Below the pieces are notes generated by a model. The model did no database searches. It was not told where the DNA came from and worked only from the letters and a program-made list of their open reading frames with translations. A DNA stretch of 64,000 nucleotides, taken from positions 2,858,585 through 2,922,584 of the forward strand of contig NZ_CP055156.1 in assembly GCF_014217805.1 (NCBI RefSeq), given 5' to 3'. Shown here in pieces: positions 1 to 64,000 of the stretch (the first letter of the stretch is position 1; the number at the start of each line of letters is the position of its first letter). The translations under genes were made by a program, and so were the position numbers. Source of the stretch: Adhaeribacter swui. Its GTDB lineage: Bacteria; Bacteroidota; Bacteroidia; Cytophagales; Hymenobacteraceae.

Positions 1-1631
1 GAGTTGGAAGCCGGAATAACATTGTCCATGATTTCTTTTTTACGGGCAATTAATTGTTCGCCTTCTTTATCGGTATAAAAGAATAAACTTTCGGTTTCGT
101 CGTAAAAATTACGGAGGGTATATTTTGTTAACTGATGGGCTTCGTTGAGCCAGGTTTCGTCGAAGGTAATTTCGTATAGCCGGATGAAAGCCTGAATCAA
201 CAATGCATAATCTTCCAGAAAAGCAGGAATGGTGGCTTTTCCGTTTTTATAGTTCCGGAACAGCTTTGACCCGTTTTTCATATTTTGCCGTAAAAAATAA
301 GCGTTCTGTAAAGCTAATTGGCGAAACTTTTCATCCTGAAAAACATAATACGCATCGGCTAAGCCTTTCAGCATTAAAGCATTCCAGGAGGTAAGAATTT
401 TATCATCCAGGCCCGGTCGAACCCGTTTAGAACGGGCTTGCATTATTTTTTCTTTCCAGCCTTTAACCAGCTCTTTTAAAACGGGCAACTCTAACTGGTG
501 TGTAGCGGCAAATGCTTCATCGGTTTGCCGGCGGTGCAGAATGTTTAGGTTGTGTTCCCAGTTTCCTTCCGCCCGAATGTTGTAGTAAGCCGAAAATAAA
601 GGTTCCTCCGCGCCAATAATTTCTTGGAGTTCTTCTTTAGTAAAAACGTAAAACTTGCCTTCTTCCCCTTCGCTATCCGCATCCAGTGAGGAGTAGAATC
701 CATTTTCCGGGCTCATGAGTTCGCGTTCTACAAAAGCAATAGTTTCGTAAACTACTTCTTTATAGAGCGGGTTTTTGGTAACTTGGTAAGCTTCGGAATA
801 TAAACTAATTAGTTGGCCATTGTCGTATAGCATTTTTTCGAAGTGGGGTACCAGCCACTCGCTATCTACCGAATACCGGGCAAAGCCGCCACCAGCCTGG
901 TCGTAAATACCACCAAAAGCCATTTCGCGGAGCGTTAAGTTTACGTGATCCAGGGCAGCCGTATGATTGTCGTATTGATAGTACCGCAGCAAGAACAGGT
1001 AATTTACCGGCATCGGAAATTTAGGCGCTTGCCCCATGCCACCACGTTCTTTTTCGAAACGTAAACTAAAATTAGAGTAAAGCAGCCGGAAGTCCTGATC
1101 GGTAAATTCTGAATTAGCTTGTTGTATGCCGTATTTTTGTAAATCTGAAATGTTTAAGTGTTCGGCAAACTGCTCTGCCGATTGGTCCAGTTCTTCGCGG
1201 TTTTCGGTATACGCTTTGGCAATATTTTGCAGCAATTGCGCCCAGTTTTGCGGTGGAAAATACGTACCCCCGTAAAAAGGTTTTGCTTCAGAATTTAAAA
1301 AAACGTTTAAGGGCCAGCCACCTTGTAAACCCATCGCATGCAGGGCATCCATGTAAATCTGGTCTACATCCGGGCGTTCTTCCCGGTCTACCTTAATACA
1401 AACAAAATGCTCGTTCATCAGCTTTGCAATGCCTTCGTGCTCGAACGATTGATGTTCCATAACGTGGCACCAGTGGCAAGCGGCATAGCCAATGCTTACG
1501 ATAATAGGCTTTTGCTCTTCTTGGGCTTTTTGCAAAGCTTCATCACCCCAGGGGTACCAATCTACCGGATTATAAGCATGTTGTAGCAAATAAGGGCTGG
1601 ATTCGTGTACCAAACGGTTCGCTTTCTTCAT
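1..1631 (-). CDS. Thioredoxin domain-containing protein, DUF255/YyaL family (C-terminus beyond window)
   Basis: Reading the minus strand from the ATG at 1631-1629 gives an open frame to the window edge, about 543 residues. The N-terminus matches the DUF255 (YyaL/SPATA20) family: the [20 protein letters not shown] region, a redox motif CHWCH (Cys52 and Cys55), then [11 protein letters not shown] and GGWPLNVFL. Family members have this thioredoxin-like domain followed by an (alpha/alpha)6 glycosidase-like domain, and usually run to about 670-700 residues, so roughly the last fifth is missing here. The edge sequence ([10 protein letters not shown]) still fits the family. The biochemical function of the family is poorly defined. 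The gene lies 70 bases downstream of the GSCFA gene on the same strand and may be co-transcribed with it. Confidence 0.9.
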
Positions 1632-1701
1632 AGTTAGTATCGGTTACATGTGGCAAACCAGCAAACAGCTGCCGGTGATAGGCATACGTAAAAACCTGTT
1701 T

Positions 1702-2688
1702 TTAACCTGCAATTAATTGCTTTTTTACAGCAGAAATCTCACTGCGGCAATCAACTTTGGTATTTAACTCTTCTAGCTGGTTAAGCAATTTTTTTAAAAA
1801 TTGTTGATGATTAACCGATTCCGGATGAAAAGGTTTATGCGCCAGCGCTTGCCTGATTTTGTCCCATTTTTCGGTAAACTGCTGGAAGTCCTGGTCGAAG
1901 TAAGCAGTTTTAAACTTTTCCCAAATATAATCTTCGGCAACTTCCGTCGGATGAATCAGATCGGGTTTGTAAAATCTATAATCACGTAAATCGTCTAAAA
2001 GTAACTCGTAAGCAGGAAAATAGTTAACTTCTGCATAGCGCTCCTGCAATTCCTGACAAGCCACCCGCAAAATAGATTTACTCACGCTATTGCCTTCGAT
2101 GGTTTCTTTGAGGTGCCGAACCGGGCTAACTGTTAAAACAATTCGCGCGTTTGGGTTTACTTGCTGCAGGACAGCGTAAAAACTGTTAAAGGATGCTACT
2201 ATTTGGGAAATTGCTAATAAGCGTTTTTGAAACTGCGATTGCGGTATTTTGTGGCAATTTGCCACCAGTTGGTTGCTGGCCTTATGGATATATCCTACGG
2301 CAGTGCCAAAAGTTAAAACAAGAGTATCCGCTTGTTTTAAAAAGTTATGGCTTTGCGTTATTGCTTGCTGAATACGCATTAACAGTTCAGGGCCCGAAGG
2401 GGCAGCAAAAGAGGAATGAAAATCATAAGCCAACCACAATTCCTCGCGCTGTACTAATTCCCCGGTAAATGTTGGCGGTGACTGTAATGCCGCTTGCAAT
2501 AAAGTAAAAAGCGAAACCGGATTGAAAATGGTGCCAAACGGATTAACCAGCGTGGGAACTTTATAGTGTTGTATTTTCTGGCCCATTACTTCGGCAAAGC
2601 AAGAACCAGCGGTAAAAACCGGTGTATGCAAAGTCAGCCGCCGGTTTTGGGGTGGTATACTGAGTTCGGTACGGAAGCTAAAAGGCAT
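1702..2688 (-). CDS. GSCFA domain-containing protein
   Basis: The product has 328 residues. The defining motif GSCFAE lies near the N-terminus (Ser29), followed by NPFGTIFNPVSL, VLTFGTAVGY and VLTVSPVRHLKETIEGN, and a late DLIHPTEVAEDYIWEKF block. GSCFA proteins are a Bacteroidota/proteobacterial branch of SGNH-like hydrolases: the GSCF Ser is the candidate nucleophile and the late D-x-x-H is the expected Asp/His pair. The substrate is unknown. There is no signal peptide, so it is probably cytoplasmic. The ATG at 2688 is the first good start. A strong terminator lies between it and the ribosomal operon upstream. Confidence 0.88.
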   Translation of the reverse strand: MPFSFRTELSIPPQNRRLTLHTPVFTAGSCFAEVMGQKIQHYKVPTLVNPFGTIFNPVSLFTLLQAALQSPPTFTGELVQREELWLAYDFHSSFAAPSGPELLMRIQQAITQSHNFLKQADTLVLTFGTAVGYIHKASNQLVANCHKIPQSQFQKRLLAISQIVASFNSFYAVLQQVNPNARIVLTVSPVRHLKETIEGNSVSKSILRVACQELQERYAEVNYFPAYELLLDDLRDYRFYKPDLIHPTEVAEDYIWEKFKTAYFDQDFQQFTEKWDKIRQALAHKPFHPESVNHQQFLKKLLNQLEELNTKVDCRSEISAVKKQLIAG

Positions 2689-2792
2689 TTTTTTAAAAAA
2701 TTGTTAATGGGTATTTATTTGAAAAACGCTGGGTTTATAATAAGCCTTTAACGAAGTAATTATAACAAAGCTTATATTATAATTAAAAACAA

Positions 2793-2825
2793 AAAAGTCC
2801 TGCCGGTTTACCCAGCAGGACTTTT
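2793..2825 (-). terminator. Intrinsic terminator of the rpsF-rpsR-rplI operon
   Basis: An 11-bp perfect inverted repeat (AAAAGTCCTGC / GCAGGACTTTT) with an 11-base loop sits 21 bases beyond the rplI stop codon. On the minus strand it is followed by a T-rich run. It separates the ribosomal genes from the GSCFA gene. Confidence 0.85.
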
Positions 2826-2845
2826 ATATCTAAACTTAGTTTAGC

Positions 2846-3289
2846 TTATTCGGCTACCACGTTAAAACGTACGGTATGTTTTACTTCTTTGTGCAGCGCT
2901 ACAGAAGCAGTATACTCACCAGCAGATTTTACTTCCTGGTCGAAAGAGATTTTCTTACGGTCTACTTCAATGCCTTTAGCCCGTAAAGCTTCGGATAATT
3001 GAGTGGTAGTAACCGCACCGAAAATTTTACCGCTTTCACCTACTTTGGCAGGTAATTCAAATACCTGATCGCCAATTTGGTCGGCAATAGCCTGAGCGTC
3101 TAATTTTAATTTTTCCGCTTTGTGAGCGGCCTGACGGATATTTTCGGCTACAATCTTCTTGTTGGTTTTATCGGCCATTACGGCGATACCCTGCGGAATT
3201 AAGTAGTTACGGCCATATCCTGGTTTTACTTCTACTATATCGTTTTTAAAGCCTAAGCCTTTTACGTCGTCTTTTAATATAACTTCCAT
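2846..3289 (-). CDS. rplI: 50S ribosomal protein bL9
   Basis: The product has 147 residues, the usual length for bL9. The N-terminal signature is clear (MEVILKDDVKGLGFKNDIVEVKPGYGRNYLIPQG), followed by the long connecting helix rich in Lys and Ala and a C-terminal domain with KVGESGKIFGAVTT. It is the last gene of a three-gene operon with rpsF and rpsR. The start is set by the ATG at 3289, which is preceded by a full AAGGAGG sequence (3305-3299 on the minus strand, 9 bases before the ATG) that overlaps the rpsR stop codon. Such a strong Shine-Dalgarno sequence is rare in this window. Confidence 0.98.
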   Translation of the reverse strand: MEVILKDDVKGLGFKNDIVEVKPGYGRNYLIPQGIAVMADKTNKKIVAENIRQAAHKAEKLKLDAQAIADQIGDQVFELPAKVGESGKIFGAVTTTQLSEALRAKGIEVDRKKISFDQEVKSAGEYTASVALHKEVKHTVRFNVVAE

Positions 3290-3298
3290 TTCTCTTGG

Positions 3299-3305
3299 CC
3301 TCCTT
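3299..3305 (-). promoter_or_regulatory. Shine-Dalgarno sequence of rplI
   Basis: The minus strand reads AAGGAGG here, with nine bases before the rplI ATG. It overlaps the rpsR stop codon. Most genes in this window have no such sequence, as expected for Bacteroidota. Confidence 0.75.
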
Positions 3306-3555
3306 ATTTTAACGAATCAGTAACGTAAGGTAATATAGCTAAGTGACGGGCACGGGCTACTGCTTGCGCTACCCGACGCTGAAACTTAAGGCTGGTACCG
3401 GTAATACGACGAGGCAATACTTTGCCTTGCTCGTTTACAAATTTTAATAAAAAGTTACCGTCTTTGTAATCGATATACTGAATACCGTTTTTCTTAAAGC
3501 GGCAGTATTTTTTACGGGTATCTTGTTTGTGGATTTTTTCGTTAACTAAACTCAT
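3304..3555 (-). CDS. rpsR: 30S ribosomal protein bS18
   Basis: The product has 83 residues with the bS18 core ([18 protein letters not shown], then [35 protein letters not shown]). bS18 binds bS6 on the platform of the small subunit. In Bacteroidota ribosomes bS18, bS6 and bS21 form the pocket that holds the 3' end of 16S rRNA and hides the anti-Shine-Dalgarno. The start codon overlaps the rpsF stop codon by 4 bases (ATGA), so translation is coupled. An AAGGAG sequence inside the end of rpsF lies 11 bases before the start. Confidence 0.98.
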
Positions 3556-3932
3556 GATGCTTGGGTCTCCTTCTCTCTTTTAGCAGCTTTCTGCTGATTC
3601 ATTTCTCCGTTACGACGACGCTCGTTGTAAGAAAGAGCGTGTTTGTCTAAAACCGTAGTTAAGAACCGGATTACTTTTTCATCGCGGCGGTAGGCAATTT
3701 CTAACTGGTCTACAATAGTAGATGGTGCACTAAACTCAATCAGAATGTAAAAACCAGTAGATTTTTTCTGAATCGGATAGGCTAATTTACGTAACCCCCA
3801 GTTTTCTTCATGAATAATGTCGGCGCTATTTTCCTTAAGCACCTGTCTGAACTTCTCGACCGTTTCTTGCACCTGCGCTTCGTTCAGCAACGGAGTCAGG
3901 ATAAAGACCGTTTCGTAATTTTTTAATACCAT
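3552..3932 (-). CDS. rpsF: 30S ribosomal protein bS6
   Basis: The product has 126 residues. It starts [16 protein letters not shown] and contains the typical [23 protein letters not shown] and [12 protein letters not shown] blocks, with the charged C-terminal tail expected of bS6. It is the first gene of the operon rpsF-rpsR-rplI. There is no Shine-Dalgarno in its short leader, unlike the two genes after it. A promoter of the Bacteroidota type lies 36-66 bases upstream of the start codon. Confidence 0.98.
3567..3572 (-). promoter_or_regulatory. Shine-Dalgarno-like sequence of rpsR
   Basis: The minus strand reads AAGGAG within the last codons of rpsF, 11 bases before the rpsR ATG. The same bases encode Lys-Glu in bS6, so chance is possible. 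The repeated occurrence before rplI makes a regulatory role worth testing. Confidence 0.5.
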
Positions 3933-3967
3933 TTGGCTTAAAATTTTTAAATTTTTAGTTAAGGTTG

Positions 3968-3998
3968 CAAATATAAGAATAAATCTTTTACTAACAAG
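3968..3998 (-). promoter_or_regulatory. Promoter of the rpsF operon (Bacteroidota type)
   Basis: On the minus strand a TTG (3997-3995) and a TATATTTG (3975-3968) are separated by 19 bases. This matches the Bacteroidota primary sigma consensus TTTG-N(17-23)-TAnnTTTG. The predicted RNA start near 3961 leaves a leader of about 30 bases before rpsF. Confidence 0.75.
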
Positions 3999-4661
3999 CA
4001 GATACCTTTATTAAAAACCTGCTGGCTGGCATCGTATATAATAGTATATATTATAGGTATACATAAATGATGAAGCAACACGCAGGATTTTGTTAATTTA
4101 TCTATTATTCGCGTTACCTTTAAATAACCTCTGTAAGAAACTTAGTTAAAGTATTATTTTAAATAGTAGTGGTTACTCAATAGGAGTATATTATCAAGAA
4201 TTTATCTGTTTAACGCGTGTTTAAGCGTTAAAATTTAAACTCTCTTTTAAAAAATGAGTAATACTTAAAAACTCCTGAATCTATATCCTTTTAATTGTAT
4301 AGGTTAGTATTTGTAATTCCTAAAAACGCATACACATACTAAGCTTATAAATAATAGTAACGCTAATTCAATTAAAAGTAGTATTTAAGGTACTAATATA
4401 AATAGTATATAAAGAATGAAGGAGCCTCCGTAAAAGAGCGTAGCAGCATCTATATTAATAAGTATGTTGTTTTTATTTTCGAATGACTCTCCCGTAAATG
4501 GCTGGATATTTTTAAAATTATTCCTTTTATTAATGCATATTTTGTAATTTAAAAATATTCTAAATTAGGTAATCAAATAGTCATTACTAATTGGTATTCA
4601 TGTAATTAAGCAACCTCAAATTAAGCACAGATTAGAAGGTTCAAAAATCTGGATTATTATG
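3999..4661. other. Long AT-rich intergenic region between two divergent promoters
   Basis: About 660 bases lie between the divergent rpsF and act promoters. The stretch is very AT-rich, with no open frame of convincing length or composition. It contains a weak inverted repeat around 4036-4056 (TATAATA / TATTATA) and the small palindrome GGAGCCTCC near 4423. I recognise no RNA gene in it. Confidence 0.5.
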
Positions 4662-4692
4662 TTTGAATAATAGAATTCGCATAGTAGATTTG
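4662..4692 (+). promoter_or_regulatory. Promoter of the act/cox respiratory operon
   Basis: TTTG at 4662-4665, a 19-base spacer and TAGATTTG at 4685-4692 match the Bacteroidota consensus exactly. The actA start codon is 44 bases downstream. No equally good promoter was found inside the following 17 kb. Confidence 0.8.
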
Positions 4693-4736
4693 TGCCCGTA
4701 ATGTAGTTTCACCTTACTAAAAAAGCGATCCTGGCT

Positions 4737-6041
4737 ATGATTAGCTGTAAAATCAAATCAACATATTCGTTCTTTTTATCTCTGTTATTTTTAAGTTTTA
4801 CTGTTTCTACTTCTTTTGCTCAAGGTGAGCAGGCTTCTGTAGCCCAGGACGGCTTAACGGCTGGTACTGCTTCTGGCGATGATGCTGTTGCTGCTGCCGG
4901 TGAAACCCTGTTTAAAAATAATTGTGCCTCTTGCCATGCTATTGGCGAGAAAGTAGTTGGCCCGGCTTTGCAAGATGTGCACAAGCGCCGGAAATTGCCT
5001 TGGCTGATTAGCTGGATTCGGAATTCATCCCAGATGGTGCAGAAAGGGGACAAAGATGCAGTGGCTTTGTTTAATGAGTACGGTAAACAGCAAATGCCAA
5101 GCTTTGCTTTCTCTGACGATCAAATTACCTCCATTCTTAAATACATTGAAAAAGCAAGTGCGGCTCCTGCTGCTTTGCCAGCTGATCCGGCAACCGGTGG
5201 CTCGGCTGTAGCACAAGGTGGTACCGATGGCCCAGGTGGCGGAAATGCGGCTGGTGCATCTGGTAAATACCTGGACTATGTTTTAATTGCCCTTATCGTA
5301 GTGCTTATTGTAATGGTAATTACCTTGTTAATAATCGCTAACATTTTAAGCGGTTATTTAAAAGGTAAAAAAGATCTGGATGGCCGCGATTTAGAAATCG
5401 TAAACCAGCGCTTCGATTTTTCTAAAGTATATAAATCCAGAGCCGTACAAGTAATTGTGGGGTTAATATTTGCGGTAATTGTTTTGGATGCAGTTATCGA
5501 AGAAACCTACGGCGTAGGTATTCAACAAGGCTACCAGCCAACACAGCCAATCGCTTTCTCGCACGCCCTGCACGCTGGTCAGCATGAAATTAACTGTAAC
5601 TATTGCCACACTTCTGTTTACAAAAGCAAAAACGCTAACATTCCTTCGGCTAATATCTGTATGAATTGCCATAGCCAAATCAAGAAGGAGTCACCGGAGA
5701 TTCAAAAAATTTACCGGGCCATTGAAAATAACAAACCTATCGAATGGGTACGGATTCATAACCTGCCGGACTTAGCATACTTTAACCACTCGCAACATAC
5801 CCAGGTAGGTAAAATAGAATGCCAGACCTGCCATGGACCAATTCAAAATATGGATGTGGTTTACCAGTATTCCCCGCTTACTATGGGCTGGTGTATTAAC
5901 TGCCACCGGGAAACACCTTTAAATACCGAAGGAAATAAATACTACGATAACCTGGTAAAACTGCATGATCAGGCTAATAAAGGAGCGGCATTCACTGTGT
6001 CATCAAATGGTGGTACAGAGTGTTCTAAATGCCATTATTAA
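4737..6041 (+). CDS. actA: Alternative Complex III subunit ActA, multiheme cytochrome c
   Basis: The product has 434 residues with an N-terminal signal peptide. Six CxxCH heme sites are visible, starting at Cys63, 287, 308, 362, 386 and 429. The first belongs to a separate class I-like cytochrome c domain (about residues 50-140, with a GPALQDV segment). Two hydrophobic segments follow (about 178-204 and 239-260), then a pentaheme domain like the ActA family core. ActA relays electrons from the ActB/ActC quinol oxidation module to downstream cytochromes and sits on the periplasmic face. The extra N-terminal heme domain makes it longer than a pentaheme-only ActA. It is the first gene of the operon. 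Confidence 0.93.
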   Translation: MISCKIKSTYSFFLSLLFLSFTVSTSFAQGEQASVAQDGLTAGTASGDDAVAAAGETLFKNNCASCHAIGEKVVGPALQDVHKRRKLPWLISWIRNSSQMVQKGDKDAVALFNEYGKQQMPSFAFSDDQITSILKYIEKASAAPAALPADPATGGSAVAQGGTDGPGGGNAAGASGKYLDYVLIALIVVLIVMVITLLIIANILSGYLKGKKDLDGRDLEIVNQRFDFSKVYKSRAVQVIVGLIFAVIVLDAVIEETYGVGIQQGYQPTQPIAFSHALHAGQHEINCNYCHTSVYKSKNANIPSANICMNCHSQIKKESPEIQKIYRAIENNKPIEWVRIHNLPDLAYFNHSQHTQVGKIECQTCHGPIQNMDVVYQYSPLTMGWCINCHRETPLNTEGNKYYDNLVKLHDQANKGAAFTVSSNGGTECSKCHY

Positions 6042-6088
6042 TCTTGATCTGAGTTAAATTAAGAATCTGAGTTTTCTTTATAATATAT

Positions 6089-9000
6089 ATGCAAGAAACA
6101 ATTAAGTACTGGAAAGGGCTGGAAGAGCTCGAAAACACTCCCGAATTCAACAAAACAAAACATAATGAGTTTGCTGAATTCCTTCCGGTAAAAGAAACAA
6201 ATAACGCAGGTGATAAGGAAGTAGCGCCCCGCCGCGATTTCCTGAAATTACTAGGATTTGGTATTGCTGCAACTACGCTTGCTGCTTGCGAAGCGCCGGT
6301 AAGAAAGGCAATACCATACTTAAATAAACCTGAAGAAGTAGATCCAGGTATCGCAAACTGGTATGCTTCTACTTATTTTGTGGGCAGCGATTACAATAGT
6401 GTATTAGTTAAAACCCGTGAGGGTCGGCCCATAAAATTAGAAGGAAACGGCTTGTCACCAGTTACTAAAGGTGGCCTTAGCTCCAGAGCGCAAGCTTCTG
6501 TGTTAAGTTTATACGATAAAAACCGTTTGCAAGCTCCTTTAATCAACGGAAAGTCTGCTACCTGGGAGAAAGTAGATGGTGAAATTACTTCTAAGTTAAG
6601 AGGTGTAAAAGGTAAAGTTGCGCTTATATCCAATACCATAATAAGTCCTACAACCAAGCGGGCCATTAATGAATTTGGTGGAAAATTTACTTCTTTTGAA
6701 CATGTAACATACGATCCGAACTCTGCTTCGGGTCTTTTAAAAGCAAACGGAGGTGTAATTCCGGGTTACGATTTCAGCAAAGCCAGAGTAATTGTAAGTG
6801 TTGGCGCTGATTTCCTGGGAACTTGGTTATCGCCGGTTGAATACGCAAAGCAATATATTACTACCCGTAAGGTTAGCAAAACTAATCCGGCTATGTCCCG
6901 GCACTACCAGTTTGAATCTACGCTTTCTCTTACAGGAGCTAACGCTGATATACGGGTGCCGGTAAAACCATCAGAACAAGCCTTAGTTGTTGCTGCCCTA
7001 TATAATAAAATTGCAGCTCAGCCAATTAATGCACCTGCCTACAATAACGCTAGGTTAGATGCTGCCGCAAAAGAGTTATTAGCTAACAAAGGTGCTGCAT
7101 TGGTAGTAGCTGGTTCAAATGATCCAGCAGTACAAATGTTGGTAACTGAAATTAACCGGGCACTCGGAGCTGAAGGTACTACTATAGATACAACTCCTTC
7201 CCTGGTACGCCAAGGCGATGATGCCAACATGATCCGGATAATCAATGAAATGAATGCCGGAACGGTAGGAGCCGTTATATTCTACGGAGCTAATCCGGTA
7301 TATGATCATCCGCAAGCCGAAAAAGTAATTAGCGGTCTAGAAAAAGTGCCATTTAGCATTGCCTTAACCGACCGGATGGATGAAACGGTGGCGCGTGTTG
7401 CTTATGTTTGTCCGGATCATAATTACCTGGAATCATGGAATGATTATGAGCCAAAACGCGGACAATTTAGCTTCTCTCAACCTGCTATTTCCCCTTTATT
7501 CCAAACCCGTCAGGCACAGGAAAGCCTGCTAAAATGGTCTGGTAATAATACTTCTTACTACGATTACTTACAAAATAACTGGCGAGGTGTATTAGGATCG
7601 CAAGCTGCCTGGGATAAAGCCATCCATGATGGAGTTTATTCAGGTACTGGAGTTTCTAGTTTCAATACTGCCAAAACAACTGCACCCGCTATGACCTTAG
7701 CGGCGGCAGCAGTAGCTATAAATAAGGCAGCTAGTGCCGCTGGTAAAGGCATTGAAGCTGTAATTTATGAGAAAGTAAATATTGGGCCTGGTTACGAAGC
7801 AAATAACCCTTGGTTACAAGAAACTTCTGACCCAATTACCAAAGCAACCTGGGATAATTATGTTACACTACCACGGGCCATTGCCGTGGAAATGGGAGTA
7901 GAGCAAAATGATATACTTAGTGTAAGTGCTAACGGGGTAACTGTTGAGTTGCCAGCGCTTATTCAACCAGGTCAGGCAAAAGGATCAGTAGGTATTGCCA
8001 CCGGTTACGGCCGTACGCATACAGGTCCGGCAGCTAACGGAGTAGGAGCAAATGCTTATAAACTGATTTCTGTTGTTAATAATGGGTTAGTTTATGGTAA
8101 TACCGTAACTCTAAAGAAAACAGGAGCTCAAAAACCAATTGCACAAACCCAAACCCACCATACCATTATGGATCGGTTGGTTGTGCAAGAATCTACTTTA
8201 GATAAATATAAGAAAGATCCGAAAAGTGTAACGGAGTATGTAAAGATAGCCACACCAGAAGGCGCTCAAACTCCGGCAAAGGTTTCTTTGTGGCAAGATT
8301 ACGAATATAAGAATCACCATTGGGGTATGGTCATCGACTTGAACTCTTGTATTGGTTGTTCTTCTTGCTCTGTAGCCTGCCAGGTAGAAAACAATGTGGC
8401 CGTAGTGGGCAAGCAAGAGGTGTTGAATCGCCGTGAAATGCAATGGTTGCGGATTGACCGGTATTACAGCAGTGATGCGCATAAGTCGGATGAAGGTAAA
8501 GGTACTGTGGAGAAATACCATGCTATGGAAGAGCCTTCAGAAAATCCGTCGGTTATTTTCCAACCTATGTTGTGCCAGCATTGTAATCATGCTCCTTGCG
8601 AAACCGTATGTCCGGTTGCAGCTACCATGCACAGCACAGAAGGTTTAAACCAAATGGTTTATAACCGTTGCGTAGGTACCCGTTATTGCGCCAATAACTG
8701 CCCGTATAAAGTACGCCGTTTTAACTGGTTTGCTTATTACGACAACGAAAAATTTGCTGAACCAAATCCGCAAATGAATTCAGATTTAGGCCGGATGGTC
8801 TTAAATCCGGATGTTACTGTTCGAGCCAGAGGGGTAATGGAGAAATGTAGCTTCTGCGTGCAACGGATTCAATTAGGTAAATTAGAAGCTAAAAAACAAA
8901 ATCGCCGGCCGAAAGATGGTGAAATAGTTACAGCCTGCGCTCAGTCTTGTCCTACAAACGCCATTATATTTGGCGACATGAAAGATCCGGAAAGCCAAAT

Positions 9001-9109
9001 TTCCCAAGTATTACGGGAACAACAAGGTGAAAGAGCGTTCCATGTGTTGGAAGAAATTAATACACAGCCAAACGTTACCTATTTAACGAAGATTAGAAAT
9101 CTGGCTTAA
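6089..9109 (+). CDS. actB: Alternative Complex III subunit ActB, iron-sulfur protein with molybdopterin-oxidoreductase-like domain
   Basis: The product has 1006 residues. A twin-arginine-type signal (PRRDFLKLLGFGIAA, followed by LAAC) is near residue 50. The first two-thirds resembles a molybdopterin oxidoreductase; in characterised ACIII this part carries no cofactor. The C-terminal third is ferredoxin-like with four Cys clusters, at about residues 754 (CIGCSSCSVAC), 829 (CQHCNHAPCETVCP), 860 (CVGTRYCANNCP) and 920-965 (CSFC, then CAQSCP). This agrees with three [4Fe-4S] and one [3Fe-4S] centres known for ACIII. It passes electrons from the quinol site toward the hemes. Confidence 0.95.
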   Translation: MQETIKYWKGLEELENTPEFNKTKHNEFAEFLPVKETNNAGDKEVAPRRDFLKLLGFGIAATTLAACEAPVRKAIPYLNKPEEVDPGIANWYASTYFVGSDYNSVLVKTREGRPIKLEGNGLSPVTKGGLSSRAQASVLSLYDKNRLQAPLINGKSATWEKVDGEITSKLRGVKGKVALISNTIISPTTKRAINEFGGKFTSFEHVTYDPNSASGLLKANGGVIPGYDFSKARVIVSVGADFLGTWLSPVEYAKQYITTRKVSKTNPAMSRHYQFESTLSLTGANADIRVPVKPSEQALVVAALYNKIAAQPINAPAYNNARLDAAAKELLANKGAALVVAGSNDPAVQMLVTEINRALGAEGTTIDTTPSLVRQGDDANMIRIINEMNAGTVGAVIFYGANPVYDHPQAEKVISGLEKVPFSIALTDRMDETVARVAYVCPDHNYLESWNDYEPKRGQFSFSQPAISPLFQTRQAQESLLKWSGNNTSYYDYLQNNWRGVLGSQAAWDKAIHDGVYSGTGVSSFNTAKTTAPAMTLAAAAVAINKAASAAGKGIEAVIYEKVNIGPGYEANNPWLQETSDPITKATWDNYVTLPRAIAVEMGVEQNDILSVSANGVTVELPALIQPGQAKGSVGIATGYGRTHTGPAANGVGANAYKLISVVNNGLVYGNTVTLKKTGAQKPIAQTQTHHTIMDRLVVQESTLDKYKKDPKSVTEYVKIATPEGAQTPAKVSLWQDYEYKNHHWGMVIDLNSCIGCSSCSVACQVENNVAVVGKQEVLNRREMQWLRIDRYYSSDAHKSDEGKGTVEKYHAMEEPSENPSVIFQPMLCQHCNHAPCETVCPVAATMHSTEGLNQMVYNRCVGTRYCANNCPYKVRRFNWFAYYDNEKFAEPNPQMNSDLGRMVLNPDVTVRARGVMEKCSFCVQRIQLGKLEAKKQNRRPKDGEIVTACAQSCPTNAIIFGDMKDPESQISQVLREQQGERAFHVLEEINTQPNVTYLTKIRNLA

Positions 9110-9195
9110 TTAGGGAAATAGAATTGTAGACAGTGACTGCCAAAGTCCGTACTATTAAAACGGAAGAATTAATCTAAGAAAAATAAAATAAGTAT

Positions 9196-10623
9196 ATGCA
9201 GCATGTATCTCCGATAAGGGAACCTCTAGTAACTGGGGGAAAAACATACCATGACATCACGGAAGATGTTAGCCGGCAGGTAGAAGCGAAACCTAATATC
9301 CGATGGGCAATCGCTTTGGCCGTAGCCTTATTCTTTTTGGGCATTTTTATTTACTCTGTTTATCGCACCTTATGGTATGGGATTGGAGAATGGGGCTTAA
9401 ATAAAACCGTAGGATGGGCATGGGATATTACCAACTTCGTGTGGTGGGTAGGTATTGGTCATGCCGGAACGCTTATCTCTGCCATTCTTTTGTTATTCCG
9501 CCAAAAGTGGAGAAGCTCTATCAACCGGGCAGCAGAAGCGATGACTATATTTGCGGTTATCTGTGCGGCCATGTTCCCGGTATTACACATGGGGCGCCCT
9601 TGGTTAGCATACTGGGTTTTACCTTTGCCAAATACCTTTGGTTCTTTGTGGGTAAACTTTAATTCTCCCTTACTCTGGGACGTATTTGCGATCTCTACTT
9701 ACTTTACTGTTTCTTTAGTATTTTGGTATTTAGGTCTCGTGCCGGATTTTGCAACCATTCGCGATAGAGCAACAGGACCGATTGCACGCCGGGCATATGC
9801 TTTATTAAGTTTAGGTTGGAAAGGCTCCGCTAAGCATTGGTCTCGTTACGAAACCGTGTCACTTATATTAGCGGGTGTTTCTACGCCACTAGTACTTTCG
9901 GTACACACCATTGTATCAATGGACTTTGCAACAGCGGTAATTCCGGGTTGGCATACCACTATATTCCCGCCTTATTTCGTAGCTGGTGCTATTTTCTCCG
10001 GATTTGCGATGGTATTAACGCTAATGATTATAACCCGTGATGTGTTCCGGTTGAAAGATTACATTACTTTGGAACATATTGAATCTATGAACAAAGTAAT
10101 TATTTTAACAGGTTCTATTGTAGGGGTAGCTTATATAACAGAGTTCTTTATTGCCTGGTACTCTGGTGTTGAATATGAGCAATATGCCTTTATTAACCGG
10201 GCTACCGGACCTTACTGGTGGGCATATTGGTCCATGATGACCTGTAACGTTATTACTCCCCAGCTTTTTTGGATTCGTAAAATCAGAAGAAGTATTGTGG
10301 CTACCTTTATCATTACCATATTCGTGAATATAGGTATGTGGTTCGAGCGATTTGTAATTATTGTTACCTCCTTGCACCGAGATTATCTGCCATCTAGTTG
10401 GGTTATGTTCTCGCCAAGCAGCATAGATATTGGTATTTATGTGGGTACTTTAGGATTATTCTTCACACTGTTCCTGTTATTTGCCAAGTATTTTCCGGTG
10501 GTAAACATGTTTGAAGTTAAAACTATTTTAAAATCATCTTCAGGGGTACCACATTCTTTAGACCCTGAAAAATCCATGCACGCTACTACACCTGTAACTC
10601 ATCAAAACAAGCATCATGACTAA
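9196..10623 (+). CDS. actC: Alternative Complex III subunit ActC, NrfD/PsrC-like quinol-binding membrane protein
   Basis: The product has 475 residues with about ten hydrophobic segments. It belongs to the NrfD/PsrC family and is the integral membrane quinol-oxidising subunit of ACIII. Typical segments include [29 protein letters not shown] and [19 protein letters not shown]. The C-terminal tail is His-rich ([14 protein letters not shown]). Its end overlaps the actD start by 8 bases, which implies coupled translation. ActF is its paralog later in the operon. Confidence 0.95.
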
Positions 10624-11143
10624 TAAGAAGTTTATTCTTGGCGTTTTTGAAGATGAAGAAGTTTTACTTCATGCTATTGAAAATATAAGAGCCGCCGGAA
10701 CTAAGATATACGAAGTTTTTACGCCATTTCCTGTTCATGGAATTGACGATGTATTAGGAATTAAGCGTTCCCGTTTACCTATAGCTGCCTTTTTGTACGG
10801 TTGCTGCGGACTCGCTTTTGCCTTGTGGATGCAGATATATATGATGGGATATGATTGGCCCATGATTATTGGCGGTAAACCACATGTTGCATTACCCTCT
10901 TTTATTCCGGTTAGCTTTGAATTAACGGTATTCTGTACTGCCCACGGGATGGTTTTAACCTTTTTAATTGTATGCGGTTTGTACCCCCGATTAAAAGTAC
11001 CCGTACTGGATGTGCGCTCTACAGATGATAAATTTGTAATGGCTATTGAAGTAAAAGAAGGAGTAACTGATATAACTAAAGTAAATGACCTGCTTCGCTC
11101 GAATGGAGCTGTGGAAGTAAACCAGAAGGAGGTAGAAGAATAA
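10616..11143 (+). CDS. actD: Alternative Complex III subunit ActD (DUF3341)
   Basis: The product has 175 residues. The DUF3341 layout is clear: an N-terminal soluble part ([31 protein letters not shown]), two membrane helices (about residues 57-80 and 100-125) separated by a GGKP segment, and a short C-terminal tail. It is a structural membrane subunit of ACIII with no known cofactor. It overlaps actC by 8 bases. Its stop codon shares one base with the actE start. Confidence 0.92.
11126..11133 (+). promoter_or_regulatory. Shine-Dalgarno sequence of actE
   Basis: AAGGAGGT lies within the last codons of actD, nine bases before the actE ATG. It also encodes Lys-Glu-Val of ActD, so it may be partly fortuitous. 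It is one of very few full Shine-Dalgarno sequences in the window. Confidence 0.45.
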
Positions 11144-11814
11144 TGAGAAATACAATAAAAGATACGCTAAGAAATTCTTTGGTAATCTTTGCTTCCGTAT
11201 CGTTATTTTCTTGTAGTAAAGAGCCAAATGACACCGGAACACAGTATGCGCCTCAAATGTATGACGACGTTGCTTACGAGGCATTAAAGCAAGCAGACTA
11301 TAACACTATAAATCCGGGTCGCATGAATATGCGGGTTCCAGCAAAGAATACCATACCTAGAGGTAAGCTGGCTTATTTCAACCACATTCCTAAGAATGAT
11401 AGCTTGAATCAAGCAAATAATTTAAAAAATCCTTTAGCTGTAAATGATCAGGTTTTAGAAGAAGGTCAGGTGTTGTACGAAAGATTTTGCCAGCACTGCC
11501 ACGGCGCTGAAGGTAAAGGCGACGGTTTAGTTGGTCAAAAGTTTAAGGGGGTAGCTAATCTGCAATCAGATGCTTTAAAAACTGCCAGCTTAGGTCATAT
11601 TTATCACGTAATTACCAATGGTAAAGGCCGGATGATGCCCCATGGTTCTCAGGTTAATCCAGAGGAACGGTGGAAAATTTCGTTGTACGTGAAGAATGTT
11701 CTGCAAGGCGCGGGTGAGCAAACCAACCAAGTAGATAGCGAAGCAGCAACAGAAGCTTCTTCTTCAGATGGTGATAATGTGCAACAAGCAACAGGTACTA
11801 CAGCAACAGAATAA
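11143..11814 (+). CDS. actE: Alternative Complex III subunit ActE, monoheme cytochrome c lipoprotein
   Basis: The product has 223 residues. A lipoprotein signal ends at LFSC (Cys24). One CxxCH (CQHCH, from Cys116) is followed by GAEGKGDGLVGQKF, and a likely distal Met lies in the GRMMPHGSQV segment, which is the class I cytochrome c pattern. In ACIII this subunit is the final heme carrier toward the terminal oxidase or a soluble cytochrome. The C-terminal tail is acidic, with many Ser, Thr and Glu. The start is directly joined to the actD stop (TAATG). Confidence 0.93.
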   Translation: MRNTIKDTLRNSLVIFASVSLFSCSKEPNDTGTQYAPQMYDDVAYEALKQADYNTINPGRMNMRVPAKNTIPRGKLAYFNHIPKNDSLNQANNLKNPLAVNDQVLEEGQVLYERFCQHCHGAEGKGDGLVGQKFKGVANLQSDALKTASLGHIYHVITNGKGRMMPHGSQVNPEERWKISLYVKNVLQGAGEQTNQVDSEAATEASSSDGDNVQQATGTTATE

Positions 11815-11860
11815 CCAACCAGGTTCTAATAGTTAAACACAAGCGTAAATTTTACAAATA

Positions 11861-13135
11861 ATGTTAGAAGAAAGATTAAATATTTCTGGAAGAACAAACA
11901 ACCGGTTGTACTTGATGATTGGGCTAGGTTTGGTACTGCTGATTTTGGGGATATTTTTAACTATGAACGGTGGTGGCGGTCATCACGGCGGTGGCGGCGA
12001 ACACGAAGCTGCTAGTGCTGGCGGGCATCACGCAATTACCTGGAAAAACCGTTTGTTCGCTAATTTGTGGTTGAACAATGTGTATTTTACTGGTATTGCT
12101 GTAATTGGGTTGTTTTTCACTGCGGTACAATACGTGGCGTATGCAGGATGGTCCGTTCTTATAAAGCGGGTACTAGAAGCATTAAGCTATTACTTACCAG
12201 TAGGTGGAGTTATTATGTTAGCCGTATTTTTACTTGGTCAACACGAATTATTTCACTGGACAGATCATACTTTATACGAAGTAGGTAATCCAAACTACGA
12301 TCCCATTATAGCTGGTAAAGCCGGATTTTTAAATATTCCATTTTACCTGATACGCATGGTAGGATATTTTGCCCTGTGGATTATATTCTTCCTTTGGATG
12401 AGAAAACAATCATTAGCAGAAGATTTAGAAGGCGGATTGGAATACTATAATAAGAGCATTCGCATAGGTGCCATGTTCCTGGTAGTATTCGGCGTTACTT
12501 CTTCTCTTTCAGCTTGGGATTGGGTTCTTTCAATTGATACCCACTGGTTCAGTACTATGTTTGGCTGGTATGTATTTGCCAGTTGGTTTGTTTCCGGATT
12601 AGCTGCTACTACCTTAACTGTGATTATCCTAAAGCAAAATGGGTACATGAAAATGGTTAATGCAAACCACTTGCACGATTTAGGTAAATTTGTGTTTGCG
12701 TTTAGCATTTTCTGGACTTACGTGTGGTTCTCACAGTTTATGCTTATTTGGTACGCGAACATACCGGAAGAATCTATTTACTTTATGGAGAGACTAAGCG
12801 GGTACCAAGATCATTATACCTGGATCTTCTTTGTTAATCTTCTAGTAAATTTCGTATTCCCTTTCCTTGTTTTAATGACTAGAGATGCAAAACGCCAAAT
12901 GATCATGTTAAAATTGGTTTGTATAGCCATATTAGTAGGGCATTGGTTAGATTTTTACTTGATGATCATGCCAGGAACATTGCGTGGGGAAAGTGGTTTC
13001 GGATTTATAGAGTTGGGTGCTGCACTTACATTTTTAGGTATATTTTTGTTAACCTTCACAAGAGGCTTAAGCAAAGCTTCATTGGTTCCTGTTAATCACC
13101 CGTTCCTGGAAGAAAGTGTTCACCATACAGTTTAA
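11861..13135 (+). CDS. actF: Alternative Complex III subunit ActF, NrfD-like membrane protein
   Basis: The product has 424 residues with about ten hydrophobic segments and is a paralog of ActC. Characteristic segments include LSIDTHWFSTMFGWYVFASWFVSG and FWTYVWFSQFMLIWYANIPEE. After the first membrane helix there is an unusual Gly/His-rich stretch (residues 37-58, with GGGGHHGGGGEHEA and GGHH). ActF anchors the other half of ACIII; whether it binds quinol is uncertain. It is followed after 24 bases by coxB, which links ACIII and oxidase expression. Confidence 0.94.
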   Translation: MLEERLNISGRTNNRLYLMIGLGLVLLILGIFLTMNGGGGHHGGGGEHEAASAGGHHAITWKNRLFANLWLNNVYFTGIAVIGLFFTAVQYVAYAGWSVLIKRVLEALSYYLPVGGVIMLAVFLLGQHELFHWTDHTLYEVGNPNYDPIIAGKAGFLNIPFYLIRMVGYFALWIIFFLWMRKQSLAEDLEGGLEYYNKSIRIGAMFLVVFGVTSSLSAWDWVLSIDTHWFSTMFGWYVFASWFVSGLAATTLTVIILKQNGYMKMVNANHLHDLGKFVFAFSIFWTYVWFSQFMLIWYANIPEESIYFMERLSGYQDHYTWIFFVNLLVNFVFPFLVLMTRDAKRQMIMLKLVCIAILVGHWLDFYLMIMPGTLRGESGFGFIELGAALTFLGIFLLTFTRGLSKASLVPVNHPFLEESVHHTV

Positions 13136-13159
13136 GCAAAAAATTAAAAGCATCCTATA

Positions 13160-14200
13160 ATGATTACATTTGCGATAATAATATCATTAATTCTGATTGG
13201 AGTCATATTAGCTCTACTCTTTCGAATACAAATTTTATCTTCCATATTTAGTGGAAGTTTTCAGAAAAGAGTAGGTAAAAGTAATAAGGTAAACGCCGTT
13301 TTACTTTTACTTTTCTTAATAATTGGTGGCATTGCCTTTATTTGGTCTTTCCAGAATGCTGAAAAAAGAATACATATTCCTGTAGGGTCAGTACACGGGG
13401 TTTGGATTGATGATATGTTTTGGCTGACCATGGTAATTCTGGCAATTGTATTCGTAATTACTCAAATATTACTATTTTATTATTCATACCGTTACCAGTA
13501 TAAAGAAGAGAAAAGAGCTTATTTCTTTCCGCATAATAACAAAATTGAAATAATCTGGACTATTATTCCGGCCGTTGTTATGGCCCTGTTGGTTTTCAAA
13601 GGTTGGAAAACCTGGACTAAAATCACAGACCCGGCACCTAAAGAAGCGTTAGTGGTGGAAATTGTTGGCAAGCAATTTAACTGGATTGTGCGCTACCCAG
13701 GTGCTGACAATGCATTAGGAACCGTAAAAACAAAGTTGATTGATGCAACCAATGAACTCGGTATTGATTTTTCGGATCAAAATAGTATAGATGATATAGT
13801 GCCAAGCGAAATACATATTCCTAAAGGCCGACCTGTATTATTTAAGATTCGCTCCCGCGATGTACTGCATAGTTTTTACCTGCCGCACTTCCGGGCGCAG
13901 ATGCACGCGGTACCCGGTATGCCTACGAAGTTTTGGTTTGTGCCAACAAAAACTACGGCCGATATGGCAACTGAAACAGGTAACCCCGACTTTAAATATG
14001 AGTTGGTGTGTAACCAGATTTGCGGTGCCAACCACTTTGCCATGCGGGCTGTAGTTATAGTGGATGAGCCGGAAGATTATCAAAAATGGATAGATAGCCA
14101 GAAAGCGTTTGTAGCGGATAAGCCGGAATTACTACAAAATGGAAAATCGCCCCAAGGAATTGTTTTGGAATCGAATGAAACCAATAAAGCTTCCTTGTAA
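13160..14200 (+). CDS. coxB: Cytochrome c oxidase subunit II
   Basis: The product has 346 residues. Three hydrophobic segments lie in the first 155 residues, one more than the usual two. The CuA domain follows, with the ligand set visible as Cys284, Cys288, His292 and Met295 (CNQICGANHFAM) plus the earlier VLHSFYLPHFRAQMHAVPG segment. There is no fused cytochrome c domain, so electrons must come from ActA/ActE or a separate carrier. The gene is 24 bases after actF. A 307-base gap separates it from coxA. Confidence 0.96.
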   Translation: MITFAIIISLILIGVILALLFRIQILSSIFSGSFQKRVGKSNKVNAVLLLLFLIIGGIAFIWSFQNAEKRIHIPVGSVHGVWIDDMFWLTMVILAIVFVITQILLFYYSYRYQYKEEKRAYFFPHNNKIEIIWTIIPAVVMALLVFKGWKTWTKITDPAPKEALVVEIVGKQFNWIVRYPGADNALGTVKTKLIDATNELGIDFSDQNSIDDIVPSEIHIPKGRPVLFKIRSRDVLHSFYLPHFRAQMHAVPGMPTKFWFVPTKTTADMATETGNPDFKYELVCNQICGANHFAMRAVVIVDEPEDYQKWIDSQKAFVADKPELLQNGKSPQGIVLESNETNKASL

Positions 14201-14507
14201 AAATCTAGGATAATTGATTTTAGCATTAGAAATTTAAAATTTTAAAAATTTACGAAAACTATAAAACTATCAGCTAGTAAGATCTGGTGTAATATAGGAA
14301 GCTAGAAGACGTTTAAAGTTTGTAAGCAAATGAATGCTTCTACAAGAAAAAAATTGAACTTATTTTTTAAAATTTTAAATTTTTAACTCCTAAGATCAAC
14401 TTAAAATAAGTATCATATAAGAGGATAGCTTTCTTTGGCCTATAGCCGATATGTTAAATAAAGCTTAGTATTAGTAGGACAAAAAAGAAACGAATAAATT
14501 TTTTCAC
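14201..14507 (+). other. Non-coding gap between coxB and coxA
   Basis: This is the longest gap inside the respiratory operon. It has no credible open frame. Two A/T-only palindromic blocks lie at 14230-14251 and 14363-14384. I found no clear TAnnTTTG promoter or T-tailed terminator, so read-through from actA to coxA is possible but not shown. Confidence 0.5.
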
Positions 14508-16337
14508 ATGGCAAGCACCGATATCTCTTTACACAATAACGTGCCGGTAGCACACGAAGAGCATGATCACGACCATCATGATCAGCCATTTATTTTTAAA
14601 TATATTTTTAGCCAGGACCATAAAGTAATTGCCAAACAATTTCTTATAACCGGTATTATTTGGGCTTTTATTGGCGGCGCACTTTCCAGCTTATTTCGTA
14701 TTCAACTAGGTTGGCCAAACGAAACCATGCCTTGGTTAGAACCTATTTTGGGTAAGTGGGTTGAAGGTGGTAAGTTAAATCAAGAATTTTACCTGGCATT
14801 AGTTACCCTGCATGGCACCATCATGGTATTTTTCGTGCTTACAGCGGGCCTAAGCGGTACTTTTAGTAACTTCTTAATTCCGCTACAGGTAGGAGCCCGG
14901 GATATGGCTTCTGGATTTATGAACATGCTTTCTTACTGGTTTTTCTTTTTATCCAGTGTTATTATGTTCATATCCTTGTTTTTGGAAACTGGACCTGCTA
15001 GTGCGGGCTGGACGATATACCCACCTTTAAGTGCTTTACCGCAAGCGATTCCAGGATCTGGTGCGGGTATGACCTTGTGGCTCGTTTCAATGGCCCTCTT
15101 TATTGTATCGCAGTTGTTAGGTGGTATTAACTATATTACTACAGTACTAAACTTGCGTACAAACGGAATGTCCATGACTAAACTGCCTTTAACAATATGG
15201 GCATTTTTAGTAACTGCTATTCTGGGGGTTCTTTCTTTCCCAGTACTTTTTTCATGCGCCTTGTTGTTAATTTTTGACCGTAGCTTCGGTACCAGTTTCT
15301 ACCTTTCTGATATCTATATAGCTGGAGAAGCTTTATCAAACACGGGTGGTAGCCCTATCTTATTCCAGCACTTATTCTGGTTCTTGGGTCACCCGGAAGT
15401 TTATATAGTTATATTACCTGCTATGGGTATTGTATCCGAAGTGTTATCTACTAATGCGCGTAAACCTATTTTCGGTTATCGTGCTATGATCGGTTCTATT
15501 TTAGGTATTGCCATACTGTCGCTCGTAGTATGGGCGCACCACATGTTCGTATCCGGGATGAATCCGTTTTTAGGCTCGGTTTTCATGTTCTTAACCTTGA
15601 TTATTGCGGTACCATCGGCAGTAAAAGTATTTAACTGGTTAGCTACATTGTGGCGAGGAAATATTGTATTTACTACCGCCATGTTGTTTTCAATTGGCTT
15701 TGTGTCTTTATTTATTTCGGGTGGTTTAACCGGTATATTATTAGGAAACTCAGCGGTAGATATTCAGTTACACAATACCTATTTTGTAGTGGCTCACTTC
15801 CACTTGGTAATGGGTTCATCTGCTTTCTTTGGTATGTTTGCCGGCGTTTATCATTGGTTCCCTAAAATGTTTGGCCGCATGATGGACGAGAAATTGGGCT
15901 ATGTGCATTTCTGGCTTACTTTCTTAGGTGTTTATTTGGTGTTTTTACCAATGCACTACGTGGGTATTGCTGGTTTCCCGCGCCGCTACTATTCCTGGAC
16001 CGCTTTTGAAACATTTAACCAGTTCGCTGATTTAAATATGTTCATCAGTATTGCAGCTATACTGGCGTTCCTGGGACAGTTTCTCTTCTTATTTAACTTC
16101 GTTTATAGCATTTTCCGCGGACGTCGGGCTGAGCAAAATCCATGGAAATCGAATACATTAGAATGGACTACGCCGGTAGTACTTGGCCATGGTAACTGGC
16201 CAGGTCCAATCCCAACTGTTTACAGATGGCCTTATGATTATTCTAAACCAGGCGCTGAAGAAGATTATATTCCGCAAACCGTGCCATTTTCACAAACTAA
16301 GTCTTCTAATTTGCCAAACGAAAAGGAGCTTGAATAA
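14508..16337 (+). CDS. coxA: Cytochrome c oxidase subunit I (A1-type heme-copper oxidase)
   Basis: The product has 609 residues and about twelve membrane helices. The active-site motif GHPEVY is visible: His295 (CuB ligand), Glu297 and Tyr299, which places it in the A1 class. His344-His345 (CuB ligands) and His430/His432 (HFH, heme ligands) are also present, as is the helix II HGTIMVFF segment with a heme a His. The N-terminus before the first helix is His-rich (HEEHDHDHHD). It reduces oxygen to water and pumps protons. The ctaA gene follows after 8 bases. Confidence 0.98.
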   Translation: MASTDISLHNNVPVAHEEHDHDHHDQPFIFKYIFSQDHKVIAKQFLITGIIWAFIGGALSSLFRIQLGWPNETMPWLEPILGKWVEGGKLNQEFYLALVTLHGTIMVFFVLTAGLSGTFSNFLIPLQVGARDMASGFMNMLSYWFFFLSSVIMFISLFLETGPASAGWTIYPPLSALPQAIPGSGAGMTLWLVSMALFIVSQLLGGINYITTVLNLRTNGMSMTKLPLTIWAFLVTAILGVLSFPVLFSCALLLIFDRSFGTSFYLSDIYIAGEALSNTGGSPILFQHLFWFLGHPEVYIVILPAMGIVSEVLSTNARKPIFGYRAMIGSILGIAILSLVVWAHHMFVSGMNPFLGSVFMFLTLIIAVPSAVKVFNWLATLWRGNIVFTTAMLFSIGFVSLFISGGLTGILLGNSAVDIQLHNTYFVVAHFHLVMGSSAFFGMFAGVYHWFPKMFGRMMDEKLGYVHFWLTFLGVYLVFLPMHYVGIAGFPRRYYSWTAFETFNQFADLNMFISIAAILAFLGQFLFLFNFVYSIFRGRRAEQNPWKSNTLEWTTPVVLGHGNWPGPIPTVYRWPYDYSKPGAEEDYIPQTVPFSQTKSSNLPNEKELE

Positions 16338-16345
16338 CTAGAAAT

Positions 16346-17419
16346 ATGAGTAATAAATCTTTTAGTTCTAAAAGATTTAGAAATATAGGAGTTCTAACTA
16401 TTGCTTCAGTATATTTTTTAATCTTAGTAGGAGGAGTCGTTCGGAGTACTGGTTCAGGAATGGGTTGCCCAGACTGGCCTAAGTGCTTTGGTAGTTGGGT
16501 TCCTCCTACTAATGTTAGCCAATTACCTACAAATTACCTGGAAGTTTATAAAAACAAGCGTATTCAGAAAAACGAGAAATTAGCCGGTTTTTTAAAAAAT
16601 TTAGGTTTTACGCAAGTTGCTGAAAATATTTTTCAACATCCATCGCAATACTTGGAAACCGAGTTTAATGTAACAAAGACCTGGATTGAATATCTAAACC
16701 GCTTGGTGGGAGTATTAATTGGTATTTTCATATTTCTCACGTTAATTTATTCTTTTCCGTATTTAAAGAAAGATCCAGTTATATTTTATTTATCCCTTTT
16801 CAGCTTTGTTCTGGTAGGGTTTCAAGGTTGGCTTGGTTCCTTGGTAGTATCTACTAATCTTTTGCCAATTACGGTTACTATTCATATGGCTTTGGCATTG
16901 GTATTAGTTGCTCTGTTGATATATGCCGTTGCCCGTTCGCAAAAAAGCGCTTTTCATCAACTCCATCAAGAGGCAAGTAATAAAGTTTACAGTACTTTTT
17001 ATTTTGTAATTGCTTTATCATTTGCGCAAATTCTTTTAGGTACTCAGGTTCGCGAATTAGTAGATATTATTGCCTCGGAACTAAACTATACCGGCCGGGA
17101 TATCTGGATAAGTAAGATTGGGACTACTTTTTATATACATCGCACTTTTTCAGCGTTTATATTTGTAGTGAATGTATATTTGTGCTGGCAACTATATGCT
17201 TTGCATGATGCTCGTTTAAGCCGGTTAGCTAACGGGCTACTTGCTTGTATGGGTGTAGAAATTCTGGTGGGCATAATTATTTCCTATTTTGACATTCCAG
17301 CTGCTTTACAACCAATACATTTAGTTTTAGCCACCATTGTATTTGGTTTGCAGTTTTACATGTTAATCGTTTATTATTACGCCGCCCATAATCGGGTGTT
17401 AAAGTTGGCAGTTAGATAA
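16346..17419 (+). CDS. ctaA: Heme A synthase (COX15/CtaA family)
   Basis: The product has 357 residues with about eight membrane helices. Family motifs include GGVVRSTGSGMGCPDWPKCFG near the N-terminus, EYLNRLVGVLIG, GWLGSLVVSTNL, HMALALVLVALL, IHRTFSAFIF and PIHLVLATIVFG, with the four His residues expected for heme binding. It oxidises the C8 methyl of heme O to give heme A for CoxA. The stop overlaps the ctaB start by one base (TAATG), so heme O and heme A synthesis are translated together. Confidence 0.95.
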   Translation: MSNKSFSSKRFRNIGVLTIASVYFLILVGGVVRSTGSGMGCPDWPKCFGSWVPPTNVSQLPTNYLEVYKNKRIQKNEKLAGFLKNLGFTQVAENIFQHPSQYLETEFNVTKTWIEYLNRLVGVLIGIFIFLTLIYSFPYLKKDPVIFYLSLFSFVLVGFQGWLGSLVVSTNLLPITVTIHMALALVLVALLIYAVARSQKSAFHQLHQEASNKVYSTFYFVIALSFAQILLGTQVRELVDIIASELNYTGRDIWISKIGTTFYIHRTFSAFIFVVNVYLCWQLYALHDARLSRLANGLLACMGVEILVGIIISYFDIPAALQPIHLVLATIVFGLQFYMLIVYYYAAHNRVLKLAVR

Positions 17420-18315
17420 TGTTGGTAGAAAAAGTAGAAAAAGAATTGCCTGCCTTGTTAGTCATGACGAAAGTAAAGCATTTTTTTCGTTTGCTGAAGT
17501 TTCGATTATCCAGTACCGTAGCTTTTTCGAGTGCGATTGGCTATATGCTGGGGGAAGGGCATTTAGAATTCCTAAATGTATTATTCATTATGCTGGGCGG
17601 CTTTTTAGTAACCGGATCAGCTAATATCGTTAATCAGATTTTAGAAAAAGATCTGGACAAGTTAATGAAGCGTACTGCTCAACGGCCATTACCTACTGGT
17701 GCCTTGTCTGTCACTGAAGCAGCTGTTTTTAGTTTTATACTGGGCATAGCCGGTATAGCCTTATTGGCCTTTTACTTTAATACCTTAACGGCGGTGCTTG
17801 CATTAATGTCGTTAATTTTATACGGCTTTGTTTATACTCCTTTAAAAAGAATTTCGCCCATATGTGTTTTGGTAGGAGCCATACCAGGCGGATTACCTCC
17901 ATTATTAGGATGGGTAGCAGCTACTGGAGTAGTAAGTATTGAAGCATGGATTTTGTTTGGCATTCAATTTACCTGGCAGTTTCCGCATTTCTGGGCTATT
18001 GCATGGGTATTGGATGATGACTATAAACGGGCTGGTTTTAAAATGTTGCCCATGGAAGGTGGTAAAAATTTAAAAACTGCTTTTCAGATAATGACTTACA
18101 CCTTATTACTAATTCCGTTAAGCATGCTGCCTTTGCAGTTTGGAATGACTGGTAAAACATCAGCCATAATTGCGGTAATGTGTGGGGTATTGTTTTTAGC
18201 TCAAACACTTTACTTAATGCAAACATGCTCTAAAAAGGCCGCTATGAGTATTATGTTTGGGTCTTTTTTGTATTTACCAATTGTGCAGATTGCCTTGGTA
18301 TTAGATAAATTATAG
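17419..18315 (+). CDS. ctaB: Protoheme IX farnesyltransferase (heme O synthase)
   Basis: The product has 298 residues and belongs to the UbiA superfamily with about eight to nine membrane helices. The prenyl-diphosphate-binding region is visible (NQILEKDLDKLMKRTAQRP), and a second acidic region lies at WVLDDDYKRAGFKMLP. It converts heme B to heme O, the substrate of CtaA. The ATG at 17419 overlaps the ctaA stop; an in-frame ATG at 17464, just before the KVKHFFRLLKFRLSS segment, is a possible later start. Confidence 0.96.
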   Translation: MLVEKVEKELPALLVMTKVKHFFRLLKFRLSSTVAFSSAIGYMLGEGHLEFLNVLFIMLGGFLVTGSANIVNQILEKDLDKLMKRTAQRPLPTGALSVTEAAVFSFILGIAGIALLAFYFNTLTAVLALMSLILYGFVYTPLKRISPICVLVGAIPGGLPPLLGWVAATGVVSIEAWILFGIQFTWQFPHFWAIAWVLDDDYKRAGFKMLPMEGGKNLKTAFQIMTYTLLLIPLSMLPLQFGMTGKTSAIIAVMCGVLFLAQTLYLMQTCSKKAAMSIMFGSFLYLPIVQIALVLDKL

Positions 18316-18326
18316 ATAGGAAAGAG

Positions 18327-18911
18327 ATGAACGCGAGAGCAATTGACGAGAATAGAACCACAACAGGAATACATCCGCTTAAATTTACTTTGTGGTTAAT
18401 TATAATGAGTATTGTAATGATGTTTGCTGCTTTTACCAGCGCATACATTGTTCGCCGCGACGAAGGAAACTGGTTAGAATATAACCTGCCTGGTGGATTA
18501 CTATTAAATACTCTTTTAATAGTGCTGAGTAGTGTTACCATGCAATGGGCTTATTTTTTGGCTAAAAAAGACAATATAAATATTTTAAAAATTGCTTTAT
18601 TAGTTACCTTTATTCTGGGAATTACTTTCTTGATAGGGCAGTGGAATGTATGGGGAGAACTCGTGACTAATAAAATTTATTTCGGGGGACCAACATCAAA
18701 CCCATCCGGTTCTTTCATGTATGTTTTAACCGGCATTCATGGGTTTCACCTGATTACAGGATTGATATTCCTGGTCATTGTTTTGTTTTCTGCCTTTCAA
18801 TATCGGGTACATGCCAAAAATTTATTAAGAATTGGCTTATGTACTACGTACTGGCATTTTTTAAGTGCGCTTTGGGTGTATCTTTACGTGTTTTTAACAG
18901 TATACCATTAA
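18327..18911 (+). CDS. Cytochrome c oxidase subunit III-like protein, short form
   Basis: The product has 194 residues and five hydrophobic segments, as in the short subunit III type. Typical features are TSAYIVRRDEGNW after helix I, LLLNTLLIVLSSVTMQWA, and the GIHGFHLITGLIFL and YWHFLSALWVYLY helices of the oxidase subunit III family. It is the first of two different subunit III genes in the cluster. It stabilises the oxygen-reducing subunit and has no metal site. A short purine-rich stretch (GGAAAGAG) precedes the ATG. Confidence 0.9.
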   Translation: MNARAIDENRTTTGIHPLKFTLWLIIMSIVMMFAAFTSAYIVRRDEGNWLEYNLPGGLLLNTLLIVLSSVTMQWAYFLAKKDNINILKIALLVTFILGITFLIGQWNVWGELVTNKIYFGGPTSNPSGSFMYVLTGIHGFHLITGLIFLVIVLFSAFQYRVHAKNLLRIGLCTTYWHFLSALWVYLYVFLTVYH

Positions 18912-18980
18912 TAAAACTATTAGGCAGTAATTGCCAACCTTTGTTTATCCGTTAAAATTAGAATACTTAATAACCAAACT

Positions 18981-19739
18981 ATGTCAAGCACAACATCTAG
19001 TACAGCAACTCTAGATCGGCCTAATACCGGAACCTGGGATGGCGGAAATGAACCCATGAAAGCCAGTTATGGAAAACTCATGATGTGGTTTTTCCTACTG
19101 TCTGATACGTTTACATTCGCGGCATTTTTAACAACTTATGGTTTAATCAGACACCGGCACCTGGCCTATGTTGGAGAGCATGACAAATTCGTGTTTTCGC
19201 AGAATTACTGGCCAATTCCGGATAAAGTATTTAATGCCTTTCCATTTTTTCACGGAGTAGATTTGCCTTTAGCTTTTGTGGCTTTAATGACCATGATTCT
19301 TATTCTTTCTTCGGTAACCATGGTACTAGCCGTGGAGGCTGGACACCGGATGGATAAAAAAGATGTAGAAAAATGGCTGCTTTGGACTATTCTTTTTGGT
19401 TCTACTTTTATTGGTTGCCAGGCTTGGGAATGGGCTCACTTTATAACTGGTACAGAAGGTGGCTTAACCTTAGCCGATGGTTCTAAGGTATTTGGTGCTA
19501 ATCTTACCTTAAATCAATACGGGCCACCCTTATTTGCCGATTTATTCTTCTTTATCACTGGTTTTCACGGAACACACGTATTTAGCGGCATTGTATTATT
19601 AATTATCATGTTTATCATGACTGTTAATGGTGTTTTCCAGAAAAGAGGACATTATGAAATGGTAGAAAAGGTAGGTTTGTATTGGCACTTTGTAGATTTA
19701 GTATGGGTGTTCGTGTTTACCTTTTTCTACCTGGTTTAA
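18981..19739 (+). CDS. coxC: Cytochrome c oxidase subunit III
   Basis: The product has 252 residues. It has the subunit III pattern: KLMMWFFLLSDTFTFAAFLTTYGLIRHR in helix I, a VTMVLAVEAGHR helix, a GCQAWEWAHF segment and the closing GFHGTHVFSGIVLLIIMF and YWHFVDLVWVFVFTFFYL helices. It is longer than the subunit III-like protein just upstream because of an extra loop before the last helices. Both are probably part of the same oxidase, which is common in Bacteroidota clusters. Confidence 0.94.
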   Translation: MSSTTSSTATLDRPNTGTWDGGNEPMKASYGKLMMWFFLLSDTFTFAAFLTTYGLIRHRHLAYVGEHDKFVFSQNYWPIPDKVFNAFPFFHGVDLPLAFVALMTMILILSSVTMVLAVEAGHRMDKKDVEKWLLWTILFGSTFIGCQAWEWAHFITGTEGGLTLADGSKVFGANLTLNQYGPPLFADLFFFITGFHGTHVFSGIVLLIIMFIMTVNGVFQKRGHYEMVEKVGLYWHFVDLVWVFVFTFFYLV

Positions 19740-19823
19740 CAAAAAGCACTTTTAAGGTTTAATTAGTTTATATATCTAACTTGCTCTTACTTTATTAAGT
19801 AGCAGTATAAAAAATTTAAAAAT

Positions 19824-20171
19824 ATGGCTTCGCATTCACATCATTCACAAGAGGAAGAATTTTTAGGCGATATTCCAGCTCCACAAACTAAAGGTATTTG
19901 GCGGGTATTCTTAATTCTATGTGGTTTAACTGCCGTAGAATTCGCTTTTGCCTTTATGATGGACCCAAGTACTTTACGGAACAGTATCTTTATTATACTT
20001 ACCATTTTTAAAGCATTTTTTATCGTAGCAGAATTCATGCACTTAAAGCATGAGACTAAATCTTTAATTTGGAGTATTTTGATTCCTACGGCTTTGTTAA
20101 TTTGGTTACTGATTGCTCTAATAACCGAAGGAACCTACTTCGGCGATAGTGTTTATAATTATTTAAAATAA
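19824..20171 (+). CDS. coxD: Cytochrome c oxidase subunit IV family protein
   Basis: The product has 115 residues with three hydrophobic segments (about 26-46, 52-74 and 83-103), matching the prokaryotic subunit IV family. The second and third helices are joined by AEFMHLKHETKSL, a family hallmark. The N-terminus is His-rich (ASHSHHSQEEE). It is a small structural subunit assumed to help assembly of the oxidase. Confidence 0.9.
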   Translation: MASHSHHSQEEEFLGDIPAPQTKGIWRVFLILCGLTAVEFAFAFMMDPSTLRNSIFIILTIFKAFFIVAEFMHLKHETKSLIWSILIPTALLIWLLIALITEGTYFGDSVYNYLK

Positions 20172-20180
20172 TACGATTAT

Positions 20181-20855
20181 ATGTCACCTAAGAAGGTACT
20201 AATACTAGGTTTACTATTATTAGTACCTATTTTTTTATTTTTATTTTTAAAAGGTTTTGGTACGAACCATTACGCCTTACCTTTTTATTATCCGGAAGTT
20301 GATGAAAATACGGAAATGCCCATTGTTCGTGATGGAGATACTGTTTTTCAAAAAATTCCCGACTTCCGTTTAGTTTCTCAAGAAGGCAAAGCCGTTTCGC
20401 AGGCCGATTTGCAAAATACCGTTTATGTGGCAAACTTCTTCTTTGCTTCTTGCCAGGATGTTTGCAAGAAAATGTCGGCTCAAATGGTACGGGTAAATGA
20501 GGCTTTCCGTAATAATCCGCAAGTAAAGTTAATTTCTTATACCGTAGATCCGGAACGGGATTCGGTAGCCGTATTAAAGCAATACGCCAACATGTACCAA
20601 GCTGATCCGGCAAAATGGTTATTTGTAACCGGACCTAAAAAAGAAATTTACACTTTAGCGCAGACGGGTTATAAAGTAGCGGCCGTGGAAGTTCCCGGAA
20701 CCGTGCCTGATTTTATTCATTCCGAAAAACTAATTTTAGTAGATAAAGAAAAACATGTGCGCGGTATTTATGATGGTACCAACGCGCAAGACGTAGACCG
20801 CCTAATTACCGAAATAACTGTGCTGTTGCATAGTTATCAGCAAAATGAAAAATAA
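20181..20855 (+). CDS. sco: SCO1/SenC family copper chaperone
   Basis: The product has 224 residues: an N-terminal membrane anchor (about 5-24) and a thioredoxin-fold domain facing the periplasm. The copper-binding CxxxC (Cys91 and Cys95, CQDVC) and the distant His180 (FIHSEK) are present, as is the SYTVDPERDSV segment. SCO proteins deliver copper to, or reduce, the CuA centre of CoxB. The gene lies 10 bases after the subunit IV gene. Its end overlaps the DUF420 gene by 11 bases. Confidence 0.95.
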   Translation: MSPKKVLILGLLLLVPIFLFLFLKGFGTNHYALPFYYPEVDENTEMPIVRDGDTVFQKIPDFRLVSQEGKAVSQADLQNTVYVANFFFASCQDVCKKMSAQMVRVNEAFRNNPQVKLISYTVDPERDSVAVLKQYANMYQADPAKWLFVTGPKKEIYTLAQTGYKVAAVEVPGTVPDFIHSEKLILVDKEKHVRGIYDGTNAQDVDRLITEITVLLHSYQQNEK

Positions 20856-21378
20856 CGATCGTACTTATTTGATTTTAATTGCCATTTTATCGGTGGCAGT
20901 TCCTTTAATCGTAGCTTTTTTATTGTTTGTGCCCCAAACAGGTAAGCTAGGTAGCGTAGATGTTACTTTTTTACCAAAGTTGCATGCTTTGCTTAATTCT
21001 TTAACTGCTCTATCTTTAATTATTGGATACTATAACGTAAAAAATAAAAATATCCGGGGGCATAAGTTTGCCATGGTTACGGCATTTACTTTATCGGCCT
21101 TTTTTTTAATTTCTTACGTTACGTACCATTACCAAGCTCCACCAACTAAATTTGGGGGAGAAGGAACCTTAAAAACTATCTATTACGTAATTCTTATAAC
21201 GCATATTGTGTTAGCGGCAGTAATCGTACCTTTGGTATTATTATCGGTGTATTTTGCGGCGAGCAATCAAATAAACCGGCATAGAAAAATTGCCCGCTGG
21301 ACATTCCCGATTTGGTTATATGTGGCCGTAACAGGCGTAGTGGTATATTTTATGATTGCTCCTTATTATCAAATTTAA
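20845..21378 (+). CDS. DUF420 membrane protein
   Basis: The product has 177 residues with five hydrophobic segments. It matches the DUF420 pattern: LPKLHALLNSLTALSLIIGYY, a helix with RGHKFAM, VTYHYQAP, TIYYVILITHIVLAAVIVPLVL, and the closing HRKIARWTFPIWLYVAVTGVVVYFM. DUF420 proteins are often encoded beside SCO and oxidase genes and are thought to help oxidase assembly, although no activity is proven. Conserved His residues in the helices could bind metal or heme. It overlaps sco by 11 bases. Confidence 0.9.
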   Translation: MKNNDRTYLILIAILSVAVPLIVAFLLFVPQTGKLGSVDVTFLPKLHALLNSLTALSLIIGYYNVKNKNIRGHKFAMVTAFTLSAFFLISYVTYHYQAPPTKFGGEGTLKTIYYVILITHIVLAAVIVPLVLLSVYFAASNQINRHRKIARWTFPIWLYVAVTGVVVYFMIAPYYQI

Positions 21379-21397
21379 GTTAGCTAAATATTATTGT

Positions 21398-21652
21398 ATG
21401 AAAAGATTTTTTAAAATTTTCGTATTTCTGTTCTCATTCGTGGTATTTACTGCAATGCTAGAGATTCCTGTTTCGGCACAATGTGCCTTATGCCGCTCGT
21501 CGGTTGAATCGAACCGGGCCGATGAAAAGCTAAGTAAATTTGGCAATGGCTTAAACAAAGGTATATTATTTTTGGTGTCGGTCCCTTACATTATGGTGGG
21601 TACAGTAGGGTTTTTATGGTACCGGCATAATCGAAAAAATAAAGGTAAATAG
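21398..21652 (+). CDS. Small Cys-containing membrane protein at the end of the oxidase operon
   Basis: The product has 84 residues from the ATG at 21398; an in-frame start at 21356 would extend it into the DUF420 gene and is less likely. It has an N-terminal signal peptide or anchor (residues 1-26), then a CALC pair just after the predicted cleavage site, a short charged segment (VESNRADEKLSKFGNGLNKG) and one membrane helix with a basic tail (RHNRKNKGK). I do not recognise a named family. The position after sco and DUF420 suggests a part in copper handling or oxidase assembly, with the Cys pair as a possible metal or redox site. Confidence 0.75.
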   Translation: MKRFFKIFVFLFSFVVFTAMLEIPVSAQCALCRSSVESNRADEKLSKFGNGLNKGILFLVSVPYIMVGTVGFLWYRHNRKNKGK

Positions 21653-22055
21653 TTCTGTTATTTACATTCTTAAAACTACTAAAAGCAAAAATCCCCGGTA
21701 ATTCCGGGGATTTTTGCTTTTAGTAGTTTTGATGTTTTCATTTACCGGCACTCGCTACAATAAACTTATTTCTTTAAATTTTGTCATCGTTATATTTAGC
21801 CTAATTAGATCATTAAAGCAAATTGCTCCTGGTGGTATTACAAATTATTATTTAAACATATTCTTATGGCTTTAATGCACTCGATAAAATTTAATTTAAA
21901 GAACATGCTTCCGGGTTAAACTAAGCATTGGGTTTAGTTGGTTTATTCTTATGCAACCTGGTTCGCGAAATAGTACTTTAAAAGCATAATAGCTGTTCTT
22001 TTCTGCGGAATTTGCATAATTTTTGAATAAGTTCGTGTAACCATACTTTTTTGAT
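21653..22055 (+). other. Intergenic region after the respiratory operon
   Basis: About 400 bases. The first part holds the 27-bp terminator hairpin. The remainder is AT-rich without a credible gene. A sequence near 22018 (TAATTTTTG) is close to the Bacteroidota -7 element but one base too long, so the promoter of the following kinase gene is uncertain. Confidence 0.5.
21672..21730 (+). terminator. Perfect 27-bp hairpin terminator of the respiratory operon
   Basis: The arms 21672-21698 and 21704-21730 are perfect inverted repeats of 27 bases around a 5-base loop (TAATT). The core is ATCCCCGG / CCGGGGAT, flanked by A-rich and T-rich arms, so it could stop transcription from either side. It begins 20 bases after the last gene of the operon. 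Confidence 0.9.
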
Positions 22056-25000
22056 TTGAAATCCCGGCCATTTCCTTATATCCATTTAATAGCGGCTATC
22101 ATCTGTTTTGCGGCAGCCGCTATTCTTAACCTGTATACTTATTTTTCCCAGTCGTCGGCAGATAAAAATATTTCTTTTGTAGCGGATAACATCAGCAAGG
22201 CCATTAATGCGGCCGACCAGGATATGGTATTAGCCAGAACGTATTTGCGGGAAGATACCGTTCTTTTTTTGAGGTTATTAGGCAAAACTCAATATCCCTG
22301 TTTTATTTTAAAACAAGACCGGCTGGTTTTTTGGTCTGATCATACTACGGTTACTGAATTTGATAATGCTACCATTAAAGAAGGGTATAGTGTAATTGAA
22401 TCTAAATTTGGGAGGTATCTGGTTAGTAAAAAAAATCATCAGAACTTTACTATTCTTATCTATATTCCGCTGGAAGTTAGTTTTGGCATTAATAACAACT
22501 ATCTGCAATCTGGGTTAAACGATGCCATTTTCGGGAGTATGCAGGCTCGTTTATTCACCGATCCTAATTCGCCTTTTCCTAAATTACGGACTTCCGATGG
22601 CACCTACTTGTTTTCGCTGCAGCAATTAGTAGAAACGGATGTCCGGAAAAGTAGCCAGGCAGCAATTGCCATTATTACTTTAGGAATAGGATTTTTGGTT
22701 TATTGCCTCATTTTTATAAGCCAGTCGTACTTAAGGCGCGATGAGTTTGTGCGGGGCTTGGCTATTTTAATTATACCATTGTTCGGGCTCCGGATAATGC
22801 TCCTGTTTTTTAATTTTCCGTTTTCTGTTCTGGAACTGGAAGTTTTCAACCCCAAACTCTACGCCGCATCTTTCTGGTCGCCATCCATCGGCGATTTATT
22901 GTTAAATGCTATATTGTTAGCCGTACTTACTTTTAATCTGGCTTATATTTTCCGGAAGCTGCATATTACCAACCAGCTCAGAAATTTAAATACCCGGGGG
23001 CGGATTTTAGTAAAATTAGGTTGTGCTGTAATCTTTTACCTGATGCTGCACGGATTGTACGTGTTTTATTTAGATTCTTTTACCAACTCTTTACTCGTGT
23101 TGGATGTATCGCAGAGTTTAGATTTTTCTTTTTATAAATTTTTGCTCTACACGGCTTTTATTCTGCATACCGTTATATTTTTCATCTTTGTTCATTTTTT
23201 AACCCAAATCTTTCACGCGGTTCAACCAGATAATACAGCGCCGTACTGGTATTACCTGCTTACTGGTTCTGGTGGATTTTTTGTTCTGATTGGGGCCTTA
23301 AACAATAAAGCCGGTATTATTTTATTTGGTTTAAGCTTACTGTTTTTTGTAGCCATCATCTTTGTCCGCTTTCGCCGGAATATTACCGCTAACCCTTACC
23401 AAACCTATTTATTTATTTTTTGGATTATTGGCATGAGCTCCGCAGCCGGGAGTTTGGCCATGTACGTGCATTACCAGAATTTATTATTGGTAAACAAACA
23501 AAAGTTTGCTTCCGGAATTTTATTAGATAATGATATTCAAGGAGAGTATTTATTGAATGATGTTTCGCAGAAAGTACAGGCAGATATTTCTATTAGAAAC
23601 AAGTTTGCGCTAGACCCTTATATTGATGTAAATTTTATCACGCAAAAAATAGAACGATATTATTTGCGCGATTACTTTGATAAGTACGAAGTTAACGTAT
23701 TGGTATTTGATGCAAACGACCAAATTTTAAACCCGAATGATATAACGCTCCGAAATGAGAATAGCGATATTAACCTGCCGCTATACATTAAAAATGTACT
23801 CCGCGATGCGGTACCAACCGAGCGCGACGGTTTATTTTTAATTAAAGAAGAAGAAGAGCAAAACTCCCGCAGGTACATCCAATTTATTCGGTTACGTACC
23901 GTAATTAAAGCTTTAGCCACCATTGTATTGGAGCTAAATTTAAAAAAATTAACTCCTTACAGCGTTATTCCGGAATTGTTGGTTGATCAAAAGTTTTTTC
24001 AGCCTTTATATAACCGGGATTTTAGTTATGCTTTTTACCAGGATAAAAAGCTGACCTACAACGAAGGTGATTATAATTACACGCGCTTTTTTTCACCCGC
24101 CATCCTGGACAATCCGGAGTTAAGAATAAATGGGTTGCAAGTAAATGGGTACCATCATTTAGGTTTTCCTACGAAGGGCGGCAAGTTACTGGTGGTAACC
24201 ACGGCTAGTTATTCCTTACGGGATGTAGGTTCTAATTTTTCGGCCTTATTCCTGGTGCACACGTTGTACCTGCTTATTTACATGCTGCTCTTTTTCTTGA
24301 TGCGGGCACGGTATATACAGGAGTTCAGCGCTAATTTTAGTACCAAAATTCAATTGTATCTAAACTTTGGTATCTTAATTCCTTTAGTTTTAATTAGTAT
24401 TGCCACGGCCAGTTTAGTAACCGGCTCTTACCGCCAAGACTTGGAAGATACTTATTATAAACGGGGCAAATTAATTCAGGAAAACTTTTTGAGCAACGTT
24501 GCCAAGAATGGCAACGACGACAGCCAGGATGGTTTAGCCGTGCAGGTGCGGCAACTCGCCGATTTATCAGAAACCGACATAAACCTTTACGATAGCCAGG
24601 GCAAATTAATCTTCTCGAGCCAACCACTTATTTTCGAGGCAGGACTTTTGTCGAGGTACATTAACCCCGAAGCATTTGTAACGATTGAAGAAGGGCACGC
24701 CCGTAGGGTGTTGTTACAGGAAAGGGCCGGTAACATTCAGTTTAACGCCTTATACATTCCGCTTTATAAAGATGAGTATAATAACCAGGTAGAAGCTTTT
24801 ATTGGCTTGCCCTTTTTTGATTCGGAAAAAGAGCTTGATTCTAAGCTGATTGATCTTTTTACCACCATAATGAACATTTTTACCGCCATGTTTATTGTTT
24901 TTATGGTACTTACCTATATTGCTTCCAGGGCCTTAACAGTACCTTTAAAACTGGTTACGCAAAAACTAAAACAAACTACCCTTACCGGACAAAACGAAAA

Positions 25001-25775
25001 ATTAGAATATTACTCGGCTGATGAAATTGGCTTGTTAGTAAATGAGTATAACAACATGTTGCTAAAGCTGGAAGAAAGTAAAAAAGAATTAGCCACCCGC
25101 GAAAAAGAAGCCGCCTGGCGCGAAATGGCACGGCAAGTAGCGCACGAAATTAAAAATCCGCTGACGCCCATGAAGCTTTCGCTGCAATTTTTACAAAAAG
25201 CCATTGCGGAGAAACGCGAAAATACAGAAGCATTAATCAGTAAAATTTCGGGAACGCTAATTACCCAAATAAACACCCTCAGCGATATTGCCACTTCGTT
25301 TTCCAGCTTTACGGCTATGCCGGAATTAAAGCAACAGGAAATTGATATTGCCCAAATCTTGCAACAATGCGCCGAGCTGCACCAGGATGCCAGCAATCGC
25401 ATTCAAATTTATATTCCGGCGGGTAATTTTCAGGTGGTGGCCGATGAAAGTTTAATGGTTCGTACTTTTAACAACTTACTTATAAATGCCTTGCAAGCTA
25501 TTCCGGCGGGCCGCAAACCTTGCGTTTTAGTTTCCCTGCAAAAAAACTCCCCGGATAAAGTTCTTATTTCGGTAAAAGATAATGGGAGCGGCATTCCGGC
25601 CGAAATTTACCATAAGGTGTTTATTCCTAATTTTAGTACCAAATTTTCGGGTTCCGGTATTGGCTTAGCCGTAGCAAAACGCGGAATAGAAAGTGCCGGT
25701 GGACGGATTTGGTTTGAAACAATGGAAGACGAGGGAACTACCTTTTTTATTGAATTACCAGCCGTGGCAACATGA
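22056..25775 (+). CDS. NtrY-like membrane sensor histidine kinase
   Basis: The product has 1239 residues. It begins with TTG at 22056; no ATG precedes the first membrane helix in frame. After the first helix (about 7-27) comes an extracytoplasmic part, a block of about eight helices between residues 200 and 475, and further soluble and membrane parts with a last helix at about 936-955. A HAMP domain (957-1008) follows. The HisKA box AHEIKNPLTPMKLS has its phospho-acceptor at His1030. The ATPase domain shows NNLLINALQA, DNGSGIP and GSGIGLAVAK. The HEIKNPLTP type resembles NtrY. No response regulator is adjacent. Its stop overlaps the start of the next gene by 4 bases. Confidence 0.93.
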   Translation: MKSRPFPYIHLIAAIICFAAAAILNLYTYFSQSSADKNISFVADNISKAINAADQDMVLARTYLREDTVLFLRLLGKTQYPCFILKQDRLVFWSDHTTVTEFDNATIKEGYSVIESKFGRYLVSKKNHQNFTILIYIPLEVSFGINNNYLQSGLNDAIFGSMQARLFTDPNSPFPKLRTSDGTYLFSLQQLVETDVRKSSQAAIAIITLGIGFLVYCLIFISQSYLRRDEFVRGLAILIIPLFGLRIMLLFFNFPFSVLELEVFNPKLYAASFWSPSIGDLLLNAILLAVLTFNLAYIFRKLHITNQLRNLNTRGRILVKLGCAVIFYLMLHGLYVFYLDSFTNSLLVLDVSQSLDFSFYKFLLYTAFILHTVIFFIFVHFLTQIFHAVQPDNTAPYWYYLLTGSGGFFVLIGALNNKAGIILFGLSLLFFVAIIFVRFRRNITANPYQTYLFIFWIIGMSSAAGSLAMYVHYQNLLLVNKQKFASGILLDNDIQGEYLLNDVSQKVQADISIRNKFALDPYIDVNFITQKIERYYLRDYFDKYEVNVLVFDANDQILNPNDITLRNENSDINLPLYIKNVLRDAVPTERDGLFLIKEEEEQNSRRYIQFIRLRTVIKALATIVLELNLKKLTPYSVIPELLVDQKFFQPLYNRDFSYAFYQDKKLTYNEGDYNYTRFFSPAILDNPELRINGLQVNGYHHLGFPTKGGKLLVVTTASYSLRDVGSNFSALFLVHTLYLLIYMLLFFLMRARYIQEFSANFSTKIQLYLNFGILIPLVLISIATASLVTGSYRQDLEDTYYKRGKLIQENFLSNVAKNGNDDSQDGLAVQVRQLADLSETDINLYDSQGKLIFSSQPLIFEAGLLSRYINPEAFVTIEEGHARRVLLQERAGNIQFNALYIPLYKDEYNNQVEAFIGLPFFDSEKELDSKLIDLFTTIMNIFTAMFIVFMVLTYIASRALTVPLKLVTQKLKQTTLTGQNEKLEYYSADEIGLLVNEYNNMLLKLEESKKELATREKEAAWREMARQVAHEIKNPLTPMKLSLQFLQKAIAEKRENTEALISKISGTLITQINTLSDIATSFSSFTAMPELKQQEIDIAQILQQCAELHQDASNRIQIYIPAGNFQVVADESLMVRTFNNLLINALQAIPAGRKPCVLVSLQKNSPDKVLISVKDNGSGIPAEIYHKVFIPNFSTKFSGSGIGLAVAKRGIESAGGRIWFETMEDEGTTFFIELPAVAT

Positions 25776-28700
25776 ATAAATGGTGGTTGATCGGAATTCT
25801 CTGGGGCTTTGTTTTGTGGTCGGCCCAAGCGCAGTATTCCAACCAACGTTGTAAGTGGGTTTATCTGTCTGATACTCCCATCCAGCTAGATTCCCTCACC
25901 ATTTTGCCTGGTTCCATTACCCTGCGGGGGGCTGCTGATACCCTTAACTTTCTGTATAATCCGAATTTAAATCAATTTCAAATTCTACGGCCGCCCGTAC
26001 CAGTTATTTCGCGGGATAGCTTGGGTAATGTGAAAACCCAAACAAATTTAGGTCGTGATTCGGTATTGGTTTGTTACCGGGTGCTACCGTTTAATTTAGC
26101 CATGGCGCGCTATCGGCGTAAAATTACCGCAAATGATACCGTTTTTTTGCCTGGCGGTAAATTATACGCCGAAGAAATCGGAAGTAAAAAAGAAGAATTG
26201 TTCCGGACACCGGGCTTAAATAAAAATGGTACCATTACCCGGGGCGTTTCTTTTGGCAATACGCAAAACGTATTTGTTAACTCAGCTTTAAATTTACAAC
26301 TCGAAGGTAAACTATCAGAAGAGATCGGGATTACCGCTTCTATTTCGGACCAGAATGTGCCGTTTCAGCCGCAAGGAAATACGCAGCAACTGCAAGAGTT
26401 CGACCGTATTTTCATTACTTTACAGCACCAGCTCTGGAATGTTACGGCCGGCGATATTGTGTTGCGCAACAAACCCGATTATTTTCTGCGGTATTATAAA
26501 AATGTACAAGGCGCTGCTTTCGAGGTAAATTACAATTTAAAACCCAACCAAAAGGCGAGTACTTCGGCGGTGGCTTCTGTAGCAAAAGGCAAGTTTTCTT
26601 CTATCCAAGTAAAACCCATCGAAAATGTGCAGGGACCGTACCGCTTAACCGGACCAACTACCGAAAAGTACATTATTGTGCTGGCTAATTCCGAGAAGGT
26701 TTATCTGGATGGTAAACTATTAACCCGGGGTTTTGATTACGATTACGTTATTGATTACAACCAAGCCGAAATTACTTTTACCACCCGCAATGTAATCATT
26801 CAAAGTTCCCGGATCCGGATTGATTTTGAATATTCGGATCGCAATTACAACCGCACTATTTATCAGGCGAGCCATTATCAGCAGATTAATAAACTGAACG
26901 TGCACGCTAACCTGTATAACGAATCGGATAACCCGAATAACTTATTAAACTTAGATTTAAAGCCCAGCGATAAGCAATTATTAAGTGAAATTGGCGATAG
27001 TTTACAACTGGCATTTACCCCCGGCGTAGAAACCGTGCCGTATGATCGGCAGCAGGTATTGTATACCGATTCCACGGTTATTGTGGATAATAGTACCCGC
27101 CAGATTTATGTGTATACCGAAGACTCGACTTTATCGGCTTATTATTCGTTGCGCTTTACGGATGTAGGGCAGGGGAATGGCGATTACCTGCCCGTAAATA
27201 CCACAGTTAATGGCCGATCTTTTAAATGGGTGGCGCCTATAGACGGACACCCGCAGGGGCGGTACCAGCCAGTTCGGATTTTACCAACCCCCGTTCAGAA
27301 GCAAATGGCTACGGTAGGCGCCGATTACCAGCTAAACAAAGAAACGAATGTGTACCTGGAAACCGCCGTCTCTAAATACGATGTAAACCGGTTTTCCAGT
27401 AAAGATTCTCAGGATGATAATGGCAAAGCGATAAAAGTAGGTTATACGGTCCGGGAGAAAAGTCTGCCTATTTTGGGTAAGTACAAACTGCAAAGCGCCT
27501 TTAATTACGAATTTACAGATCGCAACTTTGTGGCTATCGACCGATACCGCGATATAGAGTTTGACCGGGATTGGAGCAATGGGGTTGTGGCCAATACCCG
27601 CCAGAGTGATAATATTTTAAATTTTTCGGTAGGACTCGTGAAAGACAATGCCCATACCTTTAATTACCGGATTAGCCGGCGTTACCGTTCGCAGGAAGTA
27701 GATGGCGTGCAACATTACTTAGATGTAGCGCAAACATTTAAAGGCTTTTCTTTGAAGGGTAATCTTTTTACCTTGTACAGTACCCGGCTGAATAAAGTAA
27801 AATCGGGGTGGGTGCGCGGCTTAGCCGAAATTACGTATCCTACCCGAAAAATTGTGCCCGGCTATACCTACCGCTTCGATAAAAACCGCGAAGATTCGGT
27901 TATTAATCCAGATTCGCTTTACAACTCGGCCATCTATTTTGACGAGCACATCTTTTTTGTGCGTAGTAAAGATAGTGCCGCCACCCGTTACGGTTTAAGT
28001 TACGGTTACCGCGCTGATCGCCGGCCAAGACAAGGAGAACTAGGTGAACCTGAAAATGCGCAAACCTATAATGGCTACCTGCAAACTAAAGTAGGAAGCA
28101 CCCAAGATATTCAAGCGCAGCTCACGTACCGGCAAGCAAACAGCGTGGATAGTCTAAACAAAGCAACCATTCTATCAACGATTAACTGGAATGGCGATTT
28201 ACTAAAACGGCATCTGCGCTCGGAGTTGAGCTATACAGTAGCCACCGGCCGGGAAGTAAAACGCGAGTATGAGTTTATTCAAACGGTACCGGGGCAAGGA
28301 ACGCATTACTTAATGCCCGGCGGTAACCCCCGAAACTTAAACGATTACTACGAAGCGCAAACCCCCGATGCGCAGTATCGTACCCACATTAAAGTTTTTT
28401 TACCCACCGACCAGTACATTATTGCTTATACCAACCGGCTGAGCTACCGGTTAAATTCCAGCTTGCCACGTAGCTGGCAGGATGCTAATTCCATTTTTAA
28501 AAAAATGGCTTCGCGCTTAACCGCAATTACCTCCATTGCCATCGATAAAAAAACTACCGATACAGATTTAGCGCATCGCTTTAATCCGTTTAGTCAGAAT
28601 ATAGAAGATAGTTTGCTGCTTTCTAGGATTAACTCGTTCCGGAATACGGTATACTATAACCGGAGCAATCCTAAATTTGGTTTAGAGTTTACCATTCAGC

Positions 28701-29275
28701 AAAATCAGCAAAAAGTATTATTAACCAACGGCACCGATACCCGCGATTTACTAGTGCGCACCGTAAGTGGCCGGTATAATTTAAACGAGTATTTTACCTC
28801 CAAACTCCAGCTAAACCGTACCATCCGGAGTAACACTTCTAACTACTTAAGTACCCGAAATTTTAAAATTAGAACGTACGAAGCTTTGCCGGAACTAGCA
28901 TTTCAGCCGAATAATAAAATCAGGTTTACGAGTACCTACCAATACGCCGCCAAAAAAAACTTTTACAACCCTGTAAATACAGAACGAGCGGTCTTTAACG
29001 ATTTAGGTTTTGAAAGCCGGTTAAGCCAGGTAAATAAGCGTACTTTTTCGGGGCAGTTGCATTACACGCACGTGTATTTTAAAGGCGAGGTAAATACGCC
29101 GGTTGGTTACGAAATGCTTAACGCCCTTCGGCCGGGTAATAATTATACCTGGAACCTAAACCTGCAACAGCGACTTAGCAATGGTTTAAACTTATCTTTG
29201 AATTACGATGGCCGTAAGCCCAATAACTTGCGCACTTTTCACTCCGGCCGCATGCAGGTTTCGGTATTATTTTAA
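25772..29275 (+). CDS. Large predicted outer-membrane or cell-surface protein of unknown function
   Basis: The product has 1167 residues with a signal peptide ending near SAQAQ (residue 21). The body is rich in alternating aromatic and polar strands (for example FNYRISRRYRS, LHYTHVYF) and ends in a strand closing with Phe (RMQVSVLF), as expected of an outer-membrane beta-barrel. Residues about 150-260 (GTITRGVSFGNTQNVFVNS, ISDQNVPFQPQGNTQQLQEF, AGDIVLRNKPDYFLRYYKNVQG) look strongly conserved, as if forming a recognition or plug domain, with some resemblance to surface proteins of the gliding/secretion type. I know of no assigned function. The start overlaps the upstream kinase stop (ATGA), so the two are translated together. 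Confidence 0.8.
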   Translation: MNKWWLIGILWGFVLWSAQAQYSNQRCKWVYLSDTPIQLDSLTILPGSITLRGAADTLNFLYNPNLNQFQILRPPVPVISRDSLGNVKTQTNLGRDSVLVCYRVLPFNLAMARYRRKITANDTVFLPGGKLYAEEIGSKKEELFRTPGLNKNGTITRGVSFGNTQNVFVNSALNLQLEGKLSEEIGITASISDQNVPFQPQGNTQQLQEFDRIFITLQHQLWNVTAGDIVLRNKPDYFLRYYKNVQGAAFEVNYNLKPNQKASTSAVASVAKGKFSSIQVKPIENVQGPYRLTGPTTEKYIIVLANSEKVYLDGKLLTRGFDYDYVIDYNQAEITFTTRNVIIQSSRIRIDFEYSDRNYNRTIYQASHYQQINKLNVHANLYNESDNPNNLLNLDLKPSDKQLLSEIGDSLQLAFTPGVETVPYDRQQVLYTDSTVIVDNSTRQIYVYTEDSTLSAYYSLRFTDVGQGNGDYLPVNTTVNGRSFKWVAPIDGHPQGRYQPVRILPTPVQKQMATVGADYQLNKETNVYLETAVSKYDVNRFSSKDSQDDNGKAIKVGYTVREKSLPILGKYKLQSAFNYEFTDRNFVAIDRYRDIEFDRDWSNGVVANTRQSDNILNFSVGLVKDNAHTFNYRISRRYRSQEVDGVQHYLDVAQTFKGFSLKGNLFTLYSTRLNKVKSGWVRGLAEITYPTRKIVPGYTYRFDKNREDSVINPDSLYNSAIYFDEHIFFVRSKDSAATRYGLSYGYRADRRPRQGELGEPENAQTYNGYLQTKVGSTQDIQAQLTYRQANSVDSLNKATILSTINWNGDLLKRHLRSELSYTVATGREVKREYEFIQTVPGQGTHYLMPGGNPRNLNDYYEAQTPDAQYRTHIKVFLPTDQYIIAYTNRLSYRLNSSLPRSWQDANSIFKKMASRLTAITSIAIDKKTTDTDLAHRFNPFSQNIEDSLLLSRINSFRNTVYYNRSNPKFGLEFTIQQNQQKVLLTNGTDTRDLLVRTVSGRYNLNEYFTSKLQLNRTIRSNTSNYLSTRNFKIRTYEALPELAFQPNNKIRFTSTYQYAAKKNFYNPVNTERAVFNDLGFESRLSQVNKRTFSGQLHYTHVYFKGEVNTPVGYEMLNALRPGNNYTWNLNLQQRLSNGLNLSLNYDGRKPNNLRTFHSGRMQVSVLF

Positions 29276-29368
29276 ATTTTTTAAATTTTTTCATTTTAAT
29301 AAATACCTATAGCGCCTTAAGGTTGGCAAACAGTATACAAGTAAAACGAAGTACGTACCGCCTTTGCT

Positions 29369-30085
29369 TTACTCCCAGATAGTTTTTGCAAGCGGTAAAG
29401 CTAAGGTGGCCCACTCGGTGTACATTTTGCCGGAGAAATGCAGCATATCCGGGGCTACATAAGAGCCATTTTGCAAAGCTTTACGCGAGGTTGGGGTAAT
29501 ATCCACAAAAGTAACGTTTAGCTGCTCGCATTCTTTTTGGGCTACGGTGTTAAAAGCATCAATTTCCTGGGCAATTTTTTTCTGGTCCCGGTCTTCGGCA
29601 AAAGGGGTAACACCCCAATCCGGTATCGAAAGAACCAATACATGCCTGGGTTTATCAGCCGCAAATTTTATAGCCGTTTGCAGGAGTTCCCGGAATTCGG
29701 TTTGGTAGGTTTCTAAGCTTTGGCCGCGGTATTGGTTATTTACGCCAATTAATAAAGTTACCAGATCAAAAGTAGCGTTTACCTTACTTTCCCGGATGGC
29801 TTCCTGCAGTTCGGCGGTAGTCCAGCCGGTGCGGGCAATGGTTGTGGGGTTAGCTACGTCGATGCCGGCTTGCCGCAAGTTTTGGGCTAAAAGGTAAGTC
29901 CAGCGATCGGCCACCGCCACACTTTCGCCGATGGTATAAGAATCGCCAAGAGCTAAATACGAATACTTGGCCGGTATATCTGGCGAGGCAAGTTCGGGGT
30001 ATAGCATAGGTTTAAAATGAGTACAGGCTAAACTGGCTAACAGCAAAAGCCAACTAACTGGGTTGTTTAAAATATATTTTTGCAT
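29369..30085 (-). CDS. SGNH/GDSL-type hydrolase lipoprotein
   Basis: The product has 238 residues. A lipoprotein signal ends at Cys21 (LASLAC). SGNH blocks are visible: block I ALGDSYTIG with nucleophile Ser49, block III IGVNNQY with the oxyanion Asn, and block V DMLHFSG with the Asp/His pair. Such enzymes are esterases or lipases that remove acyl groups from lipids or glycans; the substrate here is unknown. It is expected in the periplasm, anchored to a membrane. It converges with the large outer-membrane gene on the other strand, with 93 bases between the stops. Confidence 0.9.
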   Translation of the reverse strand: MQKYILNNPVSWLLLLASLACTHFKPMLYPELASPDIPAKYSYLALGDSYTIGESVAVADRWTYLLAQNLRQAGIDVANPTTIARTGWTTAELQEAIRESKVNATFDLVTLLIGVNNQYRGQSLETYQTEFRELLQTAIKFAADKPRHVLVLSIPDWGVTPFAEDRDQKKIAQEIDAFNTVAQKECEQLNVTFVDITPTSRKALQNGSYVAPDMLHFSGKMYTEWATLALPLAKTIWE

Positions 30086-30168
30086 AATACCTGTAGGTAA
30101 GTTCAGGTAACTCCTTGGTATTTGGCTGGCAAGACTTTAACGCTGATTTTTTAAATTTTTGACTTTTG

Positions 30169-30492
30169 CTACGCATACGTGCGCATGGGATGGAATACAT
30201 CCAGAATATAACAATCGGTTAAAGCTTTGGCGCTATGCACGGCATTGGGCGCAATGGTGCCAACCATGCCTGGTTCTAAAATTTGCGTTTCTCCGGCAAT
30301 GGTAATTTCTAACTGCCCCGACAGGATATTGGTAACTTGTTCCTGGGGATGGGCATGTTCCGGCAACAAAGTGCCCGCCTGAACGCGCACGTACACTAAA
30401 GTTAAATTCTGGTTAGGCGTATGAATAATTTTGGCAGTAAAACCCGGGAATATTTCTTTATCCGGAATGGTGTCTAGGGCGATGTAACTCAT
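30169..30492 (-). CDS. Cupin domain protein
   Basis: The product has 107 residues and is a single-domain small beta-barrel cupin. Motif 1 is visible as PEHAHPQEQVTNILSGQLEI, giving His, His, Gln/Glu metal ligands, and motif 2 as APNAVHSAKAL with the last His. Such cupins usually bind a divalent metal. Substrate and role cannot be told from the sequence. It lies 84 bases upstream of the SGNH gene on the same strand, and the two may share a transcript. Confidence 0.85.
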   Translation of the reverse strand: MSYIALDTIPDKEIFPGFTAKIIHTPNQNLTLVYVRVQAGTLLPEHAHPQEQVTNILSGQLEITIAGETQILEPGMVGTIAPNAVHSAKALTDCYILDVFHPMRTYA

Positions 30493-30568
30493 AAAAATTT
30501 AAAAAATCTGATGCTGTGGTGTGTTTTGGCCTTTTTATACAATTAAATTGCTGTATGTAAGTTGATTA

Positions 30569-30844
30569 CTAACAGGCGCAAGCAAAATAATCTTCGAAGC
30601 CGGGCGCCGGTTTACCTTCCACGCGAATAATCCGGTCCAGGCGAATGCCCTCGCCGGTATTTAATAAGATATATTCGGCGCTAGCCTGGGTAAACAGATC
30701 CTTTACAACGGCTTTAACCGATAAGTATTCCCGAATGTCTGAAAAATATTGAATACTCACGTACTTTTTTTGAGTAATGTAGTGCCGTAATTCTTCGCGA
30801 AAAGCTTCGGCTATCGGGTTATAGGTATCTTTTAAATCTTCCAT
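30569..30844 (-). CDS. Small protein, possibly Rof (Rho-binding antiterminator)-like
   Basis: The product has 91 residues without signal peptide. The second half (SVKAVVKDLFTQASAEYILLNTGEGIRLDRIIRVEGK) follows the Rof/YaeO pattern of a small Sm-like barrel, notably the IRLDRI segment near the end. The protein ends in Phe-Ala-Cys-Ala-Cys, an unusual cysteine-containing tail. If it is Rof-like it would modulate Rho-dependent termination, but the resemblance is weak and the first 35 residues do not match. It shares direction with the cupin gene, with 76 bases between them. Confidence 0.6.
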   Translation of the reverse strand: MEDLKDTYNPIAEAFREELRHYITQKKYVSIQYFSDIREYLSVKAVVKDLFTQASAEYILLNTGEGIRLDRIIRVEGKPAPGFEDYFACAC

Positions 30845-31352
30845 AATTTTAAAATTTAATGCTTGTTCTTTTTAAAAAGAGGTAAAGCCCAATACCGTTT
30901 AAACAGTTTTAAAAAGAAAAAGCTTCATCCACTTACGCTATTAACCACAAGCAGGTACTCGTTTTAGGAGTATACCACTTGGCAGCCATTAAGTTTTTTA
31001 ATACGATAATAAAAAAAATCTCTCTTGGTGTGTAATTCTAACAAGCGCCGCATCTGATAAAAAGTTAAACAAAATATAAAATCTGGTTTAAGGCAGAGCA
31101 AGTATGAAAGCTACTAAACTCTTGGTTATGAATATAGTGAGGTATTAGAATATTCCTGTTTTAAGCAAAACATTAGCAGGGCTAAAAATTCGAATTTTTA
31201 AAGCGAAAAATAAATTACGATTAGCAACAAAAAGCCTCAATGCCGATGTAATAGCTGAAGAAAATGGCCTGCAATTTGCCTTAATTAATCTAAGAAAAAT
31301 TTAAAAAATTCTTTAAATATTAAATTTTATAAATATTAAATTGTTACATGCT
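30845..31352 (+). other. AT-rich intergenic region between divergent genes
   Basis: About 500 bases with no convincing gene; the longest ATG-started frame I read (31104) encodes 14 codons. An A/T-only palindromic block lies at 31295-31310, shortly before the outer-membrane protein gene. Promoters for both flanking genes are presumably here, but I see no clear consensus. Confidence 0.5.
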
Positions 31353-31952
31353 ATGAAAAAATTAATCTTATTTTTGGTTTTGCTAGTAAGTGTAGGGTAT
31401 TCAGCTCAAGCACAATTTTCGCTAGGTATAAAAGGCGGCTTAAGCTCTTCGGGGGTTGATGTGAAAAATGCTAAAAATACCATTAACCAGTTAAAAGATG
31501 CCGACAACATTACCGGCTACCATTTGGGGGTTTTTACCCGGGCAAAATTCAATAATTTCTTTTTGCAACCAGAAGCTTACTTTGCTACCTCGGGCGGGCG
31601 GCTAAAACAAACCGATTTGCAAAATAACACCATCGACGAAGTAAAAGCCCGTTTTACCCGCCTGGATGTTCCTGTTATGGCTGGATTTAGCTTTTTAAAA
31701 GTGGCGCGGGTACAAGCAGGCCCAGTGGCTTCGGTGTTGGTGGGTAGCAAAATAGGCGACCAGCGCATTAAAGATTACCTGAATAAAACAGATTGGGGAT
31801 TTCAGGTAGGAGCCGGCTTAGATATTAGTAACCTAACTTTAGATGTACGCTACGAAAATATAAACCGCGATTATACCAACCAAGACAGTTCTTTCGACTT
31901 AAAAAACCAGCAAGTAATTGTTAGTTTAGGAATTAAGTTAATCGGAAAATAA
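31353..31952 (+). CDS. Outer-membrane beta-barrel protein (PorT/OMP_b-brl_2 type)
   Basis: The product has 199 residues from the ATG at 31353; the in-frame TTG 12 bases upstream is less likely. A signal peptide (MKKLILFLVLLVSVGYSAQAQ) leads to FSLGIKGGLSSSG, the usual first strand of this family, and the alternating strand pattern runs to the C-terminus (QQVIVSLGIKLIG). Members are small eight- or ten-stranded barrels of unknown role. A terminator follows at once, so it is probably a single-gene transcript. Confidence 0.88.
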   Translation: MKKLILFLVLLVSVGYSAQAQFSLGIKGGLSSSGVDVKNAKNTINQLKDADNITGYHLGVFTRAKFNNFFLQPEAYFATSGGRLKQTDLQNNTIDEVKARFTRLDVPVMAGFSFLKVARVQAGPVASVLVGSKIGDQRIKDYLNKTDWGFQVGAGLDISNLTLDVRYENINRDYTNQDSSFDLKNQQVIVSLGIKLIGK

Positions 31953-32303
31953 TATTTTTTAAAATTTATGATTTGTGGCGCCAGTCTTTGCTTATGGTAA
32001 AGGGCTGGCGCTTTATTCTGTTATAAGTTAAAAAGTGCGGCGGTAAAAATAACTGTAAACTGAAAATATAGATTTAATGATAATTAAAAACAACTTAAAT
32101 TGTTGTTAAAATACAAGTTTAACTAGCTTTTGTGAAGGTAAAATTACTTTTAAAAACGTACAATTAATCACTTTAATGATGATTTTAGGAGCAAGTAGTT
32201 AAATTATTTAAAAATTTTAGTTCTATTTCAGCTTGTTGCCGTTTACAGTTTAAATTAAAAAGTAAGTATTTGTTTGTAAACTTTTTAATAGGGGATTAAA
32301 CGC
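31953..32303 (+). other. Intergenic region between a terminator and the small gene at 32304
   Basis: About 350 bases, very AT-rich. It starts with the terminator at 31978-32014. No further gene is visible. The promoter of the small gene at 32304 should lie in the second half, but no exact TAnnTTTG is present. Confidence 0.45.
31978..32014 (+). terminator. Terminator after the beta-barrel gene
   Basis: GCGCCAG at 31978-31984 pairs with CTGGCGC at 32005-32011 and the stem can be extended inward with weaker pairs. A short T-run follows. It lies 26 bases beyond the stop codon. Confidence 0.7.
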
Positions 32304-32474
32304 ATGAAAAATACAATTATAATTTTACCCATTGAATTAACTTATAATTACCGGTATAAAGAGCGTTTTAACGGCATGGTGGTGCATAACAAACTGATTC
32401 GTACGCCGGAACCGCGCAGTTATCCTTACATGATTATACCCGATTTTGGAAATTATACTTACTCTACCAATTAA
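32304..32474 (+). CDS. Small protein of unknown function (56 residues)
   Basis: The frame ATG at 32304 to TAA at 32474 encodes 56 residues beginning MKNTIIILPIELTYNYRYKE and ending PDFGNYTYSTN. The product is rich in Tyr (8) with several Pro, and has a basic middle (HNKLIRTPEPRS). No signal peptide or membrane helix is evident. I do not recognise it. A GC-containing hairpin with a T-run (32494-32527) begins 20 bases after the stop, which argues that this is a real transcription unit. The codons look native, with CCG, CGC and GGC used. Confidence 0.6.
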   Translation: MKNTIIILPIELTYNYRYKERFNGMVVHNKLIRTPEPRSYPYMIIPDFGNYTYSTN

Positions 32475-32493
32475 ATTATAATTTTAATTCGCT

Positions 32494-32527
32494 AAAACGC
32501 CAGCATCAAAAAGGTTGCTGGTTTTTT
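32494..32527 (+). terminator. Terminator after the 56-residue gene
   Basis: CCAGCA at 32500-32505 pairs with TGCTGG at 32516-32521, flanked by AAAA upstream and a run of six T downstream. Confidence 0.75.
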
Positions 32528-32697
32528 CATGCCTAAAAGTTTGTAAACCAAGGCTTGGTTATAAAGCGCCGTTTAAATAATTGTAAGTGTTGCTGATATT
32601 TTATTTCTTAGTACTTAATTAGCACCAGGAACTTGTTAAATCCGAATTTTGTAGAAATAGAAAGAAGCAAGAACTTAAAAAAATAGGCACCAACAAT

Positions 32698-33102
32698 ATG
32701 GCAGTTAATCTGGAACAAATCGGGACCCGGTTAGGATTTTACATGAGAATCAAAGGATTAGATATTTTTGCAATGGGCGAACGTACCAATACCTCGGCAA
32801 CATTAATATCTAATATCGTTTCAGGTAAAAACTATTCTATGGATGAGTTATTATCTGTTCTGAACAACCTGCCCAACTTAAACTCGCACTGGGTTATTTA
32901 CGGCGAGGGTAATATTTTTAAAGAAGAGAATATTGCCTTATCGAGCCTGGATGCCGACTTGATGCATAAAAACCGGATGAAGCATTTAACTGAAATGCAG
33001 AAATTGCTGGAAGTGTTAGATGAAATTGAGCGGACGAAGAAAAACACCTCAAAAGTAGATGAGTTAAAAGCCCGGATATCGGAGTTAACTAAAAAACTTT
33101 AG
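32698..33102 (+). CDS. Helix-turn-helix (XRE-like) protein
   Basis: The product has 134 residues. The first 70 residues fold like an XRE helix-turn-helix: IGTRLGFYMRIKGLDIFAMGERTNTSATLISNIVSGKNYSMDELLSVLNNLPNLN, followed by HWVIYGEG, a segment typical of Bacteroidota XRE-like regulators. The C-terminal 50 residues form a charged coiled coil (LEVLDEIERTKKNTSKVDELKARISELTKKL) that could dimerise. It probably binds DNA; the target is unknown. It converges with the small gene on the minus strand. Confidence 0.85.
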   Translation: MAVNLEQIGTRLGFYMRIKGLDIFAMGERTNTSATLISNIVSGKNYSMDELLSVLNNLPNLNSHWVIYGEGNIFKEENIALSSLDADLMHKNRMKHLTEMQKLLEVLDEIERTKKNTSKVDELKARISELTKKL

Positions 33103-33133
33103 TAGAAACTACTTTTTTAAAATTGCTTGGGAG

Positions 33134-33406
33134 TTAACCCAGCGGCGGCCTTTCTTGCACCTGGCGCCGGTAACCTTTATTAAGCGAAATTACCCGGGAG
33201 GTAATAATGCTTATTTTTTGTAACTTTTGCGTGAGTTCTTGCAAGGTTTGGTCATGCTGTTGCGTAGCGGAGTCAGCAGTAGATAAACTGGCCAATGAAT
33301 CTGCTTTAATTTTTGATTTTATATCTGCTTCTACTTTACGCCGGTAAGCGTATAAACTATTGTATAAATATCCGAATTCTGTTAATTGCCACATAGCCTC
33401 CCGCAT
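33134..33406 (-). CDS. Small hypothetical protein with a coiled coil
   Basis: The product has 90 residues from the ATG at 33406; a second ATG at 33394 is possible. No signal peptide or membrane helix is visible. The N-terminal part has several Tyr (FGYLYNSLYAYRRK), and the middle is a helical, polar heptad-like region (HDQTLQELTQKLQKISIITSRVISLNKG). No family is recognised. The gene lies 32 bases from the end of the XRE-like gene on the opposite strand. Confidence 0.55.
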   Translation of the reverse strand: MREAMWQLTEFGYLYNSLYAYRRKVEADIKSKIKADSLASLSTADSATQQHDQTLQELTQKLQKISIITSRVISLNKGYRRQVQERPPLG

Positions 33407-33720
33407 CTATCTCCTGTTTAATTAAAGCACACGCTAGTTTGGTGTAGGTATTTATACGTTTAATTTCTGAACTACTACGTAAAAACCTAATTGCGGTTTA
33501 CCAGGCGTCGCTTTTAAGCGCATTTTTGTTTATTGTTGCTGTTTACCGCTTGCGTTTGCGTAACAGGCACGTTGCAGGTATAGATTTTTTAAAAAAAATT
33601 TCAGAGCCATCCGATAATTTAAACGCTCTACTATTTTTTATACGTATAAATAGTTTTTGCTAATGCGTTCTTATAAAACTAAAAAAGCGTAAAGGCCACT
33701 GTTTCACTAAAAACAAGCGT
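33407..33720 (+). other. AT-rich intergenic region
   Basis: About 310 bases between divergent genes. It contains a short hairpin CGCTT/AAGCG near 33510 followed by a T-run, and no gene that I can support. Confidence 0.45.
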
Positions 33721-34155
33721 ATGAACTCCCTCTTTGTTCGGGTTGTATTTGCCGCAATCGTGCTTACCTTTTGGGCATGCTCGGTTAATAGCAAACGGTC
33801 TTACATTTCTAATATTTCTTTAGAAAGTGGCAAGTGGGTGTTAATTGATTTAAACGGAGAAGAAGTAGTAAAACAGAACTCAGAACGGCCTATTTACCTT
33901 GAATTTAATGGTACCGACCAAAAAGTTGCTGGTTTTGCGGGTTGCAATCGTTTGTTTGGGGCTTATAGCAACCAAGGCAGTACCATTAGTTTTTCGCGCG
34001 TAAGCTCTACTAAACTGATTTGCCCGGACTATGAATTAGAAAACAATTTTGTGGCAAGTTTGCAACGCATCAACCGGTACCAGATAGACGGAGAAAAGCT
34101 CTTATTATTCAACCAGAATAACTTAATAGCTACTCTGCGCCTTTTAACCGACTAA
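33721..34155 (+). CDS. META domain lipoprotein (HslJ-like)
   Basis: The product has 144 residues. The lipoprotein signal ends at Cys20 (FWAC). The META domain is recognised by KWVLIDLNGEEV, YLEFNGTDQKVAGFAGCNRLFGAYS and SFSRVSSTKLICP, with the pair of Cys typical of the family. Members such as HslJ are periplasmic or membrane-anchored and have been tied to stress or antibiotic tolerance, but no enzyme activity is known. Confidence 0.88.
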   Translation: MNSLFVRVVFAAIVLTFWACSVNSKRSYISNISLESGKWVLIDLNGEEVVKQNSERPIYLEFNGTDQKVAGFAGCNRLFGAYSNQGSTISFSRVSSTKLICPDYELENNFVASLQRINRYQIDGEKLLLFNQNNLIATLRLLTD

Positions 34156-34320
34156 GTTGCCTATTTATTGACGGTTGAAAACTTCTTTTTTAAAATCCAA
34201 AATCAGCGGGTTATTATACCTCAGCTAAAATAAATTTTAGCAGCAAAGCAACTAAATTACAAGTTAAGGTATCTTGTTTATGAATTCCGGATTAACCGGA
34301 TGCATGCTTGTTACACTGCT

Positions 34321-34704
34321 ATGAAGAATTGGATTTTACTACTACGATATCAGTTACTTGTTTTGTTGGTATGTTGTATTCTGGTGTTACCGGGATGTAC
34401 CGGCGAAGAGGTAGAAATAATGCCTTACCAATCCTGCGATACCCAGGCCACCATTAGAACCCAAGCGGAATGCGGATTAGTGCTGGAACTCGAAAACGGA
34501 CATTTTTTAAAACCGCTGCGGGTAACGCTGCTGCCAAAATCAGGTTCGGGTAAACAACAGTATAAAATAAATAATTTTACCGTCAGCGAAAACCAACAGG
34601 TAATTGTTGGGTTTATTAATAAAGGCCAGGCGCCTCATGCGTGCGTAAAAGAAACCCAATTAGTAGAAATAACCTGCATTGTAGGCTACCAGTTACAGTC
34701 TTAA
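34321..34704 (+). CDS. Hypothetical lipoprotein with several Cys
   Basis: The product has 127 residues from the ATG at 34321. An in-frame ATG at 34300 would add seven residues before the signal peptide and is less likely. The lipoprotein signal ends at Cys26 (VLPGC). The mature part has Cys residues in SCDTQ, AECGL, HACVKE and EITCIVG, probably forming disulfides, and looks like a small beta-sandwich. No family is recognised. A terminator follows at 34766. Confidence 0.7.
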   Translation: MKNWILLLRYQLLVLLVCCILVLPGCTGEEVEIMPYQSCDTQATIRTQAECGLVLELENGHFLKPLRVTLLPKSGSGKQQYKINNFTVSENQQVIVGFINKGQAPHACVKETQLVEITCIVGYQLQS

Positions 34705-34765
34705 ATTTATTAACCCTTTTCTGCTGGTTTATACTGCCAAAGTTAATGGTAAACCAACTTTATTT

Positions 34766-34799
34766 AACCCGTTTAGCAATTAAGCTTGAGCGGGTTTTT
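34766..34799 (+). terminator. Terminator after the hypothetical lipoprotein gene
   Basis: AACCCG at 34766-34771 pairs with CGGGTT at 34791-34796 and a T-run follows. A weaker inner pairing (AGC/GCT) is possible. Confidence 0.65.
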
Positions 34800-34867
34800 A
34801 GTTTTTTTACTTTTCGCAAATTGGTTAATCTGGCATAATACTTGTCAATAAATTTATAAAGTTTTCT

Positions 34868-34918
34868 AAACTACCTCGCCGGATTTTTGTTGTAATAGAA
34901 AACAAGCGGTAGTTTTTT
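34868..34918 (+). terminator. Terminator-like hairpin without an assigned gene
   Basis: AAACTACC (34868-34875) pairs perfectly with GGTAGTTT (34908-34915), with an inner TTGTT/AACAA stem, and six T end the structure. No gene lies directly upstream, so it may end a small RNA. Confidence 0.5.
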
Positions 34919-34992
34919 AATAGAGATAAATACCAGATACGCTATGTCTGGTTAATAATAAAAATAAGATTAAAGTTTAGTAGTTTAACTGA

Positions 34993-35024
34993 AAAGGCTC
35001 TGGTAATTTATCAGAGCTTTTTTT
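34993..35024 (+). terminator. Terminator-like hairpin just before the insertion sequence
   Basis: GCTCTG (34997-35002) pairs with CAGAGC (35012-35017), followed by a T-tract. The insertion sequence begins 8 bases later, within the AT-rich tail. Confidence 0.6.
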
Positions 35025-35026
35025 AT

Positions 35027-35032
35027 TTAATA
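35027..35032 (+). repeat. Left copy of the target-site duplication of the IS982-family element
   Basis: TTAATA occurs directly before the left inverted repeat and again directly after the right one (35944-35949). A 6-bp duplication is in the range seen for IS982-family elements. Confidence 0.6.
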
Positions 35033-35943
35033 ACTCAAGTTGCGAGCTATAAAAAAGTCTGTTCGAGCAAAGGTTAAAATACGTTTTAGAGTTACCACAC
35101 TTTAAAAAGTACAAGCCATGCAAGAACAGACGATAGCAATATACTGCTTTATAGACGACTTTTTTCGTATTACTGGTAGAAAAGAAGATGCGCATTGTAA
35201 ACTTTCCGATGCCGAACTACTCACCACCGCTTTATTGGCGGCGCGCTATTTCTATGGCAATCTTGTAGGTACATGCAAGAACACCAGGGAGTGCAGATGA
35301 TCGATAAATCAGGTTTTAGCCGGCGCTTGCATGGCTTACAAGAACAACTCCTGGCATTGTTTACCGCTTTAGGCCAAACCTTAAAGCAACTGAATACTAC
35401 TTGTCGGTATATGATCGATTCTTTTCCTGCTGCGGTTTGTCATAACGTACGGATTGGGCGCTGTCACCTTTTACAGCAGGAAGTTTATCGGGGCAAGAAC
35501 ACGAGCAAAAGACAGTATTTCTATGGCTTTAAGGTGCAAGTAATCACCACCGAAGCCGGACTGCCCGTGCAGTTTTATATTCATGCGGGCTCCTTTGCTG
35601 ATATCACGGCTTTTAAGGCTATGCCGGTAGATCTGCCGGAAAATAGTCAGTTATATGCCGACAGCGCTTACAACTGCTATGAAATAGAAGACCTATTAGC
35701 CGAATGTGAACACATTCAGTTTCATGTCTGTCGAAAAGCCAATAGCAAAAGAAAAGATCAACCCTATACCGCTTTTTTGAAAACCTACTACCGGAAACAA
35801 ATTGAAACCACCTTCTCGGGTATCACTAATTTCTTTCCCAAAAAGATTCATGCTGTAACCGCGAAAGGTTTTCTGCTCAAGATCATCCTCTTCATCTTTG
35901 CTTATACCTTGAATCAACTAACTTAGTACCTCGCAACTTAAGT
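35033..35943 (+). mobile_element. IS982-family insertion sequence with a frameshifted transposase
   Basis: The element is 911 bases long. Imperfect 14-base terminal inverted repeats (left ACTCAAGTTGCGAG at 35033-35046, right CTCGCAACTTAAGT at 35930-35943) match at 13 of 14 positions. They enclose a transposase of the IS982 type, and a 6-bp direct duplication TTAATA flanks both ends. The element lies in intergenic DNA and interrupts no visible gene. The transposase frame is broken, so this copy is probably inactive unless frameshifting or a helper copy provides the enzyme. Confidence 0.85.
35118..35926 (+). pseudogene. IS982-family transposase, disrupted by a frameshift
   Basis: The first part (35118 to about 35270) encodes MQEQTIAIYCFIDDFFRI and KLSDAELLTTALLAARYFYGN, the N-terminal region of IS982 transposases. 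The frame then shifts near 35268-35272 to a second part (ATG at 35273) with MIDKSGFSRRLHGL, the first catalytic Asp in YMIDSFP, YGFKVQVITTEAGLPVQF, the second Asp in LYADSAYNCYE and the Glu in QIETTFSGI. The total of 809 bases is one short of a whole number of codons, so adding one base would restore a protein of about 269 residues. This points to a single-base deletion. Confidence 0.85.
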
Positions 35944-35949
35944 TTAATA
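35944..35949 (+). repeat. Right copy of the target-site duplication
   Basis: TTAATA, identical to 35027-35032 at the other end of the element. Confidence 0.6.
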
Positions 35950-36081
35950 GCTAAAAATACCATACGGCAAGGTTTTAAATGCTGGTTTAGCTTTTTCTCT
36001 GGAATGTAAAAATTTAAAAAAAATTAGCTGAATAAAATCTGTTTGCGTAAAGGCAGGCATTCTTATTTAACCCGCATTACT

Positions 36082-36603
36082 ATGAAAATAATTAATAAAG
36101 AAATTGCGTACGACGGCCATTTTAAATTGTATAAAGTAAAGTTACAGGATGATGATAATGTGCTGGAGCGGGAGCTGTTTGATACGGGCGAGGCCGTAGC
36201 CGCTTTGGTTTTTGATACCGCCCGGAATCAGTATATTTTTGTTAAACAATACCGGATGGCCGCTAACGATAAAATGCTGGAAATAGTGGCCGGCATGCAC
36301 GATAACCCCAACGAAAGTTTAGAAGCAGCAGCTTGCCGGGAGATAGAAGAAGAAATTGGCTATGCCGTAGATACCATTATCCCAATTGCCACTTACTACT
36401 CTTCGCCGGGGGCTTTTGCCGAAAAAATAAGCTTGTTTTATGCCGAAGTAAGCCATAAAAAATCGGAGGGGGGAGGCTTAGCCGAAGAACACGAAAACAT
36501 TGAAATTGTAGAAGTAGCGCCGCCGGATTTAAGTACTTTGCCCCTAAACGATGGTAAAACCTTAATTGCGGTACAATGGGCTTTGCTTCAAAAACAAAAG
36601 TAA
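36082..36603 (+). CDS. NUDIX hydrolase, ADP-ribose pyrophosphatase-like
   Basis: The product has 173 residues from the ATG at 36082; the in-frame TTG at 36043 would add 13 residues that do not fit the family start (MKIINKEIAYDGHFKLYKVKL). The Nudix box is visible as GMHDNPNESLEAAACREIEEEIGY, with the REIEEE metal-binding core. The first loop has one residue more than the GX5E consensus. The IFVKQYRMAANDKMLEIVAG and ATYYSSPGAFAEKISLFYAE segments are those of ADP-ribose/ADP-sugar pyrophosphatases. It is followed by a terminator shared with the converging DUF4293 gene. Confidence 0.9.
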   Translation: MKIINKEIAYDGHFKLYKVKLQDDDNVLERELFDTGEAVAALVFDTARNQYIFVKQYRMAANDKMLEIVAGMHDNPNESLEAAACREIEEEIGYAVDTIIPIATYYSSPGAFAEKISLFYAEVSHKKSEGGGLAEEHENIEIVEVAPPDLSTLPLNDGKTLIAVQWALLQKQK

Positions 36604-36636
36604 TTTTTAAAAATTTTAATTTTTGTTGTTAACAAA

Positions 36637-36670
36637 AAAAACGGCTGCTTTTAGTAAAGCAGCCGTTTTT
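36637..36670 (+). terminator. Bidirectional terminator between the NUDIX and DUF4293 genes
   Basis: A 15-bp perfect stem (36637-36651 with 36656-36670, core ACGGCTGCTTT) with a 4-base loop is flanked by A on the left and T on the right. It sits between converging genes and can serve both. Confidence 0.85.
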
Positions 36671-36693
36671 ATAAATAATTGGTTTAAGCAGGC

Positions 36694-37185
36694 TTACCGC
36701 AACCGGTCTACCGAACGAACCAGTTGCTCATCTTTCCGGATAAAGCGGTTAGCTAAAGCATTTAAAGCTAAAGCAATCAAAGGAAAATAAAAACCCGCCT
36801 CGTATTCGCCGCGGCCAGCGCCTTTTACCATGTCTTCGCCCACGTACGACACATAATAAAAGCAACTGCCCATTAAACCGGCCAATAAAAGGGTATTTAA
36901 AAAGCCCAGTTTCATTTGTGTTAAGCGGTTTTTGTATTGAAATATTTCGTACAAGGCCACCAACGCTGCCAATATAGCCAGTATAGCAATTACAATAGTA
37001 GATTTAGAAACAGGTGCCGGAGTGGCGCCCGTAGCATCTGGAGTGCTTATGGCGGCTAAAGAAAAAGCATTTAAAACATATTGCTGTCCATCCGTATCGG
37101 TTTTAGACCAAATAGGCAAGAACAATACACAAATCATGGCAATGGCTATTAGAAACAGAAAAACGGATTGAATTCTTTGAATCAT
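36694..37185 (-). CDS. DUF4293 family membrane protein
   Basis: The product has 163 residues with four hydrophobic segments (about 5-25, 63-82, 95-115 and 130-147). The start MIQRIQSVFLFLIAIAMI and the LPIWSKT segment are hallmarks of DUF4293, a Bacteroidota-specific family of unknown role. A TATTTTTG that fits the -7 consensus lies at 37221-37214, about 30 bases upstream, although the matching -33 element is poorly spaced. Confidence 0.85.
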   Translation of the reverse strand: MIQRIQSVFLFLIAIAMICVLFLPIWSKTDTDGQQYVLNAFSLAAISTPDATGATPAPVSKSTIVIAILAILAALVALYEIFQYKNRLTQMKLGFLNTLLLAGLMGSCFYYVSYVGEDMVKGAGRGEYEAGFYFPLIALALNALANRFIRKDEQLVRSVDRLR

Positions 37186-37557
37186 ACCTGAATTAAATTT
37201 TAAATTTTACCTGCAAAAATAGATACTTCTTTCGCAAAAACCATAAGCGCTTTTTTATTGTTAACGGATACTTGTAACAGCCAGAGCCAATCTCATTTTA
37301 TTTTACAAGCATAAATTTACTGCTGTTTGAAAATGGCCAGGTGTAGCCAGGAAATGGGGTTTACGTTAAGTAGCATGATAACGAGTGAAAACACCTTAAA
37401 AGTTTATAACCGGCAGAGAATATATTTTTTGCAAGCGCTTTAAAAAGATAAAATTTTAAAATTTTGCCGAAGCTAATAAAACAAAAATAAAACAGCCGCA
37501 GAAGAAATAATGCGGCAGAAAGGTAATTATGAATGAATCTATAATATATTTGTTCAT
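37186..37557 (+). other. Intergenic region between DUF4293 and truA
   Basis: About 370 bases between divergent genes. It contains the -7 elements of both genes (37214-37221 minus, 37545-37552 plus) and an A/T-only palindromic block at 37451-37465. No gene is seen. Confidence 0.5.
37545..37552 (+). promoter_or_regulatory. Candidate -7 element of truA
   Basis: TATATTTG matches TAnnTTTG exactly and ends 5 bases before the truA ATG. If used, the transcript would start at or next to the start codon. No good -33 TTTG is at the right distance, so confidence is limited. Confidence 0.45.
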
Positions 37558-38307
37558 ATGCGCTATTTCCTTGAAGTTGCTTACGACGGAACCAATTACC
37601 ACGGCTGGCAAATACAGCCCAATGCCGTTACTGTGCAACAGGTTCTTAACGATTGCCTTAGTACCGTTTTGCGCGAAACTATTGAAACCGTGGGCAGTGG
37701 GCGAACCGATACAGGCGTACACGCCGAGCAGCAATTTGTGCACCTGGATGTTAGCCGTAAGTTAAACATAGAAGAAGCTTGTTACCGGTTTAACCGGATT
37801 TTACCGCACGATATTGCCGTAAAAAATATGTACGAAGTGCTGCCCGATGCTCACGCCCGTTACGACGCCATAGCCCGAACGTACGAATACCGCATTAGCC
37901 TGGTAAATAATCCTTTTCTGCACGCGTATAGCCATTATCTAGGCCGAAGGCCCAATATAGAAGCCATGAACGAAGCGGCCGCGGCCTTGCTGAACTTCGA
38001 AGATTTTACCACTTTTTCTAAAGTAAAAGGCGAAACAAAGCATTACCGGTGCCAGATCTTCCGGGCCGATTGGCAATTGCAGCAAGATAGCCTGTGTTTT
38101 ACGATCCGGGCCAACCGGTTTTTGCGCGGCATGGTGCGTTTGGTAGTAGGTACTTTGTTAGATGTGGGCAGCGGCAAATTAACCGTAGCAAATTTTAAAG
38201 ATATTGTAGCAAGCCAAGACCGGCGCTTGGCTAGCGCGGCCGCTCCGGCCGCTGGGTTATTTTTAACTAAAGTAGAATACCCAACAAACTATTTCTTACC
38301 AGAATAG
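37558..38307 (+). CDS. truA: tRNA pseudouridine synthase A
   Basis: The product has 249 residues. The start MRYFLEVAYDGTNYHGWQIQPN is typical of TruA. The catalytic Asp51 lies in GSGRTDTGVHAEQQF. Later blocks are YEYRISL, FTTFSKVKGETKHYRC and RANRFLRGMVRLVVGTLLDVG. TruA modifies U38-U40 in the anticodon arm of tRNAs. A -7 promoter element lies only 5 bases upstream, so the mRNA may be leaderless. No Shine-Dalgarno is present. Confidence 0.97.
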   Translation: MRYFLEVAYDGTNYHGWQIQPNAVTVQQVLNDCLSTVLRETIETVGSGRTDTGVHAEQQFVHLDVSRKLNIEEACYRFNRILPHDIAVKNMYEVLPDAHARYDAIARTYEYRISLVNNPFLHAYSHYLGRRPNIEAMNEAAAALLNFEDFTTFSKVKGETKHYRCQIFRADWQLQQDSLCFTIRANRFLRGMVRLVVGTLLDVGSGKLTVANFKDIVASQDRRLASAAAPAAGLFLTKVEYPTNYFLPE

Positions 38308-38455
38308 TTGTTAATTTTACTTTCTTAATCCTACAGCACAAACATTCCTGGTTCTGTAGCGTTGTTACAGATATAAATAATAGTTGCAGCAATAGACGCG
38401 CGTGGCCCTAAGAAAGCCGCCGGGTGATTGCGTGCTTTAAACATTACCCTGCATT

Positions 38456-40222
38456 TTGGAACCAACAAAGAATACAAAAATAGGGAAGGCCTTTGATTAC
38501 TATATTTTACGGCGGTTATACGCCTTTGTAAAGCCTTACCAGAAAATATTTTACTTTCTTATATTTTTAACCGTAGCATCGGCTTTGCTGGCCGCGGTAC
38601 GGCCTTTTTTAATTCAATATACGGTTGATGAATACATCATGGTCGGGAACTTTCCGGGTTTAAACCAGATGTTTATGTGGTTGGCTGTTCTGCTGGTTGG
38701 TCACTCCGTAGTTTCGTACCTGCATACGTATTTTGCCGGCTGGCTCGGGCAACACATTGTGCGCGATATTCGGGTGGTGCTGTACCGGCATGTTTTAAAA
38801 CTGCGCTTAAAATTTTACGATCGTACGCCCATTGGTACTTTGGTAACCCGCAATGTATCGGATGTAGAGCAATTATCGGATGTGTTTAGCGAAGGCCTGG
38901 CCGCTATGATTGGAGATGTGCTGCAATTAGCCTTTATTCTGGGCTACATGCTTTACATCGACTGGAAACTGACCCTGGTTAGCTTGTCTATGTTCCCGCT
39001 GCTTTTTGTGAGTACCTATATTTTTAAAGAAAAAGTAAAATCTTCGTTTCAGGAAGTGCGTACCGCCGTTGCTAACCTCAACGCTTTTGTGCAGGAGCAT
39101 ATCACCGGCATGAGCATTGTGCAAATCTTTAACAGCGAAGCCCGCGAAATGCAAAAATTTGAAAAAATTAACCAGGAGCATACGCGCGCTCAAATCAGAA
39201 ACGTACTTTATTATTCTATTTACTTTCCGGTAGCCGAAGTAATTGGAGCGGCCGGTACCGGCTTGCTGGTTTGGTACGGCGCAAAAGGTGTTTTAAACCA
39301 GGATGTTACTTTGGGGGTGCTTATTGCCTTTATCATGTATATTTCCATGTTTTTCCGGCCCATCCGGCAAATTGCCGACCGATTTAACACGTTACAGTTA
39401 GGCGTAGTAAGTACCGACCGGATTTTAAAATTATTAGATAGCAACGAGTTAATTTCGGATACCGGGCATTACGCCCCCGCTACCATTAAAGGCGATGTGC
39501 AGTTCGAGAAGGTGTGGTTTGCTTATAACAACGAAGAATGGGTGCTGCGCGATATTTCTTTTACGGTAAAGGCCGGACAAACCGTAGCTTTTGTGGGGGC
39601 AACCGGGGCTGGTAAAACGTCTATCATCAACTTGCTAAGCCGGTTTTACGAAATTAATAAAGGTACTATTCGCGTAGACGACCACGACTTAAAAGAATAC
39701 GATTTAAGCGTTTTGCGACGGCATATTGGGGTGGTGTTGCAAGATGTGTTCTTGTTTTCGGGTTCTATTGCCGATAACATTACTTTGGGCAATAAGGATA
39801 TCACCACCGAACAAATCTGGCAAGCCGCTGAACTGGTAGGTGCCGATAAATTTATTCAACGCTTACCGGGTGGCTTGGATTATAAGGTAATGGAGCGGGG
39901 GGCTACTTTGTCGGTAGGGCAGCGTCAGCTTATTTCGTTTGTGCGGGCCATGGTATACGATCCGCGGATTATAATTCTGGACGAAGCTACCTCCTCCGTC
40001 GATTCCGAAACCGAAGAATTGATTCAATACGCCATTCAGCAATTAATGCAGGGCCGCACTTCTATTGTTATTGCGCACCGGCTATCTACCATTCAAAAAG
40101 CAGATAAAATTATTGTAATGGATAAAGGAGAAGTAAAAGAAGCCGGCACCCACGACGAACTCATGCAGCACGAAGGCTATTATACCCAACTGTATAAAAT
40201 GCAATACAAAGAGGTTATTTAA
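38456..40222 (+). CDS. ABC transporter, fused membrane and ATPase domains (MsbA/MDR-like exporter)
   Basis: The product has 588 residues. It starts with TTG at 38456; the nearest upstream in-frame stop (TAA at 38438) leaves no room for an ATG. The N-terminal part (about residues 20-320) has six membrane helices of the type I exporter fold. The ATPase part has Walker A GATGAGKTS (381-389), signature LSVGQRQL (485-492), Walker B IIILDEA (about 506-512) and the H-loop IAHRLSTIQ. It probably acts as a homodimer or with a partner elsewhere, exporting lipids or drugs; the substrate is unknown. Confidence 0.94.
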   Translation: MEPTKNTKIGKAFDYYILRRLYAFVKPYQKIFYFLIFLTVASALLAAVRPFLIQYTVDEYIMVGNFPGLNQMFMWLAVLLVGHSVVSYLHTYFAGWLGQHIVRDIRVVLYRHVLKLRLKFYDRTPIGTLVTRNVSDVEQLSDVFSEGLAAMIGDVLQLAFILGYMLYIDWKLTLVSLSMFPLLFVSTYIFKEKVKSSFQEVRTAVANLNAFVQEHITGMSIVQIFNSEAREMQKFEKINQEHTRAQIRNVLYYSIYFPVAEVIGAAGTGLLVWYGAKGVLNQDVTLGVLIAFIMYISMFFRPIRQIADRFNTLQLGVVSTDRILKLLDSNELISDTGHYAPATIKGDVQFEKVWFAYNNEEWVLRDISFTVKAGQTVAFVGATGAGKTSIINLLSRFYEINKGTIRVDDHDLKEYDLSVLRRHIGVVLQDVFLFSGSIADNITLGNKDITTEQIWQAAELVGADKFIQRLPGGLDYKVMERGATLSVGQRQLISFVRAMVYDPRIIILDEATSSVDSETEELIQYAIQQLMQGRTSIVIAHRLSTIQKADKIIVMDKGEVKEAGTHDELMQHEGYYTQLYKMQYKEVI

Positions 40223-40269
40223 TCCGGGAACAATCACCGGTTGGGCCGGGTAAGCTAATCAGGGCTGTG

Positions 40270-40296
40270 TTTGTTAAGGGTAGTTCTTTATCTTTG
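40270..40296 (+). promoter_or_regulatory. Candidate promoter of the gene at 40320
   Basis: TTTG at 40270-40273 and TATCTTTG at 40289-40296 fit the Bacteroidota elements, but the 15-base spacer is shorter than usual. The start codon is 23 bases beyond the -7 element. Confidence 0.45.
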
Positions 40297-40319
40297 CCTG
40301 ATTTTTAAAATTTTTGATT

Positions 40320-40844
40320 GTGGGAAACAAAAAGTTTTTGCTGGCCATCCTTTTGCTTTTAGTAATTGGCTTTGGGTTTTACGGGTATTTGGGTGGTTTT
40401 AATCCGGTGCAGGTTATCCGTACTACTTCTAAGCCGGTGTATGTAGCCGGTAAATACTTCCACGGTAACATGCAGGATAAAGCTTTAGGTACTTACTTTC
40501 AGGAGGCCGCTAAACTGCTGGAAGATAAAAAAGTACCCGGCTACTTAGGCAACATTTACTATAATAACCCCGAAGAAACAAACGATAGCATCCAGGCTTT
40601 TATTGGTATTGTAGTACCCGATTCAACGGTGCAGTTGCCCGCCGGTTATGAGCTGCGTCAATGGCCCGGGAGTCGGCCAGTGGTGCAGGCTTCAGTTAAA
40701 GCTCATTTTTTTCTCGCTCCCAATAAGCTTTACGCTGGGTTGTTTGATTATGCCAAGAAAAATAAATTAAATATAAAAAAGCAGTACTTAGAGGAGTTTC
40801 CAAAAGACCGTTATGGCCGGGTGCAAGCCCAATTAGCTAATTAA
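40320..40844 (+). CDS. Membrane-anchored protein, possibly with a GyrI-like domain
   Basis: The product has 174 residues from the GTG at 40320; the TTG at 40314 would add only two residues, and no ATG is available. One N-terminal helix (about 4-25) anchors the protein. The soluble part (GKYFHGNMQDKALGTYFQEA, then IQAFIGIVVPDSTVQLPAGYELRQWPG, then VVQASVKAHFFL) resembles the GyrI/SOUL-like ligand-binding fold found in Bacteroidota membrane proteins, but this is a tentative match. Its stop codon directly abuts the stop codon of the converging beta-barrel gene, with no base between them. Confidence 0.7.
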   Translation: MGNKKFLLAILLLLVIGFGFYGYLGGFNPVQVIRTTSKPVYVAGKYFHGNMQDKALGTYFQEAAKLLEDKKVPGYLGNIYYNNPEETNDSIQAFIGIVVPDSTVQLPAGYELRQWPGSRPVVQASVKAHFFLAPNKLYAGLFDYAKKNKLNIKKQYLEEFPKDRYGRVQAQLAN

Positions 40845-41459
40845 TTAGCGACTAAGGTAAAAACTGCCCCCAATCTGTAAACCACTGATAAGTTGTAAAT
40901 CAATTAAGTTAGAGGTAGCCCGATCTTCTTTATTTGGTTTGTAAACACCCCGGGTGTAGCTAATGCCACCTAAGTTCATCTCTAAACCTAATTTGGGGGT
41001 TATAAAGTACGTTAAGCCTGGGCTAACATTAGCTGTAAATACAAAAGTATCGTGGCTATTAAAGTTGTAGTTGTAGGTAATAGCGCCCTGCCCAAAAACG
41101 GCTAGTTCTGGTACAATAAAGTGGTAATATCTAATAAACGGACCTAACTTCAAAATCTGGGTTTGGGAACCATAAAACAAGTTGTTGTATTCATCCCAAT
41201 TCCGCTGTTTTTGGTGTTCGTAGTTTAATAATAATCCCACGGCCAGGTTATTTTTTAAAAATATTCCTGCCCGCGGCCCCACCACAAATTCTTTCTGGTT
41301 ACCTTCATGGTTGTTAACGGAGCGTAGGTCATCATCAGATACTGCCTTGTTTGTGTACCGGATATTGCCACCAAGGAGCAAGGTGCCTTTGTTTAACTGA
41401 CCAAAACAATTAAACCAACCCAAAGTCAAGAATAAAAATAAGCTGCTAATTACTTTCAT
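40845..41459 (-). CDS. Outer-membrane beta-barrel protein, second of a tandem pair
   Basis: The product has 204 residues with a signal peptide ending near FGQ (residue 21). The mature part starts LNKGTLLLGGNIRYTNKA and shows regular amphipathic strands with FVVGPRAGIFLKNNLAVGLLLNYEH, LGPFIRYYHF and TANVSPGLTYFITPKLGLEMNLGG, and a closing LQIGGSFYLSR. It is similar in layout to the neighbour upstream (same order of FARYY/FIRYY, APGFVFFATPKIG/SPGLTYFITPKLG), so the two are probably a tandem duplication. The genes are 13 bases apart. Confidence 0.85.
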   Translation of the reverse strand: MKVISSLFLFLTLGWFNCFGQLNKGTLLLGGNIRYTNKAVSDDDLRSVNNHEGNQKEFVVGPRAGIFLKNNLAVGLLLNYEHQKQRNWDEYNNLFYGSQTQILKLGPFIRYYHFIVPELAVFGQGAITYNYNFNSHDTFVFTANVSPGLTYFITPKLGLEMNLGGISYTRGVYKPNKEDRATSNLIDLQLISGLQIGGSFYLSR

Positions 41460-41472
41460 AAGTTGGTTTTAA

Positions 41473-42114
41473 TTAACGGCCGAAATAAAAATTTATGCCC
41501 AGAAACACGTTATTGGCTTCCACATTCGCCGCCAATTGGTTCGTCTTATCTTCTGTAGGATTCTGATCTTGGGAATAGTATTTATTTATGTAGCGAAAGT
41601 AACCAAAATTGCCAATGGTAGTTTCAATGCCGATTTTAGGGGTAGCGAAAAATACAAAACCTGGAGCTAGACTAGCCCCAAAGGAAGTTTGTTTCTGGTA
41701 AATAAAATCGTTGTTTTTACTTTTCCCATTCTCATAAGATAAAGTAAACTGCCCGAAAAACCCGATTTTTTCACCCAACATTTTATAATAACGCGCAAAA
41801 GGGTTAATGCCCAAGGAGTGTTGTTTACCCCTGAATGATTCATCTATGCTACTCTCTTTGTATTTAGTTCGGTTACTGTAATAATTAATGCCCAAGCCCA
41901 AGGCAATGTTGTCGGTTATAAAATAACCCGCTTTAGGGTATAAACTATAACTGGTTGAGACGGACTTATTATCTATATCCGGGTTTCGGGTGTTTTTATC
42001 AGTACGGTTAGAGAAGGAAGCACTCCCGCCAATAAATGTAGTACCTGCCGGAATTTGAGCATAGCAATTACTAACAACAACAAAAGAAAATAGCAACAAT
42101 ACTATTGTTTTCAT
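41473..42114 (-). CDS. Outer-membrane beta-barrel protein, first of a tandem pair
   Basis: The product has 213 residues with a signal peptide (MKTIVLLLFSFVVVSNCYAQ). The mature part begins IPAGTTFIGGSASFSNRT and contains YPKAGYFITDNIALGLGINYY, INPFARYYKMLGEK and ASLAPGFVFFATPKIGIETTIG, ending VEANNVFLGINFYFGR. These patterns match the outer-membrane beta-barrel families of Bacteroidota. Function unknown. It shares a transcript and a common ancestor with the next gene. Confidence 0.86.
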   Translation of the reverse strand: MKTIVLLLFSFVVVSNCYAQIPAGTTFIGGSASFSNRTDKNTRNPDIDNKSVSTSYSLYPKAGYFITDNIALGLGINYYSNRTKYKESSIDESFRGKQHSLGINPFARYYKMLGEKIGFFGQFTLSYENGKSKNNDFIYQKQTSFGASLAPGFVFFATPKIGIETTIGNFGYFRYINKYYSQDQNPTEDKTNQLAANVEANNVFLGINFYFGR

Positions 42115-42244
42115 AGATGGAAATTTTAAATTTTCTAAGATTTGATTGGGGTAGAAGGCCTTTACAGGTTAGAAACGTGAAGTATATTAAATTAATATAT
42201 TTATAAAAAAAATATTTTCTGGAAAGAAAAGGGAAGCCAGAAAA

Positions 42245-43375
42245 CTACTCCGTGATAAATAAATCCAGGGTGATTTGGTCGGCTAGCAGTTTGCCGGAAT
42301 TAGTTAAGATGAGCTTTTCATTTTCCATAGTAGCCAAACCCCGCCGGATAAGCTGGTGCAGGTAGGTGCCATGTAACTGCGGTAAATTAAAACCGAATCG
42401 TTTTTTTAAAATTTTTAAATCGCAGCCCCAACTGGTGCGCAGGGTGGTCATTAAATATTCATTGGCCTGATCGGCAGCAGATAGTATTTCCACGGTGGCG
42501 GGAATTTGGTGGTGCTCTAAAGCCGCTAAGTATTTTGCGTTATTAGCTATATTATACTGCCGGGAAGTACCATTAAAAGAATGCGCACTTGGCCCAACCC
42601 CCAGGTACGAAACGCCTCGCCAGTAATTGCTGTTATGCCGCGATTCCCAGCCAGGTTTACAAAAATTAGAAATTTCGTATTGTTCGTACCCGTTTTGTGC
42701 CATGTGCGCCAGTAGTAACTCGAACTGAGATGCTACAAACTCATCTTCGCTGGGCTGGAACGTGCCTTTTTTTGTCCAATTTCCTAAAGCAGTTCTGGGT
42801 TCTATGGTAAGGGCGTAACTCGATACGTGGGGTATTTGCAAGGCAAAAACCTGTTCTAAATCTTTCTCCCAGATAGCATGGTCGGAGGCCGGGATGCCGT
42901 AAATTAAATCAACGGTAATATTGGTAAAACCAGCATCCTGAGCTGTTTTAACGGCATTAAACGACTCCGTAGCGGAGTGGGCCCGGTTCATTAAACGCAG
43001 ATGCGGTTCATGAAACGATTGCAGGCCAATACTTAATCGATTTACCGGCGAGTTTTGCAGTTCCTGTAATTTAATGAGGTTTAAATCATCAGGATTGGCT
43101 TCTAATGTTATTTCGGCCTCGGGTACAACCGTAAAGTACCGGTGAATTGTATCGAAAATAGCAGCTAGCTCGGCTTCGGTAAGTAGGGAAGGGGTACCAC
43201 CGCCAAAATAAATCGTTTGGATTGCTTCGCCGGATAAATAGGAGTGTTGCAAAGCAAGTTCTTGGCAAATAGCTTGTACCACGTCTTGCTTCCGGCGCAT
43301 AGAAGTACTAAAATGGAAGTCGCAGTAATGGCAGGCTTGCTTGCAAAACGGAATGTGAATATAAAGGCCAGCCAA
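42245..43375 (-). CDS. hemW: Radical SAM heme chaperone HemW
   Basis: The product has 376 residues. The radical SAM cluster is seen as Cys11, Cys15, Cys18 with a further aromatic (GLYIHIPFCKQACHYCDF). GGGTPSLL, ANPDDL, RLSIGLQSF and ISNFCKPG(W)ESRHNSNYW are typical of HemW. HemW carries heme and inserts it into target proteins, which suits a genome region dense in cytochromes. The start is TTG at 43375; no ATG is available at the right place. The gene holds an A/T-only palindromic run at 42401-42420, translated as part of DLKILKKRF. Confidence 0.93.
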   Translation of the reverse strand: MAGLYIHIPFCKQACHYCDFHFSTSMRRKQDVVQAICQELALQHSYLSGEAIQTIYFGGGTPSLLTEAELAAIFDTIHRYFTVVPEAEITLEANPDDLNLIKLQELQNSPVNRLSIGLQSFHEPHLRLMNRAHSATESFNAVKTAQDAGFTNITVDLIYGIPASDHAIWEKDLEQVFALQIPHVSSYALTIEPRTALGNWTKKGTFQPSEDEFVASQFELLLAHMAQNGYEQYEISNFCKPGWESRHNSNYWRGVSYLGVGPSAHSFNGTSRQYNIANNAKYLAALEHHQIPATVEILSAADQANEYLMTTLRTSWGCDLKILKKRFGFNLPQLHGTYLHQLIRRGLATMENEKLILTNSGKLLADQITLDLFITE

Positions 43376-43543
43376 ATTTAATTTTTTAAAATTTTATGTA
43401 AACGCCAGGCGCTACGGTTTACTTTGCTCTAAACAATACCAACCGACCAAATAGTTTGCTAATGGCGGAACAATCGTGCAAATTTAGGATGTTACTACAA
43501 AGCCCGAAAATTTTTAAATTAATCCCTGCTTTTTAGCGAGCAA

Positions 43544-45295
43544 ATGTACAAAGCCGGCATTTCCTGTATTTTCTTTTTGCTGGTCAGCTTTGCAGGTTGG
43601 GCTCAGCGGGAAGTAAATCTTACCATTCAAACTTCGGATAAAGATCGAGAAGTTCTGCGAAAATACGTTTATCCAGCCCGTTTTCCCGATTCGGTAGCTG
43701 CTCGGCAAGGCTTACGCAGCCTTATGCTGCAACTACAGCAAGATGGTTATTTAATGACTTCCGTAGATACCTGTTACTTGAAGAATAACGAGTTATATAG
43801 CCGTTTTTTTATCGGAGATAAATACCACTGGGCTCGGTTGCGCAACGGCAACATTGGTAACAGTTTGCTGGCACAGGCGGGGTACAAAGAAAAATTATAT
43901 ACCAACAAACCTTTTTTACCCGGCGAATGGGTGAAATTGCAGGAAGCCGTACTAACCCAGGCCGAAAATAACGGTTATCCGTTTGCACGTGTGCGTTTAG
44001 ATTCTTTGGAAATAACCGATAACCAAATCGAGGCCGCCGCTATCGTGGACAAAGGCCCGTTAATCCAGTTTGATTCGCTGCATATTGCCGGCGATACCAA
44101 AACTACCCGGCGGTTCTTAAGCCAGTATCTGCAAATTTTCCCGGGGCAGGTATACGATCAACAAAAAATTAAAAATTTGCCCCGCCTTCTGCGCCAATTG
44201 CCTTACCTGGAAATTGTGCAACCCCCATTGCTGCAGTTCGGGAAAAATCGGGCGCGGTTGTATTTGTTTTTAAATGATAAAAAAGCAAACCAATTTGATG
44301 GTATTGTGGGTTTTCTGCCCGACCCGGGAGGTAACACCCAAAAACTGCTGGTTACCGGCGAATTAAATTTAGATATTAAAAATATAAAGGGTAGCGGTAA
44401 AGCCTTGGGTTTGCATTGGCGTAAAGTGCAGCGTGGTTCTCAACTACTCGATGCCAATTATATTCATCCTAACTTTTTAGGGTCGCCGTTGGAGTTAGGC
44501 TTTTCTTTTAATTTGTATAAACAAGATTCGGCTTTTATTACCCTAAAACCACGGTTGCAATTCGGTTTTAACACGCCTAAAGCGGGTAAGATTACCTTTT
44601 TTACCGAATTTCAAAATTCTAGATTGCTGCTATCATCGGTTAGCTTGCAGGAGCGCCGCGATTCGGTACCTATCGCGGACTTTACGTATACGGCTTATGG
44701 CTTGCAGTACCTGCGCCAAACCCTCGATGATTTGTATTTTCCGCGGCAAGGTTATCAGGTAACCGCACAAACGGCAGTAGGTAACAAATCCATCAAGCGA
44801 AATATTAGCCGGGAAGCCAGTTATTACGATTCCATCCGTTTAAAAACAACGCAACTATCTATGAGTTTACTCGGCGAGTATTATTTTAAATTACAGCGCC
44901 GGAGTGTAGTATTAACCCGTTTAAAAGGAGAAGCTTTAGTAAACCCGCAATTATTTTATAACGATTTGTTTCGGTTGGGTGGCCTGAATACACTGCGCGG
45001 CTTTCCGGAATACAGCTTTTATGCTTCGCGCTATGCCGTAAGTACCTTAGAATACCGGCTATTTACCGGTCCGGATTCGTATGTTTTGCTTTTTTACGAC
45101 CAAGGTTATTACCGCCGCTTTTTAGGACAAGACCGCGTGCAGGAATATCCTTTTGGTTTAGGAACCGGGATAAGTTTTAGTACCGGCGCCGGTTTATTTC
45201 AATTTATTTACTCGGTGGGGCAGTCTAAAGCGCTTAACCAACCCATCAGCCTTAACTATTCCCGGATTCACTTTGGATTAACGAGTCGATTTTAA
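43544..45295 (+). CDS. Omp85-family outer-membrane protein (BamA/TamA-like)
   Basis: The product has 583 residues with a signal peptide ending near GWAQ (residue 21). The N-terminal half contains POTRA-like repeats (for example QFDSLHIAGDTKTTRRFLSQYLQIFPGQVYDQQKIKNLPRLL). The C-terminal half is a barrel with the Omp85 hallmark FRLGGLNTLRGFPEYSFYASRYAVSTLEYRLF, and the chain ends in Phe (HFGLTSRF). It is shorter than BamA, with a reduced number of POTRA domains, so a TamA-like or a lineage-specific transport role is more likely than core barrel assembly. Confidence 0.87.
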   Translation: MYKAGISCIFFLLVSFAGWAQREVNLTIQTSDKDREVLRKYVYPARFPDSVAARQGLRSLMLQLQQDGYLMTSVDTCYLKNNELYSRFFIGDKYHWARLRNGNIGNSLLAQAGYKEKLYTNKPFLPGEWVKLQEAVLTQAENNGYPFARVRLDSLEITDNQIEAAAIVDKGPLIQFDSLHIAGDTKTTRRFLSQYLQIFPGQVYDQQKIKNLPRLLRQLPYLEIVQPPLLQFGKNRARLYLFLNDKKANQFDGIVGFLPDPGGNTQKLLVTGELNLDIKNIKGSGKALGLHWRKVQRGSQLLDANYIHPNFLGSPLELGFSFNLYKQDSAFITLKPRLQFGFNTPKAGKITFFTEFQNSRLLLSSVSLQERRDSVPIADFTYTAYGLQYLRQTLDDLYFPRQGYQVTAQTAVGNKSIKRNISREASYYDSIRLKTTQLSMSLLGEYYFKLQRRSVVLTRLKGEALVNPQLFYNDLFRLGGLNTLRGFPEYSFYASRYAVSTLEYRLFTGPDSYVLLFYDQGYYRRFLGQDRVQEYPFGLGTGISFSTGAGLFQFIYSVGQSKALNQPISLNYSRIHFGLTSRF

Positions 45296-45365
45296 AAAAA
45301 AATAAAAATTAAATACCTTGAAGCTGAGTAACTTATTGCGATATGTTGCCTAAAAGTAAGATTTA

Positions 45366-45397
45366 TTTGGTTTTTTAATATAAAGCCCCTACTTTTG
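45366..45397 (+). promoter_or_regulatory. Promoter of the initiator tRNA gene
   Basis: TTTG at 45366-45369, a 20-base spacer and TACTTTTG at 45390-45397 match the Bacteroidota consensus. The tRNA begins 13 bases downstream. Confidence 0.75.
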
Positions 45398-45409
45398 TAT
45401 TATAAACAG

Positions 45410-45484
<75 letters not shown>

Positions 45485-45488
45485 TAAA

Positions 45489-45527
45489 TAAAAAGCCTTG
45501 TAAGTGAATAACTTGCAAGGCCTTTTT
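45489..45527 (+). terminator. Terminator of the tRNA-fMet gene
   Basis: A stem of about 15 bp (AAAAAGCCTTGTAAGT with ACTTGCAAGGCCTTTTT, one bulged base and one G-T pair) with a 5-base loop follows the tRNA at once and ends in a T-run. Confidence 0.85.
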
Positions 45528-46091
45528 ATTTGGTGTTCAACAAAAACAGGCTTGTTTGCCGGAAACCCACTTGGTACTTTTTATTTCAGGCTTTTCTTTT
45601 TTGTAGTCTAGTTTTTTTTATTCTCCCACAGCAAGAGATTCTACTCTCAATCCCAATTCTATTTTTCCAGGCATATTTTTATTCTGTATTTCCTAACACG
45701 GCCCCGTTTATTTATCACTTACTGCGCATTAGTGGAATATATGTGTGCTGAGAATACTGCCTTGTATTATCTTCTGTTTTAATCAGCAACAGGGGGATTC
45801 GTGCCAGTGTAAAGCTAACGACTAAAGCATTAAGCAATTTCATTATGTTTAATACAAAGCCGGTAGAGTATCACGATAAAGATCATTCCCTACCGGAACA
45901 TTTCTTTCTTAATTCCTTTATCTTGGCATGTTTTAAGTATTTAACACGCATTATAACCTTACTGGTAGCTATAAAAAGTTTTGTTTACTGACTCGACGTT
46001 AACAAGATTTTAAAACCTGTCATTACCTTTCTTTTTAATGATTTTAATGATTTTTTTTCTTACAAAAAGTTTTTATTTTTAACAAATAGCA

Positions 46092-46099
46092 TATATTTG
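46092..46099 (+). promoter_or_regulatory. Candidate -7 element of the SusC/SusD genes
   Basis: TATATTTG matches TAnnTTTG exactly and lies 51 bases before the SusC ATG. The -33 region is T-rich (GTTTTT) but lacks a clean TTTG. Confidence 0.5.
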
Positions 46100-46150
46100 T
46101 TCCGTTACCTTTCTATTTAATCATTTCTAGACCCTTTACTTCCATGACTT

Positions 46151-49100
46151 ATGGGAAAACTAAGTTTTAATGAAGGTTGCTATTGTTCCCGTAATGAGCG
46201 CGGAGTGTCTCTGGGAATACTCTTTAAAGTATTATTCCTTTTATTGTTATGTGCTACCACTCAGGCTCAGACGCCAAACCGGGCGAATCTGATTACGGTG
46301 AATGGTAAGGTTACAGAAAAAGGAACCGGTGAACCGCTGATTGGTGTATCCATACGGGTTAAAGGCAGCAACGATGGTGTTGTTTCGGATGCAAATGGAA
46401 ATTACAAGATTCAGGTACCTGTAAATAGCACCTTGCTGTTTACTTATATAGGCTACAGTGATTTAGAGGAGCCTGTCGGAAACCGGATAACTATTTCGCC
46501 GCAACTTGCAACTGGTGGCAGAGCATTAAATGAAGTTGTTGTGGTTGGGTATGGAAGCCAGTCGAAGCGTGAACTGACTGGGTCGGTAGCCTCGGTCAAT
46601 GCGCGACAATTGCAGGATCGAGCGGTGGTTTCGTTCGGAGAAGCGCTGGCTGGGCAGATGGCGGGTGTACAGGTACAACAGACCTCAACTGCGCCAGGCG
46701 GTGGTATTTCCCTGAAAATCAGGGGTACGGGATCCATTACAGCGGGCAACCAGCCTTTGTATGTGGTCGATGGGGTGCCACTCGATAATTCAGTTAGTAA
46801 TGCGTCAGCCCAGGGTGGAGATATTGGGGATCAATCTCCGGTTAATCCGCTGGCAGCTATTAATCCAGATGATATTCAGTCCATTGATGTATTAAAAGAC
46901 GCTGCTGCTACCTCCATTTATGGATCGCGTGGATCTAATGGCGTGGTTCTGATTACCACCAAGCAAGGCGTGGCCGGTAGGTCGCAGTACAGCCTGAATG
47001 TAAGTTACGGTTTTCAGGAAATCGCGAAAAAGGTTGGAATCATGAGCAACCAGGAATACGCGCAACGCCAGATTGATATGAGAAACACGGATTGGGTGCG
47101 TGCCGGCGGGAAAGCCACTGATCCTAATTCGGCCAGAAGCGGACCACAATACAAGATCGCGGATGAATTTAAGAATGCCGCGTCACTGCCTTTCACCGAT
47201 TGGCAAGACCTGCTTTATCGCCGGGCACCCATGCAAAACTACCAGCTTTCAGCTTCCGGCGGCACGGACAATGCCCGCTATTACTTGTCTGGTAACTATC
47301 AGAATCAGGAAGGCATTGTCATTAATTCCGGTTTTAAAAAATATGCGTTTCGTCTGAATGTGGATGCGAAAGCGTCGGAAAAGATTAGAGTCGGCTTCCG
47401 TATTGCTCCATCCTACACGAATAACCGCATCGCCACAACAGGCGGGATTTCTGATTACGGCGCAGTAGCTACCACTGTGATGTCGACTCCGGGATTATAC
47501 CCCGCGCGGAATCCAGATGGTACGTACGCAACCACTTACACGCTGCATTATGACGATGGCACCACGCAGAATATCAACTACAATAATGCGCTGGCTTTTG
47601 GTGAAGGTATTCAGAACACAATGAACCAGTTCAGCACGGTTGGTAGCTTGTTTACAACCATTGATATCCTGAAAAACCTTCAATTCAAAACAAGTATCAA
47701 TGCGGATGTGAATACATTCAATAACAACAAATTTTCACCTTCTTTTATCAGTGTAAATCCTTCGTACGGTCGTTCTTACGCGGCTACAAATATTAGTTGG
47801 ATTAATGAAAACACATTGACCTACGACAATTCGTTTGCCGATCGGCATAATGTAAATGTGCTGGTGGGGTTAACAGAGCAGAAATCGACTTTCAACTCTA
47901 CGGCAGTCAATGCAAATTCATTCCCGAATGACCTGGTACCTACGCTAAATGCGGGGATCGTAACAGGTGGAAATTCTTTGCGATCGCAATGGACCCTACT
48001 CTCCTTATTAAGCCGGGCGACTTACAATTTCGACGAGAAGTACTTTTTAACCGCCACTTTCCGTCGCGATGGTTCCTCTCGTTTCGGATCGGAAAACAAA
48101 TGGGGGAATTTTCCTTCCGCTTCGGTCGGGTGGAGAATCAGCCAGGAAGAATTTATGGCGGATGTAACTGCTGTTAGTGAGTTGAAGTTGCGTGCCAGCT
48201 ATGGTTTGATCGGTAATAACCAGATACCCGATTATGCATCCGTCGGCTTAATTTACGGTAGCAACTATATTTTAGGCTCCGGTGACGGTGCAATTGCCAG
48301 TGGATTGGCGCAAGGTTCTCTGGGCAATGTAAACCTTGGATGGGAAAAGGCCAAGGAAATAGACCTGGGGTTAGATCTGGGACTTTTTCAAAACAGGATT
48401 TACCTTTCCGCTGATTATTACAACAAGCTAACCTCTGACCTGCTTCTTAATGTTCCTGTGCCTCTTTCAACTGGTTTTGAAACTGCTCTGCGCAATCTGG
48501 GAAGTCTCCGTAATAAAGGGGTAGAGCTTGCCTTGGAAACCAGAAATTTCAATACAGATAAATTTACCTGGACCACCAACGCCAACATTTCTTTTAACAC
48601 TAATAAGGTAGAATCACTTGGAAATGGCGGCACACCGATTATCGTTGCCAACCGTGCCCAGGAGAACTCTTTGACACACATTACCCAAATCGGCAGCCCG
48701 CTGGGAAGTTACTATGGTTATGTTTTCGATGGAGTTTATAATACCATTGACGAAGTGAATGCTTCTGCTCATTTACCGAACACGAATGCAGGTGATGCCA
48801 AATTCAGGGATCTTAATAATGATGGCGTCATCAATGACTCCGACAAGACCATTATCGGCAATAACCTTCCCAAGTTTACCTATGGCATTACAAACAGCTT
48901 CAACTACGGAAACTTTGACTTTAGCTTTTCGCTGCAAGGCGCTCAGGATGTAGAGGTGATGAACCTTACCAAACGCAGTAATTACCGGAACAATGGGGAA
49001 GCTTTCAAGAACTACTGGCGTTCGCCTGAGGAACCCGGTGATGGCAAGACGTTTGGCCCGGGAAGCTCGGCTAATAACCGGACAATCTCCTCCTGGCTGG

Positions 49101-49366
49101 TAGACGATGCCTCATTCCTGCGCATCAGAAACGTTACCATTGGGTATAAACTTGGCAAAATTCTGACCGGATCCATTTTGCGAAATGCAAGGGCTTACGT
49201 AAACATTCAAAACCTGCACACCTTCACCAAATACACCGGGTACAATCCAGAGGTGAATACGACCGAAGGCGATCCTTGGATTTCTTCTGCGCTCACGCCC
49301 GGCATCGATTATGGCACTTACCCCATGGCAAGAACCATTGTATTTGGTCTTAACCTTGGTTTCTGA
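46151..49366 (+). CDS. SusC-like TonB-dependent receptor
   Basis: The product has 1071 residues. A signal peptide ends near TTQAQ (residue 40). A carboxypeptidase-D-like domain follows (ITVNGKVTEKGTGEPLIGVSIRVKGSNDG to LFTYIGYSD), then the plug (NEVVVVGYGSQSKRELTGSVASV, PLYVVDGVPLDN, IDVLKDAAATSIYGSRGSNGVVLITTK) and the large barrel ending RTIVFGLNLGF. It imports an oligosaccharide or other ligand across the outer membrane, powered by TonB, with the SusD lipoprotein as lid. Ligand not predictable. SusD follows after 39 bases. Confidence 0.96.
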   Translation: MGKLSFNEGCYCSRNERGVSLGILFKVLFLLLLCATTQAQTPNRANLITVNGKVTEKGTGEPLIGVSIRVKGSNDGVVSDANGNYKIQVPVNSTLLFTYIGYSDLEEPVGNRITISPQLATGGRALNEVVVVGYGSQSKRELTGSVASVNARQLQDRAVVSFGEALAGQMAGVQVQQTSTAPGGGISLKIRGTGSITAGNQPLYVVDGVPLDNSVSNASAQGGDIGDQSPVNPLAAINPDDIQSIDVLKDAAATSIYGSRGSNGVVLITTKQGVAGRSQYSLNVSYGFQEIAKKVGIMSNQEYAQRQIDMRNTDWVRAGGKATDPNSARSGPQYKIADEFKNAASLPFTDWQDLLYRRAPMQNYQLSASGGTDNARYYLSGNYQNQEGIVINSGFKKYAFRLNVDAKASEKIRVGFRIAPSYTNNRIATTGGISDYGAVATTVMSTPGLYPARNPDGTYATTYTLHYDDGTTQNINYNNALAFGEGIQNTMNQFSTVGSLFTTIDILKNLQFKTSINADVNTFNNNKFSPSFISVNPSYGRSYAATNISWINENTLTYDNSFADRHNVNVLVGLTEQKSTFNSTAVNANSFPNDLVPTLNAGIVTGGNSLRSQWTLLSLLSRATYNFDEKYFLTATFRRDGSSRFGSENKWGNFPSASVGWRISQEEFMADVTAVSELKLRASYGLIGNNQIPDYASVGLIYGSNYILGSGDGAIASGLAQGSLGNVNLGWEKAKEIDLGLDLGLFQNRIYLSADYYNKLTSDLLLNVPVPLSTGFETALRNLGSLRNKGVELALETRNFNTDKFTWTTNANISFNTNKVESLGNGGTPIIVANRAQENSLTHITQIGSPLGSYYGYVFDGVYNTIDEVNASAHLPNTNAGDAKFRDLNNDGVINDSDKTIIGNNLPKFTYGITNSFNYGNFDFSFSLQGAQDVEVMNLTKRSNYRNNGEAFKNYWRSPEEPGDGKTFGPGSSANNRTISSWLVDDASFLRIRNVTIGYKLGKILTGSILRNARAYVNIQNLHTFTKYTGYNPEVNTTEGDPWISSALTPGIDYGTYPMARTIVFGLNLGF

Positions 49367-49405
49367 TCCAACTGATAACAAATCAATTTTTTAACATTGA
49401 TTCAT

Positions 49406-50881
49406 ATGATCTCAAAAAATATAAAAATAGCTGTTGCCCTGGTTATCCTAACATTTTCAGGAACGTCCTGTGAAGATTTCCTGGAATCAGAACCCATTTC
49501 TCAGATCGGCGAAACAAATTTTTTCAAAACCGAATCTGATTTTAAACAGGCGCTGGTGGGTGCCTATTCGGCTTTCGCGCAAGTGTATTCGGGCAATGGA
49601 TACTATTCTCTGCTGGTAGATTTGCGTTCCGATAACACCACTGAGCTCACCGCTGGCGGCGATGGGAATGATGCTAAAAGGAATATCGACGAATTTCGGG
49701 AAACGACTGACAATGAACATTTAACTGCCTTTTGGCAAAGCAGCTACACCTTGATCGCAAGATGCAACAGTATCCTGGCCCGCATTGACGGTGCAAGCTT
49801 TTCGGATGAACTGAAAAAGCAATACACCGGCGAAGCACTTACGCTGAGAGCTTTGGGTTATTTCAACCTCGTTAGGTTATTTGGCGGCGTTCCGCTCGTT
49901 ACCGAACCGGTAATGGATCTCGATGCCAGCTACAAAGTGGGTCGGGCTACCGTGCAGGAAGTGTACGCACAGATCGAAGCGGACTTAATAAAAGCAGAGG
50001 AGTTAGTACCAGTTTCTTATGATGACGCCAATGTAGGCCGGGCGACAAAGGGTGCTGCTCAAAGTCTGCTGGGACAAGTTTACCTTACTCAGAAAAAATA
50101 CGCTGAAGCGGTTGTGGCATTCAAAAAAGTAGTCGATTCGGGCACTTACAGTCTGTTGCCGGTGTATGCCGACCTGTACAAAGCCGGGCAGCAGGGAAAT
50201 TCCGAGGCGATCTGGCAGGCACAATTTAAAGGAGCAGCAAATGGACTCGGTTCAAACTTTCCCAATCACTTTGCACCAACGGGCTCAGAAGGAATTACCA
50301 TTCCATCGGGTGGCGCCTACGGGTTTAACCAGCCAACCGAGGATATTGCCGCCGCTTATTCGGATGGTGATGTACGCCGCAATAATATTGCTGACGGCTA
50401 CATGAATGGGACTACTTTTGTTGCTGCCAAATACATTCGCGGTTATGTAGAGCGCGAAACAGGCGGCGGCTACGCCGATTCTGGCGCCGATTGGTATGTG
50501 ATCCGTTATGCCGATATCTTGTTAATGTATGCAGAAGCACTCAATGAAGTAAATAAAGGCCCGGTTGCCGAAGCTTACGCCATGATCAACCTGGTTCGGA
50601 ACCGCGCTGGCCTCGCTAATCTAAGCAATCTGACTTATGAAACTTTCAAAGAAGCGGTTTATAATGAAGAACGACTGGAGTCGCCTTTCGAAGGTCATCG
50701 CTGGTTTGATCTTCTGCGTACGGATCGGGCACTAACAGTTATGAATGAAAAAGTCTCTGGTCCTGGGAAAATTACTGTTGGAATTTCGACACCCATTAAG
50801 CCTTACCAGCTTTTGTACCCGATTCCCGCTCTGGTAGTTATTACCAGCTCGCCTGCCATTGCGCAGAATGAGGGGTATTGA
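49406..50881 (+). CDS. SusD-like substrate-binding lipoprotein (RagB/SusD family)
   Basis: The product has 491 residues from the ATG at 49406; a TTG nine bases upstream is less likely. The lipoprotein signal ends at Cys22 (GTSC), followed by EDFLESEPISQI, as usual. SusD blocks include TLRALGYFNLVRLFGGVPLVTEP, RATKGAAQSLLGQVYLTQKKYAEA, WYVIRYADILLMYAEALNE, INLVRNRAGL and EERLESPFEGHRWFDLLRTDRA. It forms the lid of the SusC receptor and captures glycans at the cell surface. A terminator follows at 50921. Confidence 0.96.
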   Translation: MISKNIKIAVALVILTFSGTSCEDFLESEPISQIGETNFFKTESDFKQALVGAYSAFAQVYSGNGYYSLLVDLRSDNTTELTAGGDGNDAKRNIDEFRETTDNEHLTAFWQSSYTLIARCNSILARIDGASFSDELKKQYTGEALTLRALGYFNLVRLFGGVPLVTEPVMDLDASYKVGRATVQEVYAQIEADLIKAEELVPVSYDDANVGRATKGAAQSLLGQVYLTQKKYAEAVVAFKKVVDSGTYSLLPVYADLYKAGQQGNSEAIWQAQFKGAANGLGSNFPNHFAPTGSEGITIPSGGAYGFNQPTEDIAAAYSDGDVRRNNIADGYMNGTTFVAAKYIRGYVERETGGGYADSGADWYVIRYADILLMYAEALNEVNKGPVAEAYAMINLVRNRAGLANLSNLTYETFKEAVYNEERLESPFEGHRWFDLLRTDRALTVMNEKVSGPGKITVGISTPIKPYQLLYPIPALVVITSSPAIAQNEGY

Positions 50882-50911
50882 TATTAATTGTGTAGATCCG
50901 AAAGCCTGTAT

Positions 50912-50954
50912 AAAAAATACCCCCAAAAGTTTAACGCTTCCTGGGGGTTTTTTT
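50912..50954 (+). terminator. Terminator after the SusD gene
   Basis: CCCCCA pairs with TGGGGG, with flanking A and T runs and a smaller inner stem (AAG/CTT). Eight T end it. Confidence 0.75.
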
Positions 50955-51444
50955 TATGGTAGAATCAAGAAATATGGTGCATCTTAAAGCTCTATTTCTT
51001 TGTGTCTTTCACTAGCTGAGCTTTTAAATTATAATTTACATTTTGCGCAGCCACGTTGGCATTAGTGGCCTGCATGCAGAATTATGAAAATAGGTTTTGT
51101 GCAGATCGATCCGTAAGCAGTTTGTGAGCTGGAAAGACAAAGCGGAACAAACAGATTCTGGCTTTCTTCTTTTTGGGAATGATGGAGGTGCAGGAAATAC
51201 GTTGAAGCTTTTTGGTGTGCATATAAAGATCGCCTTCGTTCTGTACAAAGTCATCTTCTTTTGCAGAATGCAGGGCAGCGTGTGAATCTAATGCGAAAGA
51301 ATTCTTTTCCTATGGCAAGATCAGAATTCTCCGGTTTTTCAAATGGAATACGGTTGTCAGGATTTTCAAAAAAGCACTTGCGGAAGCAATAAGCCTGTAT
51401 TTTGCTGTTGCCTGACCCATTTTTTAAATTTTTTAATTACTCAC

Positions 51445-51540
51445 ATGAGGCGGCAGCCCGCTTTTTCTATCATTGCAGGTATTGTACTTATCATCATAGT
51501 AGCTCTGCTTATAGGCTTTGAAGAATCTAGCAAAGTCTAA
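51445..51540 (+). CDS. Possible 31-residue single-span membrane peptide
   Basis: The frame from the ATG at 51445 encodes MRRQPAFSIIAGIVLIIIVA and continues LLIGFEESSKV: a basic start, one hydrophobic helix of about 20 residues and an acidic end. That is the layout of a genuine small membrane protein. There is no Shine-Dalgarno, but few genes here have one. A chance origin cannot be excluded. Confidence 0.3.
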   Translation: MRRQPAFSIIAGIVLIIIVALLIGFEESSKV

Positions 51541-51746
51541 GAATATCAATTTGAAGGTGAATAGTAATTAAGTGAAAGTAATTGAGTTTTATATTTTATT
51601 TTAGGTAAGTTTATAAGTATTTTGAAAGTAAATGGAAATTAAACGAAAATTTATAAGTTTCATATTCTTTTTAAGATAAGTTTCTTTACATTAGCGTAAC
51701 ATAATTCTCATCTTAACTTTTAATACTTTCTACTAAATAGCTCCTT

Positions 51747-52991
51747 ATGAACTTTCGTTTTTCGAATAGATTGTATGTTGCGGCATGCTGGATTATTGAA
51801 CTGCTTTTGGTCGCGGGTACCGAAACTACGCAGGCTCAAAAATCCACAGTTACTGATAAGAATATTAAGTTTATAGAATATCCAGATTTCCCCGAAGCGC
51901 ACTCTACCTGGGGCTCGATTGGCTACAATGTGGCTTCCAACACGGTACATATAGGGGTAACTAATCACCGCGACAACATAGGGCTGTATACTTATGAGCC
52001 AGTTCAAAATTTGATGAAACTGAACGGGTTTATCTCGGATATGGCTCATTTGCGCCAATTTCAGTGGCAGGGAAAAATTCATTCAAAGATCGTAGCGGCG
52101 CCGGATGGTTCCATTTACTTCTCAACTGATGGCGGCGAGTCGCGGGAGGAATACTTGATGGAACATCCGCAGGGTTATGGCGGTGGCTTTTTTATGAAAT
52201 GGAATTCTAAAACAGGTCTGCAAAATTTGGGAATGGGCATGCCCTACGAAAGCATTAAGGACATTGATATTGACCCCAAAACAGGAATGCTCTATGGGAT
52301 TACCTATCCACAGGCGCATTTTCTGGTTTATGACCCAGCCAAAAATCACCTTCGCGATTTCGGCCGACTGGCTAGCTCGCACGTTCCGCGTATATTGTTC
52401 ACCGACTGGTGGGGGAATTGCTATTATGTAGACTGGCGGCAGCGATTGGTGAAATATGAAAGAGACAGTGATTCATTAGTGTTTGCGCGCGAGAGCCTGC
52501 CGGCATTTCCCGGAACGCCCGGCTCAAAAATCATCACGGGAGTTACCGCCTACGCCAAAGATGAAGCTAATGGTATTATTTACCTGATTACTTATGGCGC
52601 AAAACTCATCGCATTTCACCCTGAAAAAGACGGAATCGGGAAGGTTACAGACCTGGGAGGTGTCATTGAAACGGGTAAAGCAGAAGCCTGGGGGCCTTAT
52701 GTACCCAACCTGAACATTGGCAAGAATGGCAAGCTTTACTACATTATTGGCGGTCACGGTAATTACGTGCTGAAAGACAAAACCGTTCTGGTCGAATGCG
52801 ACCCGGCTACCGGTAAAAAGACTATTCTGCGTGAATATCCTATTACCGCTATGACAGAAGCTACCGGCTGCGACATCAGGGATAAAGATGGAAACTTGTA
52901 CTTCGCGGCCCGGCGTAATCCATCTGCCAAAGGCGATTCAACTACGCCGTTTCTGATCCAGTTCAATCCCGAAAAAGAAATCCGGAAATGA
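51747..52991 (+). CDS. Predicted beta-propeller protein, first of a pair
   Basis: The product has 414 residues with a signal peptide ending near TTQAQ (residue 31). The rest is a series of blade-like repeats, for example SKIVAAPDGSIYFSTDGG, IDIDPKTGMLYGITYPQAHFLVYDPAK, YAKDEANGIIYLITYGAKLIAFHPEK and LNIGKNGKLYYIIGG, as in six- or seven-bladed propellers. Such proteins in glycan loci may be lyases or carbohydrate-binding proteins, but no catalytic set is recognisable. Its stop overlaps the next start by 4 bases (ATGA), so the two are translated together. Confidence 0.78.
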   Translation: MNFRFSNRLYVAACWIIELLLVAGTETTQAQKSTVTDKNIKFIEYPDFPEAHSTWGSIGYNVASNTVHIGVTNHRDNIGLYTYEPVQNLMKLNGFISDMAHLRQFQWQGKIHSKIVAAPDGSIYFSTDGGESREEYLMEHPQGYGGGFFMKWNSKTGLQNLGMGMPYESIKDIDIDPKTGMLYGITYPQAHFLVYDPAKNHLRDFGRLASSHVPRILFTDWWGNCYYVDWRQRLVKYERDSDSLVFARESLPAFPGTPGSKIITGVTAYAKDEANGIIYLITYGAKLIAFHPEKDGIGKVTDLGGVIETGKAEAWGPYVPNLNIGKNGKLYYIIGGHGNYVLKDKTVLVECDPATGKKTILREYPITAMTEATGCDIRDKDGNLYFAARRNPSAKGDSTTPFLIQFNPEKEIRK

Positions 52992-54187
52992 GAAATTTTT
53001 TTAAAAAAATACTTCTACCACTCTTATTCCTGACATGTACAAGCCCACTCCTGGCTCAGTACACTTTTTTCACCCCCAAAGAAGCATTCGCGATTGAAGT
53101 CTCGCTGCCTAACAGTGCCGAAAAACGCCTCCCCATGTACCGCAATGCGATCACGTCCCTAACTGTGCAGGGTGATCGAATCTTGGGTGGTACTACTGCA
53201 AAGGAAGGTTTATCCCCTTACCTTTTTGTCGCCTCTATTTCTGGTCGAAAACTCATCACCACAAAGGATTTGCAGGAAAGTATACCTGGGCAAAAAAGCA
53301 TTGCAACCGGATTTTGTAAAGGCACTGGCAACAAGCTGTATGCGGGCACAATGGGTCAGAGAAACCAGCTGGCGGGGCATTTGTTGCAGGTTAGTATCGG
53401 TAATGGAGATGCAATTGAAGTAAAAGATTTAGGTATCCCGGTCGCCGGAGAAGGAATTTTTACACTGCTCAGCAACCGGGAAGGCACCGAACTGTACGGG
53501 ATCAGCTATCCGAGCGGTCGGTTTTTTACCTATACCATTGCGACTAAAAAGGTGCAGGTATTTGATGAAGTGGCTCCCAAGGAAAAAGAACTAAATAACC
53601 TGCACGAATATGCGGTCGGGCCGGAGGTTTATCTGTGCAAAGCGCTCATTCAGGATAATGCTGGATTGGTTTATGGCAGTACCGCTGGTAACCGCGTGTT
53701 TGCCTTTGATCCGGCCAAAAAGACCTTCCATTTTCTGGAAACTCCCCTGCCTGCTGTATGGGGACGTGAGGTATTGGGTCAAGTGGAAGCGTGGGCCAAA
53801 GCACCCGACGGAAAACTTTACGGCGGCAATGCAGCTGATGGCCAGCTATTTGTGCTGGATCCTGCCACTAAAAAAATCAAAAATTTGGGTAAACCCATGA
53901 TGATGGCCCGGTTGCAGGCATTAGCTTTTGGACGCGATGGACGATTGTATGGTTTGGCAGGCGGTGCGCCGGGTTATTCCCATTTGTTTTATTATGATGA
54001 TAAGGGAGCTGGTTTTGTGGACCTGGGCAATCCCGAATTTGAGATGGTAGCGCCCGGAATCGAGCAGGGCATTCTATGGCGGGGTTTTCAATTGAGTACC
54101 CTTGCTGCCTCTAATGATGGAAAATACATGGTCATGGGTGAAGATGAAGCACTCAGTCAGTTGATGATTTTTCCGGTTGGCCAATAA
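52988..54187 (+). CDS. Predicted beta-propeller protein, second of a pair
   Basis: The product has 399 residues with a signal peptide ending near PLLAQ (residue 24). Blade-like repeats include FTLLSNREGTELYGISYPSGRFFTYTIATKK, IQDNAGLVYGSTAGNRVFAFDPAKK, AKAPDGKLYGGNAADGQLFVLDPATKK and LAFGRDGRLYGLAGG. The YGISYP and FAFDPAKK patterns echo YGITYP and LVYDPAKN in the gene before, so the two are related. A shared or complementary substrate role is likely; activity is unknown. The GH123-like gene follows after 33 bases. Confidence 0.78.
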   Translation: MRNFFKKILLPLLFLTCTSPLLAQYTFFTPKEAFAIEVSLPNSAEKRLPMYRNAITSLTVQGDRILGGTTAKEGLSPYLFVASISGRKLITTKDLQESIPGQKSIATGFCKGTGNKLYAGTMGQRNQLAGHLLQVSIGNGDAIEVKDLGIPVAGEGIFTLLSNREGTELYGISYPSGRFFTYTIATKKVQVFDEVAPKEKELNNLHEYAVGPEVYLCKALIQDNAGLVYGSTAGNRVFAFDPAKKTFHFLETPLPAVWGREVLGQVEAWAKAPDGKLYGGNAADGQLFVLDPATKKIKNLGKPMMMARLQALAFGRDGRLYGLAGGAPGYSHLFYYDDKGAGFVDLGNPEFEMVAPGIEQGILWRGFQLSTLAASNDGKYMVMGEDEALSQLMIFPVGQ

Positions 54188-54220
54188 GCGCTGATCGATA
54201 TTCCTGAACTAAACTTAACT

Positions 54221-56143
54221 ATGGTACGATTTGTAAAAGTACTCTTCTGCTTTTTAGCATTAACTTCATGCAATATAAGAAATAAAGGTAAAGGCGCTGA
54301 CCCGTGGCAACTGCGGGCACTACCTGCTTCGGTCCGGCTGGATCCGGTTACGAATGAAATTATCGAACATCGGTTTAAAGGCGTCCCGGCCAATCAGGCT
54401 GGCAAGGGAAATCTTCTGGATAAAAACTGGATTTATGACGGAAAACAGGTTTCTCTGCACGGGGCGCGAGGAGAATATGTCTCATTTCAATTAGTACTGA
54501 CCAATGAATCAGACGCGGAACTGACCGGCATCCAGCTTGACATGGCACCATTTAAGAATGGCAGTACCGAGTTAGCCGTTAAGCCGGAGCTTTTTCTGGA
54601 ATGGTCTGTAAATGTACAAAGTACCAGTACCGGTTACCCGAAGTCCACCCTTGGCAAAGGCTGGTACCCCGACGCATTGATCCCCTTTAAATACATTCAG
54701 ACCGACTCGGCAAAGGTGCACGGCCGCTGGGTGTACCCGTTTACCTTGCCCGATTTTAATAACCGGATCAGCAACCAACGTTCGCAGATGATTTGGGTGG
54801 ACCAGTTTATTCCACTGGACGCGCAAAGAGCCAAGCCAGGTACTTATCAGAGCACGATTACTGTTACGATTGGTGGACAAGCCAAACAAATGCCGATTAG
54901 CCTGACAATCTGGGATTTCGAACTGCCTAATGAGAACCTCTTCAAAGCCAGCCTGCAACACGAAGGATTTCTGAGTGAAATGGATGAAAAGCAAGAACTG
55001 GCAGTATACCAGCTCTTCAAACGCAACCGCATTTCTTTAATGGATCCAACTTACGATCCTGAAATTGAGGTAAAAGACAACAAGGTTCAAATCCATTGGG
55101 ACAAGTTTGACAAGCGAATAAAAAAATACCTGACTGGCCAGGCCTTCACCAAAGAACATGGCTACGTGGACGGTCCTGGCTACGGCGAGCCACTCGAAAC
55201 CTTTGCGCTGCCATTTGACGTGTACGGCAAGCATGGCACAGCTGGCTGGCCGGATATCGGCAAGCCGGAAGTAGAACGTAATGCGACCAACCAGGCTATA
55301 TACACCAGCAGCATCCAGCAGGTGCGCCAGCATTTGCTCCCAATGGTCGATCCTAAGAAAACACTTCTGACGGTTTACCTGAACGGTTTGGATGAATCGT
55401 ACTTTCCGGAGGCGTGGTCCAGAATGGTGTTTTATGGTAATTTGTTTAAAAAAGAATATCCGGAGGCTAAGTTCCGAGTGGACGGAGCTTACACTAAAGA
55501 AGCAATGGACGTGATCGGGAAATCCATTACTGATTGGGCCTCGCATACGATCAATTACAACATTGATGAGATGCAGCAATACCAGCAAATGGGCATCAAA
55601 GACTGGCTCTACGGCCCAATGTTGTATGAACATAAACTGAACAGCTGGGTAGGAAGCTCGACATTCATCGATTTACCGCTGATTAACGACCGTGCGATCA
55701 GCTGGAGTTGCTGGAAATACAAAACATACTCCTGGATCAGCTGGGGCATTGGTGCCGGCTGGGAAAGGGGCTGGTACGATCCCGAATCCTGGAAAGATTT
55801 TTACAAGGAAGCTTCGGAAGCCGACGCGGAGTTCACTTACCGGCAATTCAATGGGAACGGTTCGGTCATTTACAAACCGGACATGGTGCCTAATGTGCCG
55901 GAACCTTGTCCGTCCATACGTCTGAAAACAATGCGCGACGGCGTGCAGGATTATGAATATTTGCGTTTGCTGACAAAGCTTGATGGTAACTCGAAACGTG
56001 CCGACGCCATTGTTAATAAGCTCATTAAAGAACCATTCGGGAACAAAGCCATCGGTAACCTGGATGTTTGGAGTTACGATCAGGAACAATGGTATAAAGC
56101 CCGCATGGAATTGGCTGCGCTCATTTCGGGGAGGATGAAATAA
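54221..56143 (+). CDS. GH123/DUF4091-like lipoprotein, predicted glycoside hydrolase
   Basis: The product has 640 residues. The lipoprotein signal ends at Cys17 (LALTSC). The N-terminal half is beta-rich (GARGEYVSFQLVLTNESDAEL). The C-terminal half resembles the DUF4091/GH123 catalytic barrel, ending with PCPSIRLKTMRDGVQDYEYLRLLTKLDG, a hallmark of the family. The Asp391-Glu392 pair in YLNGLDESYFPEAW is at the place of the Asp/Glu pair used by GH123 N-acetylhexosaminidases, which act by substrate assistance. The substrate is therefore possibly an N-acetylated amino sugar, but this is inference. It closes the SusCD-type locus. Confidence 0.82.
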   Translation: MVRFVKVLFCFLALTSCNIRNKGKGADPWQLRALPASVRLDPVTNEIIEHRFKGVPANQAGKGNLLDKNWIYDGKQVSLHGARGEYVSFQLVLTNESDAELTGIQLDMAPFKNGSTELAVKPELFLEWSVNVQSTSTGYPKSTLGKGWYPDALIPFKYIQTDSAKVHGRWVYPFTLPDFNNRISNQRSQMIWVDQFIPLDAQRAKPGTYQSTITVTIGGQAKQMPISLTIWDFELPNENLFKASLQHEGFLSEMDEKQELAVYQLFKRNRISLMDPTYDPEIEVKDNKVQIHWDKFDKRIKKYLTGQAFTKEHGYVDGPGYGEPLETFALPFDVYGKHGTAGWPDIGKPEVERNATNQAIYTSSIQQVRQHLLPMVDPKKTLLTVYLNGLDESYFPEAWSRMVFYGNLFKKEYPEAKFRVDGAYTKEAMDVIGKSITDWASHTINYNIDEMQQYQQMGIKDWLYGPMLYEHKLNSWVGSSTFIDLPLINDRAISWSCWKYKTYSWISWGIGAGWERGWYDPESWKDFYKEASEADAEFTYRQFNGNGSVIYKPDMVPNVPEPCPSIRLKTMRDGVQDYEYLRLLTKLDGNSKRADAIVNKLIKEPFGNKAIGNLDVWSYDQEQWYKARMELAALISGRMK

Positions 56144-56494
56144 GAATTCTAAGTCACCATTGATGGCGAGAAATGGGTATTTTGTACTTATAATGCTGTC
56201 CTTTTCAACCGTGCTACAAACGCAAAATGTTAGTATCATGGGTAAAGCACAATCAATCAAGACTTATTCCTTTTCTGCCTCCAACTCTATGTGCCAACGT
56301 TGTACCAAGAGAATAAAAATAATCTTGCGTTCTGGATTTAGGAGAGTTACCAAATAATTGGGAGAATATTATTTACAGGTTGTATTAATGGTGCTTGCAA
56401 AGCTTTTAATTTATAATGTTTTTAGAATTGCCTGCTGTTATTTTATTATATTTATTGAAATAAAATAACTAAGCAAAAGATAATTTGCAATTAT
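56144..56494 (+). other. Intergenic region with no supported gene
   Basis: About 350 bases. An open frame at 56160-56357 has poor composition and no recognisable product. The second half is AT-rich. No exact TAnnTTTG promoter was found before the next gene. Confidence 0.5.
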
Positions 56495-59400
56495 ATGATT
56501 GAAAAAATAAGGTTTATTCTTTCTTTCGTTTTTCTTTTCATCTTGCTGGATAGTTGCGTTTCGCAGAAAACGAAAGAACCAATAAGTGATGCAACAGCAA
56601 CTGCCCCTACGGTTTTAACTCTGAAACAAGATGAACAGGCTGGCACCATCTCCGTATTCCGGGCCGATGGCAAAGAACCCATTCTCACCCAAAATGCGAA
56701 GCCCGATTTCCGGCCGTACATGCACCCCATTGTGGCCCCGGATGGTAAAGGTGTTTTAACGGAATATAGTCCTGGCCACCACAAACACCAAACTGGTTTA
56801 TACTGGGGTTTTACCCGGGTTAATGGCCGCGATTATTTCCATCATCCGGAAGGTACGTATTGGCGTAAAGTTTCGGCGAAGGTGGTGGAAGCCAACGGGC
56901 CGGAAGTAAAGTGGCAAACCGTTTACGATTTAGTAGATGAGCAAGGCAGCCCGGTACTAACGGAAACCCAAAACTGGGCCATGCGGGAGCAGCAGGGTAA
57001 ATATTATCTTACGTTGGAGTGGAACGGCGAAGCCAAGCAGGATGTAACCATTGGTAAATATGATTATGGTGGGTTATTCTTGCGTATGCCCTGGAAAGAA
57101 GGCATAAAAGGAGAAGTAATAAATGCCTCCCGGCAACGAAACGAAAAAGCTGAAGGACAAAAAGCCATTTGGACTGATGTGGGTATGCAAGTGGAAGGTC
57201 GCTCTGATTTGGCGCACATTGCGATTTTTGACCATGCAGATAACAAAGGTTTTCCTACCCCCTGGCGTGTTGACCCACAATTGGGTATTGGTCCGGCCCG
57301 TGCCCGCCACGGCGACTGGAAAATTGCCAAGGGCGAAACCGAAACCATCCGGCACCAGGTGGTGGTGTACACCGGGGCGCTAAACGACACGGAAATGAAC
57401 ACTACCTGGGCCCAATTCAGCGGCAAAAATTCATCTTCTGACTTGTGGAAGTTGGCCCAGCAAGAAGGCAAAGAAGCAAAGTTTTTAACCTCCGAAGAAG
57501 CCGTAAAAAATATGACTCTGATGAAGGGTTATAAAGTAAATGCCTGGGCTTCCGAACCCCTCATGACCCAGCCCATGGCTTTTTGCTGGGACGACCGTGG
57601 CCGGATGTGGATTGCCGAAAACCGGGATTACGAAAACCGAGGCAAAGGTTTCTCTGCCAAAGGTAACAGCCGCATTCTAATTCTGGAAGATACAGATAAA
57701 GATGGGGTAGCAGATAGCAAGAAGGTATTTCTGGAAGGTATTGCGTTTCCTTCGGCGATTGCGGTGGGTTTCGATGGATTATTTATGGGGGCACCGCCCA
57801 ACCTGCTTTTTGTGCCCGATAAAGACCAGGACGACAAAGCCGATATGGACGATATTGAAGTCCGGCTGACCGGCTGGGGCATCCGCGACCGCCACGAAAC
57901 CCTGAACAGTTTACACTGGGGGCCCGATGGTTGGTTATATGGCTTGCAAGGTTTTGCCACTCCTTCTAAAGTTAGTAAACCTAACGGAAAAGGTAAAATA
58001 TACCGGCACAACGATCCTTTTCCGGATGTGATGAAAGGCGAAGGCGTGGATATAAATGGCGGAGTTTGGCGGTATCATCCCACTAAGGATAAGTTTGAAG
58101 TAGTAGCCCACGGTTTCAGTAATCCTTGGGGCATCGATCATGATCCCAAAGGGCAATTATTAATCAGCGCCTGCGTAATTCCCCATTTGTGGCACGTCAT
58201 TCCGGGTGGTATTTATCACCGGCAGGGTGGTCAGCATTTTAATCCGTATGTGTACGACGATATCAAAACCATCGCCGACCACCGCCACCGATCGGCGCAC
58301 GGGGGAGCCCGGATTTACCAGTCAGATGCCTTTCCGCCTGACCAGTGGGGGCGTATTTTTATGGCTAATATCCACGACCACGGTGTATTATCCGATGTAT
58401 TGGTACCGAAAGGCTCTGGATTTACGTCGCATCACGGTGATGATTTTATGATGGCCAACAATGCGCAATGGGTTGGTTTTAGCATGGAAATCGGACCGGA
58501 AGGGGGTATGTACGTGTTGGACTGGCACGATGGTGATATTTGCGGCAACGATGTGCTGAACAGTGAAACCGGTCGCATCTTCCGGATAATGCCTGAGAAC
58601 TCTTTGGCCGAGAATTGGGAAGGCCGGTATGCTGATTTATCCAAGATGACCGATGAACAACTGGTAAATCTGCAGACAAGCAAAAGCGATTGGCATGCCC
58701 GGCGGGCCCGCGTTATTTTACAAAATCGGGCCGCTAAAGGTAGATTAGCCGCCACTACACACAATCAACTACGGCAATTATTCGAAAAAAACAACAATCC
58801 GGATTATCGCCTTCGGGCTATGTGGGGCTTACATGTAACGGGTGGTTTATCAACTAAAAATCTAATTAAATCCTTATCGGATAAAGACCAATACGTACGT
58901 GCCTGGGCAATTCAATTATTAAACGAGGATAAAAATTCGGGTTCAGAAGCCATGGCCAAGTTTACCAAAATGGCCAAATCTGATAAATCGGCAGTGGTGC
59001 GCTTGTACCTGGCCTCGGCGTTGCAACGGATGGAGCCCGGTGACCGCTGGAAGATTGCCGGCGAATTGATGAAGCATGGAGAAGATGCGGAAGACCATAA
59101 TTTACCCAAAATGATTTGGTTTGCCGTGGAGCCTTTGGTAAAAGAAAATCCAAATCGGGCATTGGAATTGGCCGGCCAAAGTAAAATACCCATGGTAGCC
59201 CAGTATATTTCGCGGCGTACCGTAGATGCTAATGCCGTAGAAACGTTAATTACGGCCTTAGGTAAAATGCCTGAGCCTCCGGTAAGTATGCTTCAGGGTA
59301 TGCGCGAAGGGTTGGAAGGCCGTTATGATCTAGCCGCACCCGCTAACTGGGCGGCTGTTTATGCCAAATTGCAAAAATCTCCGGATGAGAATATCGTGCG

Positions 59401-60325
59401 ATTGGCGCAGGACCTGTCCCAGCAGTTCGGCGATACCGAATCGGTGAAAAAAGCTTTGGCAACTCTGAAGAATAAAAATGCACCCTTAGACCAGCGCCGC
59501 CAGGCGCTGCAAGCTATTACCAGCCGCAAACAACCAGAACTTTTAGCAGAACTGCCGGTATTATTAGATGATGCGGGTTTACGCGGCGATGCCATCCGGG
59601 CCATTGCTGATTTTGATGACGAACCACTTGGCAAAATGCTGCTCTCGCGTTACAATTCGTTTAACACCGCCGAAAAATTGCAAGTAGTGCAAACTATGGC
59701 CGCTCGACCCAGATACGGTTGGTTGCTGGCGCAAGGCATTAAAGATACTAGCATCCCCAAACGAGATGTGCCGCCTTACGTAGCCCGGCAACTATTACGG
59801 GTAGTAGGTAGTGGTTTCGTAGAAATATGGGGGCCAATTGAGCAGAGCAGCACCGACGAAAAAGCCTTTGCCAAGTATCAGAAATTATTAACTCCGCAGG
59901 CAGTAAGCAAAGCCGACATAGTAAAAGGTAACGCTGTTTTTCAGCGTACCTGCGGCAGCTGCCACAAGATGTACGGCAAAGGCGGCAACATCGGCCCAGA
60001 CCTTACTGGCTCGAACCGCGCTAATCTAGATTACTTGCTGTTTAATGTGCTTAACCCCAGCGGTGATATTCAGGACGACTACAAACTGGTGGTGGTAACT
60101 ACCCGCGATGGGCGTACTTATTCCGGGAATGTAATTGCCGAAAATGAGCGGCAGGTAACGCTGCGGGTAGTAGGGCAGGAGGCCGTTGTGTTGAATAAAT
60201 CGGCTATACAATCGCGGGAAGTTACTGCCGTATCTATGATGCCCCCTGGGTTATTAGATAATTTAACGGATTCAGAAGTGTTGAATTTAGTGGCCTATTT
60301 ACGAACTCAGGAGGAGCCAAAATAA
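56495..60325 (+). CDS. Multi-domain heme lipoprotein: DUF6807 (PmoA-like), dehydrogenase-type propeller, HEAT-like repeats and cytochrome c domain
   Basis: The product has 1276 residues. The lipoprotein signal ends at Cys21 (LLDSC). Residues about 45-310 form a DUF6807/PmoA-like domain (FRPYMHPIVAPDGKGVLTEYSPGHHKHQTGLYWGF). About 340-720 is a propeller of the membrane-bound dehydrogenase type (MAFCWDDRGRMWIAENRDYE, LHWGPDGWLYGLQGF, SNPWGIDHDPKGQLL). About 740-1100 has HEAT-like helical repeats. The C-terminus is a PVC-type cytochrome c domain with heme motif CGSCH from Cys1153 and a likely distal Met in SMMPPGLLDNL. It may oxidise a sugar or related compound outside the cytoplasm and pass electrons to the respiratory chain; this is inference. 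Confidence 0.88.
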   Translation: MIEKIRFILSFVFLFILLDSCVSQKTKEPISDATATAPTVLTLKQDEQAGTISVFRADGKEPILTQNAKPDFRPYMHPIVAPDGKGVLTEYSPGHHKHQTGLYWGFTRVNGRDYFHHPEGTYWRKVSAKVVEANGPEVKWQTVYDLVDEQGSPVLTETQNWAMREQQGKYYLTLEWNGEAKQDVTIGKYDYGGLFLRMPWKEGIKGEVINASRQRNEKAEGQKAIWTDVGMQVEGRSDLAHIAIFDHADNKGFPTPWRVDPQLGIGPARARHGDWKIAKGETETIRHQVVVYTGALNDTEMNTTWAQFSGKNSSSDLWKLAQQEGKEAKFLTSEEAVKNMTLMKGYKVNAWASEPLMTQPMAFCWDDRGRMWIAENRDYENRGKGFSAKGNSRILILEDTDKDGVADSKKVFLEGIAFPSAIAVGFDGLFMGAPPNLLFVPDKDQDDKADMDDIEVRLTGWGIRDRHETLNSLHWGPDGWLYGLQGFATPSKVSKPNGKGKIYRHNDPFPDVMKGEGVDINGGVWRYHPTKDKFEVVAHGFSNPWGIDHDPKGQLLISACVIPHLWHVIPGGIYHRQGGQHFNPYVYDDIKTIADHRHRSAHGGARIYQSDAFPPDQWGRIFMANIHDHGVLSDVLVPKGSGFTSHHGDDFMMANNAQWVGFSMEIGPEGGMYVLDWHDGDICGNDVLNSETGRIFRIMPENSLAENWEGRYADLSKMTDEQLVNLQTSKSDWHARRARVILQNRAAKGRLAATTHNQLRQLFEKNNNPDYRLRAMWGLHVTGGLSTKNLIKSLSDKDQYVRAWAIQLLNEDKNSGSEAMAKFTKMAKSDKSAVVRLYLASALQRMEPGDRWKIAGELMKHGEDAEDHNLPKMIWFAVEPLVKENPNRALELAGQSKIPMVAQYISRRTVDANAVETLITALGKMPEPPVSMLQGMREGLEGRYDLAAPANWAAVYAKLQKSPDENIVRLAQDLSQQFGDTESVKKALATLKNKNAPLDQRRQALQAITSRKQPELLAELPVLLDDAGLRGDAIRAIADFDDEPLGKMLLSRYNSFNTAEKLQVVQTMAARPRYGWLLAQGIKDTSIPKRDVPPYVARQLLRVVGSGFVEIWGPIEQSSTDEKAFAKYQKLLTPQAVSKADIVKGNAVFQRTCGSCHKMYGKGGNIGPDLTGSNRANLDYLLFNVLNPSGDIQDDYKLVVVTTRDGRTYSGNVIAENERQVTLRVVGQEAVVLNKSAIQSREVTAVSMMPPGLLDNLTDSEVLNLVAYLRTQEEPK

Positions 60326-60428
60326 TAGTAATAGGCTATCCATAAATGTGATTTTATAATCAATAGGGATGTAAGCGATTAAGTAAAGTCCGGAATTTTT
60401 AAAAATTTTATCCATCAATCAAACAAGC

Positions 60429-61442
60429 ATGCATCAAAACTTTAACAGAAGAGAATTCATCAAAACGGCAGCAGTGGCAAGTGTAGGTATAGGATTAAAT
60501 TTAAATTCAGGACTTGTTTTGGGTAAAGAAAAAGGGAAACGAGTAGGTATTATTGGCCTGGATACGTCGCATAGTGTAGCCTTTACCAAAGAACTTAATA
60601 ACCCCAATGCTCAGGATAAATACGGTGGCTACAAAATAGTAGCGGCTTATCCGAAGGGCAGTGAAAAAATAGAATCCAGTACGAAGCGGATACCCGGATA
60701 TATTGAAGAAGTCAAAAAGCACGGAGTTAAAATTTCCGGTTCTATTAAAGATTTATTGAAAGAAGTAGATGTGGTATTGCTCGAGACCAACGATGGTCAC
60801 CCGCGTCTGGAACAAGCCATGGAAGTTTTAAAAGCCGGTAAACCCATGTTTATTGATAAGCCGGTTGCTGCATCTTTACGCGATGTAATGACTATCTACG
60901 AGGAAGCAAAGAAAAGAAAAGTACCCCTATTCTCCAGTTCCTCGCTCCGTTATATGCCCAGTGCCCAAGAGGCGGCGCAAGGCAAGGAAGGAAAAATTTT
61001 AGGCGCCGATACCTACGGACCGGCTTCCCTGGAGCCATCTCACCCGGATTTATTCTGGTATGGTATTCATGGGGTTGAAACGCTGTTTACCATTATGGGC
61101 AAAGGATGCCAAAGTGTAACCCGCACGCAAACCGAAAATACGGAACTGGTCGTGGGGGTATGGGAAGATGGCCGCATAGGTACCTTTCGGGGAACCCGCA
61201 ATGGCAAGGCGGACTATGGCGGAACTGCTTATGCGGAAAAAGGAAATATTACTTTAGGCCAATTTGGCGGCTATAATCCTTTGTTAGAGCAAATAATTAA
61301 ATTTTTTGAAACAGGTCAAACCCCAGTTGATCCGGAGGATACCCTGGAAATATACGCTTTTATGGAGGCTTCTGATGAAAGTAAACGCCAGGGCGGCAAA
61401 TCTATTACTCTGGCAAGTGTGATGGAGAAGGCAAAAGTTTAA
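60429..61442 (+). CDS. Gfo/Idh/MocA family oxidoreductase with Tat signal, first copy
   Basis: The product has 337 residues. It opens with a twin-arginine signal (NRREFIKTAAVASVGIGL), so the folded enzyme with its nucleotide cofactor is exported. The Rossmann part starts KRVGIIGLDTSHSVAFTKEL, and the second signature is KAGKPMFIDKPVAASLRD with the conserved Lys of the EKP-like motif (here DKP). The C-terminal alpha/beta domain follows. Such secreted Gfo/Idh enzymes oxidise or epimerise sugars, often as 3-keto glycosides. It follows the heme lipoprotein gene after about 100 bases. Confidence 0.88.
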   Translation: MHQNFNRREFIKTAAVASVGIGLNLNSGLVLGKEKGKRVGIIGLDTSHSVAFTKELNNPNAQDKYGGYKIVAAYPKGSEKIESSTKRIPGYIEEVKKHGVKISGSIKDLLKEVDVVLLETNDGHPRLEQAMEVLKAGKPMFIDKPVAASLRDVMTIYEEAKKRKVPLFSSSSLRYMPSAQEAAQGKEGKILGADTYGPASLEPSHPDLFWYGIHGVETLFTIMGKGCQSVTRTQTENTELVVGVWEDGRIGTFRGTRNGKADYGGTAYAEKGNITLGQFGGYNPLLEQIIKFFETGQTPVDPEDTLEIYAFMEASDESKRQGGKSITLASVMEKAKV

Positions 61443-61482
61443 ATTTTAAAAAAATTAATTTAGATAAAATCTAGCTCATTAA

Positions 61483-62829
<1,347 letters not shown>

Positions 62830-62997
62830 ATTTAAAAAAATAAAAAATCACTAGTGCATTAAGGTTTAAAGGTAAATAAGCTTTTAAGCCCGATGCTTTA
62901 AACTTCTGGTAACAAGTAATTGATAATTCAATTATTGATTGCCCAATCGTATTTGTAAGGAAAATCAATAATACGCAAGTAATCAAAAGATATAGGT

Positions 62998-64000
62998 ATG
63001 AACAATACGGTTACAATAAAAGATGAAAGCAGTTCAGTTGGGGTAAGTTCTTTATCAAAGCGCAATACCACTATTTCGATTTTGATTATCGGGTTGCTGT
63101 TCTTTATTTTTGGATTTGTCTCCTGGGTAAATGCCATCCTGATTCCTTACTTTAAGATTGCCTGCGAGCTGACAAACTTCCAGTCTTATTTAGTAACGTT
63201 CGCCTTTTATATTTCCTATTTTGTTATGTCGGTGCCGGCGTCTTTTTTGCTCAAACGATTGGGTTTTAAAAAAGGCATGATGGCCGGCTTCTGGACTATG
63301 GCTACCGGAGCCTTTATTTTTATACCAGCCGCCTCTACCCGAACGTACGAAATATTTTTATTGGGTTTATTTACCTTGGGAGCCGGTTTAGCTATTCTGC
63401 AAACGGCGGCAAACCCGTACATTACCATTCTTGGCCCGAAAGAACGCGCTGCCCAGCGTATCAGTATTATGGGTATTTGTAATAAGGCGGCTGGCATTTT
63501 AGCGCCTATTATTTTTGCTGCTGTTATTTTAAAAGCTACCGATACAGACCTTTTTGCGCAGTTGGGCACCATGAGCGAAAGTCAGAAAGATGCTGCTTTA
63601 GATGAGTTAATTAGCCGGGTAATTCTTCCGTATAGTGTATTAGGCTGTGTGTTACTGGCTCTGGGTTTAATGGTGCGTTTTTCGCCGTTGCCTGAAATTA
63701 ATACCGAAGAAGAAACGGCCGAGGTAGCTACCGCCAACTCCGGAAAGACTAGTATTTTTCAGTTCCCGCACTTAATATTAGGGGCAATCAGTATCTTTTT
63801 GCACGTAGGCACTCAGGTTATCGCCATAGATACCATCATCGGGTATGCTGGCACCATGAACATCCCGTTAATGGAAGCAAAGGTATTTCCGTCTTATACC
63901 TTGTTTGCTACCATTTGCGGGTACATTCTGGGCATTATTTGTATACCGCGGTTTATCAGCCAGGTAAATGCTTTTCGGGTTTGCACCTTGCTGGGTACCA
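62998..64000 (+). CDS. Sugar MFS transporter, FucP/GluP-like (C-terminus beyond window)
   Basis: The frame from the ATG at 62998 runs to the window edge, 334 residues visible of an expected 420-440. Major facilitator helices are clear: SILIIGLLFFIFGFVSWVNAILIPYFKIACELTNFQSYLVTFAFYISYF is the typical FucP/GluP start, followed by RLGFKKGMMAGFWTMATGAFIFIPAA and GAGLAILQTAANPYITILGP. Family members carry fucose, glucose, galactose or N-acetylglucosamine with protons through the inner membrane. It follows the two oxidoreductases, suggesting uptake of their product or substrate. Confidence 0.92.
   Translation, partial: MNNTVTIKDESSSVGVSSLSKRNTTISILIIGLLFFIFGFVSWVNAILIPYFKIACELTNFQSYLVTFAFYISYFVMSVPASFLLKRLGFKKGMMAGFWTMATGAFIFIPAASTRTYEIFLLGLFTLGAGLAILQTAANPYITILGPKERAAQRISIMGICNKAAGILAPIIFAAVILKATDTDLFAQLGTMSESQKDAALDELISRVILPYSVLGCVLLALGLMVRFSPLPEINTEEETAEVATANSGKTSIFQFPHLILGAISIFLHVGTQVIAIDTIIGYAGTMNIPLMEAKVFPSYTLFATICGYILGIICIPRFISQVNAFRVCTLLGT

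Follow-up and report, generated by a model that had tools for sequence, protein, structure and literature searches.

The closest described relatives of the protein reported here are the 'PVC-type heme-binding CxxCH' proteins of the TIGR02604 plus TIGR02603 kind, such as Lac161_ORF7, which, in the available text of PMC5342196, share with it a propeller, HEAT repeats and a C-terminal CxxCH heme domain. PQQ sugar dehydrogenases (sGDH, Asd and the AA12 enzyme CcPDH) have the same propeller fold, and CcPDH also carries heme (it is a quinohemoprotein); its heme domain is an N-terminal cytochrome b domain, whereas the heme of the present protein is c-type and C-terminal. Periplasmic glycoside oxidation coupled to hydrolysis of the 3-keto sugar is described, in the accessible part of PMC9007349, for the lactose 3-dehydrogenase LacABC together with DUF1080; this pathway resembles the logic proposed below, although its proteins are unrelated to ours and the likeness lies in partner genes and fusions. 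The available text of a paper on a B. theta GalNAc locus (PMC11992087) contained none of the words looked for. An earlier note on this DNA had stated that no activity is assigned, which according to the literature search stands for DUF6807; for the other three parts it needs qualifying, as a relative possessing them carries a doubtful beta-galactosidase claim in the text available of PMC5342196.

The window analysed is a stretch of 64,000 nucleotides of Adhaeribacter swui, to which all positions refer. An open reading frame at 56495..60325 on the forward strand, starting with ATG, encodes a single chain of 1276 residues which, compared with the Lac161_ORF7-type proteins, has an extra DUF6807 at the N-terminus. 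Residues 69-305 (56699..57409, +) match DUF6807 (PF14100) of Pfam with an E-value of 6e-51 and 174 bits against a cut-off of 27, covering profile positions 23-269 of 270. The propeller at residues 345-701 (57527..58597, +) is recognised as TIGR02604 by NCBIfam (E 1e-91, 307.7 bits against a curated cut-off of 122.2), as DUF7133 by Pfam (residues 333-692, E 3e-62, over cut-off) and as six-bladed by fold comparison. Helical HEAT-type repeats follow at approximately residues 720-1130 (58652..59884, +), where Pfam places HEAT_2 at 759-843 (E 6e-9, over cut-off) and the structure model has helices. The chain ends in a c-type heme domain, TIGR02603, at residues 1140-1271 (59912..60307, +; E 7e-36, 123.2 bits against a curated NCBIfam cut-off of 68.15), with Cytochrom_C of Pfam from residue 1143 (E 8e-8, over cut-off), the motif C1153-x-x-C1156-H1157 and a conserved M1249. 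The domain make-up proposed in the earlier note is borne out by these matches. Its description of the protein as a lipoprotein agrees with the window copy, where the N-terminus MIEKIRFILSFVFLFILLDSC, judged by eye, is compatible with a lipoprotein signal (residues 1-21, 56495..56557, +; lipobox LDSC, Cys21), but as a loose lipobox pattern was found in just 17 of the 95 aligned copies, lipidation is not established as a trait of the fusion family.

These 95 full-length copies (93 distinct) are 54-75% identical to the window protein, and their hosts are Bacteroidota and two Planctomycetota MAGs. Since the full-length arrangement recurs in all of them and the CxxCH heme motif is present in 95/95, the architecture is not a chance one. 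From 364 related stretches, 80 fusion loci were retained, and the carriers are numerous soil and water bacteria. The fusion had been regarded as uncommon; instead it is recurrent in Bacteroidota, being present in 14 of 395 sampled genomes, though rare in the family of the window genome itself (2/150). None of the viral contigs searched matched the fusion, and a plasmid search returned 11 records, each covering less than 80% of the query.

In the window the locus opens with a putative SusC-like and SusD-like pair, named from sequence (46151..50881, +), and continues with a 640-residue protein whose GH123-type Pfam matches fall slightly under cut-off (54221..56143, +). Downstream of the fusion lie two Gfo/Idh/MocA oxidoreductases (60429..62829, +; Pfam, NCBIfam), the second of which resembles the glycoside 3-dehydrogenase family BT_2158_fam (E 8e-43) yet scores far under its cut-off, and a gene, presumably for a sugar-permease-like MFS protein, that is incomplete at the window end (62998..64000, +). 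A conserved operon around the fusion was considered and rejected: genera differ in their neighbours, and in a scan of 107 of the 151 collected neighbour proteins the top Pfam family occurred in at most 4 of the 107, so that the window context does not generalise. The locus is kept only in the sole congener with the fusion (G024, locus L011).

On comparison of 41 diverse DUF6807 sequences, H96, E157, R197, W226, D246 and N250 were found in 40 or 41 of them, and these residues are shared by the fusion and by stand-alone DUF6807 ('PmoA family') proteins. The fusion nevertheless contains a subtype of its own, which is only 19-22% identical to 12 DUF6807 sequences compared from outside it and has its own invariants H77, H95, Q99, H116, H247 and D260. 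A domain of this subtype, 64% identical to that of the window, is encoded separately at locus L013, directly upstream of a gene for a PQQ-dehydrogenase/cytochrome c/3-keto-disaccharide-hydrolase protein and with a second 3-keto-disaccharide hydrolase close by. Similarly, the other DUF6807 of the window genome (L012) lies beside a 3-keto-disaccharide hydrolase, a Gfo/Idh/MocA gene and a TIM-barrel gene, and in L028 DUF6807 is fused to ThuA. DUF6807 is joined to a TIGR02604-type propeller in three different arrangements, namely the window fusion, propeller-HEAT-heme-DUF6807 (L184, 1424 residues) and DUF6807-PA14-hemes-propeller (L185, 1794 residues); counts of the long Planctomycetota fusions are to be read as 'at least'. 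The functional link between DUF6807 and redox proteins suggested in the earlier note gains support from these other orders of fusion and from the neighbours at L013 and L012. A Foldseek search with a multi-domain model, for which the matched part of the model was not given, had among its matches 3dcd (galactose-mutarotase-related), GH36 enzymes, the YidC periplasmic domain and MdoD, all of them beta-supersandwich or sandwich proteins.

In the predicted models the fold of the propeller comes nearest to that of the PQQ sugar dehydrogenases of the six-bladed sGDH class. Structure prediction took 42 of the 95 copies as input, and one two-domain and one three-domain piece were modelled; the fold matches bear on the propeller, the heme and HEAT parts of the second model being hardly covered. 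The best match was 3a9g (Z 29.7, 2.8 A, 297 aligned), followed by the PQQ sugar dehydrogenases 2ism (Z 28.0), AA12 6h7t (27.9), 2g8s (26.8) and CcPDH 6jt5 (26.5). The best DFPase/SMP30-type propellers reached a Z of 24.1, below the PQQ enzymes, which lead in a second fold comparison too. At the level of fold, therefore, the earlier idea of the propeller as a sugar oxidiser is supported. Among PDB sequences the profile of the fusion found 0 matches, and a PDB search with L124 returned designed propellers for the most part.

Of the GSDH loci collected, 12 were aligned. A profile-profile alignment of the fusion propeller with GSDH was blade-shifted (probability 63) and was dropped for motif-anchored alignments. 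These place H467 at the position of the catalytic His144 of sGDH and N543 at that of Asn229 (equivalents of His144/His363 and Asn229/Asn431 in the PQQ sugar dehydrogenases), and D465, H467, E468 and N543 are invariant in 95/95 copies. Unlike those enzymes, the fusion has S542 for Arg228 (Arg228/Arg430), C560 for Gln246 at the calcium-site position, H627 for Lys377, V660 for Arg406 and F662 for Arg408. The PQQ-gripping arginines are absent from 95/95 copies, S542, C560, H627 and F662 are present in 95/95, and position 660 is V in 88 and I in 7. As the Arg228-Gln246 spacing is ungapped, with 18 residues in sGDH and fusion alike, S542 and C560 are the safest of these mappings, those of H602 and H627 coming from alignments that are gapped elsewhere in the region. 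With Arg228, Arg406, Arg408 and Lys377 replaced, the known cofactor may be missing and the propeller is possibly inactive. PqqC was found in 0 of 15 fusion genomes, which is weak evidence since it was found in 0 of 14 control genomes as well; PqqE was detected in 15/15 fusion genomes, below cut-off only. Among 24 other propellers compared (13 from the collected loci and 11 from the window genome), the active-site residue set was common to L115 and L116 only, which puts the fusion propeller together with these two in a distinct branch. L116, a close propeller relative in the window genome, has a plastocyanin-type copper domain and no TIGR02603 match, indicating that the electron carrier is exchangeable.

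On sequence and predicted structure, we tentatively favour, at a little under an even chance, a periplasmic or secreted and probably lipid-anchored carbohydrate oxidoreductase that would pass electrons to its own heme while DUF6807 handles the sugar. The propeller would oxidise a sugar or glycoside hydroxyl with H467 as general base, and electrons would cross the HEAT-repeat spacer to the C-terminal c-heme and leave for the periplasmic cytochrome pool. DUF6807, with its putative sugar-type beta-sandwich fold, would bind or convert the same carbohydrate, possibly acting on a 3-keto-type product by hydrolysis, elimination or isomerisation; such keto-sugar chemistry fits its partners best (ThuA, 3-keto-disaccharide hydrolases). 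The same partners, pointing to C3 chemistry, speak against a dehydrogenase that acts on C1 of aldoses and contains its own mutarotase-like domain, in which DUF6807 would supply the right anomer, the propeller would oxidise C1 as in sGDH and Asd, and the heme would accept the electrons. The Foldseek list is consistent with this arrangement, and sGDH-type propellers are C1 oxidases, but 95/95 copies lack the PQQ residues of such enzymes, and we consider this reading unlikely. That loss of the Arg/Lys set could instead mean a decayed cofactor site in a non-catalytic scaffold that only binds glycans, with the heme serving the electron transfer of another enzyme. Human HHIP, presumably not an enzyme, matches the propeller at Z 25.5 and illustrates the same fold without catalysis; the lost positions, however, show no drift in what replaced them, and His467 and Asn543 are retained, which makes a scaffold rather improbable.

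A bolder version of the oxidoreductase, quite improbable on alignment evidence, is that in the propeller and its cupredoxin-linked sister the PQQ-calcium centre has become a Cys/His site (C560, H564, H602 and H627, with H467 nearby by alignment), giving a sugar oxidoreductase that depends on a metal instead of a quinone and delivers electrons to a heme or blue-copper domain of its own; DUF6807, on the same chain, would then cleave the glycoside once oxidised. Hydrolysis of galactosides or related sugars, as claimed for Lac161_ORF7, appears the most doubtful. E. coli BL21(DE3)pLysS makes LacZ. This was the expression host in the available text of PMC5342196, where the purified protein released glucose from lactose with a Km of 1.8 mM and a kcat of 13.2 per s; the Km given there for LacZ is similar (2.0 mM), and the tabulated kcat/Km of 7.3e4 disagrees with the 7.3e3 that follows from the paper's own kcat and Km. 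As to sequence likeness to GHs, the same text reports only that some homologous proteins carry the annotation of probable GHs, and it describes three domains, DUF6807 not among them. Host LacZ may be behind this claim, the only published activity found for the domain set.

DUF6807 and the propellers of TIGR02604 occur in large numbers and have hardly been studied, DUF6807 receiving passing mention in the literature searched, and the fusion is probably an uncharacterised sugar-oxidising enzyme. The repeated joining of DUF6807 to the propeller in varied orders makes a shared role testable, and the propeller branch devoid of PQQ residues, if active, would represent a new cofactor site or a route of oxidation-dependent sugar breakage.

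The gene at 56495-60325 (+ strand) encodes 1276 residues, and the four domain types that the earlier note had placed in this single chain were all recovered by profile matches, namely DUF6807 (residues 69-305), a DUF7133/TIGR02604 propeller (333-701), HEAT_2 (759-843, inside a long stretch that is helical in the structure model) and a TIGR02603/Cytochrom_C heme domain (1140-1271). The N-terminus resembles a lipoprotein signal; a loose lipobox pattern matches only 17 of the 95 fusion copies. The same note's view that the fusion is uncommon did not hold up. Scanning GTDB contigs turned up 364 related stretches. The 80 best of them were combined with another 14 loci and the window protein into a full-length set of 95 proteins (93 distinct), with 54-75% identity to the window protein. 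The genera include Larkinella, Runella, Dyadobacter, Spirosoma, Algoriphagus and Flavobacterium, while two copies come from Planctomycetota MAGs whose whole assemblies have 7-8 DUF6807 matches each; a copy in a third Planctomycetota genome (L180) is interrupted by the contig end. Any DUF6807 was found in 36 of 150 genomes of the window's own family, and inside an ORF of ~1288 residues in two of them, window genome included; across the phylum it occurs in 54 of 395 genomes, and in an ORF of 1274-1364 residues in 14 (rows counted by hand). Given these 14 genomes and the identity amongst 95 full-length copies, the arrangement is therefore recurrent and strongly conserved, and no oddity of the window genome.

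Two AlphaFold2 models cover the propeller (mean pLDDT 81.7 and 83.0). Its best structural matches are PQQ sugar dehydrogenases, 3a9g (Z 29.7), 2ism (28.0) and AA12 6h7t (27.9), followed by the PQQ enzymes 2g8s (26.8), 6jt5 (26.5) and sGDH (24.1); DFPase and SMP30 type propellers score Z 23-24.1 and human HHIP up to 25.5. In a second comparison 3a9g, AA12, 6jt5 and 2ism lead again. The active-site mapping combined sGDH residue numbers with alignments to PDB sequences and residue numbers from PMC6881789. In these alignments the catalytic His144 and also Asn229 are kept, as H467 and N543, and the PQQ-site residues Arg228, Lys377, Arg406 and Arg408 are replaced by S542, H627, V660 and F662; Gln246 and Thr348 are also replaced, by C560 and R599. 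H467, N543, S542, C560, H564, H602, H627, F662 and C683 are invariant in 95/95 copies, position 660 has 88 Val and 7 Ile, and position 599 has 94 Arg and one Ser.

The fusion was set against 24 further propellers of the TIGR02604 type, 13 taken from the loci of a TIGR02604 search and 11 from the window genome. Of these, those of L115 and L116 alone share with it both the Ser-Asn pair and the Cys560/His564/His602/His627/Cys683 set; many others, including L110-L114, L117-L119 and L162, have Arg at the Arg228 position. The L116 protein (L116:439-3312), the nearest propeller relative found in the window genome, joins a plastocyanin-type domain, instead of a matched heme domain, to a DUF7133 propeller and HEAT repeats. 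A PqqC profile matched none of 15 fusion-bearing genomes, control genomes being likewise silent, so that its absence is suggested at most; every PqqE match in fusion-bearing genomes was below cut-off.

Foldseek matches of the first model, for which the matched range is not printed, include GH36 alpha-galactosidases, the galactose-mutarotase-related 3dcd, the YidC periplasmic domain and MdoD. Since these are beta-supersandwich or sandwich proteins, not expected to match a propeller, DUF6807 likely has such a fold. H96, W226 and N250 are kept in 41/41 diverse DUF6807 sequences and E157, R197 and D246 in 40/41, a set that would suit sugar binding or catalysis.

Elsewhere, a 1424-residue protein (L184) runs TIGR02604 propeller, HEAT, TIGR02603 heme and DUF6807, with Arg retained at the Arg228 position, and one of 1794 residues (L185) runs DUF6807, PA14, several c-hemes and a DUF7133 propeller, TIGR02604 there being below cut-off. 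Because DUF6807 is thus joined to heme propellers in three orders, the sequences argue for a working partnership. In the window's family, locus L013 has the fusion-type DUF6807 as a separate gene, 64% identical to the window's (12 others compared are 19-22% identical), which ends immediately upstream of a 949-residue PQQ dehydrogenase-cytochrome c-3-keto-disaccharide hydrolase protein; a second 3-keto-disaccharide hydrolase lies still further upstream. An ORF close by is presumably transposase-like, and hence a rearrangement is possible. DUF6807 is also fused to ThuA within a SusC/SusD-like locus (L028:10283-12289), stands alone in the window genome (L012) among Gfo/Idh/MocA, TIM-barrel, 3-keto-disaccharide hydrolase and putative GH43-like genes, and occurs in a Planctomycetota operon type (L175) with 2-hydroxyacid-dehydrogenase-like and Gfo/Idh/MocA genes. 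These partners argue for a probable part in keto-sugar chemistry.

The genes upstream of the fusion encode a putative SusC/SusD pair, two secreted proteins for which Pfam gave nothing over cut-off, and a protein that is GH123-like. Downstream come a pair of Gfo/Idh/MocA oxidoreductase genes and one for a putative MFS permease. Beyond the window edge (L160) follow a canonical GSDH-cytochrome c protein and a cluster (L160:7915-19127) of GH20, glucosamine-isomerase-like, SIS, heparinase-like, PfkB kinase and class II aldolase genes, because of which the locus would fit an amino-sugar glycan as target, GalNAc perhaps included. The GSDH-cytochrome c protein (L160:2712-4325, about 65627-67240 in window numbering, past the window end) is 5.3 kb downstream of the fusion and, by eye, has kept His, Arg and Lys at the PQQ-enzyme positions, with Val at the N229 position; one locus therefore holds both propeller types. 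Gene order is identical in a congener (G024). Neighbours in other genera are not the same, and in a Pfam scan of 107 neighbour proteins the most frequent families, sulfatases among them, reached at most 4 matches, so the substrate may vary or gene context may be secondary.

In the literature searched, DUF6807 occurs in one paper, by name only, and terms for TIGR02604 turn up in two, PMC5342196 among them. The strain BL21(DE3)pLysS carries LacZ. It was the host for Lac161_ORF7, which has TIGR02604, HEAT_2 and a TIGR02603-type cytochrome in common with the fusion and is reported in PMC5342196 to hydrolyse lactose with a Km similar to that of LacZ, as the paper itself remarks. Table 3 of that paper lists a kcat of 13.2 per s with a Km of 1.8 mM, a ratio that disagrees with the kcat/Km printed there, 7.3e4 per s per M. 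The claimed hydrolysis may reflect host LacZ. The nearest described logic to that proposed for the fusion, in PMC9007349, is a periplasmic lactose 3-dehydrogenase acting with DUF1080 hydrolases.

TIGR02604 gives 40 matching pieces in the window genome and 16-45 in six other congeners searched, which represents a large, unstudied expansion. The fusion itself is a variant on already known kinds of protein, in which a sugar-type domain is joined to a heme propeller that, by its predicted features, resembles carbohydrate oxidoreductases. The branch to which this propeller belongs has lost the PQQ grip.
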